From assembly GCF_000759025.1 (NCBI RefSeq), contig NZ_JPOS01000082.1, positions 1-64,000 on the forward strand: 64,000 bases of DNA, in the 5' to 3' direction. This document shows, in pieces, positions 1-64,000 of this stretch (the stretch's first letter is position 1; the number at the start of each line of letters is the position of its first letter). A model generated the notes under the pieces. That model made no database searches. It was not told the DNA's origin and saw only the letters and a program-made list of their open reading frames with translations. A program made the position numbers and the translations under genes. The stretch is from Phaeodactylibacter xiamenensis (GTDB lineage Bacteria > Bacteroidota > Bacteroidia > Chitinophagales > Saprospiraceae).

Positions 1-57
1 CGCTGTTCCAGCCGTATTCTTTCGGCCTACGGCCTACAGAATACGGCTGGAACAGCG
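1..57. repeat. Perfect 20-bp inverted repeat, 17-nt loop
   Basis: Bases 1-20 are the exact reverse complement of 38-57, and the loop contains a tandem GGCCTAC pair. There is no T-run after it, so it is not a clean terminator. It sits directly before a gene that lacks the 5' half of its first domain, so it may be a small mobile repeat or a terminator of an upstream gene outside the window. Confidence 0.85.
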
Positions 58-96
58 TGACAGAATAACTAGTTTTTAACCCAGAGACACACATTA

Positions 97-1098
97 TTGA
101 ACATTACCAATCGACTTTGGATAGAGAAAGCGGAACAGCAGGCACTACAAAAAACATGGAAGCTTGACCTCCCTCCTTCAGCTGCCTCAACCCCCAAAGT
201 ATTCTTTGGCCCTGTGGCCAGTGGTGACAAAGTTTTACAATCTAACACAGCGCCTCTTGCACAGATGCTTAGAGAAAGATTTAATGATGCAATAGCACTG
301 GAGATGGAGGCTTACGCTTTTTTATACGCTGCCAGTAAGTATCCAACTGTTGATACCTTAATGATTAGGGGTATTGCAGACCGGCTTGAAGACAAAGTGG
401 ATGCCAACGCTAATAATTCCAGAGAACTGGCTGTAGCTAATGCGGCTGTATTTTTAAAGTGTTTATTGGAAAAAAATCCAAAATGGATCCCTGTTATTCC
501 TTTGGGTGTATACAGCCGAAATTTAGCTTGGGTAGTTTTTTCAGTAGGGGCATTAATTACTGGGGTTTTAGTATTTCCTGATTTGCAAAAACCGGTGGTT
601 ACTCTTGGTGCTTTTCCAATGGCAACGGAGGTGCTGGAACGAGATACGATAAAGGCTGAACCCATAAATAAGACAGAAAGAACCGCGGTTTTAAAAACGA
701 AAGCTGAGCCAGTTGTTTCGAGGGATACAACTGCACTATTAGAGGAGGTTGAGGAATTGAAGTCCGATACAACTATTAATTTTGCTGAAGCAACAACAGA
801 TAATGTAAAGCCTGATTCAATAAGGACTGCACCGCCACCTCTCCCAACTGATGAAAAACCGGAAGATGAAAAACTATTTCTATACAAAATTTATGTTTTT
901 AACTCAGCAGGCAGACGGATTCCTGGGGCTTCTTATATTATTGATGGCGAGCCCGCTTTAAGAGTCGGGAATAAATTCAGGCTATCTGCTGGCAAACACG
1001 AACTTGAAATTATTGCCGGACAACAGCCACCATTCAGAACAATTATAAATGTACCCTCTCGTGACAATGGACAAACTATTATTAATTGGGAGTTTTAG
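97..1098 (+). CDS. Truncated nucleoside-phosphorylase-like domain, membrane helix, PEGA-like tail
   Basis: Residues about 8-128 match the C-terminal half of the phosphorylase/MTA-SAH nucleosidase fold: GPVASGDKV, then ALEMEAYAF (the conserved E-M-E ribose-binding stretch), then MIRGIADRLEDK. A single hydrophobic helix follows at about 143-165 (WVVFSVGALITGVLVF), then a charged Thr/Glu-rich linker and, from about 265, a small beta domain resembling PEGA. The N-terminal half of the phosphorylase fold, which carries the glycine-rich phosphate loop, is absent: the frame is closed by a TAG at 70-72 and the only available starts are weak (TTG at 97). It is therefore either a 5'-truncated gene or a remnant. 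In other bacteria such domains are known as signalling or effector-associated modules in conflict systems; a membrane-tethered version here is inference. It overlaps the next gene by about 30 bases. Confidence 0.6.
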   Translation: MNITNRLWIEKAEQQALQKTWKLDLPPSAASTPKVFFGPVASGDKVLQSNTAPLAQMLRERFNDAIALEMEAYAFLYAASKYPTVDTLMIRGIADRLEDKVDANANNSRELAVANAAVFLKCLLEKNPKWIPVIPLGVYSRNLAWVVFSVGALITGVLVFPDLQKPVVTLGAFPMATEVLERDTIKAEPINKTERTAVLKTKAEPVVSRDTTALLEEVEELKSDTTINFAEATTDNVKPDSIRTAPPPLPTDEKPEDEKLFLYKIYVFNSAGRRIPGASYIIDGEPALRVGNKFRLSAGKHELEIIAGQQPPFRTIINVPSRDNGQTIINWEF

Positions 1099-2320
1099 GA
1101 GAATTAGGGCAGTCTTAGGAATCCTATTATTCCTAACCTCGATGCCTGATACCATTATTGCCCAATCGGATAGCTTATCTGAAAGCGTCAAGCTGTTGGT
1201 CGTTGATTTTGAGGGAGGAAGTGGATATGATCCATTTTTGCTCAGGCAAATGGGGCAGATGCTCTCCTATGAATTGGAACAGTTTGCGTTGCCGGTTTTG
1301 TCATTGGAAGAACGTAATCGGCGGATCAATCTGCTTGCCCATTATCAAGATGATGTACCTGACTCCACGAAATGGGATGAATCTCATCCCAGGCCTGACT
1401 ATCTTTGCAGGGGTATAGTAACGGAGGAGTACCTTACGGTTAATATTGTTCAATTTCGTGACGAAAAGCAAATAGCCAGAGCTATTATCCGAAACAGGGG
1501 CAGGCTCGAGCATAAAGTCAGTCGGTTGGCAGGAGAATTAGTCAGGGAATTATTAAAGACCAGGTATCAAAATCTATCGTTAGACCAATTAAGCCTTATG
1601 GGCGTGAGATTGCCAAAGGGGCAACAGTATAACTGGCTGGATCCTGATTTTAAAAAGTCCAGCGGGACAAATTGGATTGAGGTTGATCGTAACGTTCACG
1701 CATTAAGAATATTCTTAGAAACGCAGGGCGGCGATACGGTTCAAGTTGGGCCTTACCCCGGTCTGCAGCCAAATACGCATCAGCTATGGACGGTCAGGCC
1801 AAATCAGCTCGAACCTGGCAGTCTTCGGCCAAAAATTCATTCTTTAAGCTTGAGCAGCCAGTTTTTTACCTACCAGCAGCACGCAAGTGTAGGCCTGTCT
1901 CTCGATTATCACCTTGCTTTGACCGGGAAGCTATCTTTGGGAGCAGGAGTCAAGGGGCTGCGATTGCCTGTTGAAACCCGGGTAACTCCGCTTCCTGGCT
2001 TTGAGGCGGAGCCTGTGCTGGAAGAAGAATTGCTATTGCTCCCATCTGCTTCAGTGGTTTACAAACGCTATGCTTCTCAGAGTGGATTATTTTATGGTGC
2101 TGAACTGGGGGTATTTTTTCTTCATGCAGGGGGGCATGCTTCTTTCTTCGCTGGTTTTGGACGCTTCCCGTGGTTGCGGTTGAAAGCCGGGTTTAATTCA
2201 TTCAATGCCAACTTGCCAAACCGGTCTTTTCGCCTTAATCATCAGAATGCTAACCTTGACTCAATAAAAGAGCGTGTATCCCTCTTTTCTGTTGGTTTAC
2301 AGTGGAATATCTACCTTTAA
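1067..2320 (+). CDS. Secreted CsgG/FlgO-like protein with C-terminal barrel-like region
   Basis: The ATG at 1067 gives a normal signal peptide (MDKLLLIGSF...MPDTIIAQ); an earlier ATG at 1049 would add six residues. Residues about 40-160 alternate strand and helix (VVDFEGG, then ELEQFALPVL and a run ending in GELVRELLKT), which resembles the periplasmic domain of CsgG/FlgO/TolB-type proteins. The last 150 residues contain repeated amphipathic aromatic strands (SVGLSLDYHL, LFYGAELGVFF, FFAGFGRFPWLRLKAGF) and end WNIYL, as outer-membrane barrels do. It overlaps the truncated phosphorylase gene upstream and is followed after 14 bases by a lipoprotein gene, so it is probably part of one operon. 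No precise family can be named. Outer-membrane location is inferred. Confidence 0.6.
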   Translation: MDKLLLIGSFRRIRAVLGILLFLTSMPDTIIAQSDSLSESVKLLVVDFEGGSGYDPFLLRQMGQMLSYELEQFALPVLSLEERNRRINLLAHYQDDVPDSTKWDESHPRPDYLCRGIVTEEYLTVNIVQFRDEKQIARAIIRNRGRLEHKVSRLAGELVRELLKTRYQNLSLDQLSLMGVRLPKGQQYNWLDPDFKKSSGTNWIEVDRNVHALRIFLETQGGDTVQVGPYPGLQPNTHQLWTVRPNQLEPGSLRPKIHSLSLSSQFFTYQQHASVGLSLDYHLALTGKLSLGAGVKGLRLPVETRVTPLPGFEAEPVLEEELLLLPSASVVYKRYASQSGLFYGAELGVFFLHAGGHASFFAGFGRFPWLRLKAGFNSFNANLPNRSFRLNHQNANLDSIKERVSLFSVGLQWNIYL

Positions 2321-2334
2321 AAGCTATTGATACT

Positions 2335-3552
2335 ATGAAAATACCCCAAATTGTTTTTTGGTTTCTGGCTTTGTTCGCGTCGTTTGGACTGGCTTCATGT
2401 AGTGAGGAGCCCACAACTCCGGGTGAAAACTCTGCGCTTTTATATCCTCAATCCACAGAAATGAATATAATCCAACGATTAAGCCCGGAAGGGCAGATCC
2501 TCTTTGAGCTTTCAGAGCCGGGAGTTCAACTGGCTTTTGTTGGGATATTTGATTCGCCGCCTGAGGTGGAGGATGGGGTTTTAATTTCAGAAGAGGACAT
2601 GATTTGGGAATGGTTTGGAGAGGTGGGGCCCAATTCAGAAATTCATTTAGAGGAAGGAGATTTACTAGATAGCACGTTGGTTTTTTCACAGGTGTTCTTT
2701 CAGTGTGATTCTTCAGATTATTTCTGGGCGGCTTGGGGCTGGGATGATACGGCCCAGTATATTACACATTCAACACCCAAAAGTCAAGCGCTTCAAGTAC
2801 CCGATGAAAAACCGAAATTACTTTTGATAGAAACTACTAAAGTAGGGGTTGCTCCCAATGACACGCTCTTAGTTCCCGGGGCCGATATCAATTTAAGATT
2901 CGTTTTTGAAAATATAGGTGATGCGAAGGCTATTGACCCGGTAGTACGAATCACAAACAGTAGTATTTCGGAGTTCCCTGTCACCCTGGCTTTGGATGAA
3001 TTGGAAGCAGGAGCTTCAGCCAGCCAGACTGTAAACTTTACTATTCCACCGGATTTTAGTTTTGCAGATACGCTGGTTTTGCAAATAGAAATGCTTTACA
3101 ACAATTGTCTGAGCAGTCAGACGGAGGTTGCGTTGGTCGTCAATGCATTAAGCGTTTGTATTACGGATGTAAAGTTGATTGATATTCGTTATTTGCCGCC
3201 AACTATTTTATGGGACCCACTTGCAATATTGCCTATATATTTTCCTCCTGATATTTACTATGAAGTCATAGGACCAGGCGAAACACAGATGTACCTTTCT
3301 TCAATTATAGAGGATGCAGACGATGATTTTCCGAACACGCCCGTTATGGGAGATTGGCCTGATCTTTCCCCCTGCCTAAGTCTGAGCTTAGATTCAACTT
3401 ACATCATCAAGTTTTGGGATGATGATTTTGATGATGATGATTACATCGGAACCTACAGCTTCAAACCAGCAGATTTTTTGAGCACACAACAAGAGCTGGT
3501 CGAGGTTATCAATGATGAAATACAGATGGAATTATATCTAAATTGGGAATAA
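2335..3552 (+). CDS. Lipoprotein with CARDB-like and C2-like domains
   Basis: ATG at 2335 starts a type II signal peptide ending LASC (Cys22), so the protein should be lipidated. Residues about 155-245 have the look of a CARDB/Ig-like adhesion domain: PGADINLRFVFENIGDAKA, then LDELEAGAS and a strand ending in TVNFTIP. The C-terminal part (about 270-390) ends with an acidic loop, KFWDDDFDDDDYIGTYSF at about 358-376, which is like the third calcium loop of C2 domains (D-x-D...DDxIG). Ca2+ binding is inferred from that loop only. It lies 14 bases after the barrel-like gene and 10 bases before the HTH gene, so co-transcription is likely. No enzymatic motif was seen. Confidence 0.65.
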   Translation: MKIPQIVFWFLALFASFGLASCSEEPTTPGENSALLYPQSTEMNIIQRLSPEGQILFELSEPGVQLAFVGIFDSPPEVEDGVLISEEDMIWEWFGEVGPNSEIHLEEGDLLDSTLVFSQVFFQCDSSDYFWAAWGWDDTAQYITHSTPKSQALQVPDEKPKLLLIETTKVGVAPNDTLLVPGADINLRFVFENIGDAKAIDPVVRITNSSISEFPVTLALDELEAGASASQTVNFTIPPDFSFADTLVLQIEMLYNNCLSSQTEVALVVNALSVCITDVKLIDIRYLPPTILWDPLAILPIYFPPDIYYEVIGPGETQMYLSSIIEDADDDFPNTPVMGDWPDLSPCLSLSLDSTYIIKFWDDDFDDDDYIGTYSFKPADFLSTQQELVEVINDEIQMELYLNWE

Positions 3553-3562
3553 ACTTAAGCTT

Positions 3563-4465
3563 ATGTCCATTCGTGAACAGCATCTTGAGCTCTTCAGGGC
3601 TGCTATGGTTCATCTGACCAGTCGGGAAGAAACACTTTATACTCAAGTTGTTATTTGCCAAAAGCTAAAAACGCTTGGTATCCAGGTTTCTACTTCTCTA
3701 TTTAGTAAGATGGTTAATACCCCGAAGTCAGTTGGTTTACGTTCGGTACAGCGCATCAGTGAAGGGGTGCAGGAACTGTTGCGCCTTGAGTTAGGTTTGA
3801 GATATGATCATGCCCAGAAAGTGTTTGTTGAGACAACCAGGCATTTCTCTAAAAAAGTAGTGCCGACTCAAGATGGGAACCTTTTTTTAAACGGTACAAA
3901 TGAGCTTCTCTTCCACGCTGACGGGAGGCGCTCCATTGCCGAGAAAGTTGAATTTATCAGTAAAGCACAGGAGGAAGTGATTTTTCTAGGCGTGCGGTTG
4001 CGTCAATTGGTCAGTTATTTCACGCACCGAAAAGATGCAGAGTTCAAAGAGCCTTTGCTTAAGCTGCTTGATTGTGGAGTACGGGTAAGTTGTTATTTAG
4101 CTGATCCTGACCACAATCCTGTACGATTTTATTTCAGTGATCTGGCTACGGCATTACCTGAAGAGCGCTTTGGAGAAAAAGCTATTCCTGGTCTGATCAT
4201 GCACCTTCAAAAAGTTCAGGTCGAGATCAGGCAGATTTTACCAGGAGCTCCTTTCCATATCTTTAAATACAGGCATCTGCCAACCGCCCACTTCCTAGCC
4301 GTAGATACGGATAGTGTGTACGGTAAAATTTTGGTTTCCAATTATATTTTTGGAGTGCCCAGAAGCAAAGCGCCGGTAATTGAAGTACATCATAGTTCGA
4401 AACTATATGGTTATTATCAGTCAGCCCTTGAAGCACTTATTAAGGATGCAGTGGAAGTCGTTTAA
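3563..4465 (+). CDS. HTH protein with DUF5919/PLD-like C-terminal domain
   Basis: A 300-residue soluble protein with no signal peptide. Residues about 20-80 look like an XRE-type helix-turn-helix (YTQVVICQKLKTLGIQVSTS, then SVQRISEGV). Residues about 125-295 form an alpha/beta domain (EEVIFLGVRLRQLVSYF, CGVRVSCYLADPDHNPVRFY, HFLAVDTDSVYGKILVSNYI) resembling DUF5919 and the phospholipase-D fold. The canonical HxKxxxxD pair is not present, so nuclease or lipase activity is not supported; a ligand-sensing regulator is more likely. It is the last gene of the left-edge operon and probably its regulator (inference from position). A repeat element begins 13 bases after its stop. Confidence 0.55.
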   Translation: MSIREQHLELFRAAMVHLTSREETLYTQVVICQKLKTLGIQVSTSLFSKMVNTPKSVGLRSVQRISEGVQELLRLELGLRYDHAQKVFVETTRHFSKKVVPTQDGNLFLNGTNELLFHADGRRSIAEKVEFISKAQEEVIFLGVRLRQLVSYFTHRKDAEFKEPLLKLLDCGVRVSCYLADPDHNPVRFYFSDLATALPEERFGEKAIPGLIMHLQKVQVEIRQILPGAPFHIFKYRHLPTAHFLAVDTDSVYGKILVSNYIFGVPRSKAPVIEVHHSSKLYGYYQSALEALIKDAVEVV

Positions 4466-4477
4466 GTGTTTATTCTT

Positions 4478-4646
4478 CTAGTGGTCTGTCAAGTGTTAAT
4501 TTATGGGTTGAGTGGGAGCGAATTTTGAGGCTAATCAAGGCGGATGTTCCCGCGCATAGCAGCGCTACGCAAGGGGTTATCCAACGAAGAGTAGCCTCAA
4601 AAGTCGCCGCAGGCAACCCCTAGTTTTAGCCTTGACAGACCACTAG
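4478..4646. mobile_element. MITE-like 169-bp element with 16-bp perfect terminal inverted repeats
   Basis: CTAGTGGTCTGTCAAG at 4478-4493 is the exact reverse complement of 4631-4646. Inside there is a second inverted pair, TTTTGAGGCTA (4523-4533) and its complement (4592-4602), plus a smaller GC-rich one around 4551-4570, so the whole element can fold into one long hairpin. There is no ORF. The size, terminal repeats and lack of coding capacity fit a MITE or bacterial interspersed hairpin repeat. Its right end reaches into the 3' end of a sulfatase gene on the minus strand. Confidence 0.65.
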
Positions 4647-5724
4647 TTTCCTCCTTAGGGCATTTATAACTATTCGATACTCCTCCCGCCCCGCCAAATT
4701 ATCCCACTGATAAACATCCCTCTTCAAATCATAAAGCTCCTCACCATGCTCCCCCCAGTCCATATAAGACCAATCCGGCGTGTAAACCGCTTTGCCCACC
4801 ACACCCTGATGCCGGGTTTCCACAATAGCGTAGTTTTTCCAGCCCTGAGGCTGCCCCTGCATGAGTGCAGTCATGTCTCGCCCTTCCAGATTAGCCGGGG
4901 CATTTAGCTCTGCCATCTTCGCCAAGGTAGGGTAGAGGTCGAGCAATTCCAAGACTTTCTCTACGATGCCTGGCCCTATACCCGGATGGCGGATAATCAT
5001 TGGCGCTATGGCCGATTCCCGGAACAGGAAATTCTTAAACCATAAGCCGTGCTCGCCCAGCTGATAGCCGTGGTCGCTTACTAAAACGACAATGGTGTTG
5101 TCGTATAATCCTTGGTTTTTCAGCGCAGCGATTAGTCGTCCCACCTGATCATCTACAAATGCAGTGCAGGCATAGTAGGCACGCATCGCTTCCCGGCGCT
5201 CGGTTTCCGGCAGATTGAAGTGCCCTGCCCAGGTGTCATAGGCGATTTTGGGCATATCCTCCCGATCGGTAGCAGGTACCGGTATGGGTTGGATATCCAC
5301 ACTGTCAAATTTTTCAAAGTACCGCTTCGGCGCTACCCATGGCACATGCGGCCGGATAAAGCCGGCGGCCATGAAAAAGGGCTGGTCCTTGGTTTCCTTC
5401 ATCAATCGGATCACTTCCGTGGTTACATTGTAAACGTGATGGCGCTCGTCGCCCTTTTCTGCCCTCAACCAGGCCACAGCTCCCCCAGCGCCCACGCGGT
5501 GGGTTTCCCAGGGGGGCGTTGTAGTAATAGCCATTATTGTTCAACTCGTAGCCCGGTACATCAATTGCCAATTGATCAATGTGTGGAGTTTGTGCCAGCG
5601 AGTCGCCGTAGCAGCCCAGCCGGTCGTTGAGGTCGTCCACGTAGATGAGCAGCACATTGGGGCGTTGCTGCGCAATCAGAACCGAGTAAAAAAGGAGTGA
5701 TATGATGGCAAAAATGTACCGCAT
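4626..5724 (-). pseudogene. Iduronate-sulfatase-like S1 sulfatase, catalytic core deleted and frameshifted
   Basis: The 5' part (5724 down to about 5515) gives a signal peptide and the sulfatase start RPNVLLIYVDDLNDRLGCYG, then HIDQLA, with the first metal-binding Asp pair. The protein then jumps to VPGYELNNNGYY, skipping roughly 100 residues that in this family hold the C/S-x-P-x-R formylglycine site; no such motif exists here. A frame change follows at a run of six C on the minus strand (plus strand 5511-5516), after which the second frame (from 5534) continues with GGAVAWLRAE, GFIRPHVPWVAPKRYF, VSDHGYQLGEHGLWFKNFLF and ELYDLKRDVYQWDNLA. The last codons and stop are supplied by the MITE-like element. 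It should be inactive. It is the last gene of the minus-strand set GH28-sulfatase. Confidence 0.85.
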
Positions 5725-5737
5725 CTTTCTGTTCTGG

Positions 5738-7288
5738 TTATTGATTAATCACCTCACAATCCTCCAGGTCATAGTAGGGCTGTTGACCATCTGAAGATTT
5801 GGCTAGCGGAGTGTTAAGTATAGCGTTTTTCAGCCCGCGGCCATATAGTACCTTAAGTTCCGCCTGCCGGGCTTCGGTCCGGGTAGGGTAGAAGGCTTTC
5901 AGGGTGCCGTTGGCGATCTTTTTAGGGAACTGCCAGTCCGCCGGGACTTCCTCCGTTTCCGGCCAGTTGATCATTACATTGTCCAGTACGAAGTTGTGGA
6001 TATTTTCGGTGACAATTGCCGCTTTGGCAACTTTGGCAGCGCGCTTGACGGGTGCAAACTGCGAACTTGTGACTTCATCCACATGAGGTGCCGGGTCCTC
6101 AATCCAGGGATAAGTGAGGTTGACGTTACGGAGGGTCAGGTTTTCAATGGCGTACCCGTCGCCGGCGGTCATGAGGATGCGCCCGCCGGTTTTGGCGTGG
6201 AAATTGGTGATGGTCACATTGCGCAGGCGGGGTTTGCGGCCCTCGTAGTCGTACTGCTTTTTTTCAAGGTGCATCCAATCTCCATTGCGGCCGCCGGCAC
6301 CGGGCTCCGGCAGGTAAAGACTCAGGTGGATGGGGCGGTTGTAAAGCAGCGGGGCACGGGAGTCGGTGATGATGTTGTCGACTACGATGTCCTCAACGGT
6401 CCCGGCGCTTTCGGCGTAAATGGCGAAGGCACGGGAGGAGCCATAAATCACACTATTACTAAAAGTTACTTGCTTAATATCCCGAAAGGTTTCATTACCA
6501 ATCTTCAGGGCAGCGCAGGAGCACTCGATGACGCAGTTGGTGACGGTGACGCGCTTGCAGTCGCGGGTATCCACCATAGTTTTCAGGCAGATGGCATCGT
6601 CGCAGGTTTTGATGATGCAGTCGCTGATGGTCACATCGTGGCAGCCGGAAATGTCAATGCCATCCCCGTTCGGTGCAAACAGGTCATTGATAATTTTAAC
6701 CCCCTGAACCTGTATGCGGTCGCTGTCGTACAAATGCAGGGTCCAGCCACCTCCGGTGAGCAGCAGGACATCCTTGATCCGCACATCCTGGCAATCCTGT
6801 ATTTCCACCATCGGGCTGATCTTAAGTGGCTTGGCCATTTTCCACTGCGGGTCTTCTGCCGGGTCGAAGTCTTCCCAAAAAGCGAGCCCGTTGCCATCAA
6901 TTGTGCCGCCGCCAATGATGGCGATATTGCGGGCGTCCTTCCCAACAATAAGGTGGCGGGGTTGCCGGTCTTTGTTGTGCCCCCAGATCATGACTGCATA
7001 GTCTTCGATATTGGGGGAGCCCAGTATTTTGGCGCCGGATTGGACATCCAGGGTGGTATTGTCCTTCAGGAAAATGGTACCGCTGAGGTATACCCCCGGT
7101 GGAACGGTCACCGTGCCGCCGCCCTGGGCAGCAGCAGAGTCAATGGCGCTTTGGAGGGCAGTTGTGTTCAGGGTTGAACTGTCGCCCAACGCCCCAAAAT
7201 CCTTTACATTCAGGTAGCCATTGTAGTGCTGTGCATGGCTTAGCGTAGATACAGAAAAGAATAAAGCGAGAAAGGTAATCCTTGTCAT
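5738..7288 (-). CDS. GH28 family glycosidase (polygalacturonase-like), secreted
   Basis: 516 residues with signal peptide MTRITFLALFFSVSTLSHAQ. The N-terminal signature DFGALGDS...NTTALQSAIDSAAAQGGGTV and VPPGVYLSGTIFLKDNTTLD is typical of GH28 right-handed beta-helix enzymes. The catalytic stretch is seen as NGDGIDISGCHDV (D209) followed by TCDDAICLK (D230, D231). The downstream HG/GSE motif of classical polygalacturonases is replaced by ALKIGNET, so it belongs to a divergent subgroup and the sugar cleaved may not be plain galacturonan. The start overlaps the end of the upstream sulfatase by four bases (ATGA), which indicates translational coupling. It probably acts in the periplasm on uronic-acid-containing oligosaccharides. 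Confidence 0.9.
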   Translation of the reverse strand: MTRITFLALFFSVSTLSHAQHYNGYLNVKDFGALGDSSTLNTTALQSAIDSAAAQGGGTVTVPPGVYLSGTIFLKDNTTLDVQSGAKILGSPNIEDYAVMIWGHNKDRQPRHLIVGKDARNIAIIGGGTIDGNGLAFWEDFDPAEDPQWKMAKPLKISPMVEIQDCQDVRIKDVLLLTGGGWTLHLYDSDRIQVQGVKIINDLFAPNGDGIDISGCHDVTISDCIIKTCDDAICLKTMVDTRDCKRVTVTNCVIECSCAALKIGNETFRDIKQVTFSNSVIYGSSRAFAIYAESAGTVEDIVVDNIITDSRAPLLYNRPIHLSLYLPEPGAGGRNGDWMHLEKKQYDYEGRKPRLRNVTITNFHAKTGGRILMTAGDGYAIENLTLRNVNLTYPWIEDPAPHVDEVTSSQFAPVKRAAKVAKAAIVTENIHNFVLDNVMINWPETEEVPADWQFPKKIANGTLKAFYPTRTEARQAELKVLYGRGLKNAILNTPLAKSSDGQQPYYDLEDCEVINQ

Positions 7289-8832
7289 TGGTCTAGGTTT
7301 TGAATGCGTTCGAGTTCGGCAGCCATGGCTTGCACTTTTTCAGGATAGGTGGCAGCGAGATTGTTTTGCTCCCCGGGGTCTTCCGACAGGTTGTACAACT
7401 GCGGCTCCGTAGAGATGCCACCTTCAATGTCCTTGATGCCCTTAATCCAGGGGAATTCTTTCTCGGTAGGGACGATGTATTTCCACTGCCCCTGCCTAAG
7501 CCCAAGGGTGAAGGCTTCTTCCAGCATCACCGACCGCCCTTCATCAGATTGCCCTGAGAGTGCGGGCCACAGGGCTTTGCTGTCTTTAGCCTCGGCTTCC
7601 TGCAGTTCATGCCCCAGCAGCTCCGCAATGGAGGCATAAAGGTCTACCTGATTCCAAAGGGCCGTACTGCGCCCTGGCGTGATTTTACCTGGCCAGCGCA
7701 AGATTGTCGGCACCCGGTTGCCACCTTCGTAGATGCTGTACTTGCCGCCCCTGTATGGGCCGGCGGGCTGATGATCGCCCAGCTTTTCCACGGCCTGGTC
7801 TGTGTAGCCGTCATCCAGTACAGGACCATTATCACTGCTAAAAAACACCAGCGTATTTTCGGCTATGCCAAGGGAATCCAGGGTTTTCATTAACTGGCCC
7901 GTTACCCAGTCCATTTGCAGGATGGCATCGCCTCTGGGGCCCATCTTACTTTTGCCTTCAAACCGGGGGTGGACAATGCGGGGCACATGGATGTCGTGAA
8001 AGGCATAATACAAAAAGAAGGGCTGGCCTTTCTCCTGAGCCATAAACTGTATCGCTTTTTCCGGAAAGGAATAGGGAAAGTCCTCATCACGGAAGTGCGC
8101 CGCTTCTCCGCCTGCCATAAAACCAATGCGGCTCACGCCATTAATTATGGTACCACTATGTTGCGTATCGGCCGGCATTTTCAATAATTCAGGATGGCTG
8201 AGCCCGGTGGGCGTGTCATAGGGGCTACCTCCTGACGGATCATCTGTAAAGCTGACTTGCAGCGGGTCGGCGGGGTCAAGGTTGAGGACTTCGTGCTGTT
8301 CAACATAAACGCTCGGTACCCGATCACCGGTAGACGGCAGCAGGAAACAATAATCGAAGCCAATCTCCAACGGTCCGGGTTTGATCTCCTCATTCCAGTC
8401 CAGGTCGCCATCGCCCAGCCCAAGGTGCCATTTACCAACCACACCGGTACGGTAGCCCTCTTCTTTAAGCATGGCAGGCAGGGTAGGTGTCCCCGGCCGG
8501 ATCATCAATGGAGCATCCCCCGGCAATACCGCAGCTTTTTGCCGAAAGGCATAGTTGCCCGTAAGCAATGCATAGCGGGAAGGGGAGCAGGTCGCTGCCG
8601 CACAGTGGGCATCGGTAAACAACCGCCCTCCGGAAGCCAGGCGGTCGATATTCGGGGTTTGAATGTCGGTAGCGCCGTAGCAGCTCAGGTCACCATAGCC
8701 CAGGTCATCGACATAAATGAAAAGGATATTGGGTTGGGCATTAGCGGTTGGCTCTTCAGGCGCTGCACCAGAACTGCAACTTAGGCATAAGGATAGCAGG
8801 AAAAGACTATACAGCAAGGTCGGTTTTAACAT
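7285..8832 (-). CDS. S1 family sulfatase, lipoprotein
   Basis: An in-frame start at 9024 exists, but the ATG at 8832 gives a proper lipoprotein signal (MLKPTLLYSLFLLSLCLSC), so it was chosen (515 residues). The sulfatase core is complete: NILFIYVDDLGYGDLSCYGA with the metal-binding Asp pair, CSPSR with the Cys to be converted to formylglycine, then LLTGNYAFR, GVVGKWHLGLG, FFSSDNGPVLDDG and the YEGGNRVPTILRWPG stretch. Arylsulfatase A-like; the exact substrate cannot be read from sequence. Surface or periplasmic lipoprotein. Coupled to the GH28 gene downstream, suggesting desulfation followed by glycosidic cleavage. It is the only sulfatase in the window that appears intact. Confidence 0.93.
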   Translation of the reverse strand: MLKPTLLYSLFLLSLCLSCSSGAAPEEPTANAQPNILFIYVDDLGYGDLSCYGATDIQTPNIDRLASGGRLFTDAHCAAATCSPSRYALLTGNYAFRQKAAVLPGDAPLMIRPGTPTLPAMLKEEGYRTGVVGKWHLGLGDGDLDWNEEIKPGPLEIGFDYCFLLPSTGDRVPSVYVEQHEVLNLDPADPLQVSFTDDPSGGSPYDTPTGLSHPELLKMPADTQHSGTIINGVSRIGFMAGGEAAHFRDEDFPYSFPEKAIQFMAQEKGQPFFLYYAFHDIHVPRIVHPRFEGKSKMGPRGDAILQMDWVTGQLMKTLDSLGIAENTLVFFSSDNGPVLDDGYTDQAVEKLGDHQPAGPYRGGKYSIYEGGNRVPTILRWPGKITPGRSTALWNQVDLYASIAELLGHELQEAEAKDSKALWPALSGQSDEGRSVMLEEAFTLGLRQGQWKYIVPTEKEFPWIKGIKDIEGGISTEPQLYNLSEDPGEQNNLAATYPEKVQAMAAELERIQNLDQ

Positions 8833-9096
8833 CAGTGAATGCTTTGGGAACAGGAATCGTGCGGAAGTGGGGTGTAACCGGCTCACAGGTACAGCAAAAA
8901 ATATTTTTAAAAAAGTTAGTGTAAAGATTACACCTAGCAGGGGTCGATAACTTGCTGTTGGATAGTAAGTTGTTGCCCGGTTTCCTAATCTGGCTGTACA
9001 ATAATTCATAAATTGAGCCATCAAATCCTGCCCATAAAGTTGGGAATTGTACAGATTTGCTTATTTTAATTTCCAAAATCAAAACAATCAGATTCA

Positions 9097-10575
9097 ATGA
9101 AAGAACCAGGAAAAAAAGGATCAAAGGGACTGGATCGCCGGACCTTTATTCGTCAGGCTGGTGTTGCTGCGGCTGGTATGACCATTGTGCCCAGCACCGT
9201 AGTTTCCGGACTGGGGCATGTGATGCCAAGTGACAAATTAAACATTGCAGGTGTTGGTGTAGGCGGTATGGGCCGTTCTAACCTGCGCAATATGAATTCT
9301 CAAAATATTGTTGCGCTTTGTGATGTAGACTGGAAGTATGCTGCCAAATGCTTTAACGATTATCCAGATGCTGCGGTGTACAAAGACTACCGCCGCATGA
9401 TGGACGATATGGGCGATGAAATCGACGCCGTAGTGGTAGGTACGCCTGACCATACGCACTACGTAGTAACCGCCGATGCTATGCGTGCCGGCAAGCACGT
9501 CTACGTACAGAAACCACTGACCCACTCGGTCTACGAATCCCGTATGCTGGCTAAGCTGGCAAAAGAAACCGGCGTAGCCACACAGATGGGTAATCAGGGC
9601 AACTCCGGAGAAGGTATCCGTCAGGTTTGCGAGTGGATTTGGAATGGTGAAATCGGTGAGGTGAAGGAAGTCCACGCCTGGACTAACCGCCCGATCTGGC
9701 CACAGGGGCTGGAGCGGCCGACTGAAACGCCTTCTGTACCACCTACTCTGGACTGGGACCTTTTCATCGGCCCGGCTAAATGGCGCCCTTACCACCCGGC
9801 TTATACGCCATGGAACTGGCGTGCATGGTGGGACTTCGGTACAGGTGCACTGGGTGATATGGGATGCCACATCATTGACCCGGTATTCAAAGCGCTGAAC
9901 CTTGGGCAGCCTACTGCTTTCGAGGGTAGTTCTTCACAGGTTAATACGGAGAGTGCACCGATTGCTGAAAAGGTAACGTACTACTTCCCTGAGCGCAAGA
10001 AGATGGGCAAAGTTAACATGCCAGCCGTTGAGTTTACCTGGTATGATGGGGGCTTGCTGCCTGATCGACCTAAGGGTATTCCTGAGGGTAAAATCCTTGG
10101 TGACGGTGGCGGTGGTGCTATGTTCGTAGGCTCCAAGGGCACACTCATTTGCAGTACTTACGCCCGTGATCCCTACATCGTAGGCCGGGAGAACGACCCT
10201 CCTAAGGCAACCAACGAGCTGCGCCGCGTAGAAACCAGCCACGAAATGGACTGGGTGCGTGCCTGCAAGGAAGACAAGAGCAGCCGTACGGAAGCCTCTT
10301 CTCACTTTGGCTACTCCGCTCCATTGAATGAGGTGGTGGTAATGGGTAACCTGGCGATCCGCCTGCAGGACCTCAAGCGTAAGCTGGAGTGGGATGGTGC
10401 GAATATGAAGATTACCAATATTGCTGATGACGAAGAAATCCGGGTGGTTTCTTCTGATAAGTTTACGGTAGTGGATGGCGACCCGCGCTTCGACACGCAG
10501 TACGCAACCATCAATGCGAAGCAGGCGATGGAAGAGTACATCAAGCGTCCGTACCGCAAAGGTTGGAACTATTAA
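9097..10575 (+). CDS. Gfo/Idh/MocA family oxidoreductase with Tat signal
   Basis: 492 residues. The N-terminus has a twin-arginine signal (DRRTFIRQAG, R14-R15, then a hydrophobic stretch), so it is exported folded with cofactor. The Rossmann motif is GVGVGGMG (about 52-59); VQKPLTH (K139) corresponds to the family EKP motif and ALGDMGCHIID (D254, H258) to the catalytic segment. Long form with the C-terminal insertion common in Bacteroidota and Planctomycetota. It probably oxidises or reduces a sugar hydroxyl (3-keto chemistry) using NAD(P). A DUF1080 lipoprotein follows after 27 bases; that pairing is frequent, since DUF1080 proteins are linked to 3-keto-glycoside hydrolysis. Confidence 0.92.
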   Translation: MKEPGKKGSKGLDRRTFIRQAGVAAAGMTIVPSTVVSGLGHVMPSDKLNIAGVGVGGMGRSNLRNMNSQNIVALCDVDWKYAAKCFNDYPDAAVYKDYRRMMDDMGDEIDAVVVGTPDHTHYVVTADAMRAGKHVYVQKPLTHSVYESRMLAKLAKETGVATQMGNQGNSGEGIRQVCEWIWNGEIGEVKEVHAWTNRPIWPQGLERPTETPSVPPTLDWDLFIGPAKWRPYHPAYTPWNWRAWWDFGTGALGDMGCHIIDPVFKALNLGQPTAFEGSSSQVNTESAPIAEKVTYYFPERKKMGKVNMPAVEFTWYDGGLLPDRPKGIPEGKILGDGGGGAMFVGSKGTLICSTYARDPYIVGRENDPPKATNELRRVETSHEMDWVRACKEDKSSRTEASSHFGYSAPLNEVVVMGNLAIRLQDLKRKLEWDGANMKITNIADDEEIRVVSSDKFTVVDGDPRFDTQYATINAKQAMEEYIKRPYRKGWNY

Positions 10576-10602
10576 GCATCAACGAAAAACAAAACTTCGA
10601 TT

Positions 10603-11418
10603 ATGAAATTCAAAATTCTTTTGTTCGCTGCTTTGGTGTTTGCCCTGGCTTCCTGTCAGAGCGGTGCCCCGGAAGCTACCGAAGGGGAAGCCACAGAAGC
10701 TGAGGCTACTGATGGAGCCACAGAGGCTGAAGCTCCGGCAGCGATGAATACGCTTTCCGAGAAGGAAAAAGCCGATGGCTGGATGCTCTTGTTTGACGGC
10801 GAAAGCACCGATCAGTGGAAAGGTTACTGTAAAGAGGGTTTCCCGGAAAAAGGCTGGGAAGTCGTGGACGGCATCTTAATGTGCAAAGCTTCCGGTCAGG
10901 GCGAAGCTGGTGGTGGTGGCGACATCATCACTAAGGAGGCCTTTGGCAACTTTGAACTGAAACTGGAGTGGAAAATTTCCGAAGGTGGCAACAGCGGAAT
11001 CTTCTATCTGGCCCGCGAAAAATGTGGCGAAGATGGGCAGGCGATCTGGAAATCCTCTCCTGAAATGCAAATCCTCGATAATGAGAAGCACCCTGATGCC
11101 CGTCTTGGCAAAGATGGCAACCGGCAGGCTGGCTCGCTCTACGACCTGATCCCGGCGAAACCGCAAAATGCGGTACCAGCTAATAGTGGTTGGAACGAGG
11201 TGACCATTCTTTCCTACGATGGCACCATCGTACATACCCAAAATGGTGAGAATGTGGTAGAGTACCACCTCTGGACAGACGACTGGAAAGAGATGGTGGC
11301 CAACAGTAAGTTCAAGGATTATCAGGACTTCATTGACGTCGCTAAGGAAGGGCATATTGGCCTTCAGGACCACGGCAATGATGTTTGGTTCCGCAATATT
11401 AAGATCAAGAAGCTGTAA
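10603..11418 (+). CDS. DUF1080 lipoprotein (3-keto-disaccharide hydrolase-like)
   Basis: 271 residues. Type II signal MKFKILLFAALVFALASC, then a low-complexity Glu/Ala/Thr linker (about 22-48), then one DUF1080 domain: GWMLLFDGESTDQWKGY, FELKLEWKISEGGNSGIFY, SPEMQILDNEKHPDA, GSLYDLIPAK, HIGLQDHGNDVWFRNIKI. The family is a concanavalin-like beta sandwich; characterised members hydrolyse 3-keto-glycosides. It follows the Gfo/Idh gene and ends at a strong terminator, so the two form a bicistronic unit. Confidence 0.92.
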   Translation: MKFKILLFAALVFALASCQSGAPEATEGEATEAEATDGATEAEAPAAMNTLSEKEKADGWMLLFDGESTDQWKGYCKEGFPEKGWEVVDGILMCKASGQGEAGGGGDIITKEAFGNFELKLEWKISEGGNSGIFYLAREKCGEDGQAIWKSSPEMQILDNEKHPDARLGKDGNRQAGSLYDLIPAKPQNAVPANSGWNEVTILSYDGTIVHTQNGENVVEYHLWTDDWKEMVANSKFKDYQDFIDVAKEGHIGLQDHGNDVWFRNIKIKKL

Positions 11419-11444
11419 ATCAGGCAGTGCTCTTGATTAAGTTT

Positions 11445-11483
11445 AAACCGGCTGTGGGCATTGGGCTTGCAGCCGGTTTTTTG
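11445..11483 (+). terminator. Rho-independent terminator after DUF1080 gene
   Basis: AAACCGGCTG (11445-11454) pairs perfectly with CAGCCGGTTT (11470-11479), followed by a T-run. It closes the Gfo/DUF1080 unit. From here to 11718 I see no gene and no clear repeat. Confidence 0.9.
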
Positions 11484-11718
11484 TATAAATGCACTTAATT
11501 ACCCTTTTATACTACGATATGTTTACCGCGCTAACACCAGCGGTATGGTTTAGACCGTACCTGAAGGAATGGTTTTTCATTTGATTTGAAAGTTATCTCC
11601 GAAAAACCTCAGGCATTATTGACATGCCCTTAGAATGACAAGTAGTAGAATTGAACCAGAGCCTAAATTGAGGTTATCATTTAATACTTGATCAATCGTA
11701 CTGTCAAATGTCCTGTAA

Positions 11719-12219
11719 ATGAAAAAAATAATCATCATAGCCATAGCACTTCTGGCAGGGTGTACCCGTAGCGACCAGGATTCTAAATACTTAAGATGGG
11801 TTGGCGACGCTGAGCCCGACCCTGAAATAGATGCCAGCGATTTCCAGTTGTGTGGCAGTGAGAAAATGGTTCAGCAGTACTTCCATTTCGGGCAGGGGCT
11901 TCAGTATGAAGGGGAGAAGATAGCGCTGCGCAAACGATTTGAAGAAGCGTACCGGTCAGTAGAAACCGCTCAAAGTGGTTGGATAAGAATCCGTTTTATT
12001 GTCAACTGCCAGGGACTGGCTGGAAGATTTAGAATGATAGGCTCCGATTTAGACTATCAGGAACAAATTTTTGATGAACGGATCACCGAACAGTTATTAA
12101 AGATTACCCAATCATTGGATGGTTGGGCCGTGCTCTCAAAAGGTGGTAAGCCCCGGGATTATTACCAATACCTAATCTTTAAGATCAACAACGGAGACCT
12201 AACTGATATTTTGCCATGA
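11719..12219 (+). CDS. Small lipoprotein with TonB-C-like domain
   Basis: 166 residues, signal MKKIIIIAIALLAGC with a lipidation Cys. The second half (IRIRFIVNCQGLAGRFRMIG, then a helix and SLDGWAVLSKGGKPRDYYQY) resembles the C-terminal domain of TonB-type proteins (x-V-x-F-x-V-x-x-x-G), but there is no membrane-spanning anchor or proline linker. Function unknown. The stop overlaps the start of the TPR gene (ATGA), so the two are translationally coupled. Confidence 0.6.
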   Translation: MKKIIIIAIALLAGCTRSDQDSKYLRWVGDAEPDPEIDASDFQLCGSEKMVQQYFHFGQGLQYEGEKIALRKRFEEAYRSVETAQSGWIRIRFIVNCQGLAGRFRMIGSDLDYQEQIFDERITEQLLKITQSLDGWAVLSKGGKPRDYYQYLIFKINNGDLTDILP

Positions 12220-13037
12220 GAATGCTTCTGATTTTTGTTTTAGCCATCATGTCCTCTTGTTTAGCTGCTCAGCCCAACTGTAATGTCTATATGTACAACG
12301 GAGACGAGTTGAAATATAAGGCTTGTAGAGCATTGGAAAAAACAAGAGGGCATTATCAGTTCAGCAGAGCGTACCAGGAAGCACTGGATGAGGTTCTGGC
12401 GATCGACTCTACCTTTGCTTACGCATACAGGGTTAAATCCACCGCATATCTGAAGAGTGGTGATTTTATCACCTGGAAAAAGCTAATGGACAAAGCCGTG
12501 AAGTACGATCCGGAGGAAGAACTATTCTACCGGGCGTCGTGCCGCTATCAGTTTTTTAGAGATTATGCGGGAGCAATAGAAGATATTGAACTATTAGATA
12601 GCTTGGTTGACTACGACATTGGTTATTCCCAAAATGGGGATTATCACCTCAATATTATCAAAGCTTTGTCCTATAAGGCTATAGGGAAACTGAATGAGTC
12701 CTTACAGCTATTCGAGCGACAACTAAGTGATAGCATGTATAGCGTTGGTATTTACGATTATTTGCATTTGGGGGTTCTTTACCTGGAAATGGGAAAATTT
12801 TCATTGGCTCTGCGTGCTTTAAAGCAGCAGGCATTAGAAAATGATATCGCGGAAAACAGGTACTATATGGCTTTAGTTTATAAGGCACTGAGGGACGAAA
12901 AGAGGTATATGGAAAACATAAAACTTGCAAAAGAAAAATACGAAAATGGAGTAAAAATGTTTGACCCCTACGTTGAAAAAATGGATCAAATATTTCTAAC
13001 CGACATCATAGATGCTATGAAAACCGAGGGCTTTTGA
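12216..13037 (+). CDS. Secreted TPR protein
   Basis: 273 residues with signal peptide (MRMLLIFVLAIMSSCLAAQ; the Cys could also serve as a lipobox). Several degenerate tetratricopeptide repeats can be seen: ALDEVLAIDSTFAYAYRVKS, YRASCRYQFFRDYAGAIEDI, HLGVLYLEMGKFSLALRALK and YYMALVYKALRDEKRYMENI. Such repeats mediate protein contacts. No catalytic motif. Coupled to the lipoprotein gene just upstream, and the two products may interact in the periplasm (inference). Confidence 0.65.
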   Translation: MRMLLIFVLAIMSSCLAAQPNCNVYMYNGDELKYKACRALEKTRGHYQFSRAYQEALDEVLAIDSTFAYAYRVKSTAYLKSGDFITWKKLMDKAVKYDPEEELFYRASCRYQFFRDYAGAIEDIELLDSLVDYDIGYSQNGDYHLNIIKALSYKAIGKLNESLQLFERQLSDSMYSVGIYDYLHLGVLYLEMGKFSLALRALKQQALENDIAENRYYMALVYKALRDEKRYMENIKLAKEKYENGVKMFDPYVEKMDQIFLTDIIDAMKTEGF

Positions 13038-13091
13038 AAAGGTTAAAGCCTTTAAGTTGGCTGGATTTCAGATTATATCGTGCTATTCCAT

Positions 13092-14423
13092 CTAATTTCC
13101 TTTTGAAGTAAATGCTTTGATCACCTGTCGGCCGACCTGATCACCTACTTCCAGCCCCACCTCATTGTCGGTGCGGAAATGCACGCCTCCCTCAAAGCGG
13201 GATTCTGAACACTCTTTTGCCAGTGTTTTAAACAAGGCTTTGTCTCCGGGGAACAGGAACGAGAGCACTCTGGCTATGGACCCGGCAACGGTCGTATGCC
13301 CGGCAGGATAGCCCGGGAAGTTCGGCGTGTCAATCAGAATAGGTTTAAAGGAAGGATCGTACTGAAAAGGTCGGATGCCCCAGTAGTGGTATTTCCCATC
13401 CCATGCCGCGATGATGGCATCGAATCGGGCGGTGTGGAAAACGGCATTTGCAAAGGCAGCTGCTAATGGGTTAAGGCCGTATTCCAAAATCTTGCGTTCG
13501 ACCAATAGGTCCCATACCGGTTCACTTTTCCACTTCCAGGCTATGGTGCTGCTTTGGTGGGCGGCGTTGAATTGCCGGAGCTCCTCCATATCTGCAGTCC
13601 AGTCGGTGGGCGGTGGGCCGGGCCGGAACTGATCGGCTTGCTCGAGGGTGAGCGGCTTCCATTGCCTTTTCATCGGGTCCCAGGGGCTGGGGTTGCCTGA
13701 CCACAGGCTATCCGCCTGAGGTACCTGCCCTTCCCACCGGCGGTCTGTGCGGTCGGTTTTCGCATATTCGATGTACTGTTGGGCTATATTCCGGCCAATT
13801 TCCAATCCTTTTTCAATATCGGAGGGGAATACCAGCCCTGTAGCCAGGCGGGCAGACTTGAAGGCAATGAGATGACTGTCCAGCATCGCCTGCTGCTCCG
13901 GAAAGTAATATCCGATAACCTGATGCGCCGCACCGGCTGCTGCACTCCATTCACAAAGGGAGGAGGAATACTCTGGTTCCGCCCCAAGCTTTTTCACCCT
14001 TTGGTCGTAATGGTAGGCTGCTTTCCGGAAATGTGCCTGTTTGTGTTCCCAAACTTCCACCGTAGCGTCATAGACCGCAAGGTGTAGAATGGCCACCCGG
14101 CCTCCATTTTTATGTCCTTTATGGTTCCGGCTCGCCTGCATAAGTAATTGGTGCCAGCGGTATACGGGATAGGCGTTGTTCCAGTACCGTACAGCCCATA
14201 AACTCTCCGTTTCCATCTGTTGCTGGGCTGCTGTGATATCTGGGATTTCATCCCGTAGTACTTCTTCACTGATTGGAAGAACAGGTTCGTCCAGTTCAAA
14301 CTTGAAGGGCATGAATTCGGAGGCAGTCATTTGCCCGTACCCTGGGGATGGAGCTATCAGTATGATTATCAGGCAAAATGTGGGTGCGAATAGTAGGGCA
14401 GAGTAATGAGCAGATGTGTACAT
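13092..14423 (-). CDS. PAP2-family / vanadium haloperoxidase-related protein, secreted
   Basis: 443 residues; N-terminal hydrophobic segment (about 7-30) is a signal peptide or anchor. The helical N-terminal part (WHQLLMQASRNHKGHK, ILHLAVYDATVEVWEHK) and the C-terminal GYPAGHTTVAGSIARVLSFL and SRFEGGVHFRTDNEVGLEVG correspond to the PAP2/vanadium-haloperoxidase motifs that bind phosphate or vanadate (x-G-H, S-R, H-x-x-x-D). The usual Ser before Gly-His is Ala here (PAGH), as in several bacterial relatives. It may be an acid phosphatase or a halogenating enzyme; the sequence does not decide. It stands alone on the minus strand next to the repeat arrays. Confidence 0.82.
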   Translation of the reverse strand: MYTSAHYSALLFAPTFCLIIILIAPSPGYGQMTASEFMPFKFELDEPVLPISEEVLRDEIPDITAAQQQMETESLWAVRYWNNAYPVYRWHQLLMQASRNHKGHKNGGRVAILHLAVYDATVEVWEHKQAHFRKAAYHYDQRVKKLGAEPEYSSSLCEWSAAAGAAHQVIGYYFPEQQAMLDSHLIAFKSARLATGLVFPSDIEKGLEIGRNIAQQYIEYAKTDRTDRRWEGQVPQADSLWSGNPSPWDPMKRQWKPLTLEQADQFRPGPPPTDWTADMEELRQFNAAHQSSTIAWKWKSEPVWDLLVERKILEYGLNPLAAAFANAVFHTARFDAIIAAWDGKYHYWGIRPFQYDPSFKPILIDTPNFPGYPAGHTTVAGSIARVLSFLFPGDKALFKTLAKECSESRFEGGVHFRTDNEVGLEVGDQVGRQVIKAFTSKGN

Positions 14424-14540
14424 GAATCGTTTATTTTTTTTGAGAAAGGGGATACTTCATATTAACCAATACTGGGTGGAATGGCTTAAAATTCTTTTGG
14501 GAATTTTGGATATTTAGGATTGGAAATAGGGGGTGGGGTG

Positions 14541-14730
14541 ACCACGGAATACTCGGAAAACACGGAAATGGGGGGTGGGGTGACCACGAAATATGCGGGA
14601 AACACGGAAATGGGGGGTGGGGTGACCACGGAATACGCGGAAAACACGGAAATGGGGGTGGATGACCACGAAATATGCGGGAAACACGGAAATGGGGGGT
14701 AACCACAGAATACACAGAATACACGGAAAT
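14541..14730 (+). repeat. Left array: five copies of a 29-nt ACCAC...GGAAAT repeat
   Basis: Copies begin at 14541, 14583, 14625, 14665 and 14702; the first three are spaced exactly 42 bases, then 40 and 37. The core reads ACCAC(G/A)GAATAC, then a variable (A/C)(A/G)CGGAA-type stretch, ending CACGGAAAT; between copies lies GGGGGGTGGGGTG. The last copy is the cleanest. It ends 24 bases before the GxxExxY gene. Confidence 0.9.
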
Positions 14731-14754
14731 TAGGGAGCTTTAAAAATATAGAAT

Positions 14755-15141
14755 ATGGACAATCACGAAGGATTATTATACAAGGAAGAAAGTTACCGGA
14801 TTCGGGGTGCTGTGTTTGAGGTGTACAGGGAAATGGGTGCTGGTTTTTTGGAAGCGGTTTATCAAGAGTGCCTGGAAAAGGAATTGCGTAGTCAGCAAAT
14901 CCCCTTTATTGCACAGCCTGCCCTTGATCTTTTTTATAAGCAGGAAAAGCTAGATACTACTTACAGGCCAGACTTGATTTGTTACGGCAAGATTATCGTA
15001 GAGCTGAAAGCGGTAAAAGAAATCGCGGATGAGCATCGGGCCCAGTTACATAACTATTTGAAGGCTACTGGTTTTCGGCTAGGGTTTTTGGTGAATTTTG
15101 GACATTACCCCAAAGCGACAATAGAAAGAATTATCAAATAG
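14755..15141 (+). CDS. GxxExxY protein, PDDEXK_3 nuclease-like
   Basis: 128 residues, no signal peptide. The family motif is G30-x-x-E33-x-x-Y36 (MGAGFLEAVYQECLEKEL). A PD-(D/E)xK core follows: RPDLIC (D73), then IVELKAV (E83-x-K85), and a Gln/Tyr-containing helix QLHNYLKATGF. These residues fit a restriction-like nuclease fold, but no activity has been shown for the family to my knowledge. It is bracketed by two arrays of the same short repeat in opposite orientation (14541-14730 and 15166-15285), which makes it look like a self-contained cassette placed between two minus-strand genes. Base composition of the flanks is unlike the neighbours. Confidence 0.9.
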   Translation: MDNHEGLLYKEESYRIRGAVFEVYREMGAGFLEAVYQECLEKELRSQQIPFIAQPALDLFYKQEKLDTTYRPDLICYGKIIVELKAVKEIADEHRAQLHNYLKATGFRLGFLVNFGHYPKATIERIIK

Positions 15142-15165
15142 CCTACTGCCACCATAGCTAAAGCC

Positions 15166-15285
15166 TTCCGTGTATTCTGTGTCTTCTGTGGTAGAAAAAA
15201 CAACTCCATGCCTTCCGTGTCATCCGAGTATTCTGTGGTAAAAAGAAAACTCCATGCCTTCCGTGTATTCCGCGTCTTCCGTGGT
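15166..15285 (-). repeat. Right array: three inverted copies of the same repeat
   Basis: Copies at 15166-15192, 15213-15239 and 15259-15285 (spacing 47 and 46). Each reads TTCCGTGT...TGTGGT or a close variant, the reverse complement of the left-array core; the linker here is AAAA-rich plus CTCCATGCC. Together with the left array it forms long inverted flanks of the GxxExxY gene. Confidence 0.88.
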
Positions 15286-15304
15286 AAAAAAGAAACTTAC
15301 CAAC

Positions 15305-18300
15305 CTACAGCATCCCCATCACCTCCACCGCCGCCAGCAGAAAAGCACCCAGCCCAAAAGGCTCCGTATGATCAGTATCAATTTGTTCGGGGGCATGGCC
15401 TACGCGTTGTACGCTGCCGAGGCTGCCATCCGGACGGATATGCCGCAGCAAGCCTTCCCATGCCCGCTCCATGACCGGACGGTAGGTCGCCTCATCCAGA
15501 TAACCATTGCGGATGCCATTGGCCAGGGCGTAACAGAACAGGGCTGTACCGCTTGTCTCCGGCAATGGGTAGTTTTGGGTATCGGTCAGACTGACCCTCC
15601 AGAGCCCGTCTTTGCCCTGTAAGGGAGCGATACCGGCTGCCATCTGTTGGAGTAATTCGATGTAGTACGACCGCCTCGGGTCACTTTCCGGCAGATGCTC
15701 CAAAACCCGGACAATGCCGCCCATTACCCAGCCATTACCGCGCGACCAGAATACCTTGCCGCCGTCTTTGCCGTGGGTTTCAGGTTTATCGGGGGCGTAG
15801 ACGTATTTAGCATCCCGGAAAAAGAGACCGGTGGCGGGATCTTGCAGTGCTTTTGTGGCTTGCACCCATTTTTCGTGCATGAAATCGAGATATTTGGGAT
15901 CACCGGTGATTTCGGTAGCCAAAGCGAAAGTAGGCGGTGCCATGAAGAGCGCATCACACCACCACCATTCGGTACGCCCTTCGTAGGGGAGGCGCATAAA
16001 GCGGTCGAGCTCCGTCAGGCTCGGTTCCAGGTAGGCTTTGTTTCTGGTTTCCTGATACATTTCCAGCCAGGTGTGGGCAGCAAGGTGATTGTTGGCAATG
16101 TCAGGGTCGTACTTTAGCGGGGTGAACCGCTCCCGCTTGCCCCAGTCAGCCATATGTTTGAAAAAAGGAGCATGTCCCGTTTTTTCATAAAGTTTCCAAA
16201 GCCCGGTATAAAAGGTGGCCGCATTCCAGTAAGCGTTCTTGGTCCAGGCGCCTTCCATGACCGGGACGTAATTGAGCTTTGGGTAAATCTCCCGCAGGTG
16301 GTAGTCCACCATATTCCAGCAAATGGCCTGAATATCTTCCGGAGCATAAGGGGATACTTGTGTTAGTGAGGGCGGTACCTGCACCTTTCCCCATTCGGAG
16401 GGCGCTGATCCCATGATAAGCTCCAGTGTGCCGCCCTGCATCAGCTCCCGGTGGCGAAACCACGCCCGGTCGATCGGGATACCATTCAGTTTGGCCGATT
16501 GTACATAAATGTTTTCAGCAGACCGGCGGTGTGCCACCACGCTAAAGGTCTTTCCATTTTCCAATCGGATACGGCTACGGTCAAACAGCGGGCTGCCGAT
16601 GAGGTAAACATCCTGCCCGGCAACGGGGAAGAAGCCCATGCTGCTGAAGACGTACCAGGAAGAGATCGCACCGGAGTCGTCCTGTCCGGGAAGACCGTTA
16701 TGCCCGGCAGCGTACTTCCTTCTCATTAGATGCTGAACGGCTTCAGCGGTTTTATCCGGCCTACCCGCATAAATGTACTGATAGGGCAACAGGAAGAGCG
16801 GTTCATTACCGAGGTCAAACCCGGGGTCCAACAGCAAGCGGTCCAGGTACTTGATATAGGCTTCCGGGCTCCCATGACGTTGGATAAGCCCCCGAATATC
16901 GTGGGGCACATAGCTGCTGTAGGCAAGGGGCGTAGCTTCGTAAAAGTAGGGATCATTCCAGTGGTCTTTGCGCAGGTTTTCGGTGGTGATGCCAGGTTGC
17001 CAGTTGCCGGTTTGGTCTTTTGCCCAAAAATGCCCGGCTTCTTTGTTAAATAGCTTGTAAACGCCCTGTGAGCGCTTCCTGTACTCCCGGGCAGTTGCCG
17101 TGTCCCCTGCTGCTTCGGCAACTTTGGCAATACAGAAGTCATTGTAGGCATACTCCAGAGAGCGGGAAGTCGCCCCTTTGGCAGATGCTGAAGTGACATA
17201 GCCCAGTTTTAGGTAATCTTCCAGGTGGCGGCCGTGTTTTTTGGGATTATCAGAGGGATGTTCGGCATGATGCCGCAGGGCTTTTAACGCCTGTTCCAGG
17301 TCAAATCCACCCAGTTCTTTGGCAACGGCATCCGCAAAGGCGACATCCACATTTGTCCCGCCCTGTATGCTGCCGAAGTCGCCGGCTATCCAGGCATCCG
17401 GCAACCAGCCCTCCTTTTCGTAAATGGCCAAAAGGCTCTGAAGTATGCCTCGTTGTTGCTCCGGTGCAATCAGCGTATGCAGGGGCATAACGGTGCGGAA
17501 AACATCCCAAATACAATAATGGTCCCAGTAATGAGGCTGGCTTTCGGACCAGTCTTCGGTAGCGCCAGTGACTTCGGTGGGCATGAGGAAGGTATTGCGA
17601 AGAGTAGAATAAAACATCCGCTGATGCTCGGGCAGCCCACCTTCCACCTCAATACGGGAGAGCCGTTTGTCCCAGGACTGATCGGCAGCAGCTCTTGCTT
17701 GGTCAAATGAATTTTGCTTTTCCTCATCCAGAAATTTCTTGGTATTTTTTATACTTTTAAATGAAAGCCCAACCCTTGCTTCCACCTGCTGCCGCTGCGG
17801 TCCTTTGAAGGTTGCCCATGCGCCCATGCGGCGGCTTTTGACCGGCTGATCGTCCGGGAAGCGGATTGATAAGTTTTGCTGGCTGGGTAGGAGGGTGGTG
17901 TCTTGCCAAACACCTGCTGCATCAAAGGGGCGGTCGAACTGGGCGAAGAAATATACCTTATACGGGTTTTGCCCGCCCCAGCCACCGGCGAAATGGCCCC
18001 AGCCCTGAATGGCGTTTTCTCCAACAATCTCCACTTCGGCTTCGAGGCAACGGCTATCTTCCAGCTCCGTCCGGCCAATGGCATGTGCGACATCAATAAT
18101 CACCTGCCCTTCGATTTCCGGTGATTTATCCCAGGTGAAAAAAGTGTATCGATGGTAGCCTACTTTGGCAGAAGCCGTTAATTCCACTTCCACATCGCCG
18201 GGTTTTCGGGCAAGGGTGACAGCGTAGTACCCTGGTGCAGCCCGCTCATTGACCTGTTTTAGCGAAGCGTAATCTTTAAGGTTAAGCTCCTTCGTCAGTG

Positions 18301-19693
18301 GGGTGAAGAGGATATTCCCATACCGGCCACCTCCACCGGTCCCACTGGTATGAGTGTGGCTGAAGCCCGCGATAGGCTTGCCGGGGCGATAGCCGGAGGT
18401 GGGCTGCGGGGGCATAATGTCCGGGCTCAGCTTAACCATTCCAAAAGGGACGGAAGCACCCGGAAGCACATTACCATTGATACTCCCCAGGAATGGGTCA
18501 ACAAGGGCGGTGGATCTGGCAGGTACCGGATGGCCTATATCAGTACGTGGGGCGGACCGGGGGTGGCGGTTGGCTTGTTTTGACGGGGTGGGGCCTCCAA
18601 AGTAGGGGCCTTTTTCGAAAACAGTACCCTGGCCATTGGTACGCGGGTCATGAGTTGCTGATTGCCATTCGTTGAGGGTGTTGTGCAGCTCTGCTTTTAC
18701 CTGACTGTACTCCGGATTGGCGGCCTGATTTACCATTTGGTAAGGGTCTTCTGCAAGCACGTAAAGCTCCTCAGCAGGGCGTTTGCCGAAAGCCAGTTGC
18801 CTCAGGGGGCTGTCCTGCCCCTCAAGGATGGCGTCTTTCGTTACAGAATCATCGCAATCGCCGTAAGCACCTACCGCATAGATGTGCACAGGATCGCCCG
18901 CCGGATACCGGTCGGGTTCCAGGTTCCGGATGTAGAGGTAGTCTTTTGTCCGAACGGCCCGCATCGGATAGCTTTGGTTATCGGGGCGGACGTAGGCGTG
19001 GCGCTCTCGTTCCAGAAAGACTTGATCACGGTGCTTTTGGCTCTGCCCTTTGAGCAGGGGAAGCAAGCTTTGGCCTGACATTTCTCCGGGGACGGAAAGA
19101 CCAGCGGCCTCCAAAAAAGTTGGCGCCAGGTCGATGAGGTTGACAAAGTTTTCCATTTCACGGGCGGGCTGTAGTTGCCCTTTCCAGTAGACCGCCAGAG
19201 GGACCCTTGTCCCGTAGTCGTAAAGATTCGCTTTTGACCGGGGGAAGGGCATGCCATTATCGCTGGTGATGACAATAATGGTGTTGTCCAGCAATCCACG
19301 TTTTTCCAGTTCCCGAACAGCGGTACCGATCCGCCGGTCGAAGCGTTCCACCTCATAGAAATAATCAAGGATATCATCGCGTACCTCAGGCAGGTCTGGA
19401 AAAAAAGGTGGCAGATCAATGGCAGAGGCATCCATGCCCTGATTCGCCCCGCTCCCCGGTTCATACACCCGGTGGGGATCATTGCTGCCATCCCAAAAGC
19501 AGAAGGGTCGGTCCGGGTCCCGCAGTTTGAGGAAATCGGTGCAACTATCGTAATTTGGTCCAGCAGGATTGTGCAGGTAACCGCCTGCTTTTTCATTTCC
19601 GGGTCCCCATCCCTTATTGGCTTTACCAGTTATATATCCTGCTTTTCCAGCAAGGCTACATAATTGGGGAACGTATCCGGCAGCAGGCTCCAA
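15305..19693 (-). CDS. Sulfatase C-part fused to GH92 and GH105 (frameshift separates the sulfatase N-terminus)
   Basis: One continuous 1462-codon frame holds three enzymes. Residues about 15-355: S1 sulfatase body (GYITGKANKGWGPG, VITSDNGMPF, YGTRVPLAVYWKG, ELYVLAEDPYQMVN). Residues about 385-1090: GH92 alpha-mannosidase-like (VDPFLGS, GASVPFGMVKLSPD, GFSHTHTSGTGG, WDHYCIWDVFRT, GQDDSGAISSWYVFSSMGFF). Residues about 1108-1462: GH88/GH105 unsaturated glycuronyl hydrolase-like (EGAWTKNAYWNAATFYTG, WWWCDALFMAPP, FWSRGNGWVMGG, ETSGTALFCYALANG). Linkers are short and there are no internal signal peptides. The sulfatase N-terminus with its CTPSR site is in another frame (19980-19630). Such a triple fusion is very unusual; it may be a real modular enzyme, but neighbouring deletion chimeras suggest lost intergenic DNA. 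The codon at 19693 is not a natural start. Confidence 0.88.
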   Translation of the reverse strand: MEPAAGYVPQLCSLAGKAGYITGKANKGWGPGNEKAGGYLHNPAGPNYDSCTDFLKLRDPDRPFCFWDGSNDPHRVYEPGSGANQGMDASAIDLPPFFPDLPEVRDDILDYFYEVERFDRRIGTAVRELEKRGLLDNTIIVITSDNGMPFPRSKANLYDYGTRVPLAVYWKGQLQPAREMENFVNLIDLAPTFLEAAGLSVPGEMSGQSLLPLLKGQSQKHRDQVFLERERHAYVRPDNQSYPMRAVRTKDYLYIRNLEPDRYPAGDPVHIYAVGAYGDCDDSVTKDAILEGQDSPLRQLAFGKRPAEELYVLAEDPYQMVNQAANPEYSQVKAELHNTLNEWQSATHDPRTNGQGTVFEKGPYFGGPTPSKQANRHPRSAPRTDIGHPVPARSTALVDPFLGSINGNVLPGASVPFGMVKLSPDIMPPQPTSGYRPGKPIAGFSHTHTSGTGGGGRYGNILFTPLTKELNLKDYASLKQVNERAAPGYYAVTLARKPGDVEVELTASAKVGYHRYTFFTWDKSPEIEGQVIIDVAHAIGRTELEDSRCLEAEVEIVGENAIQGWGHFAGGWGGQNPYKVYFFAQFDRPFDAAGVWQDTTLLPSQQNLSIRFPDDQPVKSRRMGAWATFKGPQRQQVEARVGLSFKSIKNTKKFLDEEKQNSFDQARAAADQSWDKRLSRIEVEGGLPEHQRMFYSTLRNTFLMPTEVTGATEDWSESQPHYWDHYCIWDVFRTVMPLHTLIAPEQQRGILQSLLAIYEKEGWLPDAWIAGDFGSIQGGTNVDVAFADAVAKELGGFDLEQALKALRHHAEHPSDNPKKHGRHLEDYLKLGYVTSASAKGATSRSLEYAYNDFCIAKVAEAAGDTATAREYRKRSQGVYKLFNKEAGHFWAKDQTGNWQPGITTENLRKDHWNDPYFYEATPLAYSSYVPHDIRGLIQRHGSPEAYIKYLDRLLLDPGFDLGNEPLFLLPYQYIYAGRPDKTAEAVQHLMRRKYAAGHNGLPGQDDSGAISSWYVFSSMGFFPVAGQDVYLIGSPLFDRSRIRLENGKTFSVVAHRRSAENIYVQSAKLNGIPIDRAWFRHRELMQGGTLELIMGSAPSEWGKVQVPPSLTQVSPYAPEDIQAICWNMVDYHLREIYPKLNYVPVMEGAWTKNAYWNAATFYTGLWKLYEKTGHAPFFKHMADWGKRERFTPLKYDPDIANNHLAAHTWLEMYQETRNKAYLEPSLTELDRFMRLPYEGRTEWWWCDALFMAPPTFALATEITGDPKYLDFMHEKWVQATKALQDPATGLFFRDAKYVYAPDKPETHGKDGGKVFWSRGNGWVMGGIVRVLEHLPESDPRRSYYIELLQQMAAGIAPLQGKDGLWRVSLTDTQNYPLPETSGTALFCYALANGIRNGYLDEATYRPVMERAWEGLLRHIRPDGSLGSVQRVGHAPEQIDTDHTEPFGLGAFLLAAVEVMGML

Positions 19694-19980
19694 AGATTAC
19701 CTCCCGGCCCCAGTTCGTGCGGGTATTTTCCGGTCAGCAGGGCCGCGCGGGAAGGGGTACAGGATGGGGAAGCGCAGTAGGCATGGTCAAACACAACGCC
19801 TTCCCGGGCAAGCCGGTCGAAGTTGGGGGTTTGTACCACCGGGTCGCCGTAAATGCCCGCGTGGGGGTAGGACCAGTCATCGGCGATGAGGACCAGAATA
19901 TTGGGCGTGTTTTGTGCGGGGACTAAAAGAGGAAGGCACGCAGCAAAAATGATCCGAAGGTAACGTAGGAGCATATCCAA
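19630..19980 (-). pseudogene. N-terminal fragment of S1 sulfatase (first part of the fusion gene)
   Basis: 116 codons: signal peptide MDMLLRYLRIIFAACLPLLVPAQ, then NILVLIADDWSYPHAGIYG (metal-binding Asp pair) and CASPSCTPSRAALLTG, with the formylglycine Cys in CTPSR. It stops at LLEKQDI, whereas the neighbouring frame reads on as GKAGYITGKANKGWGPG, the expected continuation. One extra A in the run of four A on the minus strand (plus strand 19643-19646) would restore LLEKAGYITG. So this is one gene broken by a one-base loss, a sequencing error, or a minus-one slip at A-AAG. It provides the true start of the fusion protein. Confidence 0.85.
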
Positions 19981-20029
19981 AAGCTTTTTTTAGGAGATAC
20001 GCAGCAAGGGGGATTGTAATGCGCCAGGC

Positions 20030-20119
20030 TTATAGCAGATCTTTCATATAAGCCTTCGATCTCAGCCGGTACGATTGGCTGACGGGTAAATGCTGACCGC
20101 CGGGAGTCCGGTTGATGAA
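20030..20119 (-). other. Possible LytTR-tail remnant after the GH63 stop
   Basis: Directly after the GH63 stop, in the same frame, 29 codons are open and end in their own stop. They read NRTPGGQHLPVSQSYRLRSK, then AYMKDLL. The stretch around LPVSQSY resembles the end of LytTR DNA-binding domains (x-P-V-S-R-S-Y). Short and weak evidence; it could be chance. Confidence 0.25.
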
Positions 20120-21763
20120 TTAATCATAATACCCTTCCTCCATCAGCCCCATTAGCGCCAGCAAACCGCCCCAGGTATACCATGGCGAACTATTGAGCTG
20201 AGGCTCGGTGCAGGTGCCGTCAATGGGCGAGTAGTTTTCGCAAACGAACCCCTGTTCGGTCCAGTTGCGTACGAAAAGGTCTACAGATTTGTCTACCAAT
20301 GCTTTCCGGGCATCTTTCAGCTCCGGATAGTCGCGCATGCCTAGGTAAACCAGGAAGTTCATAGGGGGCCAAATGGCGCCTTTCCAGTACCGCTGCTTTG
20401 GAAAAAGCGGATCGTTTTTGGCAATGGAAGGCAGCACCCATTCGCCCCAGAATTCTTCTTCATTGAGTAGGTGATTACTGACCATAGACTGCGCTTGTTC
20501 AGACGATGCGGTGCGGGTGAGCAAGGGATAAAAGGATGTTGGGGAGATTCGGTCTGAGAAAGTATTTTGAATCAGGTCGTAGTTTTGGAAAAGCTGGTTC
20601 CCCTCATTCCAAAGCGCCTGAAGGTACTGCTGTAAGCGGTCTGCACGTTTTCGCAGGCGTTGGGCGTCTTCTGATTGCCCCAGGACGTCCGCCATTTTGG
20701 CTAGTACCCGGCAGTCGGCGATGTACATGGCATTCAGGCCTACATCGTGCATTTCCATGAGATTTTTCTCCGGGTCAAACTGTGCATCGAGGTACATAGG
20801 GCTATCGTCAATGCCGGTCTCCAGCATGGCAGCCTGAAGGTTGTGGTACACTTTGTCATGGAAAGGGTTTTGAGCGGGATTAGAGCCCCAGGAGAGCAGG
20901 TCGCCATTCAGGCGGTTTTCCAACCACCACTCATTCCAGCGCAACAGCCGGGGATAGACCATTTCCAGGAACCATTGGTGCGGATGTTTTTGGTAGATGT
21001 CCCAGCAGGCCAGTCCGCCTACCGGTGGCTGAGAACGGTCCCAGGCTTTGCGCCCGTTGCCCTGACTGAGGTTGCTGACAAAGCCATCAGCAGTGGCTTC
21101 CCGGAGTGCCTCCACGGCATTAGCCATAGCCAGTTCGGGGGCATCAAGCCCAATCATGTGCGCCATAAAGAAGTTGTCCCAGCCGAAAAAGACGTATCCC
21201 CCCCGGTTGATGTTCCATTGACGGTCTACGGTAGAAAATACCCGGTCCTGAACGGGATCATAAATGGTATTCCAACCCAACCCGGCTGCCATGCCTGCGT
21301 AGGCTTCAGTGAGTTTGCCGAATTGCTTGAGGTAGGCTTCGTAATCGTTCCGTTTTTCGGTTACCTTCTTTTGAATCGCAGCCAAATTAGTAGTCGTGCT
21401 GCTAATGCCCACCGCACCGCTCAGTTCAATCGCCAAAAAAGGGCTGAGGGTATTAAAGAATGGGTGATTGCTCAGTGGAGCAGAGGACCGGAATTCCAGC
21501 TTTTGATCCGGGGTTGTTATCGTTAGCGCGTCCTCCTCCCTGGAAATCTGCCCGGGCCGGTTCCAAAGTAAGCCGCCTTCCACGAGGAGTGTCGAAGTAT
21601 ATTCCTCGTCCAGCTCCAGAGGCGTAATGAGCAGGTAGAGGTCGTTGCCGTAAGCTGCCGATTCGATCCTCAGCTTAACTTTCCGGTATTCCACCTCCAT
21701 ACTCGTATAATCGCCGGAGTAGCATGACAGGCAGAAAGGAACTCGCCTTTGGGATCGGCCCAT
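20120..21763 (-). pseudogene. GH63-family glycosidase, N-terminal part missing
   Basis: The frame holds the C-terminal (alpha/alpha)6 catalytic part of a GH63/trehalase-like enzyme: RQWNINRGGYVFFGWDNFFM, GLACWDIYQKHPHQWFLEMV, GSNPAQNPFHDK, ETGIDDSPMY, YWKGAIWPPMNFLVY, FVCENYSPIDGTC and SSPWYTWGGLLALMG. It begins abruptly at YSGDYTSMEVEYRKVKL, a mid-domain strand of the N-terminal region; no signal peptide precedes it and the first residues of the frame (MGRSQRR...) are the shifted reading of the CE15 gene. About half of the N-terminal domain is lost. The junction with CE15 lies at about 21722-21735. Probably inactive or not translated. Confidence 0.83.
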
Positions 21764-22827
21764 TGATCCTCAACGGCACTGGCTATGTACACCGGGCGTG
21801 GTGCAATGAGCGCGATGAGTTCATGCTGATCTGCGGGAAGGGATGCTTCATTATTGCTGTAGGTATGGAAGTTCCTGCAAAACCAATGCGGGAAGTGGTT
21901 GTTAATCCGGGCAACAGTCTCTCCGTACTGCCGTTTGGAAAGTGCTGCTCCACCGCAACCGGAGTTGTTGGAGATGACCGCCGCAAAGCGTTGATCCATT
22001 GCGCCTGCCCAAAGTGCCGTTTTGCCGAGGCGAGAGTGCCCCATAACGATAACCTTTCCTGAATCTACATCCTGATCCTCTTCCAGGTAATCCATAACAC
22101 GGCTTAGCCCCCATGCCCAGGCAGAGATAGCCCCCCATTCGTTCTTCGAAGGCTGCTGTTGGCCCGCTTCGTAGAATAATGGATGAATGCCATCCTGGAA
22201 GTTATTGCGGTCCGGGTCAATCTCTCCGTAGTAAATGGTGACCAGCCCAAATCCGGCATTGATGATTTCCTCAATCGCCCAGCGGTTCACGCGTACGCCC
22301 CTGGACCGGGCGGTGAGCTTATGGTCTTCCACACCGAAACTTGCATTGTTGCGCGACCAGGCCTGAGGGATGTAAACCATCGTGTCAGTGGTGACGGTAT
22401 GGTTGCCGTAGAAGTTATAGCCGAGGAATACAGGAGCTTGACCAGTGCCTTTAGGTAAATACATGAGAACGTGGCAGTCCAGGCTGCGCCCGTTTTCCTT
22501 GAAAGTTAGCTTCATCTGCTTTCGGCGGGCTATTCCGTCTAAAGCATCAACGGAAGATTCGATAAGTTCCGAAGTTACAGATTCAGGTGAGCCTGGCACT
22601 TCGCCGTAGACTTGCTGGGTAAAAAAGCTCAGCAGCTCGGGCCGCCCTGTGGATTCCCAGTCGGGTTGATTGCGAATGCGCGCTCCTTCAAAAGTCTGAA
22701 GTGGGTCCGGCAAAGTGAATTTGGGCACCTTGCTTTCATCGTAATTGGGCACAAAGGCTTTTTCAGTTTGTGCATTTAAGCAATTGATTAGAAAAGAAAA
22801 GGAGATGACTAAGCAAAGCTTTTTCAT
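21670..22827 (-). pseudogene. CE15 glucuronoyl esterase-like, C-terminus replaced by deletion junction
   Basis: 385 codons with signal peptide MKKLCLVISFSFLINCLNAQ. Family motifs are clear: VMGHSRLGKTALWAGAMD with the nucleophilic Ser (GHSRLG), SGCGGAALSKRQYGETVARI, FPHWFCRNFHTY, LPADQHELIALIAPRPVYIA with the catalytic His, and EDQWADPKGEFLSA. After FLSA the protein reads CHATPAIIRVWRW and stops; the usual 60 or so C-terminal residues are missing, and the next bases encode the middle of a GH63 enzyme in another frame. Most of the active site is therefore present but the fold lacks its end. CE15 enzymes cleave esters of glucuronic acid; here they would act on an uronate-containing glycan. Confidence 0.87.
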
Positions 22828-22838
22828 AAAATGGTCTT

Positions 22839-25349
22839 TTAATTAGGGGCTTTAATCTTAACCTTATCACCGCTCTTGCTTTCCAGCTTAAACAGGAGGT
22901 GGGTTGAGTTTTTCGTTTTCTCTAATACTACAGCACCTGTAACCGTTGGAGAACCAAGCTCTTCAGGCCAGCGTATTGTTTGCACCCCATCGCCAGCCGT
23001 ATGGTAGGCTACTCCTGCCGCTTCGACTTCCCAACTCAAAAGCGGGCTATTCGATGCTGTAATCTGAACACCTTTTTCTCCAATGGGTAGCAGGAACGCC
23101 GCTCCACTTGCATAAGGCTGGTCCAGCGTAAACTGTAGTCGGGCTTCCTGCTCACTCAGTTCAAACGGAGTATGAAGGATTGCCCCCACGTTTTCAGTAT
23201 TGATCTTTACTTTTTGGTCTAAAGCCGGCACAGGCTCGGTAGTAAAGGTGAAGACTTGCCCGGCGCCAGCCTCCGCATTGATCATGCGGTAGATTTCCGG
23301 AGAGGCGCCTACTTTGCCTTCCGCTTCCGGAGCGATATCGGTGAGGTAAGGCAGCACTTGTTTGGACAGCTCAGTCTTAGCGCCAACTTCTTGCCGGCCT
23401 TCGGCGGTCGTCAGGTCGAGTTTGCCCCAGTAACCGTGCCCGGCAATCAGGGAAGTGTGGATGTTGTAGTCCTGCGAGTCTTCCAGATCATGCGGATAAT
23501 TGGCGTAGGTGAAAAGCTCCAGCGGGATAATGCCCGCAAATTCATTGGGGATGGTGCGCATCGACTGTGCCCGGTAGGGGCCATAGTCGTTGTACCCACT
23601 TGCGCCGTTGTTCATCCAAAACAGCTTGCCTTGGCTCAGTGGTGCCAGCCCGGTCATCACCCGGCGGGCTTCCGTCAGATCGACCTCAATGATCAGCTCG
23701 GGCTCATACTCGGTTAGGATGCGCATGGCTTCGGTCACATAAATAGGCAAAAGGTACTCGTACCGGGCACGTCGCTCCGAAGCAGTGTAGGTGGAATCGC
23801 CATGGTGAAGGCCGGGCAGATCGCTAAAGAAGGTATTGATGGCATCCCACTTGAAGAAGCGGGCACCCTGATCAATCAGCCGCTTACAATCTTCAATAAA
23901 AACCTGCTGAAAGGGGCCAACCATATCGAAGGCGCAGTGGTCCCATTGTGCTGTAATAGGATTACCTTCTGAGTCTTTGATGACCCACTCGGGATGGGCG
24001 CGGTAGCGTGCGCTTGTGCTGTCTACCGTAGCCGGGGATAGCCATATCCCCATCTTCATGCCGTGCTGCTCCAGTTTTTCACGAATCGGGTCAAGCCCAT
24101 CGGGGAGTCTTTTAGTATTGGGCGTCCAATTACCGAATTTTTCCTGCCAGCCATCATCCAGCACAAATATATCAGCGCCAAGGTCAGCAGCGTGTTCTAT
24201 TTCCCGGAAGAGATTCTCATAGGTCAGTACATCGCGCAGCTCTTCGGATGCCCGCTGCATGCCCCAGGTGTTGTAGTAAAACTCCGGTTTGCGGGAAGCC
24301 GGGTGCTCACAGATTTTGTTCAGGAGGTAGTCCCTGATAAGAGCTTTGCTGTCTTCGAGTGCAGGACCGGTATGATGAAAGTGGGCCGTCCAAACCGAGG
24401 CGTAGGGGCGCTGTGCGTCAATGGGCTCTCCATCCAGATAGGCGCCGCGCATGGCTTGCACGCTGGCGTCTATGCCTTGTGCCTGTGCTACGGCACCAAT
24501 GCCCAGAAACTGAAAATCCTCGTCTTTGATTTCAAAGTTGAATACCCCTTTGGTGCCCTGCATGGCATCAACGATCCGGCCGTCTTCCGCTTTCTTTTTG
24601 ATGTCGAGCAACCCGTTAGTATTGTCCTGCGAGGCGTGCTCGTAAGCCAGCCCAAAGCTCCAGTCGCTGTTATGGATAATCCGGAAAGGGCCTTTGGCAG
24701 GGCGGTCGCCGGGGGCATCAGGTGCGGCTGTCCGGACATCCGGGTAGTACATGTGATTGGACTTGCCGGGCGCGTCACCGGCTTTAGCAAAGGTGATGGG
24801 CTTATGATTCCAGCTGGCGATGCGGATTTCGGTGGTTTGGGGCTCGCCTGCCTGCTCGGTCCGTAGCCGGTACTGCGGAAAGCGGAAGTGCAGCTCCCCA
24901 TCCTTTTCATTCAGGGTGAAGCGGTTTTCGGCATCGGCCAGTAACTCGAGCTTTTCCCGTACAATCGGGCTTCCGGGGAAGAGTTGCTGATGGATGAGGA
25001 CCACCAAGCCTTCGGCAGGGCCGGTGGCAGCCCGGTACCGCAGTTCGTATTCGGTGCCCCCGTTGCCTATGGATCGCGATTGCTGACTTTCAAATACCCA
25101 AACCGGATCGGCAGCAGTGAGTAGCTGCCCGTTGATGACTGCTTCGAAATAGGGAAGTCCGGCAGGGTCGTTAAGGAGGGCGGCCTGTTCCTTGTCGTAC
25201 AGCTCTACAGAAATGGCATCGGGCTGCCGGGGCTGGGAAAAGGTTTTGCGCAGGGCTTCGTTCTCAAACTGAAGCACAGTTGGCTCTTTGGGAGCACAGC
25301 TTTGCAAAAGAAGTAAGGTAAGACCAAACTGGAGTAGGATGTTTTTCAT
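22839..25349 (-). CDS. GH36-like alpha-galactosidase, lipoprotein
   Basis: 836 residues; signal MKNILLQFGLTLLLLQSC places a lipidation Cys at 18. The N-terminal beta-sandwich runs to about 350. The TIM barrel contains FVLDDGWQEKFGNWTPNTKR, MKMGIWLSPATVDSTS, and RFFKWDAINTFFSD with the nucleophile in KWD, followed by LIIEVDLTEARRVMTG, which carries acidic residues at the acid/base position. A beta domain ends the protein. Clan GH-D (GH36, possibly GH27-like) is clear, but galactose specificity is assumed. It appears intact, unlike its neighbours on both sides, and starts 59 bases downstream of the barrel remnant. Confidence 0.88.
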   Translation of the reverse strand: MKNILLQFGLTLLLLQSCAPKEPTVLQFENEALRKTFSQPRQPDAISVELYDKEQAALLNDPAGLPYFEAVINGQLLTAADPVWVFESQQSRSIGNGGTEYELRYRAATGPAEGLVVLIHQQLFPGSPIVREKLELLADAENRFTLNEKDGELHFRFPQYRLRTEQAGEPQTTEIRIASWNHKPITFAKAGDAPGKSNHMYYPDVRTAAPDAPGDRPAKGPFRIIHNSDWSFGLAYEHASQDNTNGLLDIKKKAEDGRIVDAMQGTKGVFNFEIKDEDFQFLGIGAVAQAQGIDASVQAMRGAYLDGEPIDAQRPYASVWTAHFHHTGPALEDSKALIRDYLLNKICEHPASRKPEFYYNTWGMQRASEELRDVLTYENLFREIEHAADLGADIFVLDDGWQEKFGNWTPNTKRLPDGLDPIREKLEQHGMKMGIWLSPATVDSTSARYRAHPEWVIKDSEGNPITAQWDHCAFDMVGPFQQVFIEDCKRLIDQGARFFKWDAINTFFSDLPGLHHGDSTYTASERRARYEYLLPIYVTEAMRILTEYEPELIIEVDLTEARRVMTGLAPLSQGKLFWMNNGASGYNDYGPYRAQSMRTIPNEFAGIIPLELFTYANYPHDLEDSQDYNIHTSLIAGHGYWGKLDLTTAEGRQEVGAKTELSKQVLPYLTDIAPEAEGKVGASPEIYRMINAEAGAGQVFTFTTEPVPALDQKVKINTENVGAILHTPFELSEQEARLQFTLDQPYASGAAFLLPIGEKGVQITASNSPLLSWEVEAAGVAYHTAGDGVQTIRWPEELGSPTVTGAVVLEKTKNSTHLLFKLESKSGDKVKIKAPN

Positions 25350-25407
25350 GTTTTCAAGTCAACTCAAGGGTGAATTAAAGATGTAGATTCGATTAAGAGT
25401 AGCATAC

Positions 25408-25850
25408 TCATAGGTGATACTTTACCCCAAATTTGAGCAATCTATAGCTCCCATTCGAACTGATCTGCTCCCGTTTTATATCTCCCCCGTTTATCTGGTA
25501 GGCGATATCTATTTCGAATAGTTGATCGGTACCGAACAGATAATTATAATGGCCAAAGAGAGATACTTTGTCGCCAAAAAACAGTTCTAATCCCAGCCCG
25601 AGTTCGAAGAGGTTGAACGTTCTGCGGAAGCCGTAGTTGCTTTTGGTCTCTTCATCATAGGTCAATGTGGTTCCCTGCCTTGTAATTGAAAAGCTGGACT
25701 GATACAGGTCTGGTTCTTCGTATGAAGTGTTAATCCCAAAATGATAGCCTAGTACGCTTTTCAGGAATAATTTACTTTTGAAGAACTGCTTGAAGATGGG
25801 GAAATTGGTATTCAGGCGCAGGGGAATCTGGTAGACCGTAGCCCGGGGTC
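25408..25850 (-). pseudogene. C-terminal fragment of an outer-membrane beta-barrel protein
   Basis: From about 25850 down to 25408 the frame reads IPLRLNTNFPIFKQFFKSKL, GYHFGINTSYEE, FELGLGLELFFGDKVSLFGH and ends RLLKFGVKYHL, i.e. alternating amphipathic strands closing with an aromatic-rich terminal strand. There is no start or signal peptide: upstream the sequence becomes the end of a sulfatase in another frame. A 5' part has been deleted. The ATG at 25665 is internal and not a real start. Confidence 0.65.
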
Positions 25851-27026
25851 GGCATTCATATCAAACAACTGTCCGTCATGGCTCAGCCGGGAATGCTGAC
25901 TGCGCACGCTGATTCGGTCGCCCCATTGGTTGATGATCAAACGCTCGGGCCAATGCGTGTTCTTCTCCAAAAACAAAGATTTCAGGCTTTTGCCGTCCAG
26001 GGGCTTTGGGGGATCGAAGGGAATGCCTGCAAGGTCGGCTAAAGTCGGCAGCAGGTCATGCACGCTGGCAATGGGTTGGATGGTCTTTCCGACAGGGAGC
26101 TGCCCTTTCCATTGTATCAGCAGTGGCGAACGCACCCCGCCTTCATCGGTTTTGGCTTTCCGCCCTTTCATATCACCGTTCCAGCGCCAGGAGTTAGGGC
26201 CGTTATCTGTGAGGTACAATATTATGGTGTTTTCTTCCAGGTGCAGCTTGCGGAGATGTGCGATGAGGCGCCCCACGTTCCAGTCAATATCCTCCACCAT
26301 GGCGAGTGCGGCCCGGGTAAAAGTGGTGTCTTCACGTTCCGGATTTCGGTGCCGGTTTAGGAGCGGGCGGTCTTTCACCTTTTCCCACCAGTCATCCGGT
26401 ACCTGCATAGGCGCGTGTGGGGTGGGGAAGGGGAGGTAGACCAGAAACGGCTTGTCCTGATGTTGTGTAATGAAATCCATAGCCCGGTTCGTCAGATCGT
26501 CAGGCAGGTAGCCATCGCCTTGAATGATTTGCCCGTTATGTTCCAGCATAGGGCTGAAGTAGCTGCCCCAGTGCCCGGAGCAAAAGCCGTAGAACTCGTC
26601 GAAGCCCCGGCAGTTGGGGTGATAGGGTGGCTGCATGCCGTTGTGCCATTTGCCAAAAGCACCGGTGGCATAGCCGACAGATTCAAAGTACTCAGGCAGC
26701 GTCTTTTCATCCAGGTCGAGCCGTTCACCACCGGCAGAAGTGGCATAAACGCCACCCCTTACCGCATATCGTCCGGTAAGTAAAGCGGCCCGTGTCGGAG
26801 AGCAAACCGGGTCAACAAAAAACCGGTCGAACTGAACCCCATTCACTGCTAAGCTGTCAATGTTTGGAGTGCTGAGATTGACATTCCCATGCAGGCTAAG
26901 ATCGCCCCAGCCCTGATCATCTGCCATAATGATGATGATATTGGGCGTAGATTGGGCCTTTAACACCTGGACCAAGCAGCATGACCAGGCTATCATAAAG
27001 ATAAAACCAGCGATTGTTCGGGACAT
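25812..27026 (-). pseudogene. S1 sulfatase (arylsulfatase A-like), C-terminus lost
   Basis: ATG at 27026 gives signal peptide MSRTIAGFIFMIAWSCCLVQ. Catalytic motifs are present: NIIIIMADDQGWGDLSLHGN, then CSPTR as the formylglycine site in VDPVCSPTRAALLTGRYAV, GAFGKWHNG, LYLTDNGPNSWRWNGDMKG and DEGGVRSPLLIQWKG. It proceeds to LSHDGQLFDMNADPG, where the family continues for about 60-100 more residues, but here it ends LRSTRFPCA after running into barrel-protein DNA in the wrong frame (junction near 25850). The active site is complete, so a partly functional enzyme cannot be excluded. Confidence 0.8.
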
Positions 27027-27140
27027 CTTTAAGGGGCTTTGCAAAGATTTAATATAGAAAAAAACTATAAAATTGAGCATTGCCATCTCTGTATGTAATC
27101 AAAAGCACGGGTTTCGTCGTTGGTTATCGAAGACTACTCT

Positions 27141-27170
27141 ATTGCACTTCGTGATGTGCAATACGTTTTG
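27141..27170 (+). promoter_or_regulatory. Candidate promoter with overlapping inverted repeat
   Basis: ATTGCAC (27141-27147) and GTGCAAT (27156-27162) form a 7-bp inverted repeat. A TTG at 27143 followed after 16 bases by TACGTTTTG resembles the Bacteroidota promoter (TTG...TAnnTTTG, one base longer here). It lies about 45 bases before the first M16 gene. The inverted repeat would cover the spacer and could be an operator. Pattern-based only. Confidence 0.35.
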
Positions 27171-27214
27171 CAACTTGCACCTTATTGAAAAAATGTATCA
27201 AACCAAATATCAAT

Positions 27215-28543
27215 ATGACGCTCAGAAAGCTATTTTTTCTACTTAGCGGCGTACTTCTCGGGACCGGACTGCTGGCCCAGGACCGCGCCATTGAATTTGA
27301 ACAGCTCACGCTGGATAACGGGCTGGATGTGATTCTGCATCAGGATAAAACCACACCCATTGTTGCCATTGCCGTGATGTATCATGTTGGAAGCAAAAAC
27401 GAAAACCCTGACCGTACCGGGTTTGCCCACTTTTTTGAGCACCTCTTGTTTGAAGGTTCGGAAAACATCGAGCGCGGCCAGTTTGACAAGTACATTCAGG
27501 ACGCTGGCGGTACGCTGAATGCCTACACCACTTCAGACGTTACCTGCTACTTTGAGATTCTGCCTTCCAATCAGCTGGAGTTGGGCATGTGGCTGGAATC
27601 CGAGCGCATGCTGCACGCTAAGGTAGAGGATAAGGGTATTGAAACCCAACGGGAGGTGGTCAAGGAAGAGATGCGGCAGCGCTACGATAACCGCCCCTAC
27701 GGTACGTTCCGCATGGAAGCACTTAAGCGGGCGTTCAAAAAGCACCCCTATCAGTGGCCGACGATCGGCTCCATGGACCACCTGAATGCGGCAACGGAAG
27801 CGGACTACGTCAACTTTTACAAAGATTTCTATGTGCCTAACAACGCTGTGCTGGTCATCGCCGGAGACTTCGAAACCAAGCAGGCTAAGAAGTGGGTGAA
27901 CCAATACTTTGGTACTATTCCGGCTAAGAAAGGGAGTTTTTACCGCCCGGAAATTAAGGAGCCGGCTCTGAATGGGGAAGTGCGGGACACTGTCTACGAC
28001 CAAATCCAGTTACCGGCCGTTATCCATGCTTACCGCATTCCATCCATAACCGAAGATGATGCCTACGCGATTCAAATGCTCAACCGGCTGTTGTCGGAAG
28101 GGGAGAGCTCCCGCATGCGCCGTGCGCTGGTAGACGAACAGGAAAAGGCACTGGCCGTTTACAACTTTGCAGATGGTACGGAAGATCCGGGTTTATCTAT
28201 GACCTTTGCCATAGCGAGTGCCGGCACAGATGCCAAAGCGCTGGAAGAAGCGATGGACGCCGAAACAGCAAAAGTCCGGGAAGAACTTATCTCTGAGCAG
28301 GAATACCAAAAGCTGCAAAATCAGATTGAAGCCAGCTTCTTTACCGATAATGCTTCTATGTTTGGTATTGCCAATAGCCTGGCCACTTACCATACCATTT
28401 ACGATGATGCCAACCTGATCAACACCGAGCTGGAGAAATACAAGGCAGTAACCCGGGAGGACCTCCAACGGGTAGCAAAAAAATACTTGGTGCCCGGCAA
28501 CCGGGTTGCGCTTTACTATTTGCCCAAGCCGGCTCAGCCGTAA
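27215..28543 (+). CDS. M16 family zinc peptidase, catalytic subunit
   Basis: ATG at 27215 (442 residues) gives signal peptide MTLRKLFFLLSGVLLGTGLL; an upstream TTG at 27185 is less likely. The inverted zinc motif is H72-F-F-E75-H76 with the third ligand Glu at about 151-152 in EVVKEEMRQ, and the NAYTTSDVTCYFE strand follows. This is the active-type subunit of the two-subunit pitrilysin family (PqqL/processing-peptidase-like). Exported, probably periplasmic. The next gene, 45 bases on, encodes the non-catalytic partner, as usual in this family. Confidence 0.95.
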   Translation: MTLRKLFFLLSGVLLGTGLLAQDRAIEFEQLTLDNGLDVILHQDKTTPIVAIAVMYHVGSKNENPDRTGFAHFFEHLLFEGSENIERGQFDKYIQDAGGTLNAYTTSDVTCYFEILPSNQLELGMWLESERMLHAKVEDKGIETQREVVKEEMRQRYDNRPYGTFRMEALKRAFKKHPYQWPTIGSMDHLNAATEADYVNFYKDFYVPNNAVLVIAGDFETKQAKKWVNQYFGTIPAKKGSFYRPEIKEPALNGEVRDTVYDQIQLPAVIHAYRIPSITEDDAYAIQMLNRLLSEGESSRMRRALVDEQEKALAVYNFADGTEDPGLSMTFAIASAGTDAKALEEAMDAETAKVREELISEQEYQKLQNQIEASFFTDNASMFGIANSLATYHTIYDDANLINTELEKYKAVTREDLQRVAKKYLVPGNRVALYYLPKPAQP

Positions 28544-28588
28544 GCAGTCCCCAAAACCTAATTGTTAAGTCAAAATCTGAATCAAGAT

Positions 28589-30679
28589 ATGAATTTCAAA
28601 TCCCTATTATACCTCGTTATCGCGCTATTGGGTACGACCGCTATACAGGCGCAAGACGAAGACTTTCGTAAGAAAGCACCGGAAGGCGGCCCACCGCCCC
28701 GGATTGAGTTTGGCGAATACCAGCAATTTAAGCTGGACAATGGCCTGGAAGTGATCGTAGTGGAAAACCACAAGTTGCCTAAAGTGACTTTCCAGCTTCT
28801 GGTCGACGTGCCCCCAACCGCCGAAGGCGACAAGGTAGGTATGGCAAGTATGGCTGGCGAAATGCTGAGCCGCGGTACAGCAAACCGTACCAAAAATGAA
28901 ATCGATGAAACCGTTGACTTTATGGGGGCAAGTCTCTCCACAAGCAGCGGAGGTGCCTATGCTACAGCCTTGAGCAAGCATAAGGAAACCCTCATAGAGC
29001 TCATGGCGGATGCTGTGCTCAACCCAAGCTTCCCGGAGGCAGAATTTGAGAAGCTGCTACAACAGCGGCTTTCTGCACTTGCTCTTCAGACTTCTGATCC
29101 CAGCTATATTTCTTCCACCGTCTCGGATGTACTCACCTTTGGTGAAGACCATCCTTACGGTGAAATAGAAACCAGGGAAACGCTGGAAAATATTAAGCTG
29201 GAAGACCTGAAGGAATACTATAACGAAAACTTCAAGCCTAACATTAGTTACCTGGCTTTTATCGGCGACATCAACGCGGATGAAGCCAGGGCGCTGGCCG
29301 AGACCTACTTCGGGAAATGGGAAAAAGGTAATGTAGCCCGGGCGTTTTACCCCCGTCCTAAAGCGCCGGATGCCACTCAGGTGGCGTTGATAAACAAAGA
29401 TGGCGCAACGCAGTCGATCCTCAATATCACCTACCCGGTCAATCTGAAGCCCGGCACGGATGATGCGATTGTCGCAAACGTATTGAACACCATTTTGGGC
29501 GGAGGGCTGCTGTCCAGCCGTTTGAATCAAAACATCCGCGAGGATAAAGGGTATTCTTACGGCGTACGCTCAACGCTGCAGTACGATAAAATCATCGGCT
29601 ACTTTGCCGCCGGCGGTAATGTTCGTAATGAAGTGACAGACAGCGCAGTGGTCGAGATGTTAGGCGAGCTCGAAAAGCTGCGCACCGAGGCTGTGCCGGA
29701 GCAAGAGCTCAACAGTGTGAAAAGTTTCATTTTTGGCAGTTTTGCCCGAAGCACGGAGCGACCGGAGACCGTTGCCCGTTTTGCACTGAATATTGCCCGG
29801 TACAAGCTTCCGAAAGATTACTATGCTACCTATCTGGAGCGCGTACAGGCTGTTACGCAGGCAGACCTCACAGCGGCTGCTCAGAAATATTTGCTGCCGG
29901 GCCAGGCCTACGTCGTTGTCGTAGGGAATGCCGGCGAAGTGGCTGAGCCGCTAGAGCGTGTGGCTCCCGTGATAATGTACGACAATCAGGGGCGCCCACT
30001 CGACAAAGCCGGCCTGAGTGTGCCAGAAGGCCTGAAAGCTATGGATGTGATTGCGCAATATATTGAAGCGCTCGGTGGCCGTGAAAAGCTGGAAAGCGTG
30101 GAAGATATGAGCATGACCATGGGCGCTACTATTCAGGGTATGGCCCTGACCATGAAAATGAAGCAGAAAGCAACCGGCAAAATGGCCATGACGGTAGAGA
30201 TGAACGGGTCTGTAGTCAACGAAACCCGCTACGACGGTGAAAGAGCGATGGTCAGCGCTATGGGGCAAAAGCAAATCCTCGAGGGAGAAGATGCCGATGC
30301 ATTCAAATCGCAGGCGATGATCCACCCGGAACTGGCGTACGACAAAAAAGGCTATGAGCTCAAACTTACGGGAGCAGAAAAAGTGGATGGCGAGCCAGCT
30401 TATAAAATTGAAATTATCAGCCCTGATGGGAGTAAGAGTACTGAATATTTTTCAATCGAAAGCGGGCTGAAGCTAAAGACGGTAACCACGCAGGATGGGC
30501 CGCAGGGTTCAGTTACTATCACTAACCGATTTAGTGACTACCGGGAAGTGGAGGGGATGATGGTCCCGTTCCAAACCGAATCAGAAGGCATGGCCCCTGT
30601 ACCACTGACGATGAAAGTGGAGGAGGTAAACATCAACACAGGGCTTGAAGACGACTTCTTCAAGGTGGACAAGGAATAG
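28589..30679 (+). CDS. M16 family peptidase partner subunit with extra C-terminal domain
   Basis: ATG at 28589 starts signal peptide MNFKSLLYLVIALLGTTAIQ (696 residues). The N-terminal 470 residues have the M16 fold, but the HxxEH motif is replaced (MAGEMLSRG), so no zinc site. The glycine-rich loop with Arg/Tyr (GGGLLSSRLNQNIREDKGYS, Y in GVRS) that contacts substrate in the partner is kept. From about 495 a separate beta domain begins (YIEALGGREKLESVEDMSM ... YREVEGMMVPFQTE ... FFKVDKE), resembling LolA/DUF4292-like lipid-binding sheets. Together with the upstream gene it should form the heterodimer; the extra domain may anchor or present substrate. Confidence 0.93.
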   Translation: MNFKSLLYLVIALLGTTAIQAQDEDFRKKAPEGGPPPRIEFGEYQQFKLDNGLEVIVVENHKLPKVTFQLLVDVPPTAEGDKVGMASMAGEMLSRGTANRTKNEIDETVDFMGASLSTSSGGAYATALSKHKETLIELMADAVLNPSFPEAEFEKLLQQRLSALALQTSDPSYISSTVSDVLTFGEDHPYGEIETRETLENIKLEDLKEYYNENFKPNISYLAFIGDINADEARALAETYFGKWEKGNVARAFYPRPKAPDATQVALINKDGATQSILNITYPVNLKPGTDDAIVANVLNTILGGGLLSSRLNQNIREDKGYSYGVRSTLQYDKIIGYFAAGGNVRNEVTDSAVVEMLGELEKLRTEAVPEQELNSVKSFIFGSFARSTERPETVARFALNIARYKLPKDYYATYLERVQAVTQADLTAAAQKYLLPGQAYVVVVGNAGEVAEPLERVAPVIMYDNQGRPLDKAGLSVPEGLKAMDVIAQYIEALGGREKLESVEDMSMTMGATIQGMALTMKMKQKATGKMAMTVEMNGSVVNETRYDGERAMVSAMGQKQILEGEDADAFKSQAMIHPELAYDKKGYELKLTGAEKVDGEPAYKIEIISPDGSKSTEYFSIESGLKLKTVTTQDGPQGSVTITNRFSDYREVEGMMVPFQTESEGMAPVPLTMKVEEVNINTGLEDDFFKVDKE

Positions 30680-30748
30680 CATTATCCTTATTATACTCCC
30701 TCCGGTTACGAGAGGTGTAATTTGTAAGGGGAGTATATACTAGGTGCG

Positions 30749-30791
30749 AATAACCCTGGTTGCCTCATGGTGGCAGCTGGGGTTATTTTTA
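30749..30791 (+). terminator. Terminator after the M16 pair
   Basis: AATAACCC (30749-30756) pairs with GGGTTATT (30780-30787), with an inner TGCC/GGCA step, followed by T-rich sequence. A second inverted repeat, TATACTCCC (30692-30700) with GGGAGTATA (30729-30737), lies just upstream but lacks a T-run. Confidence 0.75.
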
Positions 30792-30907
30792 TTGTAACCA
30801 AAGGTAATTGTTGCATTCTGGTAAAGAAGCTGTATTTATCCCAGGCTTGCACTTTGTGGCAGTAGGCATTTGTCGTATAATTGCCGCTAAGCGCAAAAAC
30901 AGCAATA

Positions 30908-31402
30908 ATGATTCAGGTCTACGTCACCGGAGGTACTTTTGATAAAGAGTACAACTATATATCAGGGAGTCTCTTTTTCCGGGATACCCATTTACCCAGT
31001 ATGTTCGAGCGGGGCAGATGTACGCTTGATGTGAATATCAAGACGCTGATGATGATCGACAGTATGGAGATGATGGAAGAGGACCGGGAAATTATTGCCT
31101 ACAACTGTCAGCGTTGCCCGTATGATAAAATTCTTATTACGCACGGTACCGATAAGGTAGTGGAAACGGCACAATTTCTGGCCGGGCGGAATATCGAAGG
31201 GAAAACCATAGTGCTTACCGGTGCAATGATTCCCTATGCTTTCGGGACTTCTTCGGATGGCTTTTTCAACTTGGGCAGTGCCCTGGCTTTTGTACAAACG
31301 TTGCAGCCGGGCGTATATGTATCCATGAACGGGCGGTATTTTCACTGGGATAATGTCGTGAAGAATAAAAAGACTGGTTTTTTTGAGGAATTAAACAACT
31401 AG
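30908..31402 (+). CDS. Half-size asparaginase-domain protein
   Basis: ATG at 30908, 164 residues. It keeps the N-terminal asparaginase domain only: YVTGGTFDKEYN with the first catalytic Thr, ILITHGTDKVVETAQFLAG with the second (T-D), and LTGAMIPYAFGTSSDGFFNLG. Family enzymes are about 320-340 residues and use residues from the second domain of the neighbouring subunit, so this short form may have another substrate or act as a homo-oligomer. Similar short proteins occur elsewhere in Bacteroidota and Gammaproteobacteria. No signal peptide, so cytoplasmic. The next gene starts five bases later. Confidence 0.85.
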   Translation: MIQVYVTGGTFDKEYNYISGSLFFRDTHLPSMFERGRCTLDVNIKTLMMIDSMEMMEEDREIIAYNCQRCPYDKILITHGTDKVVETAQFLAGRNIEGKTIVLTGAMIPYAFGTSSDGFFNLGSALAFVQTLQPGVYVSMNGRYFHWDNVVKNKKTGFFEELNN

Positions 31403-31406
31403 TAAA

Positions 31407-31631
31407 ATGGATTATTTGGGCTTGCTCATGGAGTTGATATTCCTGGCTTTTGGTATTTACCTTTACCTGTTTAGCATAGGCCGGGTACAGGCGGGCGATC
31501 CTGAGTCCAGGAAAAAAGCAGAAGCATTCCGGCAGCGCAATGCCTGGTGGATGCGGATCGGTGCCCTCGCAATCATCGCGATTATGGTGGTCAATCTTTA
31601 CTTGCATTTCCTGCAACTCAGCGGGAAGTAA
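31407..31631 (+). CDS. Small two-helix membrane protein
   Basis: 74 residues with two transmembrane segments (about 4-25 and 50-68) joined by a charged loop rich in Arg/Lys/Glu. No recognised domain. Starts five bases after the asparaginase-like gene, so co-transcribed. Function unknown. Confidence 0.65.
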   Translation: MDYLGLLMELIFLAFGIYLYLFSIGRVQAGDPESRKKAEAFRQRNAWWMRIGALAIIAIMVVNLYLHFLQLSGK

Positions 31632-31796
31632 GTAAAAAATAAAGGGCGTTTCCTAAAGGGTTTGCCAGAAGAGAGCCCTCCATCGTCAGCATAATTTCTT
31701 AATATTGCAATGAAAAAAGTATAATTTGTCAGCGTTCAGGAGCCGCTGGCGATTATACCCAAAACAAAATCCTGAAAATCACATCACACCTTCAAT

Positions 31797-33419
31797 ATGA
31801 AAAAAACAACGCTGATCCTACTAAGCCTTTTTTGCTTCGGGGCTTATACAACACTATGGGCTCAAGATGATGCTTCCGGTTTTTATGATACCGGCACCAT
31901 TCAGGAAATCAAAATCAGATTTGAGCAGGAGAACTGGCGCTATGTACTGGATTCTCTGCGCTTCAACGGTGACGGCTTGCTCTTCGGCAGCGTTGAAATT
32001 AACGGGCAAAAGTTTGATGATATTGGGGTACGTTACCGTGAAAGCCGTTCCTTCCAGCCAGGGAACAAGCGCAATAGCCTCTACCTGAAGCTCAATTATA
32101 TCGACAAGGAACAGAATTACCAGGGGCGGGGCACCGTCAAACTTTCCAGTGCACTGAGAGACCCTAGCATGGTGCGTGAAGTATTTGGCTATGAAATTGC
32201 ACGCCGTTACATGCCTGCACCACTTGCCAATTATGCGCGTGTGATGGTCAATGGCGAGTACTATGGCTTGTTTGTGAATGTGGAGCCGATTGATGATGCT
32301 TTTCTCAAGCGCAACTATGGCACAGATGAGGGTACTTTCATCCGCTGCGCGCCAAATCTTGTGGAAAATGAACCTGCTGGGTGCAAGGCAGATGTGTTCG
32401 GCAGCCTGCAGTTTGACGAAAGTGCCAAGTGTTACCTTCATAACTTCCAGCTACTCTCGGAAAGCGGGTGGGATGACCTCATTGAGCTGACCTACCTGCT
32501 GAACAAAAAGCCGGATGAGGTGCATCGTGTGCTTAACGTAGACCAGGCCCTTTGGATGCTGGCCTACAATAACGTATTGGCTAACCTGAGCAGCTACACC
32601 GGCCGTTACAGCGAAAACTATTACCTCTACCGCGATGATCAGGGGCGGTTCAATCCTATAGTATTTGACCTTAACCTCTGTTTCGGCAGCTACAAAAACA
32701 CAGGTGTAGGCTCCGACCTTAAGCTGAAATACCTGCAGGAGATGGACCCTCTGCTGCACGTCAATAATGCAGATAAGCCACTGATTAGTCAGCTGCTCAA
32801 GGATGAGCACTACAGGAAAATGTACCTCGACCACATCCGTACTATCGTGAATGAGGTCTTCCGCAAAGACCAGTACCTGGAGCGGGTTAAAGAACTGCAA
32901 GCCCTTATCCGGGAAGACTTTGAAGCAGACAAAAACCGGTATTACTCCATGGAAGACTTCGACAACAGCCTCACCGAAACGATTGGCAAGCGCAGCCGTA
33001 TTCCTGGTTTGCAGGAACTAATGACGCCCCGTACGGATTTCCTCAAGCAGGACGTTGTTTTAGCTGTTATCCCTCCAATGGTTAGTGATGTTACGGTCAG
33101 TTCCCGCGAGCAATTTTCTGCTGAACGGGTCACAGAGTTTAAAATCCAGGCCAAAGTAGAGAAGTTTCCCACGGAGGTGGCTTTATTTTACCGTCACGAC
33201 GCTGCTCAACCCTTCAAGCGGGTAGACATGGCAGACGATGGCCGGCATAATGATGGCGAAGCGGGGGATGGTGTCTTTGGGGCGGTTGTGAATCCGGAAG
33301 GGGGAGCTACCGCAATCCAATACTACATCTACGCCGAAAATGCCCGGGCGGCAAACTTCAGCCCGTCCCGCTATATGTTTGAGCAGCACACCGCTACCTT
33401 AGAAGAATTAAATAACTAA
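31797..33419 (+). CDS. CotH kinase-like secreted protein
   Basis: 540 residues with signal peptide MKKTTLILLSLFCFGAYTTLWAQ. The CotH domain runs from about 30 to 410: YDTGTIQEIKIRFEQENW, GVRYRESRSF, KLSSALRDPSMVREVFGYEI, YARVMVNGEYYGLFVNVEPI and PIVFDLNLCFGSYKN, the last being the metal-binding D-x-N of the atypical kinase. The tail (about 430-535) is an Ig-like domain with DDGRHNDGEAGDGVFGA, a pattern common in secreted CotH proteins. CotH family members phosphorylate surface or coat proteins in spore formers; the target here is unknown. Ends 55 bases before a terminator. Confidence 0.9.
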   Translation: MKKTTLILLSLFCFGAYTTLWAQDDASGFYDTGTIQEIKIRFEQENWRYVLDSLRFNGDGLLFGSVEINGQKFDDIGVRYRESRSFQPGNKRNSLYLKLNYIDKEQNYQGRGTVKLSSALRDPSMVREVFGYEIARRYMPAPLANYARVMVNGEYYGLFVNVEPIDDAFLKRNYGTDEGTFIRCAPNLVENEPAGCKADVFGSLQFDESAKCYLHNFQLLSESGWDDLIELTYLLNKKPDEVHRVLNVDQALWMLAYNNVLANLSSYTGRYSENYYLYRDDQGRFNPIVFDLNLCFGSYKNTGVGSDLKLKYLQEMDPLLHVNNADKPLISQLLKDEHYRKMYLDHIRTIVNEVFRKDQYLERVKELQALIREDFEADKNRYYSMEDFDNSLTETIGKRSRIPGLQELMTPRTDFLKQDVVLAVIPPMVSDVTVSSREQFSAERVTEFKIQAKVEKFPTEVALFYRHDAAQPFKRVDMADDGRHNDGEAGDGVFGAVVNPEGGATAIQYYIYAENARAANFSPSRYMFEQHTATLEELNN

Positions 33420-33474
33420 AGCTTACGAATAATTTGGTGCATGCCTGTAGGTTTTGCCGCCAGAATTCCTGAAT

Positions 33475-33517
33475 TTGCGAAGCAAGCAGCTACTGTTTGC
33501 TTCGCAATTTTCTTTTG
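33475..33517 (+). terminator. Strong terminator between the two CotH genes
   Basis: TTGCGAAGCAA (33475-33485) is perfectly complementary to TTGCTTCGCAA (33497-33507), followed by TTTTCTTTT. The second CotH gene starts only 24 bases later, so it needs its own promoter or read-through. Confidence 0.88.
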
Positions 33518-33540
33518 ATAGGGTTCAATTGACCAAATCT

Positions 33541-35175
33541 ATGCAACAACTTCTCTTACTTTTTCTGTTTGCTTTGATATACGCGGCTCCGGTTATCGGG
33601 CAGGATACCGAAATCGATATTTACGACCCGGACTCCATCCGGGAGGTCCGCATCTATTTTGAGGAAGACAACTGGGACGATATCCTTGACTCACTCAAAC
33701 AAGCCGGGCTGGATCAGCGCTTGATTGCCACAGTAAAGTTTGCAGGGGAAACCTATGAGGGGGCAGGAGTCCGCTATAAGGGCAACAGCTCCTACTTCAA
33801 CGTCAGGAAAAATGACTACGCCAAGCTGCCCTTTAATATTGATGTTAATGAGACCCACAAAGACCGGAAAATGCCCGGGGGCTACGATAAGCTCAAGCTG
33901 AGCAATGTTTTCCGGGACCCTTCCTTTCTTAGGGAAGCATTGTCCTACAAAATCGCCAACCGGTACATGGTCTCGCCACGGGCCAATTACGTTCGCGTGT
34001 TTATCAATGATGAGTACTTTGGGCTCTACAACAACACGGAGTCTGTTGACGAGGAATTGCTCGAACGCTTCTTTGGCAGTGATTACGAAGACGAGACTGG
34101 GGTACTGTTTAAATGTGACCCGGTTTGGAGCTATGAAGCACCCGAAGGCTGCGCAGAAGGGGAAAAGTCGTCCCTGGAATACCTCGGCCCTGATCCGGAT
34201 TGCTATAAAGGTAATTATGAGATCAAATCGGATTCCGGATGGGCACAGCTGGTAGCCCTTACAGATATACTGAATAATCACCCTGAAAAAATCGACTCTG
34301 TACTCGCGGTGGATGAAGCACTCTGGATGCTGGCGTTCAATATCACACTGGTCAATCTGGACAGCTACACCGGGCGTTTTTGCCACAACTATTACCTCTA
34401 TCAGGATGAAGACGGTGTCTTCCACCCCATCATCTGGGACCTCAACCTTTCATTTGGCGGTTTTCGCTACGATGGACTGGGCAAGCCCCTTGGGCTGGAG
34501 GACATGCAGACCCTGAGCCCATTTATCCACTATAAGCAAAAAAATAAAAAGCGGCCTCTTATTACGGAACTGCTCGGCAATGACTTGTACCGCAAAATGT
34601 ACGCTGCTCATATCCGAACCATCGTTCAGGACTTCTTCGCCGACAGCACTTACCTTTACGAGGGCATGCGCATTCAGGAACGGATCCGCCCATTTGTAGA
34701 GGCGGATTCCAACAAGCTCTATAACGTGGAAGCTTTTGAGAAAAACCTCTACGAGTCAGCAAGGGCCAATAAAGTCAACATCGTGGGGATCACAGAGCTT
34801 ATGGAGCCCCGGGCTGAATATTTGCAAAATCATCCTCTGATAGGACATGAGCCCCCAAAAATTGATACCATTGAGTATATCGATGTGGGGGACGAGGCCA
34901 TTTTTGCCACTCGCCTGGAAGGGGCAACACGAGCCTGGCTGTTCTACAGGAACGGTACCCGGGGCAACTTCAGGGCGGTTGAAATGTTAGACGATGGAGC
35001 GAGCGGGGATGAAATGGCCGAGGATCAGGTCTTCGGCGTCATTGTCTCCCATCAGGATAAAGAGCAGCCCATTCAGTACTTTGTGGTTGCCGAAAACGAC
35101 CGGACGGCTGCCCTTTCGCCTGAGCGCGCTTCATTCGAATACCATACAACGGCTACCACAGATGCCACTGATTAA
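33541..35175 (+). CDS. CotH kinase-like secreted protein, second copy
   Basis: The ATG at 33541, after the terminator, gives signal peptide MQQLLLLFLFALIYAAPVIG (544 residues). Same layout as the first CotH gene: YDPDSIREVRIYFEEDNWDD, GAGVRYKGNSSYF, KLSNVFRDPSFLREALSYKI, RVFINDEYFGLYNNTESV, PIIWDLNLSFGGFRYDG with the D-x-N site, then an Ig-like tail with DDGASGDEMAEDQVFG. The two proteins are paralogues of moderate identity, so an old duplication. Its 3' end overlaps the YheT-type gene by 14 bases. Confidence 0.9.
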   Translation: MQQLLLLFLFALIYAAPVIGQDTEIDIYDPDSIREVRIYFEEDNWDDILDSLKQAGLDQRLIATVKFAGETYEGAGVRYKGNSSYFNVRKNDYAKLPFNIDVNETHKDRKMPGGYDKLKLSNVFRDPSFLREALSYKIANRYMVSPRANYVRVFINDEYFGLYNNTESVDEELLERFFGSDYEDETGVLFKCDPVWSYEAPEGCAEGEKSSLEYLGPDPDCYKGNYEIKSDSGWAQLVALTDILNNHPEKIDSVLAVDEALWMLAFNITLVNLDSYTGRFCHNYYLYQDEDGVFHPIIWDLNLSFGGFRYDGLGKPLGLEDMQTLSPFIHYKQKNKKRPLITELLGNDLYRKMYAAHIRTIVQDFFADSTYLYEGMRIQERIRPFVEADSNKLYNVEAFEKNLYESARANKVNIVGITELMEPRAEYLQNHPLIGHEPPKIDTIEYIDVGDEAIFATRLEGATRAWLFYRNGTRGNFRAVEMLDDGASGDEMAEDQVFGVIVSHQDKEQPIQYFVVAENDRTAALSPERASFEYHTTATTDATD

Positions 35176-36130
35176 AGAATCGACTTACAAGCGGGCGCCC
35201 CGTTATCAGTTTAACGGGCACCTTCAGACGGTGCTCCCTGCTATTTTGCGCAGGGTGCAGACGACCTATGAGCGGGAGCGACTAACGCTCTCTGATGGTG
35301 ATTTTGTCGACCTCGACTGGGTGGACAACAGAAGCCGCAATTTGGTGCTCTTGTCCCACGGGCTGGAAGGCAACAGCGAACGCCACTACATGATGGGTAT
35401 GGCCAATCGATTTTCGGAGGAAGGCTGGGATGTGCTGGCCTGGAACTGCCGCTCTTGTTCCGGAGAGATGAACCGGAAATTCCGCCTCTACAATCATGGC
35501 GAGATCGGTGACATTGGCGAAGTAATCGGACATGCGCTCCAAACCAAAAACTACGAAAAAGTCCTGCTCATTGGCTTCAGCATGGGAGGGAGCATTCTTA
35601 TGAAATACCTTGGCGTTCATGGTAAAGCAGTTCCGGAAGCCGTAATTGGCGGAGTTGCCTTTTCTTCCCCCTGTGACCTTAAAGCCAGTGTAGATGCTTT
35701 GGAACTCCCTGGCAATGGCTTCTACAAGCGCCGCTTCTTCAAGAGTCTGAGCAGGAAGGTAACAGATAAGGCTGCGGATTTTCCCGGCCGCCTGGATATA
35801 TCAAAGTTGGATGAAGTGGGGCACTGGCGCGACTTCGATGAGCACTATTCCGCACCCCTTGGCGGTTATGAGGACGCGGCAGATTTCTACCGGCAGGCCT
35901 CCGCTAAAAACTTCATGGGCGGTACCGACCGGCCCATTTTGCTGGTCAATGCCGGTAATGATCCAATTTTGCCCCCGGCTTGCTCACCTGCAGAACTTTG
36001 CAAAGACCACCCCAAGCTCTTCCTTGAGCGTCCGGGAAGCGGTGGCCACGTTGGATTTACGCTGCCCGGAAAACCCTATGCCTGGTCTGAGTACCGGGCA
36101 ATACAGTTCTTGCAGGATCACTTAAACTGA
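35162..36130 (+). CDS. YheT-family alpha/beta hydrolase
   Basis: ATG at 35162 (322 residues) gives the family N-terminus PLIKESTYKRAPRYQFNGHL, then QTVLP. Motifs: DFVDLDWVD, LVLLSHGLEGNSERHY, WNCRSCSGEMNR, LIGFSMGGSILMKYLG with the nucleophile Ser in GFSMGG, then NAGNDPILPP and the His in GSGGHVGF. No signal peptide. The family hydrolyses esters of unknown physiological role. An earlier in-frame start at 34994 lies inside the CotH gene and is rejected. Overlap with CotH suggests coupled translation; galactokinase follows. Confidence 0.92.
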   Translation: MPLIKESTYKRAPRYQFNGHLQTVLPAILRRVQTTYERERLTLSDGDFVDLDWVDNRSRNLVLLSHGLEGNSERHYMMGMANRFSEEGWDVLAWNCRSCSGEMNRKFRLYNHGEIGDIGEVIGHALQTKNYEKVLLIGFSMGGSILMKYLGVHGKAVPEAVIGGVAFSSPCDLKASVDALELPGNGFYKRRFFKSLSRKVTDKAADFPGRLDISKLDEVGHWRDFDEHYSAPLGGYEDAADFYRQASAKNFMGGTDRPILLVNAGNDPILPPACSPAELCKDHPKLFLERPGSGGHVGFTLPGKPYAWSEYRAIQFLQDHLN

Positions 36131-36201
36131 CCGGGGGCTAAATTTCGGGTATTTCTTTCAGGTCAATGCCCGGAGTTCTCTATCTTGCGCAAAAAATTGG
36201 G

Positions 36202-37359
36202 ATGAACACCCTCGAAAATATAGCTTCCGTATTTCGCGATACATTCTCTTCACAACCTTTGCTGGTGCAGGGCTGCGGGCGCATCAATATCATTGGTGAG
36301 CACACCGACTACAACGAAGGCTTTGTGCTGCCCGCCTCCATCAACAGATATATTTACTTCGCTATAGCCGAGAACGGGACCAATGAGTGCCATTTTCATG
36401 CGTTGGACATCAATGATTCCTATCAGTTTTCGCTAAGCGATATCAAAAAGTCAGACAAAAGTTGGGCAAATTACCTTATGGGTATTTTGGATCAGCTTCA
36501 GAAGGAAAACATCCTTCTTGAAGGCGTGGATGTTGTTTTTGGCGGCAACCTGCCTATAGGCTCCGGGATGAGCTCTTCCGCAGCACTCGAAGCCGGATTT
36601 GCACTGGGTATTTGCAGCCTGTTTAATCTTCAGAAAAGCCGTCAGGAACTGGCACAGCTTGCCCACCGGTCTTCGAACAATTTTATTGGTATCCCTTCAG
36701 GCATTATGGACCAGTTTGCCAGCTTGCTGGGGCAACGGGGGCAGGCGATCAAGTTGGATTGCCGCTCCCTGCAGTATGAGTATGTACAACTGGACCTTAA
36801 GGACTACGAACTGCTGCTCATCAATACAGGTGTATCGCACGCGCTGGCTAATTCTGCCTACAAAGACCGGGTACGCGAGTGCCGTGAAGGGGCGGAAGCA
36901 GTGGCCCAAAAGTTTGAAGGCATTCAATCCCTGCGCGACGTATCTCTGGAACAGCTGGAGGCCTGCCGGGAAGACATGACGGCTGTCGTTTACCAGCGGT
37001 GCCGCTATGTCATCGAGGAGAACGAACGCCTGCATCAGGCGCTGCACCTGCTGACGAACGGCGAAATGGAAGCCCTCGGTGAGTTGTTACTCGGCACCCA
37101 CGAAGGGTTAAGCAAAGAGTATGAGGTCAGCTGCCGCGAGCTCGACTTTCTGGTGGAGCTGGCAAAAGACCACGAAGGCGTTGCCGGTGCCCGCATGATG
37201 GGCGGAGGTTTTGGCGGCTGCACCCTTAATCTGGTGAAAAAATCAGCTAAGGAGGACTTCCTGAAGTACGCAAAAAAGGAGTACTACCGGGCCTTTTCCG
37301 TACAGGCGGAGCACTACGAGCTCGAAATCGTAGATGGCACTGATATTGTCAGAGGTTAA
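36202..37359 (+). CDS. galK: Galactokinase
   Basis: ATG at 36202, 385 residues, the usual GalK length. GHMP-kinase signatures: GRINIIGEHTDYNEGFVLP (galactose binding), LPIGSGMSSSAALEAGFAL (ATP loop) and GARMMGGGFGGCTLNLV (C-terminal). Converts galactose to galactose-1-phosphate at the entry of the Leloir pathway; the rest of that pathway is not in this window. A PLP decarboxylase gene starts five bases after its stop. An alpha-galactosidase-like GH36 gene elsewhere in the window could supply its substrate. Confidence 0.96.
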   Translation: MNTLENIASVFRDTFSSQPLLVQGCGRINIIGEHTDYNEGFVLPASINRYIYFAIAENGTNECHFHALDINDSYQFSLSDIKKSDKSWANYLMGILDQLQKENILLEGVDVVFGGNLPIGSGMSSSAALEAGFALGICSLFNLQKSRQELAQLAHRSSNNFIGIPSGIMDQFASLLGQRGQAIKLDCRSLQYEYVQLDLKDYELLLINTGVSHALANSAYKDRVRECREGAEAVAQKFEGIQSLRDVSLEQLEACREDMTAVVYQRCRYVIEENERLHQALHLLTNGEMEALGELLLGTHEGLSKEYEVSCRELDFLVELAKDHEGVAGARMMGGGFGGCTLNLVKKSAKEDFLKYAKKEYYRAFSVQAEHYELEIVDGTDIVRG

Positions 37360-37364
37360 AAACT

Positions 37365-38798
37365 ATGATCTCAGGAACAGATATTTTACAGTCGGCCTAC
37401 GACCCGGAAAGGTTCAGGGCCGTAGGGCACGAGCTGATTGATATGCTCGCCGATCATTTAAAATCCGTTCAGGGCCGGGAACAGCAAGCCATTGCTTATT
37501 TGCCTCCGGGAGAGCAAGCCACTTTCTGGCAGGATGATCTGATCAACGGAGCGGGTAGCCCCGCCCATTTTTTTCAGGAAATTTTATCGCGCAGTGTGCA
37601 GGTGCAGCATCCCCGGTATATGGGGCATCAGGTTTGCCCGCCGGCTCCGCTTGCTGCCCTGAGTAGCTTAGTGGACGGGCTGCTCAACAACGGTATGGCT
37701 GTTTACGAAATGGGGATGTCTGCTACCGCTATAGAGCAACAGGTTCTCGCGGTGGTGTCAGGGAGAATGGGCTTCGGCCCGAATGCTGGTGGTGTACTGA
37801 CCTCGGGAGGTACCCTGGCTAATCTGACTGCGCTGCTCGCTGCCAGGGCAGTGAAAAGCAAACGGGCCATATGGACGGAGGGCGGGCATGAGACGCGCCT
37901 TGCCCTTCTGGTATCAGAAGAAGCGCATTATTGCGTAGACCGGGCGGTCCGGATAATGGGCTGGGGTGAAACGGGCATCATCAAAATCCCTGTGGACGAC
38001 CACTACCGCATGCGGCACGAATGCCTGCCTGAGTATCTGGCTCATGCCAAAGAAGAGGGACTGGAAGTTATCGCCGTCGTAGGCAGCGCCTGCTCCACCT
38101 CCACAGGCTCTTTTGATGATCTGAATGCGCTGGCTGATTTTTGCGAGGCGGAAGGGCTTTGGTTGCATGTTGACGGGGCACACGGTGCGGCATTGTCACT
38201 CTCTCCACAGTACAAGGCTGTTGTGGACGGTTTGGAACGCGCAGATTCAGTGGCTATGGACTTTCACAAAATGCTGCTCACACCTGTTTTAGCCACCGCT
38301 TTAATTTTTAAAAACGGGCCGGACAGCTACCGGACGTTTAGTCAGCGGGCACAATACCTCTGGTCCGGACAAACCGAGCAGGAATGGTACAATCTGGCCA
38401 AGCGTACCTTCGAGTGTACCAAGCTGATGATGGGTATGAAGGTACATGCCCTGCTACGTACCTACGGTTTTGAATTGTGGGAAGCTTATCTGGGCAAAGT
38501 CATGCAAAACGGCGCTCTTTTTGCGGACCTGGTCCGTGCCCATCCGGACTTTGAGCTGGCGGTTGAGCCGGCTTGTAATATTGTTTGTTTCCGTTACGTG
38601 AAGCCTGGCGCCGATCTCAATGAACTGAATGCCCGCATCCGGCAGTCCCTGCTGGAGGATGGCCGCTTTTACATTGTGCAGACCCAGCTCAAAACCGGGC
38701 TTTTCCTTCGGGTCACCCTTACCAACCCGCACACTTCGGGTGAAGATATAGAAGCCTTGCTGACGCTGATTGCCAGCAAGGCTCCGGAATTAGGGTGA
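37365..38798 (+). CDS. PLP-dependent group II amino-acid decarboxylase
   Basis: 477 residues. The group II decarboxylase pattern is clear: QVQHPRYMGHQVCPPAP, GVLTSGGTLANLTALLAAR (phosphate-binding), HVDGAHGAALSLS with the cofactor Asp and His, and DFHKMLLTP, where K302 should hold PLP. Aromatic, glutamate and diaminobutyrate decarboxylases share this core, and the sequence does not fix the substrate. It is placed directly after galK, which is not a standard pairing. Confidence 0.9.
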   Translation: MISGTDILQSAYDPERFRAVGHELIDMLADHLKSVQGREQQAIAYLPPGEQATFWQDDLINGAGSPAHFFQEILSRSVQVQHPRYMGHQVCPPAPLAALSSLVDGLLNNGMAVYEMGMSATAIEQQVLAVVSGRMGFGPNAGGVLTSGGTLANLTALLAARAVKSKRAIWTEGGHETRLALLVSEEAHYCVDRAVRIMGWGETGIIKIPVDDHYRMRHECLPEYLAHAKEEGLEVIAVVGSACSTSTGSFDDLNALADFCEAEGLWLHVDGAHGAALSLSPQYKAVVDGLERADSVAMDFHKMLLTPVLATALIFKNGPDSYRTFSQRAQYLWSGQTEQEWYNLAKRTFECTKLMMGMKVHALLRTYGFELWEAYLGKVMQNGALFADLVRAHPDFELAVEPACNIVCFRYVKPGADLNELNARIRQSLLEDGRFYIVQTQLKTGLFLRVTLTNPHTSGEDIEALLTLIASKAPELG

Positions 38799-38840
38799 CA
38801 ACCCACCGCTTTGGGGCGGTCTTCGCTCTTTTAGGCTGGT

Positions 38841-39830
38841 TTAGAAAGTCGGATGAGCAGGCTTGTTGCCCAGCACCTCCTCAATGCGGTTCAGCACTTC
38901 CTCACTCAGCTGGGAGACCAGTTCCAGAGCATCAATATTCTCTTCCAGGTGGTTGACTTTTGAGCCACCGAGTATTACAGTGCTTACATTGGGGTTGGTC
39001 AGGCACCATGCAATAGCGAGTTTAGGCATAGAGGTGCCCAGATCATTAGCGATTTTACTGAGTTTCCGGACTTTTTCCAGACGCTCCTCAGTCAGGCTAA
39101 GGTCTTTGAGCCACTCAAGGCCTTCCATGCCCAGACGGGTGCCTTCCGGAAATTTATCCAGGTACTTGCCGGTCAGCACACCGGAAGCGAGGGGAGACCA
39201 AATAGTGGTACCTAACCCTACGGTTTTGTAAATCTGACTGAATTCCACCTCTACTTTCTCCCTGTGAAACATATTGTATTGCGGCTGCTCCATCGTCGGC
39301 CCGATGAGGTTGAGGCGTTGTGCGACCATGTGAGCTTCCATGATTTCCTGAGCAGACCACTCAGAAGTACCCCAGTACAGGATTTTTCCCTGCTGAATGA
39401 GGTGGTTCATAGCCCAGACGGTTTCTTCAATGGGCGTATTCTTATCCGGGCGGTGGCAGAAAAACAGGTCGAGATAGTCGACTTGCAATCGCTTCAGGGC
39501 AGCATGGCAGGCTTCGAAGATATGCTTTCGGCTAAGCCCGGTCTGATTGGGCTTCTGGCCGCCATCCCCGAAGAACACTTTACTGGAAACGATGTAGGAG
39601 CTGCGGTCCCAGTTTTGCTTAGCGAGGATGTTGCCCATCACAATTTCGGACTTGCCCTGAGCGTAAGCCTCTGCATTATCGAAGAAGTTGACGCCCCTTT
39701 CATAGGCCGCTACCATGAGCGATTCTGCTGTCTCATCACTGATTTGCTTGCCAAAAGTAAGCCAGGAGCCCAGCGAAAGTGCGCTCACTTGTAGTCCGGA
39801 TTTTCCGAGCCGGCGGTATTGCATTTCCAT
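38841..39830 (-). CDS. Aldo/keto reductase, Kv-beta-like
   Basis: 329 residues starting MEMQYRRLGKSGLQVSALSL. Catalytic tetrad residues are seen: FFDNAEAYAQGKSE (D and Y), VSSKVFFG (K) and LFFCHRPDKNTP (H). The GTSEWSAQEIMEAH, YNMFHRE, SPLASGVLTGKY and GGSKVNHLEENIDAL stretches are those of the potassium-channel beta-subunit-like subgroup. NADPH-dependent reduction of aldehydes. It converges on the decarboxylase gene; between them a short GC hairpin (about 38806-38824) may stop transcription. Confidence 0.93.
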   Translation of the reverse strand: MEMQYRRLGKSGLQVSALSLGSWLTFGKQISDETAESLMVAAYERGVNFFDNAEAYAQGKSEIVMGNILAKQNWDRSSYIVSSKVFFGDGGQKPNQTGLSRKHIFEACHAALKRLQVDYLDLFFCHRPDKNTPIEETVWAMNHLIQQGKILYWGTSEWSAQEIMEAHMVAQRLNLIGPTMEQPQYNMFHREKVEVEFSQIYKTVGLGTTIWSPLASGVLTGKYLDKFPEGTRLGMEGLEWLKDLSLTEERLEKVRKLSKIANDLGTSMPKLAIAWCLTNPNVSTVILGGSKVNHLEENIDALELVSQLSEEVLNRIEEVLGNKPAHPTF

Positions 39831-39900
39831 AGATTGTATTTGGTTGGTTATTCTTCCAAAGCAACCCGTGCCGGAAAGGGATTGTTTAGGAGGGCGCCAC

Positions 39901-40599
39901 CTAAAACTTCACAGCCGTTCTAATCCCAACGGAGTAGAGATTGCGATTATACTGTTCAAGCGGATCATTGAGCAGCCCGCTGAGCCAAAACTGAAAGGTC
40001 GGCTGAATCATAGTGGTGAAACCATCGAAGTGGTGCTCCCAGCCGAGCCCGGAAATAAAGCTGTAGCCCAGCCCGGAGAAGTTATCGCCTTCTGGCTTCT
40101 CTGTTACCTGTTCTGAGATATCATCGGTATAGTAAGTGATGCGCTCCCGGTTCGCAATATTGACCGCCATGGAAATTCCCATGGAGAAGAGAAAGTCGTT
40201 TTTATCGTCCAGTGTTTGGTAGAAGAGGAGTTCAGCGGGGATTTCAATAAAGTAGTGGACGTAGTTGGTGCGCTGATCTTCGGCACCATCCGGGATGTCA
40301 TCGCGCAGGTCAACTTCTGTACGCCGGGTTTGGTAACCGCTTTCCACAAAGTAGGCACCGGTTTTGAACGCAATGCGTTCGCTGCGCCACTGCGCCATCA
40401 AGCCCGCAGAAAAGGAAAACCGGGATACTTCGAGGTTCTCCAGGCGTTGCGTCTCAGCCGGGTCTACATCGTTGAGTTGGGCGACGAGCCTGCGGTGGCT
40501 GATATTCGGGAACAGCTCCACACCAACTTTGAGCTCTGATTGTGCGAAAAGGCTGCCGAAGAGGCAACAGGCGACCAGAAGCAATCCGATTCTCTGCAT
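39901..40599 (-). CDS. PorT-like outer-membrane beta-barrel protein
   Basis: ATG at 40599 gives signal peptide MQRIGLLLVACCLFGSLFAQ (232 residues); a TTG two codons earlier is less likely. Sequence alternates amphipathic strands (SRFSFSAGLMAQWRSERIAF, NYVHYFIEIPAELLFYQ, FISGLGWEHHF) and ends SVGIRTAVKF, as in PorT/OMP_b-brl_2 family barrels. Role unknown; some relatives assist type IX secretion. Downstream of the patatin gene in the same direction. Confidence 0.8.
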   Translation of the reverse strand: MQRIGLLLVACCLFGSLFAQSELKVGVELFPNISHRRLVAQLNDVDPAETQRLENLEVSRFSFSAGLMAQWRSERIAFKTGAYFVESGYQTRRTEVDLRDDIPDGAEDQRTNYVHYFIEIPAELLFYQTLDDKNDFLFSMGISMAVNIANRERITYYTDDISEQVTEKPEGDNFSGLGYSFISGLGWEHHFDGFTTMIQPTFQFWLSGLLNDPLEQYNRNLYSVGIRTAVKF

Positions 40600-40635
40600 A
40601 AACAACTTTTATGGAAAAACTCAATTCTCCCGGGA

Positions 40636-42486
40636 TTATTGCCCGTCACGGTCCAGAAGGTTGCGTTTTTGAAAATCGGTTAGGATGGTCTTCAGCACTG
40701 CATTGGTGGCCCGGTTGGCAGCGATGCCCGCACCCCATTGTTTCCAAACGCCCTTCAATACCCAGGTAATGAAGCTACCGAACAGGCTGGGCTTTACCGA
40801 TTTGTGATTGTGGTGTTGCAGGATTTGGTGTACCTCTGCCTTCAATTTTTCCTGCTCAGGTATAGGCTCCGGCTTTTCGTATTTATCAGCATTTAGGAAG
40901 ACCTCACGCAGGCGGTGGCGGATATTGCCCTCAATGCTGAGTAGCTCAGAGGGCTTGAGGCGCTGACGTTTCGGTAGTGGAATCTCCGGGTTGTCCGCTT
41001 TTTGGCGGTCAAAGTTCATATCTGGTACAATGGGGTATCCATCTACGGATTCGCTGTAGAACCGCTTGTGGCGCTCATCGCTTGCATCCCAGTCCCGGAA
41101 GACGCTATCCCGCTCAGCTGCCTTAGAGGTAGGGATGCAGAAGTAATTGCGCAGAAAACTCTGGCAGTTGCGGCGGCCCAGCTCAAAATCATGTTCGCGG
41201 AAGCCCCGGCTGAAAAATCCGCCGAAACCATCAAGCGAACCACAGGAAATGGGGTAGGGGTCCTTCTGATCACCTTCCCGGCGGGAAGGGAATATCATGC
41301 GCAGGGTATGGTCAGAAGACAAACCGCCGACCAGGTCGCTTTCTTTCATCATGGCCTGCCCCCGGATTGCGCCCAGGACTTTAGGGACCAGCTCAATCAG
41401 CTTTGGGGTTTCCTCCCGGTCCTGCTGAGTTTCCCCTTCAAAGTTGGGGAAAGGGTCAATCATGAGTACGGCATAATTCTGACCTGGGTCGTCCTTGCTT
41501 TTTTCTTCGAGTGCCCGGATCACCTCACCGAAAGGTTCATTGTTCACCGTGCCACCATCAACGGCGTAAAAGTCAAAAGTGTCTTCTTCAATTTCAATGC
41601 GCAGCCCCTGCGTAGGCAGCTCCCCCTCCTCGTGCCGCTTGGGCGAAAACATGCGGTCTACCATCGCTTTGATATAGGGAGTTTGGGTATTGGTGAGGTG
41701 CCGTGGGGCCAGGCCAAGTGGGAAAGCCCCCGTAGCTTTGGCACACTGCAGGAGCGTTTCCCGGTCTAGTGCCTCTTCAGGGTTAAAAGGTAGGGTGTGG
41801 TCGTAGTGCTGTGTTCCGGCTGTATTGACTTTAAAATGTGCAATACCTTTATGTAGGTACATACGGTGGGCCGGCTTGGGCGGTTCGCTAAATGCTCTTT
41901 CCTTTTTTACTTCATCGAAGAAGTTCACAGCCAAAGGAATTCCCCTAAGGCTGGTAATGGTAAGGATAATCTCCAAATCCTGTGCAATGTAATCTGGCAG
42001 CTTTGTGATCCTTTTGAGCTCGGCAGCACGGTCAGCGATTTGATCGATAGGCTGGGAGTTGAGCAGGGAAATGACCCCGCCGTGTTCTTCAATGTCCCCG
42101 GTTTGAAGCATTTGCAGGAGCGTAGACATTTTGCCGTCTCCCTTATCGTTGAGGTTGACCCAGGCTTCGTACAGTTTGTTCTGCTCTTTATTCGGGTTGT
42201 CGTCGTTGATGGGGCGCAGCCCTTCGAAAAGGCCAAGCGCAGTGATTGCTGCTGTCATCCCTCCGGCAGAAGAGCCGCCCATGACCTCAATAACCACATC
42301 GTGCATTGGGACGCTGTGGTCATACTCGGGGTGGTCTTTTCCTAATTGTTTGTTACGCTCCTTGGCGCCTTCCCATTTGGACAGGGTTTCGAGTAAATAG
42401 TCGATGACACCGGCTGTGTAGGCACCTGCGGAGACTGCCCCCGCCATTGCAATTCCGATTTTGAAGACTTTCTGTTGTTCAGCCAT
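40636..42486 (-). CDS. Patatin-like phospholipase
   Basis: 616 residues, no signal peptide. Catalytic dyad: GGSSAGGM at 70-77 (G-x-S-x-G with Ser73) and AVDGGTVNNEPF (Asp near 315, the D-G-G motif). The N-terminal GIAMAGAVSAGAYTAGVIDY is the oxyanion-type glycine stretch of the family. It is much longer than simple patatins, with an N-terminal insertion and a C-terminal region (about 450-610) without recognised domains. Likely cytoplasmic or membrane-associated acyl hydrolase. A strong hairpin (GGCGGGTC at 42508-42515, GACCCGCC at 42519-42526) lies just upstream. Confidence 0.88.
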   Translation of the reverse strand: MAEQQKVFKIGIAMAGAVSAGAYTAGVIDYLLETLSKWEGAKERNKQLGKDHPEYDHSVPMHDVVIEVMGGSSAGGMTAAITALGLFEGLRPINDDNPNKEQNKLYEAWVNLNDKGDGKMSTLLQMLQTGDIEEHGGVISLLNSQPIDQIADRAAELKRITKLPDYIAQDLEIILTITSLRGIPLAVNFFDEVKKERAFSEPPKPAHRMYLHKGIAHFKVNTAGTQHYDHTLPFNPEEALDRETLLQCAKATGAFPLGLAPRHLTNTQTPYIKAMVDRMFSPKRHEEGELPTQGLRIEIEEDTFDFYAVDGGTVNNEPFGEVIRALEEKSKDDPGQNYAVLMIDPFPNFEGETQQDREETPKLIELVPKVLGAIRGQAMMKESDLVGGLSSDHTLRMIFPSRREGDQKDPYPISCGSLDGFGGFFSRGFREHDFELGRRNCQSFLRNYFCIPTSKAAERDSVFRDWDASDERHKRFYSESVDGYPIVPDMNFDRQKADNPEIPLPKRQRLKPSELLSIEGNIRHRLREVFLNADKYEKPEPIPEQEKLKAEVHQILQHHNHKSVKPSLFGSFITWVLKGVWKQWGAGIAANRATNAVLKTILTDFQKRNLLDRDGQ

Positions 42487-42507
42487 GATCGTATTTGAGG
42501 TTTAGGC

Positions 42508-42526
42508 GGCGGGTCAACGACCCGCC
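42508..42526. repeat. 8-bp GC-rich hairpin between MltG and patatin genes
   Basis: GGCGGGTC pairs with GACCCGCC around a three-base loop. There is no T-run on either strand, so an attenuator or 5'-UTR structure for the patatin gene is more likely than a terminator. Confidence 0.6.
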
Positions 42527-42566
42527 TCACCAAAGCTAGGGCTTTTTTGTAAATGCAGCAACCGAA

Positions 42567-43601
42567 TTATCGAAGGCCCCGCTTTCGCAGGTTTTCCCGG
42601 TAGATAGCGGCATTGCGGTTGTGTGCCGATAGAGTCCGGGCAAAGGAATGAAGGCCGGATCCATCACCTTTGGCACAGAAGTAAAGGTATTCGTGGCCTT
42701 CGGCATTAAGCACCGCATCAATACTCGAAATGGACGCCATGGAAATGGGCCCGGGAGGCAGCCCTGCGTACAGGTAGGTGTTGTATGGCGAGTCAAATTT
42801 GGTGTGGTAGTCGGTTACCCTGGGCGTACTAAAATCGCGCCGTGCAAAAACGGCAGTGGGGTCTGCCTGTAGGGGCATTCCGATGCGCAGGCGGTTGAGG
42901 TATACACCAGCCATTCGGGGTTTTTCGGAACTGACCAGGGTTTCGCGCTCTACGATGGAAGCCAGAGTGTACACCTCGGCGGGCGTCATTTCCTTTTTGG
43001 CTGCTTTCGCCTGTCGGTCCTTTTGTTTCCAAAAGCGGTCATGTTCTTTAATCATGCGGTCCATAAAGGCTTCCGGCACAGTATTCCAGTAGAATTCATA
43101 GGTATTGGGGATGAACAGGCTCATCAGTGTTTCCGGAGTATAGCCGATGGAGTCGAGGTAGACTTCGTTTTGCATCAGATTCAAGAAAGCCAGGGAGTCC
43201 TGCTCTAAAAAACCGGCAACTTTCCCAGCCACCTCTTCAATGAGCCGCTCGTTGTGCAGCACGACATTTACTGGAGCTTGAGGCCCATTGCGCAAATGCC
43301 GGATGAGCTCAATATGGTTCCAGCCGGGCTGCAGTTCGAACCGTCCGGGGCGCATGGGGTCGCGCTCGTAGGCCATGCGGTCTGCCAGTACCCGGAACAC
43401 CTGCTCATCCTGAATGAAATCATGAGCTTTCAGCAAAGTGACAACTTCCTCAAAAGTAGAGGGGGTGGGGATTTTTACGATGTAACTGCCGAGCCCCTCC
43501 GGCACAGCGACTTTCGCCAGAAAGGCATTGTAAAGATACAGCCCCGTTCCTATGATGGCTACTGTCAGGAGCAGCAGCGTGGTCTTCACAGCTCTTTTCA
43601 T
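42567..43601 (-). CDS. mltG: Endolytic transglycosylase MltG
   Basis: 344 residues with one N-terminal transmembrane helix (about 7-26), then a LysM-like region and the YceG/MltG domain. The catalytic Glu is E218 in YTLASIVERET, followed by GVYLNRLRIGMPLQADPTA, SPYNTYLYAGLPPGPI and YLYFCAKGDGSGLHSFARTL. It cuts nascent peptidoglycan strands and sets their length. Length and motifs are standard. PanB lies just upstream in the same direction. Confidence 0.95.
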   Translation of the reverse strand: MKRAVKTTLLLLTVAIIGTGLYLYNAFLAKVAVPEGLGSYIVKIPTPSTFEEVVTLLKAHDFIQDEQVFRVLADRMAYERDPMRPGRFELQPGWNHIELIRHLRNGPQAPVNVVLHNERLIEEVAGKVAGFLEQDSLAFLNLMQNEVYLDSIGYTPETLMSLFIPNTYEFYWNTVPEAFMDRMIKEHDRFWKQKDRQAKAAKKEMTPAEVYTLASIVERETLVSSEKPRMAGVYLNRLRIGMPLQADPTAVFARRDFSTPRVTDYHTKFDSPYNTYLYAGLPPGPISMASISSIDAVLNAEGHEYLYFCAKGDGSGLHSFARTLSAHNRNAAIYRENLRKRGLR

Positions 43602-43635
43602 AGTGTTCGTCTTTTAATATTGGCCCGTTCCTCTT

Positions 43636-44451
43636 CTAATATTGCTCTTTTTCATTAGGGAAATTCCCAGAGCGTATATCATCGCCATACTGCTCAGCCG
43701 CGCGTTTGATCTCATCAAACAGGTTGAGGTAACGCCTAAGAAAACGCGGCTTAAAGTCTTTAGTGATGCCCAGCAGGTCATGGGAGACCAGGACCTGTCC
43801 GCTAACATCAGGGCCGGCACCAATGCCAATGGTTGGGATATCGATGCTTTCTGTTACCCGCTTTGCGAGCTTTGCCGGGATTTTCTCGAGCACAATAGCG
43901 AAGCAGCCCAGTTCCTGCAACAACTTCGCGTCTTCTATAAGCTTATTAGCTTCGGCTTCTTCCTTGGCCCGCACGGTGTAGGTGCCAAATTTGTAGATTG
44001 ACTGCGGGGTAAGCCCAAGGTGCCCCATCACCGGCACTCCAGCCGACAGAATACGTTTGATGGATTCCTGGATTTCGGCACCCCCTTCCAGCTTGACTGC
44101 GTGAGCACCGGATTCCTTCATGATTCGGATGGTGGATTCCAGCGCAATGCGGGAATTGCCCTGATAGGAACCAAAGGGAAGGTCTACGACTACCAGCGCA
44201 CGTTTGACCGCCCGGACCACTGAAGAGGCATGGTAGATCATTTGATCGAGTGTAATGGGAAGGGTCGTTTCGTGCCCAGCCATAACGTTGGAAGCCGAGT
44301 CGCCCACCAGCAATACATCGATATTTGCTGCATCAAGGATGCGGGCCATTGAAAAATCATAGGCGGTGAGCATAGTGATTTTCTCATCCCGCTCTTTCAT
44401 TTCCTGAATGACGTGAGTGGTCATTCGTTTGATATCTTTATTAACGGACAT
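43636..44451 (-). CDS. panB: Ketopantoate hydroxymethyltransferase PanB
   Basis: ATG at 44451 (271 residues) fits the family; a GTG at 44475 would add eight. Motifs: [38 protein letters not shown] (Mg-binding), [37 protein letters not shown]-type segment [10 protein letters not shown] and [20 protein letters not shown]. First step of pantothenate synthesis from 2-oxoisovalerate and methylene-THF. The residues needed are all present. Confidence 0.97.
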
Positions 44452-44655
44452 GCGTTCCAGTTTTTTTGGAGCCACAATATAGGCTCAATTCCGTTTGACA
44501 AACAAATATTGAGCTGCCTTTGGTTGAATATGGCGAGAGTCAGCAAAAAACAATTCCGTCTTTTAAACGTCAATGCCCGTTTTCATCGTTTGTGAATTTG
44601 GAGGTATTTAGATTACCTTTGCCATGCTTTACAGATTACTGCATAATAGTTGAGA

Positions 44656-45666
44656 ATGAAATTAATTAAGCCTTTTGTTCTACTGCTGATTTTGGTTATG
44701 GGTTGGAGCGCATGTTCCACCGAAGTGAACCTTGAAGCAGAATGGAAAGACATTCCTATCGTATATGGCTTCCTGAATATTCAGGATACAGCTCATTATA
44801 TCCGTATACAAAAAGCTTTTCTGGAGCCGGGTGGAGACGCCCTTCAGATCGCTCAGGTGAGTGACTCGCTTTACTACGATGAGGTTAATGTCGTGCTTGA
44901 AAACCGGACGCAGGGTACCTCTTTCGTGCTGCAGCGCGTCAATGGAGAAGATGAAGGCTACTTCAAGGAGGAGGGGCTGTTTGCCAACTCTCCAAACATC
45001 CTGTACAAACTTGATGCAGAAGAGGCCGGTCTGGAAGGCGGTGATGAGGTGTCGATCCGTGTGGAAAGGGGGGATGAGTTGCCGCCGGCTACCGCTGAGA
45101 CCATTATTCTGAATGAAATAGACTCCGTAGCGACCTCTCCATCAAACACCATCAACCGCTGGCGCTATAATCAAATGCTTGCTGTAGCCTGGAGCCCCGG
45201 GCCAGAGGCACAGATTTTTGATGTCCGTTTTATTATCCACTACCGGGAAGTTACGCCCGGTCAGGGGCAGGACCCGGTAGAAAAAACGCTGGAGTGGGTC
45301 GTCAATAAATCTATACTTCGGCAGGATTCTGATAGTCAGCGGGAAAAAGTGGACATACCCGGGCAGGGCTTTTACTCCTTCCTTGGCGCTTCTATCCCGC
45401 CTAGTGAGGGTGAGATTCGATTGTTCGACTATATCGACATCATCATTACAGGAGCCGGAGAAGAATTTAGAGACCTTGTGTTAGTGGAACAGGCGAATAC
45501 CGGTATTACATCGGCGCAAAATATACCCGTTTACACTAATATTGAAGAAGGGCTGGGTGTATTCACCTCACGTTTTCAGCTTGTTCGCCGCGGTATCCGA
45601 ATCGGCAATGAAGCCCGGGATAGCCTTCAGAACGGCATCTTTACCAAAGACATTAATTTCAATTAG
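44656..45666 (+). CDS. DUF4249-like lipoprotein
   Basis: ATG at 44656 (336 residues) with a lipoprotein signal MKLIKPFVLLLILVMGWSAC. The body is all-beta, with IPIVYGFLNIQDTAHYIRIQ near the start and a tail YTNIEEGLGVFTSRFQ that is like DUF4249 proteins (N-I-x-x-G-x-G-x-F). DUF4249 genes often lie next to TonB-dependent receptors; none is next to this one here. Function unknown; likely outer-membrane surface or periplasmic. Confidence 0.65.
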   Translation: MKLIKPFVLLLILVMGWSACSTEVNLEAEWKDIPIVYGFLNIQDTAHYIRIQKAFLEPGGDALQIAQVSDSLYYDEVNVVLENRTQGTSFVLQRVNGEDEGYFKEEGLFANSPNILYKLDAEEAGLEGGDEVSIRVERGDELPPATAETIILNEIDSVATSPSNTINRWRYNQMLAVAWSPGPEAQIFDVRFIIHYREVTPGQGQDPVEKTLEWVVNKSILRQDSDSQREKVDIPGQGFYSFLGASIPPSEGEIRLFDYIDIIITGAGEEFRDLVLVEQANTGITSAQNIPVYTNIEEGLGVFTSRFQLVRRGIRIGNEARDSLQNGIFTKDINFN

Positions 45667-45704
45667 CCAAACCTGCTCTGGCAAATAAGTATCGCGCAGT
45701 AACG

Positions 45705-45766
45705 TTTTGGTTTTTGGGCTGATCAATGGGTGATAATCCCATTAGTTAATCTCCCAAAAACCAAAA
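45705..45766 (+). promoter_or_regulatory. Two-tier hairpin ending two bases before an ATG
   Basis: TTTTGGTTTTTGGG (45705-45718) is the exact reverse complement of 45753-45766; inside, AATGGG (45725-45730) pairs with CCCATT (45738-45743). The structure ends two bases before the start codon at 45769, so it would enclose the ribosome entry region. It could be a terminator for the upstream gene, or an RNA switch controlling the next gene. Confidence 0.6.
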
Positions 45767-45768
45767 CC

Positions 45769-47955
45769 ATGGCCAAACACCATGAAACCCAGCCAGAAAA
45801 TCAGCAGCCGTTAGCAGCATTCGCTTTCCGCCGTGATGGCAGCCTGCTCTGCAAAGGAAAAATCGAAGACGGCAATACTGTTTACTTTGATGCTGATAGC
45901 AGATCACTAAGGCACTCCCGGGTTTTCATCCTCCCTGAGCCCGAAACAGGCATTCCGCTTACCAGCCTCAGCATCGAGCGGTTAGAAAGGCGTCAGGCCT
46001 TCGAACCTCGTCTGCGATTTAATGAAAATGGCGGATTGATCTTTGAGCGTATTCCTGAACGCATTCGTGAAATCTGGTGGTGGCGCCGTTGCTGTATCCG
46101 GGGCCGTATCACCAACCGGGCATCTGTAGAAGGGCAGCTGGAAACCTACCCGGCCTGCAATGCCATCGTGCACATTTGCGAAGTAGACCGTATCCGATGG
46201 TGGATTGACCGCATTGACTCCGATTTGCTCGAACGGCTGCGAGGCGATTTGCTGGAGCGCATTCCTATCCCCATTCCAGAGCCACCCCGGCCATTGCCTG
46301 ACCCACCGCCATTCCGGCCTGAATTTGGGCTGGAGCTGTTGCAAAATGCTAGTTCAAACATTTCTGTCAACCGGATGCCACAAGCAGCCCTGGAAAGCCC
46401 CGCTCAGCTTCAGCTGCTGCATCAGCAAATTCAGCGGGTGGACGCAGTGCAGTTCAGGAATATCCTGGCAGATCATTTCGCCCACTTTTTTCCTTATTTC
46501 TGCACTTTTCCTTACCTCTGGCCATGGCTGTACCGTTGCGATGAAGTAGCTGTAGTGGAGACTGATCAGAACGGGCGGTTTGAAGCCTGCATTTGGCATC
46601 AGGGCGATCAGCCGGATGTCTATGTGTGGTTGGAATATCCTTTGGATGGTGGAAACGTCACGGTGCACCGCCCTCGCGTACCCTGTGCTACGTACTGGGA
46701 CTACGACTGCGGAGAAGACATCAATATCCAGCTTTCAGATAGCCGCATTCCGCCGGTATGTGGAGGTATTCTGGAGGGAACCTCAGTGGCTATCCGGAGT
46801 ATTGGCACGCATGTTTCGCCTTTGCATATTGACCAGAGACTTACTAATACCATTACTTTGCCAGGAGACGGTAATTTCCGGACCGTTGGGCTAACCAGCT
46901 ATGCAACACAGGGACTGGGGAGCTATAGCCCTCAACTCACTAACCAATTTGTTCGCCCCTTTACGGGTAATATACCCATCTACGCGCAGTTTGGAGAAGG
47001 GCTTCCCGCCACTAATATTCACTATTTTCAGGTGCAGTACCGGCGGACACATAATGCGGGGTTGCTTACCCTTATCAATCCTTCAGATCTGAATTCAGGT
47101 TGGAAGACATTGGAAAGTGGTGCGCTCAATCGGCGCTATGTTTTGCAGGATGGTTTGGACTTCAAATATGAATACTATAATCTCGGGCCTTTTGAGGTTA
47201 ACGGAGCGCGGGTATACCGCATCCCGCCTCTGGACCCGAAACTGCCTGGCATAGATGGTCAGCCGGCTTCTTCAGACCCTACGGCACGTTGGTCGCGTTA
47301 TGACAGCGTGGCTATTGCACGGATTAACACCAACCTCCTTGAAGAGGATGGCCTGTATGAATTCCGAGTCCGTTTTTTGGATCAAAATGGCGACCTGGCC
47401 AATGTCAATCCATACTTTTTCCGGGTTCCAGATCCTGAAGATGTTAACGCTACCATGGCAGCGCCCAATCTATACATTCGTCAAATTGGGGCCGATGCAG
47501 TTTTCCAGTTTAGGATGAGGGTGGATAACCTTAGACCGGCATTGGGTATTTTCGGGGTTTCGCTGGATGGCGATTTCAGCGCAATGACCGATTGTGGCTT
47601 TTTGGCCTATCAGTCTGTAAGCCAGCAGGTGGGCCTTTCCTTTAGGGCCAGCCACCCCCGCGGGTTCGGGCTCTTTAACTTCAATGTAGAACGAGGCCGG
47701 CGAAACAGCCTGTTCAACCATTTCACTCTTGGCGATGCCAGAGGCGTGGTCACTGGAAGCAAAGCACCATATACCCTTGGGCCAGATGGCATTTACCGGG
47801 CTTCCTTCTCTATCGCGGCATTACTGGCTGGTTGTGGAGACAAAGCTGCTTTTTCGGAAAGCTTAACTGCAGTGGGACTGCACACAGATGGCACCCACGC
47901 CGGCAACTTCTACCGCAACACCGTAAGCAATGCTTTTGCCATAGCGCCTCAGTAG
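45769..47955 (+). CDS. Large protein with TTR-like module, unknown function
   Basis: ATG at 45769, 728 residues, no signal peptide (MAKHHETQPENQQPLAAFAF). From about 105: EIWWWRRCCIRGRITNRASV, VEGQLETYPACNAIVHICEVDR, which looks like a transthyretin/carboxypeptidase-regulatory beta module. A proline-rich linker with IPIPIPEPPRPLPDPPPF (about 180-197) follows, then a helical segment (ADHFAHFFPYFCTFPYLWPW) and a second beta module (VVETDQNGRFEACIWHQGDQ). The C-terminal half repeats strand-loop units around RIPPLDPKLPGIDGQPAS and ends FAIAPQ. I recall relatives in Bacteroidota annotated only as hypothetical. Without a signal it may be cytoplasmic or a cargo of a specialised secretion machine; neither is shown. 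Confidence 0.6.
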   Translation: MAKHHETQPENQQPLAAFAFRRDGSLLCKGKIEDGNTVYFDADSRSLRHSRVFILPEPETGIPLTSLSIERLERRQAFEPRLRFNENGGLIFERIPERIREIWWWRRCCIRGRITNRASVEGQLETYPACNAIVHICEVDRIRWWIDRIDSDLLERLRGDLLERIPIPIPEPPRPLPDPPPFRPEFGLELLQNASSNISVNRMPQAALESPAQLQLLHQQIQRVDAVQFRNILADHFAHFFPYFCTFPYLWPWLYRCDEVAVVETDQNGRFEACIWHQGDQPDVYVWLEYPLDGGNVTVHRPRVPCATYWDYDCGEDINIQLSDSRIPPVCGGILEGTSVAIRSIGTHVSPLHIDQRLTNTITLPGDGNFRTVGLTSYATQGLGSYSPQLTNQFVRPFTGNIPIYAQFGEGLPATNIHYFQVQYRRTHNAGLLTLINPSDLNSGWKTLESGALNRRYVLQDGLDFKYEYYNLGPFEVNGARVYRIPPLDPKLPGIDGQPASSDPTARWSRYDSVAIARINTNLLEEDGLYEFRVRFLDQNGDLANVNPYFFRVPDPEDVNATMAAPNLYIRQIGADAVFQFRMRVDNLRPALGIFGVSLDGDFSAMTDCGFLAYQSVSQQVGLSFRASHPRGFGLFNFNVERGRRNSLFNHFTLGDARGVVTGSKAPYTLGPDGIYRASFSIAALLAGCGDKAAFSESLTAVGLHTDGTHAGNFYRNTVSNAFAIAPQ

Positions 47956-48069
47956 GATTGCAACACTACTGGCTGGCTTCACTCGCTTCCTGCTTTCGAA
48001 CATGGTAGTATTTAGTAGGTTAAGAGGGTGAAGCCATTTTGGCTGTAACACCAAAAAACAGAAACGATT

Positions 48070-48636
48070 ATGAAAACAATGATTAAAATGTTGTTTACCC
48101 TTGCATTGATCAGTCTGATCAGTTGCGATGTAGACCAAACCCAGGAAGGCGAAATGCCTGATGTGGATGTAAACGTTGAGGAAGGTGAAATGCCGGAATA
48201 CGACGTAGACTGGGCAGATGTTGATGTGAATACCACCACCCGTACGATCGAAGTGCCCAAGGTGGTCGTTGTTATGGAAGAAGAACACGTAGAAGTACCC
48301 GTTGTGGACGTTGACATGCCCAATGAGGAAAAAGAAGAACGCACTATTATGGTGGAAGCTCAGGTAGCGGAAACCAGCCATGAAATAGAGATTGAAGGCA
48401 TTTATGCCTCCAAAAACCGCTTGATAGTAGTTTCTGAACTGGAAAGTACCGGCCAGGATCTGCAAAAACAGACCATGCGTGTTTCAGACCAGATTGTGCT
48501 GAATGCGCCAGACCTTGATGTGAAGCACTACATCATTGGCGAAAAGCCGCGGGGAGATTTTAACAACCAGTACACTTATATCTCCAGCAAGTCTGAAATT
48601 GCTGATAAGTTAAGCAAAGCAACAGAAATATTGTAA
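48070..48636 (+). CDS. Acidic Val/Asp-rich lipoprotein
   Basis: 188 residues. Signal MKTMIKMLFTLALISLISC with lipidation Cys19. The mature N-terminus is a run of acidic repeats (GEMPDVDVNV, GEMPEYDVDW, ADVDVNTTT), then VPKVVVVMEEEHVEVPVVDV, very acidic with alternating valines. The second half is less biased (IYASKNRLIVVSELESTGQD, IIGEKPRGDFNNQYTYISSK). No known domain recognised. Precedes a Pmp3-type gene by 19 bases, in the same direction. Confidence 0.65.
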   Translation: MKTMIKMLFTLALISLISCDVDQTQEGEMPDVDVNVEEGEMPEYDVDWADVDVNTTTRTIEVPKVVVVMEEEHVEVPVVDVDMPNEEKEERTIMVEAQVAETSHEIEIEGIYASKNRLIVVSELESTGQDLQKQTMRVSDQIVLNAPDLDVKHYIIGEKPRGDFNNQYTYISSKSEIADKLSKATEIL

Positions 48637-48655
48637 ACCCCAAAACGAAATAATT

Positions 48656-48826
48656 ATGTCAACCCTCTCCGGCAACAAAGTACTACTGGTTATTTTGGCC
48701 ATCATATTCCCTCCACTTGGCGTAGGGCTTCATACCGGGCTTGCCTCAGCGTTTTGGATAAGCCTGGTGCTGACGCTGTTGTTTTACCTTCCGGGGTTCA
48801 TTTACGCGCTGTGGGTCATTCTTTAA
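48656..48826 (+). CDS. Pmp3/YqaE-family small membrane protein
   Basis: 56 residues. LVILAIIFPPLGVGLHTGLA, then a second helix SLVLTLLFYLPGFIYALWVIL, is the two-helix Pmp3/YqaE pattern with the PPLGV turn and the G-x-I-Y-A-L-W-V end. Family members affect membrane potential or are stress-induced. Start ATG at 48656 follows 19 bases after the acidic lipoprotein; a terminator begins 30 bases after the stop. Confidence 0.88.
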   Translation: MSTLSGNKVLLVILAIIFPPLGVGLHTGLASAFWISLVLTLLFYLPGFIYALWVIL

Positions 48827-48856
48827 GAAGAAATAATCCATGAACATATTGGACTG

Positions 48857-48891
48857 CCGCCAGCTTTGGAATCAAGGCTGGCGGTTTTTTT
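48857..48891 (+). terminator. Terminator after the Pmp3 gene, shared with the convergent pgm gene
   Basis: CCGCCAGC (48857-48864) pairs with GCTGGCGG (48877-48884), followed by seven T. The T-run overlaps the stop codon of pgm on the opposite strand. Confidence 0.92.
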
Positions 48892-50530
48892 AACTAATGA
48901 CGCCATTTACCACGCTTTGTGCTTCCTCCTGCAGCTGCTTCAGGTGGCCCTCGCCTTTGAAGCTTTCCGCATAAATCTTGTAGATATTTTCGGTTCCGGA
49001 AGGGCGTGCGGCAAACCAGCCGTTCTCAGTAGCTACCTTTAGCCCGCCGATTGCAGCACCATTGCCTGGTGCTTCTGTCAGTATGGCATCAATAGGTTCA
49101 CCCGCTAATGTGGAGGAGGTGATCTGATCGGCTGATAGCTTCTTCAGCTTGTCTTTTTGATCCGGCGTTGCTGGCGCATCAATGCGTGCATATACCGGCG
49201 CACCGTATGCTGCTGTGAACTCATCGTATATTTCACCCGGATCCTTGCCAGTTGTAGCCGTGATTTCACCAGCCAGCAGCGCAGCGATGATGCCATCTTT
49301 ATCAGTAGACCACACCTTGCCGTTGCGGTCCAGAAAAGAGGCACCGGCGCTTTCTTCTCCACCGAAGCCCAGGCTGCCGTCAAACAATCCGTCCACAAAC
49401 CATTTAAAGCCTACAGGGACTTCCACCAGTTTTCGGCCAAGTTTCTTCGCCACACGGTCTATCATTTGGCTGCTCACCAAGGTCTTCCCAATACCTGTAT
49501 CTGGCGACCAGCCGGGTCGGTGCCGGAAGAGGAAATCTATAGCCACAGCGAGGTAGTGATTGGGCTGTATCAATCCCTGGCTGCGGGTCACGATACCATG
49601 CCGGTCGTAGTCGGTATCACAGGCTACGGCTACTGCAAAGCGGTCTTTGAGTGCGAGCAGCCGCTGCATAGCGTAAGCAGAGGAGGGGTCCATACGCACC
49701 TTCCCATCCCAGTCCAGCGACATAAACCGGAAAGTTTGGTCTACTTGTGTATCGACAATATTCAAATTGATATTGTAACGGTCGGCAATGCGCTCCCAGT
49801 AGCGGACACCAGCGCCGCCCAGGGGGTCCACACCGATTTCCAGTCCTGCGCTCCGGATAGCCTCCAGGTCAATTACCTGATCGAGATCGGCGGTGTAGGC
49901 ATCCAGGTAGTCGTAGGTCTTCGTTGTGGAGGCTTTCAGAGCTTTCTGCAAAGGTTGCCTTTTGACTTCCTTAAGACCGTTTTCCAGAATTTCATTGGCT
50001 TTAGCCTCAATCCATGCGGTGACGCTTCCCTCCGCTGGCCCGCCGTTGGTCATATTGTATTTGAATCCTCCGTCCTGTGGCGGGTTGTGCGAAGGCGTTA
50101 TAATGATCCCATCTGCGAGTCCGCTTGTCCGCCCGGCGTTGTAGGTCAGAATGGCGTGGCTGACCGCAGGGGTAGGCGCATACTCATTATTGGCGGCAAT
50201 CATCGTTGGCACTTCGTTGCCCGCCAGGACCTCCAGGGCGGTAGCCTGCGCGGGTTCCGAAAGTGCGTGCGTGTCCATGCCCATAAATACGGGTCCGGTG
50301 ATGCCCTCCTTATGGCGATAGAGGCAGATGGCTTGTGTGGTCGCCAGAATGTGGTCTTCATTGAAAGAGGCTGTAAGCGAGGAGCCCCGGTGGCCAGAGG
50401 TGCCAAAGGAAACCCGCTGCGTACGTTCTGCGGGGTTCGGCTTATCCGTAAAGTATTGGGTAATCAGGCGGGGGAGGTTAACGAGTTCGCCAGTGGTGGC
50501 CGGCTTACCGGCATTAGGATGGAGTGCCAT
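48890..50530 (-). CDS. pgm: Alpha-phosphoglucomutase
   Basis: 546 residues, as for the E. coli Pgm type. [13 protein letters not shown] near the start, the phosphoserine loop [12 protein letters not shown] (Ser147), the metal loop [32 protein letters not shown] for sugar recognition and [18 protein letters not shown] for phosphate binding are all present. Interconverts glucose-1-phosphate and glucose-6-phosphate. Monocistronic; shares the terminator with the convergent Pmp3 gene. Confidence 0.97.
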
Positions 50531-50681
50531 GAGCTGGTTTGGGTTTGGTTGAGCTTAAAAATAGGGGACAGGGGGCGGGTGTGCAAGTTTTTCTGAATGT
50601 CGGCGCTTTTAATTTCTGCGCATACCATCAATTAAGGTATGTACTTGCTCGGAATTTGAAATGAAGATCTATTTTTAAAAA

Positions 50682-51107
50682 TTACCTCGGGGGATGCATG
50701 TGTATTTGTTGCAGGATTCTTCGTACACTAATGAGTTGAGCTCGATTTAATTTAAGGGCCTGTATTGTAGCTCTGCCGGTAGGTGTTAATCCCTTTAGGT
50801 AGAGAGGGTTTCTGTCCCATGCAAAATGAGTTTTCCACTGATCTGCCCTCGGGTTATAAATAGGGACTTTTTTATCTGAAATATTGTCTACAGCCTCTGT
50901 TTTGTTGTATTTATGGCTATTGCAGCCTCTGCATGATAGGGCTAAGTTTTCCGGAGTCGAAAGTCCTTTTTTTGAAAGCGGAATAATATGTTCTATCTCG
51001 AAAGGTTGAGTGGAGATTTCCATAGGTGTAAGGCAGTATTCACAACGACTTACAGCTCTGGTTTCCACCAACTGGCGCAGTTCATGTGAGTGAGAATTTC
51101 TACTCAT
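50682..51107 (-). CDS. HNH endonuclease
   Basis: 141 residues. HNH motif with zinc knuckles: C22-x-x-C25 (SRCEYC), FEIEHIIPLSKKG with His40, PENLALSCRGCNSHK with Asn54, Cys59, Cys62 and His65. Standalone HNH, no restriction or intein domain. Its start lies inside the end of the preceding small gene (eight-base overlap), so the two are translated together. This pair, small helical protein plus HNH, is seen widely in cyanobacteria and Bacteroidota, possibly as a mobile or toxin-like unit; the role is not established. Confidence 0.92.
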   Translation of the reverse strand: MSRNSHSHELRQLVETRAVSRCEYCLTPMEISTQPFEIEHIIPLSKKGLSTPENLALSCRGCNSHKYNKTEAVDNISDKKVPIYNPRADQWKTHFAWDRNPLYLKGLTPTGRATIQALKLNRAQLISVRRILQQIHMHPPR

Positions 51108-51516
51108 CTGTTAATGAGGGATTTTCAATACCCAAGTCCTGTTTTAGCTTTTTTATGGTAATTCCACGCAGAGCGGCTAGTTCAGCGATTGCCTCCAGCC
51201 AATCAGCATTATGTTTTTCGGTTTGCTCTACCAGTCTGGTCAACTCTGCATGCTCTTCCGGAAGTATGGTCTCGTCTTGTAGTTTCTTATATAAGTCATC
51301 ATAGCGGCGCTGTGCTTTGATAGGAAACCCCTGGTAAATTTTATCCAATAAAGCTAATTCTTTGTCTGAGGGTTTAGGGGATTTACGGCGGGCTATGATA
51401 TGATTAAGTGCCTCAGAGAACTTTTCAAGGCTATCTAAATCCATTTCAGATAGCCCTTTAAGCAGTTCGTCTGCTTCCAGCTTAATATCCTTTTTAATCT
51501 CAATAGTACGCATCAA
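51100..51516 (-). CDS. Helical partner protein of the HNH nuclease
   Basis: 138 residues, no signal peptide, mostly charged helices: LLKGLSEMDLDSLEKFSEAL, then LLDKIYQGFPIKAQRRYDDL, LQDETILPEEHAELTRLVEQ and LAALRGITIKKLKQDLGI. The P-x-x-x-Q-R-R-Y and E-H-x-E-L pattern is shared by a family found before HNH genes. It overlaps the HNH gene by eight bases. An antitoxin or specificity role is only an inference from gene order. Confidence 0.75.
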   Translation of the reverse strand: MMRTIEIKKDIKLEADELLKGLSEMDLDSLEKFSEALNHIIARRKSPKPSDKELALLDKIYQGFPIKAQRRYDDLYKKLQDETILPEEHAELTRLVEQTEKHNADWLEAIAELAALRGITIKKLKQDLGIENPSLTDE

Positions 51517-51585
51517 TTCATTTTAGGTAAAAATACGGTTTAATGGGCTAATTGGCAAGGGCTCAATTTTATTGAACTAATCAAA

Positions 51586-51617
51586 TAAAAAAGCCCGGCT
51601 GCAACTGCAACCAGGCT
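51586..51617 (-). terminator. Terminator of the tRNA-Leu operon
   Basis: On the minus strand AGCCTGGTTGCA pairs with the mirrored arm (two mismatches in twelve) and is followed by a run of T, seen as A at 51586-51592 on the plus strand. It follows the tRNA-Leu(CAG) gene. Confidence 0.75.
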
Positions 51618-51624
51618 TTCGGGG

Positions 51625-51708
51625 TGCCCGCGAGAGGACTCGAACCTCCACGTCCGTAAGGACACATGAACCTGAATCATGCACGTCTACCAATTCCGCC
51701 ACGCGGGC
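51625..51708 (-). tRNA. tRNA-Leu (CAG)
   Basis: 84 nt. Acceptor GCCCGCG pairs with CGCGGGC, discriminator A; D-arm GGCGGAATTGGTAGACG; anticodon stem CATGA/TCATG with loop TTCAGGT giving CAG; long variable arm as in class II leucine tRNAs; T-arm GAGGTTCGAGTCCTC. CCA is not encoded (ACCC follows). Confidence 0.96.
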
Positions 51709-51721
51709 TTATAATTATTAT

Positions 51722-51772
51722 CAACGGGATAAATTGCTCTTCCCGCCTTACACTACTTCGTACCGACGGCGG
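51722..51772. repeat. Direct repeat copy 1 (tRNA-Leu 3'-edge duplicate)
   Basis: 51 bases, 49 identical to 51823-51873, offset 101. The part from about 51761 matches the last 11 bases of tRNA-Leu(CAA) and the bases after it. Confidence 0.9.
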
Positions 51773-51822
51773 TCATTCCCGTTAGTGCATCCGTAAGGTC
51801 GCTGCGCTTCCAACAGCTGCAA

Positions 51823-51873
51823 CAACGGGATAAACTTCTCTTCCCGCCTTACACTACTTCGTACCGACGGCGG
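51823..51873. repeat. Direct repeat copy 2, overlapping the 3' end of tRNA-Leu(CAA)
   Basis: Second copy; its right 12 bases lie inside the tRNA. The arrangement (tRNA 3' end plus flank duplicated downstream of the tRNA) is like an attachment-site scar, but only 101 bases separate the copies. Confidence 0.9.
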
Positions 51874-51945
51874 GAATCGAACCCGCACTCTGTTGCCAGA
51901 ACTGGATTTTGAATCCAGCGCGTCTACCAATTCCGCCACGTCGGC
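51862..51945 (-). tRNA. tRNA-Leu (CAA)
   Basis: 84 nt. Acceptor GCCGACG pairs with CGTCGGT, so the first pair is G-U instead of G-C; discriminator A. Anticodon stem CTGGA/TCCAG with loop TTCAAAA giving CAA; long variable arm; T-arm GCGGGTTCGATTCCCGC. CCA is not encoded. Transcribed ahead of tRNA-Leu(CAG). Confidence 0.95.
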
Positions 51946-52090
51946 ATAAGATTGCCGATCAATCGGCGCTGCAATGCTTTAATTGCGGATGCAAATATAG
52001 AGCGGTATTTTGAATTTGTAAAGCAAATGGAGCGAAAAAAGTTTCAATAATAACGCTCCATTTGCTTTACGTCTGATAGTCAGTGTGTTC

Positions 52091-53431
52091 CTAACTAAAA
52101 AAACTGCGGATAATATCGAGCCCATTGGCATATAGGACCAGCCCAATTACAATCACAAACCCGACGATGGTGGCTCGCTCCAAAAACTTGTCACTGGGCT
52201 TACGGCCAGTGATCATTTCATAAAGGAGGAACATGACATGTCCGCCATCGAGTGCCGGGATAGGCAGGAGGTTCATAAAGGCCAGGATCAAAGACAGCAC
52301 CGCGGTCATTGTCCAAAAGCGCTCCCAGAGCCATTCGTTGCCAAACATGGAGCCAATGGTACCAAACCCACCCAGACTTTCCGATGCCTTGATGCGGCCA
52401 CGGAACATTTGCCCGAAGGCTTTTACCTGATCGCCCAGGAAAGTCCAGCCTTTTTGTACACCGGCTGGCATAGCTTGGGCAAAGCTGTATTCCTTACGTT
52501 TGGTGCCGAATAGCTCGCCTGCAAGTACCCGCTCTACCCCGATCATGCCGTTTTCCGTAGTGGTCAGGCTGAGCTGCAGGGTGTCAGAGGTATTCCGCAA
52601 AACAGTAAGATCTACTTCCACCCCATCTTTACCACGGATAGCTCTTGCAAAGTCGATAAACCAGGGCGTGGGCTGCCCATCCAGCCCTATAATCTGATCT
52701 TCGGGTTTGATGCCTGCTTTTTCTGCCGGGCCATCCTCCATTATATCTTTGATTTTGAAGGGCATACGTGGGTAAAAGAGCGCCTTGTTCTTGTATTCGT
52801 AGCTTGAGAGCAGCGTAACGTATTTGGGATCAATCGGGACTTCCACTTCCCGGCCTTCCCGCTCCACCGTGATCTTGTCGGCATTATTGATAATGATTTC
52901 GCGGACCACCAATCGGTCGTTGAATTGCTCATAAGGCTTACCAGCTATGCTAAGGATGTGGTCTCCATCGCGCAGCCCCATTTCCTGCCCCAGCGAATCT
53001 ACCTGAATACCGTATTCGAGGTTCTCGTTGGGCAGGTACTCTTGTCCGTATACCCAAAGCACAAAACCATAGAGCAGGAAGCCGAGAATAAAGTTAACTG
53101 TCACACCGCCCAGCATAATAATTAGCCGTTGCCAGGCCGGCTTGGAGCGGAACTCCCATGGCTGCGGTTCCTCGCTCATTTGTTCGGTATCGAAGCTCTC
53201 ATCGATCATACCGGAGATCTTGACATAGCCGCCCAGGGGCAGCCAGCCGATCCCGTACTCGGTTTCTCCAATTTGTTTCTTGTACAATTCAAACCATGGA
53301 TCAAAAAAGAGGTAGAATTTCTCCACACGGGTGCCAAACAGGCGAGCCGGTAGAAAGTGGCCCAGCTCATGCAGTACAATCAAAATAGAAAGGCTAAGCA
53401 TCAACTGCCCGCCCATAATTAGATAATCCAT
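52091..53431 (-). CDS. rseP: RIP metalloprotease RseP (site-2 protease)
   Basis: 446 residues with four predicted membrane helices. Zinc site HELGH at 21-25, and the third ligand in LLPIPALDGGHVMFLLYE. Two PDZ-like regions between (GLRDGDHILSIAGKPYEQ, EDGPAEKAGIKPEDQIIGL). The family cleaves membrane-bound anti-sigma factors and signal-peptide remnants. A candidate partner, an ECF sigma/anti-sigma pair, lies 8 kb away in the window, though linkage is not shown. Confidence 0.95.
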   Translation of the reverse strand: MDYLIMGGQLMLSLSILIVLHELGHFLPARLFGTRVEKFYLFFDPWFELYKKQIGETEYGIGWLPLGGYVKISGMIDESFDTEQMSEEPQPWEFRSKPAWQRLIIMLGGVTVNFILGFLLYGFVLWVYGQEYLPNENLEYGIQVDSLGQEMGLRDGDHILSIAGKPYEQFNDRLVVREIIINNADKITVEREGREVEVPIDPKYVTLLSSYEYKNKALFYPRMPFKIKDIMEDGPAEKAGIKPEDQIIGLDGQPTPWFIDFARAIRGKDGVEVDLTVLRNTSDTLQLSLTTTENGMIGVERVLAGELFGTKRKEYSFAQAMPAGVQKGWTFLGDQVKAFGQMFRGRIKASESLGGFGTIGSMFGNEWLWERFWTMTAVLSLILAFMNLLPIPALDGGHVMFLLYEMITGRKPSDKFLERATIVGFVIVIGLVLYANGLDIIRSFFS

Positions 53432-53584
53432 AAATTATTTTCTTCCTTGCAGGATGGTTAGTTTATCGAACAAAAGAACAGCTTCGTTCCGGTTATGTTG
53501 TTTAGGAGCGGGCAAAGGTAGTTAAATATTATATTAGCGCCGCAGATTTCAGGACGAAACGGACCGGAACAGCAAAGTTAGAAC

Positions 53585-54289
53585 ATGAATATTTTTTTTA
53601 CAGATCAGGTGAGGGGAGAGGTGGCTGCGCTTCCTGAAAGTGAAGCCCGGCATTGTATTCAGGTGCTTCGCCATAAAGTCGGCGACCGCATCCGCTTTAT
53701 AGACGGGCAGGGCGGGCTATACGAAGGGGAGATTGCTGAGGCAGGCAAAAAGACATGCCTGCTGAAGGTCATTTCTCATAAGGAAAACCACGGCAAACGC
53801 TCTTACCGGGTACACCTTGCAGTTGCTCCGACCAAAAACATCAGCCGGATGGAGTGGCTGCTGGAAAAAGCCACTGAAATTGGGTTAGATACCTTCACGC
53901 CCTTGCTATGCAGTCATTCCGAACGCCGGGTGCTGAAGATGGAGCGGCTGGAGAAAATTGTACTCTCCGCTGCAAAGCAGTCCGTTAAAGCCTATTTGCC
54001 CCAACTCAACCCCCTGATCGGGTTTGACGATTTTTTGGCAGAAACAGACCGGGAAGCTGACCGTTTCATCGCTTATTTAGGCAATGGCGTTAAGGGGGCC
54101 TTAAAACAAAACTACAAAGCCGGGCAAGACGTTTGTTTGTTGATTGGCCCGGAAGGCGGTTTCAGCCCGCAGGAAGCCGAGGCTGCTGCCGAGGCAGGAT
54201 TTACCCCTGTTACTTTAGGCGAAAGCCGCCTGCGGACTGAGACGGCAGCCCTTGTTGCCTGCCATACTATTCATCTATTAAATGCATAA
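53585..54289 (+). CDS. rsmE: 16S rRNA m3U1498 methyltransferase RsmE
   Basis: 234 residues. N-terminal PUA-like domain (EARHCIQVLRHKVGDRIRF) then SPOUT fold: PTKNISRMEWLLEKATEIGL, SHSERRVLKMERLEKIVLSA, AKQSVKAYLPQLNP, and the knot LLIGPEGGFSPQEAEAA ... VTLGESRLRTETAALVA. Methylates U1498 (E. coli numbering) in the decoding centre. Followed after three bases by the DUF4159 gene. Confidence 0.96.
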   Translation: MNIFFTDQVRGEVAALPESEARHCIQVLRHKVGDRIRFIDGQGGLYEGEIAEAGKKTCLLKVISHKENHGKRSYRVHLAVAPTKNISRMEWLLEKATEIGLDTFTPLLCSHSERRVLKMERLEKIVLSAAKQSVKAYLPQLNPLIGFDDFLAETDREADRFIAYLGNGVKGALKQNYKAGQDVCLLIGPEGGFSPQEAEAAAEAGFTPVTLGESRLRTETAALVACHTIHLLNA

Positions 54290-54292
54290 TCC

Positions 54293-54958
54293 ATGTTGAG
54301 AATTGGAATGGGGCTTATTGCGATCTTTTTGATATCATTTACTACACCGGCCGACCCTGGTGCAGGAACTTTGAAGATGGGCCTGCTTAAGTATAACGGA
54401 GGGGGCGACTGGTACGCCAACCCCACTGCACTGCCTAATCTTGCCGCCTTTTGTAATGTGCAATTAGGTACTGACTTCGATACGGAATATGAAGAAGTAG
54501 AAGTGGGGAGCGTAGAGTTGTACAACTTTGCTTTTGTACACATGACCGGTCATGGAAATGTAGTCTTCTCAGATGCAGAAGCAGAAAATCTACGCAATTA
54601 TCTGTTGGGAGGCGGTTTCCTTCATATCGACGATAACTACGGCATGGACCCTTACGTGCGGGTAGCTATGAAGAAGGTATTCCCGGAGCAGGAATTTGTA
54701 GAGTTGCCATTTGAGCACCAGGTTTTTCACCAGAAGTTTGAGTTTGAGAATGGGTTGCCGAAAGTGCATAAACACGATGACAAGCCAGCACAAGCCTTTG
54801 GTTTGTTTCACGAAGGCAGGATGGTTTGCCTGTATTCTTTCGAGTCAGACCTGGGCGATGGCTGGGAAGACGAAGACGTGCACAACGACCCGGAGCCTAT
54901 TCGTCGCCGGGCCCTTCAGATGGGGGCTAACATTATACAATTCGCTTTTCAGCAGTAG
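54293..54958 (+). CDS. DUF4159 protein
   Basis: 221 residues, N-terminal signal sequence (MLRIGMGLIAIFLISFTTPA). DUF4159 core: LLKYNGGGDWYANPTALPNL, YNFAFVHMTGHGNVVFSDAE, LRNYLLGGGFLHIDDNYGMD, HQVFHQKFEF, GRMVCLYSFESDLGDGWED. The family has a glutamine-amidotransferase-like fold and occurs next to DUF58/MoxR/von Willebrand clusters elsewhere; here it is only with rsmE. Function unknown. Confidence 0.92.
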   Translation: MLRIGMGLIAIFLISFTTPADPGAGTLKMGLLKYNGGGDWYANPTALPNLAAFCNVQLGTDFDTEYEEVEVGSVELYNFAFVHMTGHGNVVFSDAEAENLRNYLLGGGFLHIDDNYGMDPYVRVAMKKVFPEQEFVELPFEHQVFHQKFEFENGLPKVHKHDDKPAQAFGLFHEGRMVCLYSFESDLGDGWEDEDVHNDPEPIRRRALQMGANIIQFAFQQ

Positions 54959-54961
54959 GAA

Positions 54962-55177
54962 TTACTGCCAGATCACAGACCGTTTGCGCCGGATATAGTT
55001 CCGTACATTAAGCCAGAAGGCTACGAAAATGTACAGAATTACCGGTGACCCCAGGGCCACGAACGAAATGTAAATAAAATTGATGCGCACGCGGGCAGAA
55101 GCGATCCCCATTTTGTCTCCGAGATAGCTGCATACACCAAACGCTGATCTTTCCATTAAGTCTTTTACGTATCGCAT
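54962..55177 (-). CDS. PspC-domain protein
   Basis: ATG at 55177 gives 71 residues: MRYVKDLMERSAFGVCSYLG, then a PspC pattern (DKMGIASARVRINFIYISF) with one strong membrane helix (VALGSPVILYIFVAFWLNV) and a basic tail. PspC proteins are membrane stress or shape-related factors. A longer start at 55309 would add a non-conserved extension. Confidence 0.82.
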   Translation of the reverse strand: MRYVKDLMERSAFGVCSYLGDKMGIASARVRINFIYISFVALGSPVILYIFVAFWLNVRNYIRRKRSVIWQ

Positions 55178-55407
55178 AAGCCATTTTTTGGTCAGGCACT
55201 TCACTTCCGTGCAATGCCGGGCAGGCCACCTCAACCTGTCATCAGGTATAACGTTTAATCCGGTTGAGGCGTTGCCGGCAAGCGGGATTCCGGTCAAAAA
55301 GCATAGCAATGCCCGCTATTGTTCTGGAACAAATCCCTAACAATAAAATAGGTAAATGGATTACACAACCGGCAAAAAAATTACGTTACCGGAGGCAATG
55401 CCCATGA

Positions 55408-55599
55408 TTATTCTGCGATAGCCGTCATGGCATCGTTCATAGACACCTGCTCATAAACGGCAGCACCGTTTTCCAGAGAGTGTCCAGGTTCTTGCATATT
55501 GCCTTCCGAGCCGGAAAAAAGGAAAAACGCACCGGCGGCGCCAAAAACGAGAAGCAATGCGATAATAATAGTTTCGATGTTCGACTTGTTACGTGCCAT
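55408..55599 (-). CDS. Single-helix membrane protein, unknown
   Basis: ATG at 55599, 63 residues. Basic N-terminus MARNKSN, one hydrophobic segment (IETIIIALLLVFGAAGAFFL), then an acidic tail ending MNDAMTAIAE. No recognised family. Plausible small gene because the positively charged start and helix are well formed; real expression is not shown. The next 730 bases upstream hold no convincing gene. Confidence 0.5.
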   Translation of the reverse strand: MARNKSNIETIIIALLLVFGAAGAFFLFSGSEGNMQEPGHSLENGAAVYEQVSMNDAMTAIAE

Positions 55600-55674
55600 G
55601 ATGTTTGGTTGTTTGTTGCAGCAGCAGCACTGGCAGGGCTGAAAGCTGCGGTTTAGGAATGCGGGGGGCTTTCC

Positions 55675-55997
55675 CGTCGGGGCAGCAGAGCGCTCCGACG
55701 CGGCATAGGAATGCCATGGCAAGTGCGGGGCACTTTACCGGGCAAAAGGTTTCGACAAGGCACAGCAAGGGCTTTCAGCTTCCATTGCAATGGAGGCTGT
55801 TACTCAGGAGCGGGCATAGCTCGCCCCTTTAGCGGCGTGCGGTCAGGCACGTGCTATTCAGGCATAGGAGTAGCAGGGCAAGCGGATACACTTGCCAGAG
55901 GTACAGGCATACATTGGACACAATGATAGCCTGGTGTTTGCCGGGCTATCAGGCAAAAAATGTAAAGGGCCTGCGGGGTACGCTACCGCACCTGGCC
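55675..55997. other. Hairpin-dense non-coding island
   Basis: The 55600-56330 gap has no convincing gene. Within it lies a succession of short perfect inverted repeats: CGTCGG/CCGACG (55675, 55695), GGCAT/ATGCC (55702-55715), AAGTG/CACTT (55721-55735), a 22-base near palindrome (55777-55798, one G-U), CGTGC/GCACG (55836, 55847), GGCAAG/CTTGCC (55877, 55891), CATTG/CAATG (55912, 55921), TGATAGCC/GGCTATCA (55924, 55944) and TGCGG/CCGCA (55972, 55986). The word CAGGCA recurs (55844, 55859, 55904, 55950). It could be a structured RNA, a repeat cluster or a recombination site. Neither strand offers a long ORF across it. Confidence 0.6.
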
Positions 55998-56330
55998 AAT
56001 ACTGTGTTTGAAATCGGTGGTTGTAGATGGCCTGCGAATTGCAAGCGTAGGAGTGTTGTTTAAGGAGGAGATGGTGCAGTGCAGCCTTTGGGGCAGTAGT
56101 TGCCCAGGCAGTCTGCACCCGGTTTGTAAGGGTTCTGCATAGGTTGTCTTGGTTTACTGAATGATTATGATTGCAGGCATACAGTTTTCCGACTGTGCCT
56201 ATGCAAATATTATAAAAATTATCTATATATGTATGGTTTGACTGTGTTTTATTAAAAAAAATCTTCATTTGTTTTTCTGTATTGTGTTCATATACAGAGC
56301 TGCAAAATATATGCCAAAAATAGTATGTGT

Positions 56331-57524
56331 TTATTTTAAGCTTGTACTTACAGGCTTAGGCTCGCTTAAAGGCGGTAGCAAGAGCCACAGTTTACCGTAG
56401 GATTTGAGGTTGCCGGCTTCCTGTGCAGCTGCATCTCCAATACCGGTGTAAAAGTCGACATGCCCGGGGCCACGGATAGCGCCGCCGACATCCTGCGCAA
56501 TTAGCAAGCGGTAATCATGTCCGATCACGCGCTGTTTGCGGTTGTCGAAAATGGGGAAAGCCGCGAGGAGGCAGCTTCCCAGGGGGATATACCTGCGGTC
56601 GACAGCTATGGAGTAGCCGGGAGTGAGGGGCACGTTGCCGGCTCCGGATGGTACTGTTTGCTGACGGATGAAAAAAGTATAGGAAGGGTTTTGAAACAGA
56701 ATGGTGTCAGTCAAGGTAGGGTTTTTGAGCAGGAACTTGCGGATGCCGCGGATAGAAAGGTCGGGGATATTAAGGTCCGGCTGTTCCATGATATATTTTT
56801 CAATACTCAGATAGGGGTGTCGGTTGCTGCCATTGTATGAAAAGAGCTCCCGGGTGCCATCCGGGTATTCCACATAACCGGAGCCCTGAACCTGCATATA
56901 GTACAGGTCCACCTTATTGGCGGCATAAGCAAGCTCGAGCCCCATACTGTCGAGCACCCCTTCCCCTTCAATCTGAGCGCGGGTAGGAAGAGCGCCTTCC
57001 CAGTCAAGTGGGCGGCTGTAAATCGGATATTTGAACGGCCCGGAAGGTTCCCGGGATACTTTTATTACCGGTGTGAAGTACCCTGTGAACTGTACATTCC
57101 CACGCTGGTCCCTCCCCCAGATCTGATAGGCGTTCAGATACTTCTCCATGCCAAAGGGTTGTGCGTGCTGCCATGCGGCGAGCATTTCAGTGACTTCACG
57201 GAGCGCTTCGTGCCGTATTCTCAGGTTTCCTACCTGATAATTGCTTCGGCTTCGGGCAAGGTCCAGTAATTTAAGGTTGTGCTGTAGGGCTTCTACTGCT
57301 TTCCCATCAATGATGGGCAGCGTGAGGGAATCCAGAGGGATAGGAGTGTAAATATCCTGCTGTCTGGGTTGTCCCTGCACCCTTCCGTATCTGTCGATTT
57401 TCAGCTTTTTTGGCTTATGGCGGGCATCAGGGGTATCAACTGGAAGTTGCCCGGACTCGGGAGAAGGCCCACAGCCAGTCAGAGCAGTGAGCGCCAGGCA
57501 AATGACAGCCGTGCGTATTTTCAT
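56331..57524 (-). CDS. mltA: Membrane-bound lytic transglycosylase MltA
   Basis: ATG at 57524 (397 residues) gives lipoprotein signal MKIRTAVICLALTALTGC. MltA domain: FTGYFTPVIKVSRE, YPIYSRP, IEGEGVLDSMGLELAYAANK, YMQVQGSGYVEYPDG, then the 3D domain: PLTPGYSIAVDRRYIPLGSC, DVGGAIRGPGHVDFYTGIGD, with the catalytic Asp in the last stretch. Cleaves peptidoglycan glycans. Together with MltG it gives this window two cell-wall lyases. Confidence 0.95.
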   Translation of the reverse strand: MKIRTAVICLALTALTGCGPSPESGQLPVDTPDARHKPKKLKIDRYGRVQGQPRQQDIYTPIPLDSLTLPIIDGKAVEALQHNLKLLDLARSRSNYQVGNLRIRHEALREVTEMLAAWQHAQPFGMEKYLNAYQIWGRDQRGNVQFTGYFTPVIKVSREPSGPFKYPIYSRPLDWEGALPTRAQIEGEGVLDSMGLELAYAANKVDLYYMQVQGSGYVEYPDGTRELFSYNGSNRHPYLSIEKYIMEQPDLNIPDLSIRGIRKFLLKNPTLTDTILFQNPSYTFFIRQQTVPSGAGNVPLTPGYSIAVDRRYIPLGSCLLAAFPIFDNRKQRVIGHDYRLLIAQDVGGAIRGPGHVDFYTGIGDAAAQEAGNLKSYGKLWLLLPPLSEPKPVSTSLK

Positions 57525-57565
57525 GAGGAGATAGGTTGATGCCACCAACAATTATACTATAAAAA

Positions 57566-58444
57566 TTAGTGACTTCCAAAGGGCTTTTGGGCAGTGATCA
57601 GCCCATAATACCAAAGCCCCTGTCTCAGTGCCTGGAACTGTCGTATACTGCCAAGGATATTATTGTGCTGTGCCCGGGTCCGGATACCAATAGGGTGAAG
57701 CAGGTAATTGGCCCATAGCCAGCGTCGGGAAATCAAGTAAAGATTTTTGAGGGAGATAAATGTATAGCGGGTATAATCCTGAATTTGGATATTCTCAAAG
57801 CCCGTACTTTCCAGGTGAGCGTGATGCTCGTGCGTACTATCAAGGTCCGGTATGGCCCAGCGGTTGACCCAATCCAGCAGCAGTTTTTCCTGCGCATCAG
57901 GGAGTGGTCTTTGGTACCGGATATATTCGGCAATGACAATTCGGCCTCCGGGTTTCAGGAGGCGTGCAGCTTCCCGGTAGAAGGCGGCTTTGTTTTGCGC
58001 ATGACAAAGGCTTTCACAGGCCCAGATCGTATCTACGCTGTTGTCTTCCATGGGCACCTGACAGTAGTCGCCTTCAATAAATTGGCAAAGGTGGGCGAGC
58101 CTGCGTTCTGAAGCCTGTTTTTCAGCGGTGGCAACTTGGGTGGCAACGGGCGTAATACCCGTTACCCGTACAGATTTTTGGGCGGCCAGCCACAAACTGC
58201 TGCCGCCGTTGCCACAACCGGCGTCAAGGACATGCTCTCCGGGCTCTACTTTGCCCAATGCTGCCATAATTTGGTTGGTATTCAGCAGCGCCTGCTCGTG
58301 TGTCCGGTGGTTGCGGTCATAAAAACCGAAATGTACAGCCTGATTGTCTTCATTGAGCCAGGCAACTTTGTAGTCAAACCGGGTTTCATCATAATAACGA
58401 ATGACATCACTAAAATGGGTCGTCTGCAGGGGAGGGGTGGGCAT
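57566..58444 (-). CDS. SAM-dependent methyltransferase (UbiE/tocopherol-MT-like)
   Basis: 292 residues. Class I fold: motif I HVLDAGCGNGGSSLWLA, motif II with acidic residue GDYCQVPMEDNSVDTIWACE, then AARLLKPGGRIVIAEYIR. The N-terminus FSDVIRYYDETRFDYKVAWL resembles small-molecule C- or O-methyltransferases such as tocopherol and sarcosine types. Substrate unknown. In the same direction as MltA, 41 bases upstream of it. Confidence 0.88.
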   Translation of the reverse strand: MPTPPLQTTHFSDVIRYYDETRFDYKVAWLNEDNQAVHFGFYDRNHRTHEQALLNTNQIMAALGKVEPGEHVLDAGCGNGGSSLWLAAQKSVRVTGITPVATQVATAEKQASERRLAHLCQFIEGDYCQVPMEDNSVDTIWACESLCHAQNKAAFYREAARLLKPGGRIVIAEYIRYQRPLPDAQEKLLLDWVNRWAIPDLDSTHEHHAHLESTGFENIQIQDYTRYTFISLKNLYLISRRWLWANYLLHPIGIRTRAQHNNILGSIRQFQALRQGLWYYGLITAQKPFGSH

Positions 58445-58506
58445 GGGCTCCTAAATCTGTTTCTGCTGGCAAAATAGGGAATTTTGAGGACTGCCATGAA
58501 AATAGC

Positions 58507-58540
58507 GCAGCCCCGCCAGCCATTCGGCTAACGGGGCTGC
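58507..58540 (-). terminator. Terminator after the SQR gene
   Basis: GCAGCCCCG (58507-58515) pairs with CGGGGCTGC (58532-58540), inner AGCC/GGCT. On the minus strand it is followed by GCTATTTTC, a modest T-run. Lies between the SQR and methyltransferase genes. Confidence 0.75.
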
Positions 58541-58564
58541 TGTAAGTAGAACAATGAGTTGGTG

Positions 58565-59827
58565 TTATGCTCTGCCTTTTAGCATCATATTCCAGTACAT
58601 GAATGGCAGGCCGTACTTCTTGAGCACCCACATCGGGTAGAGCTCTTTTGAAGTGTCAAAGAACTTGGACAACATCGGGTCGCTGTCCCGTTCGCCTTCG
58701 TAGTTGAACTCCGCAAGTACCATTTTGCCATAGCCTGTCACCAGTGGGCAGGAAGAGTAGCCCTGATAGTCGTTATTGAGCTTGCCGTCATTGGCGATGG
58801 CATGGAAGAGGTTCTCTACGACCACGGGAGCCTGCTTGCGTACGGCTGCTCCGGTCTTTGCTGTCGGTAAAGCTGCGGCATCACCCAGTGCGAAAACATT
58901 TGGGTATCGCTTGTGCTTCAGGGTATTAATGTCTACTTCAATCCAGCCTTTGGTAGGGCCATCCTGTACGGCGAGCTGAGACTCCTGAATAAAATCGGGT
59001 GCAGCTTGTGGTGGGGCAAGGTGGAGCATATCGAACTCTATCATAGCGTGGCCTTCTACAACTTCTTCTTTCTCAGTGTCACGGTAGTTATAGCACACGG
59101 CAGAAATCTTGTCGTATTCCTTCACGATGTCAAAGTATACCCGCTTATTTTCCCCGTCAATTTTTTTAATTCGGTGGAAGAAGCGCAGCTGCAACCCTTT
59201 GCGGTCCACCACCTTCATAAGGGTAGACTTAAACGGTTCTACCCCGAAGATCACACTGCCCGGTGTCAGGAACACGATGTCGGACTTCTCGCGTACGCCC
59301 TGCTTACGCCAGTAGTCATCCGCCAGATACATGATTTTCTGTGGAGCACCACCGCATTTAATGGGCGTGGCAGGTTGGGTGAAAATAGCGTTACCGCCTT
59401 TAAATTCCTGAAGGACTTCCCAGGTGTAATCCGGATCTACATAATTGCTGCAGACCTGGTTCTTGTTCATTGTTTCTTCCAGGCCTTCAATCTGCGAATA
59501 GTCATACTTAACCCCCGGGCAGGCCACCAGGTAGTCGTAGAATACCTTAGTGCCGTCTTTGAGTACGACCTCGTTGTTATCCGGGTTGACAGCGGCCACA
59601 TATTCCTGAATCCACTGCGCGCCTTTTGGGATTAGGTCGCCCATGTTGCGCTCCGTGTCCTTATAATTAAAGGTGCCTGCGCCTACCAGCGTCCAGGCGG
59701 GCTGATAGTAATGCTTTGATGCGGGATCAATAATGGCAATGTCCAGGTTTTTGTCTTTGAGGAGTAGTTGAGCAGCAACGGTAATACCAGCCGTGCCTGC
59801 TCCAATGATCACTATCTGATGTTTCAT
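58565..59827 (-). CDS. sqr: Sulfide:quinone oxidoreductase, type II-like
   Basis: 420 residues. FAD Rossmann motif VIIGAGTAGITVAAQ at the N-terminus; active-site Cys in PIKCGGAPQKIMYLADDYW (C158) and SSCPLVTGYGKMVLAEF (C360), the two-cysteine pattern of type II SQR and the eukaryotic SQRDL enzymes; ALGDAAALPTAKTGAAVRKQ binds FAD. The C-terminal amphipathic tail (LKKYGLPFMYWNMM) probably docks on the membrane. Oxidises sulfide and passes electrons to quinone. A Crp/Fnr-like palindrome lies 54 bases upstream of its start. Confidence 0.94.
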   Translation of the reverse strand: MKHQIVIIGAGTAGITVAAQLLLKDKNLDIAIIDPASKHYYQPAWTLVGAGTFNYKDTERNMGDLIPKGAQWIQEYVAAVNPDNNEVVLKDGTKVFYDYLVACPGVKYDYSQIEGLEETMNKNQVCSNYVDPDYTWEVLQEFKGGNAIFTQPATPIKCGGAPQKIMYLADDYWRKQGVREKSDIVFLTPGSVIFGVEPFKSTLMKVVDRKGLQLRFFHRIKKIDGENKRVYFDIVKEYDKISAVCYNYRDTEKEEVVEGHAMIEFDMLHLAPPQAAPDFIQESQLAVQDGPTKGWIEVDINTLKHKRYPNVFALGDAAALPTAKTGAAVRKQAPVVVENLFHAIANDGKLNNDYQGYSSCPLVTGYGKMVLAEFNYEGERDSDPMLSKFFDTSKELYPMWVLKKYGLPFMYWNMMLKGRA

Positions 59828-59880
59828 GTGAATTGGCTTTAATAATGTTTGGTGAAGTTAGAGCCAATCCTTTTTTTCTT

Positions 59881-59900
59881 TTGTGTGCCCGGTCACACAA
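59881..59900 (-). promoter_or_regulatory. Crp/Fnr-like palindrome upstream of SQR
   Basis: TTGTGTG-N6-CACACAA, fully symmetric in both arms (59881-59887, 59894-59900). It is close to the Crp family consensus TGTGA-N6-TCACA. Positioned 54 bases before the SQR start on its template side, in otherwise gene-free DNA (59828-60050). Control of sulfide oxidation by a Crp/Fnr-type regulator is inferred. Confidence 0.55.
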
Positions 59901-60050
59901 GAGGGTGATAAAAATCATTAAAAGTGTTAATAGTTATTGCCAGGAGCATGCTGATGAGCGACCCCAGCCTTTTATGGCGGGTACTCCGATGCAGTACATA
60001 GGTAAGATGAATAACCTGGAGGTTTAGGGGGCGAAAAGTTGGATTGAGGT

Positions 60051-61058
60051 TCAGCGTCGCTGATCCGGCTTTTCTTTCTCAAGGTAGATGTCCCCGAATG
60101 TCACGGAAATCGTTACATTGGGGTAGTACTCCGCCCGGGGCTGGAATTCTACCTTTTTAATCTCGTCTGTATTCTTCAGGAATTCCATTTTGAGATTGCT
60201 GGGAAAGTAAATACTGCCGTGCTGAGCGGTGAGGGCATAGCCGTAGTCCAGCAGCCGGGGGTCGAAGAGGAAAATGTCACTTTTGGTGCCGGTAATATTG
60301 AGATCTAATAATCCGGCAGAAGCTGAAAGGATACGCACATCTCCATAGTTAGCTTCAATGCTGTACAGGCCCTTGATCTCCTCCAGAGTCACGTTTGAAC
60401 GCCGGGCATTGATCATGATGTCGCCATCGAGGCGTTTACCGGAAACATCGCCAAAACGTGTGGAAAGATCAATGCTGCCCTTAACATTTTCAAGCCCAAC
60501 CGGGCTGAACTCGCCCTGATAGCGGAACCCTTTGGCGAGGTTGATGACGTTGGCCGTGCCAAAATAGTTTTTCAGGTAGACCGGGCAGTCTTCGGGTACT
60601 CTTACTACATAGCGGGCAGAGAGATTGGAAGCAGGCTTAGGGGCCCCTTCTGGCACAGAGATGTAGTTGCGCACGTAGATTTTGTTGCGTACGCGCTCTG
60701 CGATATACTTGATCGCTTCAATATCAGCCTCTGCAGTGGTTTTGTCGGGATGTTTGGCAATGAATTCAACAGTAAGGGCGATTTCGTCCTTATTCCAGGT
60801 TTCGATAGAGACATCAGCTTTTTCGCCTTCGATGTTCACTTCATAGGTTTCCCGGTATTTGAAGGTTTTTTCCAACCGTTTGGTGATGACGTGGAGGTTG
60901 GTGGTCTGTGCCATCAGCCCGTTGCCGGGAAAGCTCAGCCCGTAAAGAGCGAGCATTATCCAAAGTGGCTTTGGGAAAAGCCGGCTTAGGCTTCGTTTGC
61001 CAGCCTGCAGCGCCCGAAGAGTCCGGGTTGCGCTAAATAAAGGGTTCCAATTTTTCAT
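60051..61058 (-). CDS. Secreted DUF4097-like beta protein
   Basis: ATG at 61058 (335 residues). N-terminal hydrophobic region (about 32-50, PLWIMLALYGLSFPGNGLMA) serves as signal. After that the chain is a repetitive beta-solenoid-like series: FEVN-type strands YEVNIEGEKADVSIETWNK, VPEDCPVYLKNYFGTANVIN, VKGSIDLSTRFGDVSGKRLD, GDIMINARRSNVTLEEIKGL and YSIEANYGDVRILSASAGLL, the pattern of DUF4097 putative adhesins. It follows the anti-sigma gene 33 bases on in the same direction, so it may belong to the same operon or be its sensor or target. Confidence 0.75.
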   Translation of the reverse strand: MKNWNPLFSATRTLRALQAGKRSLSRLFPKPLWIMLALYGLSFPGNGLMAQTTNLHVITKRLEKTFKYRETYEVNIEGEKADVSIETWNKDEIALTVEFIAKHPDKTTAEADIEAIKYIAERVRNKIYVRNYISVPEGAPKPASNLSARYVVRVPEDCPVYLKNYFGTANVINLAKGFRYQGEFSPVGLENVKGSIDLSTRFGDVSGKRLDGDIMINARRSNVTLEEIKGLYSIEANYGDVRILSASAGLLDLNITGTKSDIFLFDPRLLDYGYALTAQHGSIYFPSNLKMEFLKNTDEIKKVEFQPRAEYYPNVTISVTFGDIYLEKEKPDQRR

Positions 61059-61091
61059 TATTGGTCCAGATATTTTGATGGGCAATGGTGA

Positions 61092-61799
61092 TTAAATTTG
61101 AGTAATCATTTCCCGGATCAGGCCGGAGCGTTCTTTTTCGATCTCGCTCATTTGCCGGATGAGCTGAGCGTCTTTTCCATAGCGCTCCATCATTTTGGCC
61201 ACTTCCTCCTGAGCGTCTTTCAGGTCTGCCCACTCGGATAGCAGCAGTTCATAGGTAGGCAGTTGTTTCGCTACCGGGTCTTCACGGAATTCGTTTACCG
61301 CTTTTTGCATCAAAGCATCCGCCTGCCCCCAGTCTTCAATACTGGCGAATTGGGCTCTTGTGGTCTGCTGATCATAAGTGTAGGTGGCTTGCAACGGTGC
61401 CTCATCCGGTTGCGACCAGGCCCACCAAAGACCGAGTACCAGGGCAATAGCCGCTGCTGCTCTGGTCAGCATCATTAGTTGGAATCTGCGGGCGGGTGGC
61501 CTGATACCCCCTTCAATAGCCGTCCAGACTTTGGCTGGAGGCGCATATTGAGGGAGCTTTGCGAGAACTTCCGTTAGCTGCTGTTGGGATGTGTCCGCTT
61601 CAAGCGTGTCCGTGATGCGTGCCCAAACCATAGAAGGAGGTGTGTAGGCAGGCAGCTCATGCAGAGCAGAATGCAATGGGGCTTCAGCAGCTACTTTATC
61701 TAATTCCCGGTCGATCTCCTGCCAGCATTTTGCCGGGGGAGCATAGACCGGCATTCGGGAAAGTGCATCTTTCAGGGTCGTTCGGTTTTGCTCACTCAT
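61092..61799 (-). CDS. Anti-sigma factor with three 33-residue repeats
   Basis: 235 residues with one membrane helix (about 111-128, LTRAAAAIALVLGLWWAW). The cytoplasmic N-terminal part has three copies of L-x-x-(M/L)-P-x-Y-x-P-P-x-x-x-W-x-x-I at 13-29, 46-62 and 79-95; the Pro of each copy is at 17, 50 and 83, a period of exactly 33. It has no zinc HxxxCxxC motif. The periplasmic C-terminus is charged and helical. Placed three bases after the ECF sigma gene, which fits an anti-sigma role; the repeated motif is not the standard sigma-binding domain. Confidence 0.78.
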   Translation of the reverse strand: MSEQNRTTLKDALSRMPVYAPPAKCWQEIDRELDKVAAEAPLHSALHELPAYTPPSMVWARITDTLEADTSQQQLTEVLAKLPQYAPPAKVWTAIEGGIRPPARRFQLMMLTRAAAAIALVLGLWWAWSQPDEAPLQATYTYDQQTTRAQFASIEDWGQADALMQKAVNEFREDPVAKQLPTYELLLSEWADLKDAQEEVAKMMERYGKDAQLIRQMSEIEKERSGLIREMITQI

Positions 61800-61802
61800 C
61801 GA

Positions 61803-62339
61803 TTAGGAGTTGTAATGTTCTAGTGATTCCCGCAGCCGCTTTTTAGCATGGAATAGCTGCGATTTGGAGGTGCCAACCGAGACACCCAGCATTTCTGCTA
61901 CTTCTTTGTGCGGGTAGCCTTCAATTTCTATCAGGACGAATACCGCCCGGTAGCCTTCCGGTAGTGCCTGAATGGCCCGTTCGAGGTATTCAACATCCAG
62001 TTGGTGCCCCCAGTTAATAGCTTCCTCCCTGAGGTTATGTTCCAGGGGCTCAAATTTCAGTTGACGCTTAATATGGCTCAAAGCTGTTCGGACTACTATT
62101 GTTTTGATCCAGGCCCCAAGCGTAGACTCCCGCCTGAACTTAGGCAATGCCCGAAAGACCTTGATAAAGGCATCCTGTAAAACATCATTGGCGGAATCAA
62201 AGTCGTTGGTGATCCGGTATGCGGCCGTATACATGGCTTTACAATACCGCTCGTACAGCTCGCGTTGCGCAAGGCGGTCGTGGGCCAGGCAGCCTTCAAT
62301 AAGTTCTGATTCCGTCATACTTTTTGTCACATAAACCAT
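61803..62339 (-). CDS. ECF RNA polymerase sigma factor
   Basis: 178 residues (start ATG 62339; a second ATG at 62318 is possible). Region 2: AQRELYERYCKAMYTAAYRI ... DANDVLQDAF-type segment SANDVLQDAFIKVFRALPKF; region 4: IQALPEGYRAVFVLIEIEGY and PHKEVAEMLGVSVGTSKSQL helix-turn-helix. Works with the transmembrane protein just downstream as regulator. Monitors envelope or other extracytoplasmic cues (family-level inference). Confidence 0.95.
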   Translation of the reverse strand: MVYVTKSMTESELIEGCLAHDRLAQRELYERYCKAMYTAAYRITNDFDSANDVLQDAFIKVFRALPKFRRESTLGAWIKTIVVRTALSHIKRQLKFEPLEHNLREEAINWGHQLDVEYLERAIQALPEGYRAVFVLIEIEGYPHKEVAEMLGVSVGTSKSQLFHAKKRLRESLEHYNS

Positions 62340-62416
62340 GAGCCTGGAGTTCTCCTTTAGTTTTCGGTTACAAAGAGCGCTCCAGGCACAGAACAGGTTG
62401 TATAGGAATGAAAAAA

Positions 62417-63061
62417 TTACTTACCCAGTAATAAGCCGAGTGAAAAAATCAGCCGTTCTGGGCGCTGATCGAAATCGTATCGCTGATCGTTGAAGTACAT
62501 GTGGTCACCAAAGCGGGTGAAGTTGCCCTGATAGCGTACATCGAGCATAATATTCCAAATGTCGAGCCCCGCCCCAATCTGATAACCGTAGGTTAGGTCT
62601 TCAAAACGCTGTTCATAGTTTTCATAGGCCAGCAAATCAGAGGTGCTATTGATATACACGTGCCCCAATGGCCCGCCACAGAGCCGCAGTGCACCAATGC
62701 GATATTGGAGCAGGAGTGGGATGTCAAGATATTGATATTTCTCAGAGAGGACTTTACGGACCGCTCCGGAACTTCTAAGCTCCTCCACTTCATAGTCCAC
62801 CCGGTTGGAATTAAAGATGACTTCCGGCTGTATGATCCATTTTTCACCGAGGGGGATTTGCAGGACAAGCCCGCCCTGAATACCAAACTGTGCCTCGTCT
62901 ACATCGAGGTTTAGCTCAGGCGACCTGCCTCCTTCGGGGATATTGTTGGGGCTTGAAGGCACGTTGAGGTTGACCAGCCCGGCACGTATACCGATGCGGA
63001 CCTGGGCAGATAAAGTTAGGGCGCATAGTGACAGCAGGGTGATCAAAGTCGGGATTTTCAT
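62417..63061 (-). CDS. PorT-like outer-membrane beta-barrel protein
   Basis: ATG at 63061 (214 residues; an ATG two codons earlier is equally good) gives signal MKIPTLITLLSLCALTLSAQ. OMP_b-brl features: RIGIRAGLVNLNVPSSPNNI, FGIQGGLVLQIPLGEKWIIQ, EVIFNSNRVDYEVEEL, IPLLLQYRIGALRLCGGPLG and a final strand LIFSLGLLLGK. Channel or assembly roles are typical; none can be assigned. Divergent from engB across about 135 bases. Confidence 0.82.
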   Translation of the reverse strand: MKIPTLITLLSLCALTLSAQVRIGIRAGLVNLNVPSSPNNIPEGGRSPELNLDVDEAQFGIQGGLVLQIPLGEKWIIQPEVIFNSNRVDYEVEELRSSGAVRKVLSEKYQYLDIPLLLQYRIGALRLCGGPLGHVYINSTSDLLAYENYEQRFEDLTYGYQIGAGLDIWNIMLDVRYQGNFTRFGDHMYFNDQRYDFDQRPERLIFSLGLLLGK

Positions 63062-63197
63062 ATGCATATGTTTTATGGTTTTCGAATGTTCTTTTCCCAA
63101 AAGTAAACGAAGCGGGTGCTTCGGGGTTCCGTTCGTATTTTTATTAACCACAAATTTAGGCTATAATTGCTGTCTTGGATAAAATCAGATTTTTCCT

Positions 63198-63815
63198 ATG
63201 GAAATCAAACAGACGGCATTTGCCGGAAGCTTCGCAAAAGAATCGCAGTGCCCGCGTGACGGTAAGCCGGAATATGCGTTTATCGGCCGCTCAAACGTAG
63301 GCAAGTCTTCGTTAGTCAATATGATTTGCAAACGGAAGAGCATTGCCCGTATTTCCCGCACGCCGGGCAAAACCCAACTCCTCAATTATTTTTTGGTTGA
63401 CGGGTTATGGTACCTGGTTGATCTGCCGGGGTACGGGTACGCCAAAATTTCCAAGAAAAAGCGGGCGGAGTGGCAGCGAATGATCCGGACGTACCTCAAA
63501 ACCAGGTATACCCTGCAATCGGCCTTTGTGCTTATTGATAGTAATGTGCCCCCTCAGGAGATTGACCTCGACTTTATGAATGAATTGGGAGAGGAGCAGA
63601 TCCCTTTTGCGATCGTATATACTAAAGCAGACCGCCTCAAGCCGCAGGAGCTGGAGGACAACCTGGCGCAAATCCGTAAGGCTATCCTGCAGCACTGGGA
63701 ATCGCTGCCTCCTGAATTCATCACCTCTTCCAACACGGGGCTCGGCCGGGAGGAGCTGCTAGCATACATTGATCAGGTCAATAAGCAGTATTTTGAACAT
63801 CACGAGGACCTGTAG
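63198..63815 (+). CDS. engB: Ribosome biogenesis GTPase EngB (YsxC)
   Basis: 205 residues. G1 GRSNVGKSSLVNM, G2 TPGKTQLLNYF, G3 DLPGYGYAKIS, G4 TKAD, G5 SSNTGLG region. The short TRAFAC GTPase form, acting in 50S subunit assembly. Normal length and all motifs present. Confidence 0.97.
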   Translation: MEIKQTAFAGSFAKESQCPRDGKPEYAFIGRSNVGKSSLVNMICKRKSIARISRTPGKTQLLNYFLVDGLWYLVDLPGYGYAKISKKKRAEWQRMIRTYLKTRYTLQSAFVLIDSNVPPQEIDLDFMNELGEEQIPFAIVYTKADRLKPQELEDNLAQIRKAILQHWESLPPEFITSSNTGLGREELLAYIDQVNKQYFEHHEDL

Positions 63816-63843
63816 CAACCGGGGAGCCCGAACGTAGAAGCCA

Positions 63844-64000
63844 ATGAAAAAGAAAGAACAGCAAACAGGCTATGAGCATGTGATACCGGATATTGAGGAC
63901 TGGCCAATCTATAAACTGAGCCAGGACCGGCGCAATTTTATTGCGGACATCGATCAGTTCATCACAGACCGCTTTATGCGGCAGCCCACCCCTAAGCTTA
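63844..64000 (+). CDS. Partial gene at window edge, PlsC-like acyltransferase N-terminus likely
   Basis: The frame from ATG 63844 is open to the end. It starts MKKKEQQTGYEHVIPDIEDW, then PIYKLSQDRRNFIADIDQF. Such starts (D-W-P-I-Y-K-L-S) are found on long 1-acyl-glycerol-3-phosphate acyltransferase-type proteins in Bacteroidota. Too short to prove; 28 bases after engB. Confidence 0.5.
   Translation, partial: MKKKEQQTGYEHVIPDIEDWPIYKLSQDRRNFIADIDQFITDRFMRQPTPKL

Follow-up and report, generated by a model that had tools for sequence, protein, structure and literature searches.

GxxExxY nuclease-like genes of Bacteroidota are paired with short repeats of their own, and across the sequences analysed this pairing is strong. 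The literature that we searched, which lacks most subscription papers, holds no report of it. The example we started from lies in a stretch of 64,000 nucleotides, here called the window, in which inverted arrays of one repeat enclose such a gene. Established for these gene-repeat dyads are their architecture, the private pairing of gene and repeat, their co-variation, their co-occurrence in genomes and the existence of solo hairpins with cognate arms, as are a hairpin that one species carries at a site where others lack it, and changes of array copy number in place. From these traits we infer binding, cleavage and mobilisation by the GxxExxY protein. With a probability of roughly 0.55, the locus is a gene-repeat dyad whose nuclease would recognise its private repeats and, in some lineages, act in trans on hairpins.

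The window gene (14755-15141, plus strand) encodes 128 amino acids of the PD-(D/E)XK nuclease family and is a member of both TIGR04256 (142.8 bits versus a cut-off of 35) and PF13366 (145.7 bits versus 22). Upstream, an array on the plus strand (14541-14728) comprises five direct copies of a 27-nt repeat (14541-14567, 14583-14609, 14625-14651, 14665-14691 and 14702-14728), with starts 37-42 bp apart (successive steps of 42, 42, 40 and 37 bp). Downstream, three inverted copies follow on the minus strand (15166-15192, 15213-15239 and 15259-15285). Each of the 15 pairings of an upstream with a downstream copy is complementary at 19 to 26 of 27 bases, with 26 of 27 between the gene-proximal upstream arm (14702-14728) and 15166-15192, and each 27-mer consists of three sub-repeats of about 9 nt. 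Allowing up to three mismatches, the repeat matched 12 times in the 7.87-Mb genome, 8 times within the 745 bp of the locus, and the reversed control pattern had 0 matches across the same genome; the arrangement is thus not due to chance. Re-reading the arms confirmed the five direct and three reverse-complement copies which the initial annotation had placed around the gene. The other four matches are on contig C39, at two places: a clear inverted pair of the window-type repeat without a gene, and a degenerate inverted pair with a single arm matching it. Neither region contains a GxxExxY match. The spacers between the upstream arms (14568-14701) are G-rich (GGGGGGTGGGGTG) and could form a G-quadruplex. 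A CRISPR array was ruled out, since the spacers of the upstream array themselves repeat (family D1). Next to the locus, a 1462-aa ORF on the minus strand (15305-19693) presumably resembles a sulfatase joined to glycosidase-like parts.

Five GxxExxY genes are encoded in the window's genome. The other four copies are 29-69% identical to the window protein, and beside each of them we found, by eye, short repeats that recur roughly every 9 nt and whose sequence differs from gene to gene. The unit reads CACGGAA in the window, CACGAAA on C6, CACTAAG on C76 and CACATAG on C39, while the C5 version combines CACAGATT and GATCAGTGT. Arrays are inverted around the gene at C6, C76 and C39 and were seen on one side at C5 (all by eye); for C76 and C39 (loci L002 and L005) the period itself is an observation by eye, as lag 9 did not stand out in a crude single-lag score of the whole loci. 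A looser pattern of three CACNNA units 9 nt apart, devised after these loci had been read, gave 12 matches in this genome (reversed control: 1). Four directly flank a GxxExxY gene (C6, C82); the remaining matches, which are more distant or on different contigs, are similar to the versions of C82, C6 or C5, C39:169212 only loosely.

One relative, G004, in which the neighbouring gene is 93% identical, carries the same cassette at the same site. It has two upstream copies (one shortened) and one downstream, versus five and three in the window, and its flanks are colinear with those of the window up to the arrays, which indicates that arrays grow or shrink in place. As this single same-site relative is also filled, no empty site was found for the window cassette; G001 holds a 70% homologue of the neighbouring gene in another context. 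Some GxxExxY genes are adjoined by tandem arrays of longer units (L005 at 1900-2700, with units of about 125 bp, L021 and L023), and these units contain inverted copies of the short repeat. Close tandem pairs of GxxExxY genes, about 540-740 bp apart, occur as well (L086; G203:C1:3199652-3200531).

We then asked how generally the left arm of a gene fits its right arm. GxxExxY genes are common in the phylum: TIGR04256 matched in 194 of 392 Bacteroidota genomes, 191 of them above the cut-off, and flanks were taken from the 91 gene-bearing genomes with the best-scoring matches. For 80 genes from the phylum and one genus, we aligned the 400 bp ahead of the gene to the reverse-complemented 400 bp behind it, leaving aside eight loci that repeat the window, loci lacking an ORF match (L043, L044, L046) and flanks shorter than 150 bp. 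A score of at least 30 was reached by 40 of the 80 genes, whereas control ORFs of these loci reached it in 3 of 67 cases and mismatched pairs in 23 of 471. Matches in direct orientation were also raised (24/80 genes, 5/67 control ORFs, 8/471 mismatched pairs), because long tandem units stand on both sides in some loci. A larger set, in which similar rules kept 231 of 251 genes, gave inverted scores of at least 28 for 125 of 231 genes versus 2,938 of 53,130 mismatched pairs, and 56 of 231 in direct orientation. Counting against the dyad reading, 106 of these 231 genes stay below 28 in the inverted match and 56 also match directly.

Paralogues within one genome provided a stricter comparison (27 genomes with at least two sampled GxxExxY genes, 70 genes in total). 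Of 130 comparisons, 114 favoured a gene's own right arm over that of a paralogue as the partner of its left arm, 7 were tied and 9 went the other way, and the own-arm mean exceeded the paralogue mean in 26 of the 27 genomes; scores of at least 28 were found for 43 of 70 own pairs versus 8 of 130 paralogue pairs. Protein identity correlated with arm similarity among the 231 genes (Spearman 0.221, null maximum 0.066) and among the 70 paralogous genes (0.207), where arms swapped within genomes gave 0.106 ± 0.024 and none of 1,000 swaps reached the observed value. The arm version therefore goes with the gene and not merely with the genome.

The arms are tandem arrays of CACAGAG-like heptamers, mostly 9-10 nt apart. 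For a census of 250-bp flanks, in a sample widened by named loci of the genome collection, we used 181 of 195 genes, excluding loci that repeat the window, those sharing the same last 60 residues and flanks below 120 bp. An array of two heptamers stood upstream in sense in 126 genes, downstream in antisense in 127 and on both sides in 100; the other orientation was seen upstream in 42 and downstream in 37. Control gaps contained such an array in 20 and 21 of 214 cases on the two strands. At 5.97 versus 0.75 per kb-strand, array density is about eight-fold higher near the gene, a ratio that is descriptive because the motif was drawn from the same loci. As the counted loci also supplied the heptamer pattern, our claim rests on the sequence-blind tests, namely flank, paralogue and swap comparisons. 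In 81 of the 181 loci one flank or both are without a recognisable array, in 28 of them both, which counts against the dyad reading. Heptamer starts were most often 9 nt (191 intervals) or 10 nt (166) apart, followed by 11, 12 and 8 nt (63, 52 and 47), and the 9-10 nt spacing is close to one turn of DNA. Four-letter autocorrelation over 462 flanks was highest at lags 9 (2.06 times the control) and 10 (1.64 times), with 1.61 times at lag 12. Where present, arrays lie at a median distance of 29 bp from the start codon on the upstream side and of 9 bp from the stop codon downstream.

At the level of genomes, triple arrays of CRCARAG were found in 129 of 392 genomes with 986 matches (reversed control: 7). 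They occurred in 119 of 194 genomes with the gene versus 10 of 198 without (odds ratio 30, p = 7e-36). Pooled within seven families, as we listed them, the odds ratio was 16.6; f5 and f24 alone were significant on their own among the seven, and f17, f35 and f4 showed no association by themselves. Also against the dyad reading, 75 of the 194 gene-bearing genomes lack a triple array, in part because other arm versions escape the CRCARAG pattern. The initial annotation had treated gene and arrays as one cassette, and this is borne out by the match of arms against mismatched pairs and paralogues, by the co-variation of protein and arms and by their co-occurrence in genomes. It had also proposed that the idea would fall if the repeat were as frequent away from such genes as next to them. 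Repeat-rich genomes do hold many copies elsewhere, but 969 of the 986 triple-array matches are in gene-bearing genomes, so that this rule is too simple.

The GxxExxY protein models as a Cas4/RecB-type PD-(D/E)XK nuclease, judged by predicted fold and residues. The structure model of the window protein (pLDDT 93.5, pTM 0.86) has 4ic1 / SSO0001, which we take to be a Cas4, as its closest solved fold (Foldseek E 1.2e-4; in VIA Z 9.9, rmsd 3.2 and 98 aligned positions, the next entry at Z 7.7), and the nearest solved folds are mostly DNA nucleases. No credible solved relative was found by sequence. The residues D73, E83 and K85, noted as intact from the window sequence at the outset, are identical in 80 of 80 homologues, as are Q97 and Y101, and all five are invariant in the 32 rows of alignment A1. 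D, ExK and QxxxY form the RecB/Cas4 pattern. PADLOC returned weak matches to the candidate family PDC-M36A (best E 1e-5) and to Cas4 (E 0.011). The names of the TIGR04256 and PF13366 models assign no function, and we found no assigned role for GxxExxY genes.

Could the protein simply regulate itself? It might bind the phased arrays as an autoregulator, with solo hairpins as the sites of its regulon and neither cleavage nor movement involved. The 9-10 nt spacing puts the sites on one face of the DNA, the upstream array lies at the place expected of a promoter, and private pairing and co-variation would be equally expected. But D, E and K are invariant in all 80 homologues, arrays are as close after the stop codon as before the start, and near-perfect hairpins with freely varying loops would be unnecessary. 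We regard autoregulation as unlikely.

These hairpins are gene-less. Among 20 inspected regions with array matches from six genomes, none had a GxxExxY match (E 0.01) in a test that detected the window locus. In G254, four of seven regions contain near-perfect palindromes and three less perfect ones. Within 24 hairpins from six genomes of one genus, the two arms of a hairpin differ on average by 0.29 of 25 nt versus 2.86 of 25 nt from the arms of other elements in the same genome, a set chosen in a way that favours good hairpins (27 loci, 25 with an arm pair, 24 kept after one at 14 of 25 was dropped). Their loops vary from 11 to 39 nt. Arms that are near-identical within a hairpin and differ between hairpins are the trace expected of a hairpin or a copied intermediate. 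Folded as DNA, three solo hairpins of one genus scored z -14.9 to -18.9 versus shuffles and one solo pair of the window's genome z -4.2; the L005 array unit (z 0.40) folded no better than shuffles.

At one hairpin site of G254, the element was absent (BLAST) in 11 of 11 relatives with both flanks available. The gap between the flanks measures 350 bp in G254, 31-34 bp in G403, G412, G423 and G431 and 50-192 bp in the others, and G406 has a different hairpin at this site. A target-site duplication was not readable, since the flanks are too diverged between species. Extra matches at query positions 989-1108 belong to another palindrome and were excluded from the copy counts.

Some solo hairpins fit a cassette of their own genome. 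The sampled solo arms of G412 and G418 are identical to the upstream arm of a particular GxxExxY cassette in the respective genome, and those of G428 are one base off such an arm; the downstream arms of these cassettes are less well kept and decayed in G412. The other cassettes read in the three genomes have different arms or none recognisable. These cognate cassettes share one site before an aldo/keto-reductase-like gene (name assigned by eye), where exact insertion boundaries are not readable because the intergenic sequence is too diverged. In the gap between this gene and the next (L388-L415), differing, unrelated-looking hairpins were seen among the species read of one genus.

Among 36 genomes of this genus, whose species are not independent, the cognate gene at this site is intact in 6, broken or partial in 10 and absent or unseen in 20. 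The site locus was not sampled in 6 of the 36; G409 was scored intact from coordinates and the other five were counted as absent. Exact copies of the cognate-arm pattern, including a few arms of the cassettes themselves, numbered 62, 29, 22, 11, 2 and 0 in the genomes with an intact gene (reversed control 0 throughout) and never exceeded 9 in the remaining 30 genomes (Mann-Whitney p = 0.0023). Four of the 6 genomes with an intact gene, but none of the other 30, had at least 10 copies (p = 0.00025), with a cut picked after the counts were known. Against a copy-number rule, G409 and G414 have an intact cognate gene with 0 and 2 copies, and G254 and G422 have 8 and 9 copies and no intact cognate gene; the latter fit gene loss with relics left behind but allow other readings. 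Beyond this genus, a match to some sampled cassette in the same genome was found for 22 of 51 distinct solo repeats from ten genomes (p ≤ 0.05), where solo was defined by distance from sampled cassettes alone and the L260 cassette was absent from the flank set. A class of repeats with spacing 8 in one genus had no partner among the sampled cassettes. In the repeat-rich genome G393, the single GxxExxY gene lies on a contig with none of the 10 listed repeat places.

We propose the following working for a repeat-recognising nuclease. A small Cas4/RecB-type PD-(D/E)XK enzyme would bind helically phased heptamers private to its own lineage, and the recognised repeat would flank the gene as one array per side, the two arrays being inverted relative to each other. 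Gene-less inverted pairs that share these arms may, in some lineages, be further targets of the nuclease in trans; it would most likely cut or trim the hairpin or cruciform that such a pair can form. Repair or ectopic copying would then keep the arms and occasionally spread gene-less pairs, a REPIN/RAYT-like working by an unrelated enzyme. The initial interpretation is thereby supported in part. Its cassette holds, and of the roles it had offered, a repeat-recognising nuclease is the best reading of the sequences. An aid to homing or transposition is compatible with the gene-less hairpins and with the one hairpin site empty in relatives, but no autonomous movement was seen, and nothing observed points to the RNA-guided unit it had also considered.

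RNA could nevertheless be the level at which the arms pair: cassette or hairpin would be processed or folded as a transcript, and the protein would trim this RNA or be its cargo. There is a precedent, as rRNA intervening sequences carry a four-helix-bundle gene. We had chosen 30 genes of the four-helix-bundle family TIGR02436 (L418-L447) as a negative control, and 0 of 30 had a heptamer array oriented as expected (3 of 30 had one upstream with the opposite orientation), which supports the specificity of the arrays beside GxxExxY genes. Yet 10 of the 30 had matching inverted flanks (mismatched pairs 15/870, direct orientation 2/30), formed by repeats of another sequence class with autocorrelation peaks at lags 7, 8 and 14. 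A family that is not a nuclease by name is thus boxed by other repeats, so inverted arms need not mean nuclease targets, and gene-plus-repeat dyads may be more general. This similar architecture of an unrelated family favours pairing in RNA, as do the strong folding of the three solo hairpins, albeit computed as DNA, and one cassette between fabD and fabG. Against this, the closest solved folds are mostly those of DNA nucleases, pairing alone leaves the differing arms of paralogues in one genome unexplained, and the L005 unit does not fold beyond shuffles. Seven loci gave no Rfam match at gathering score, which also discards a known RNA family; a sub-threshold match on the window (E 0.26) was judged to be chance. 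We consider action on RNA to be quite improbable.

A passive origin is disfavoured and in our view very improbable. The repeats would be non-autonomous elements of some other transposase, with GxxExxY genes among them by chance or through a shared insertion preference. Copies of the repeat are indeed numerous away from the gene, and one genus shows a fast turnover of intergenic palindromes of different types. However, each gene has private arms within one genome, arms co-vary with the protein, array density is eight-fold higher near the gene (with a motif from the same loci) and such arrays were absent in the expected orientation beside all 30 TIGR02436 genes.

Outside the main sample, a small set of other phyla and records, read by eye, agrees with the pattern in part. 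Inverted repeats on both sides were seen in a Bacteroides finegoldii plasmid, a Bernardetia plasmid, a Melioribacter contig, a contig binned as Rhizobium and the viral contigs L115 and L116. Repeats on one side were found in Sphingomonas, viral contig L117, an Ignavibacteria contig, a Spartobacteria contig and Gemmatirosa, a short inverted repeat in Treponema, direct repeats in a Fusobacteria and a Prevotella plasmid (L275, L278) and no recognisable repeats in Persicobacter. The cassette between fabD and fabG is on a Sphingomonas plasmid (L276), with 33 and 2 bp of intergenic sequence. With the window protein as sole query, by which distant members may be missed, 8 of 72,556 plasmid and 0 of 50,697 phage records carry the gene, and carriage by phage or plasmid was rejected on these numbers; among viral contigs, the single-protein scan found none and an alignment scan three. 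In another reading the locus is a defence or toxin-antitoxin module, whose tandem repeats would serve as a type III-style RNA antitoxin or be a sensed sequence. This would draw on repeats ahead of a nuclease gene and on the weak PADLOC matches, but it is most improbable given the inverted repeats after the gene, the gene-less hairpins elsewhere and the scarcity in plasmid and phage records with this query.

The dyads are most reminiscent of REP/RAYT systems and REPINs. Judged by PMC2817692 and PMC3116915, the two kinds of system share a gene between two inverted repeats, distinctive paralogues with a repeat each, repeats that also form inverted doublets or hairpins with complementary changes, and co-variation of gene and repeats; in one genus, repeat number tends to track the cognate gene. 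RAYTs are described in PMC3116915 as single-copy and distinctive, REPINs as inverted doublets. Of these traits, inverted flanking is present in the window and not in every GxxExxY member, dispersed doublets with complementary arms were found in one genus in depth and in other genomes as examples, and co-evolution is seen in the within-genome arm swaps. The GxxExxY system is nevertheless no member of REP/RAYT, as both enzyme and repeat differ: a PD-(D/E)XK nuclease instead of the Y1 transposase, and tandem heptamers in short arrays instead of an internal palindrome with a GT(A/G)G head. The window protein matched TIGR04256 and PF13366 alone and not the Y1 transposase model (Pfam Transposase_17), and by eye neither the window arms nor the hairpin arms have a GT(A/G)G head or internal palindrome.

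As in MITEs, gene-less inverted pairs share their ends with a gene-bearing form, but GxxExxY loci are without transposase, a target-site duplication is unreadable and the five copies in the window's genome are diverged. With Cas4, RecB and lambda exonuclease the protein shares its predicted fold and the invariant D, ExK and QxxxY positions. Cas4 has iron-sulphur cysteines, whereas GxxExxY is a small single domain without any cysteine among the invariant columns of A1. PMC8934634 reports that an annotation tool labelled a gene in cas4 position as GxxExxY.

A private, co-varying DNA partner offers a concrete substrate for tests of GxxExxY proteins, and the pairing suggests an origin for one class of interspersed repeats in Bacteroidota. 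It would add a nuclease-based counterpart to REPIN/RAYT systems and opens the question of whether such dyads survive as parasites or as components useful to the genome. At somewhat less than even odds, GxxExxY genes could be independently evolved, transposase-free enzymes that maintain and spread private hairpin repeats in about half of the sampled Bacteroidota genomes and, together with the boxed four-helix-bundle genes, would make dyads of a small gene and a private repeat general, overlooked inhabitants of genomes. The words nuclease and RAYT are absent from the main text of a 2025 survey of REP sequences. A Bacteroides fragilis paper lists a primer with a string that resembles GxxExxY arms.
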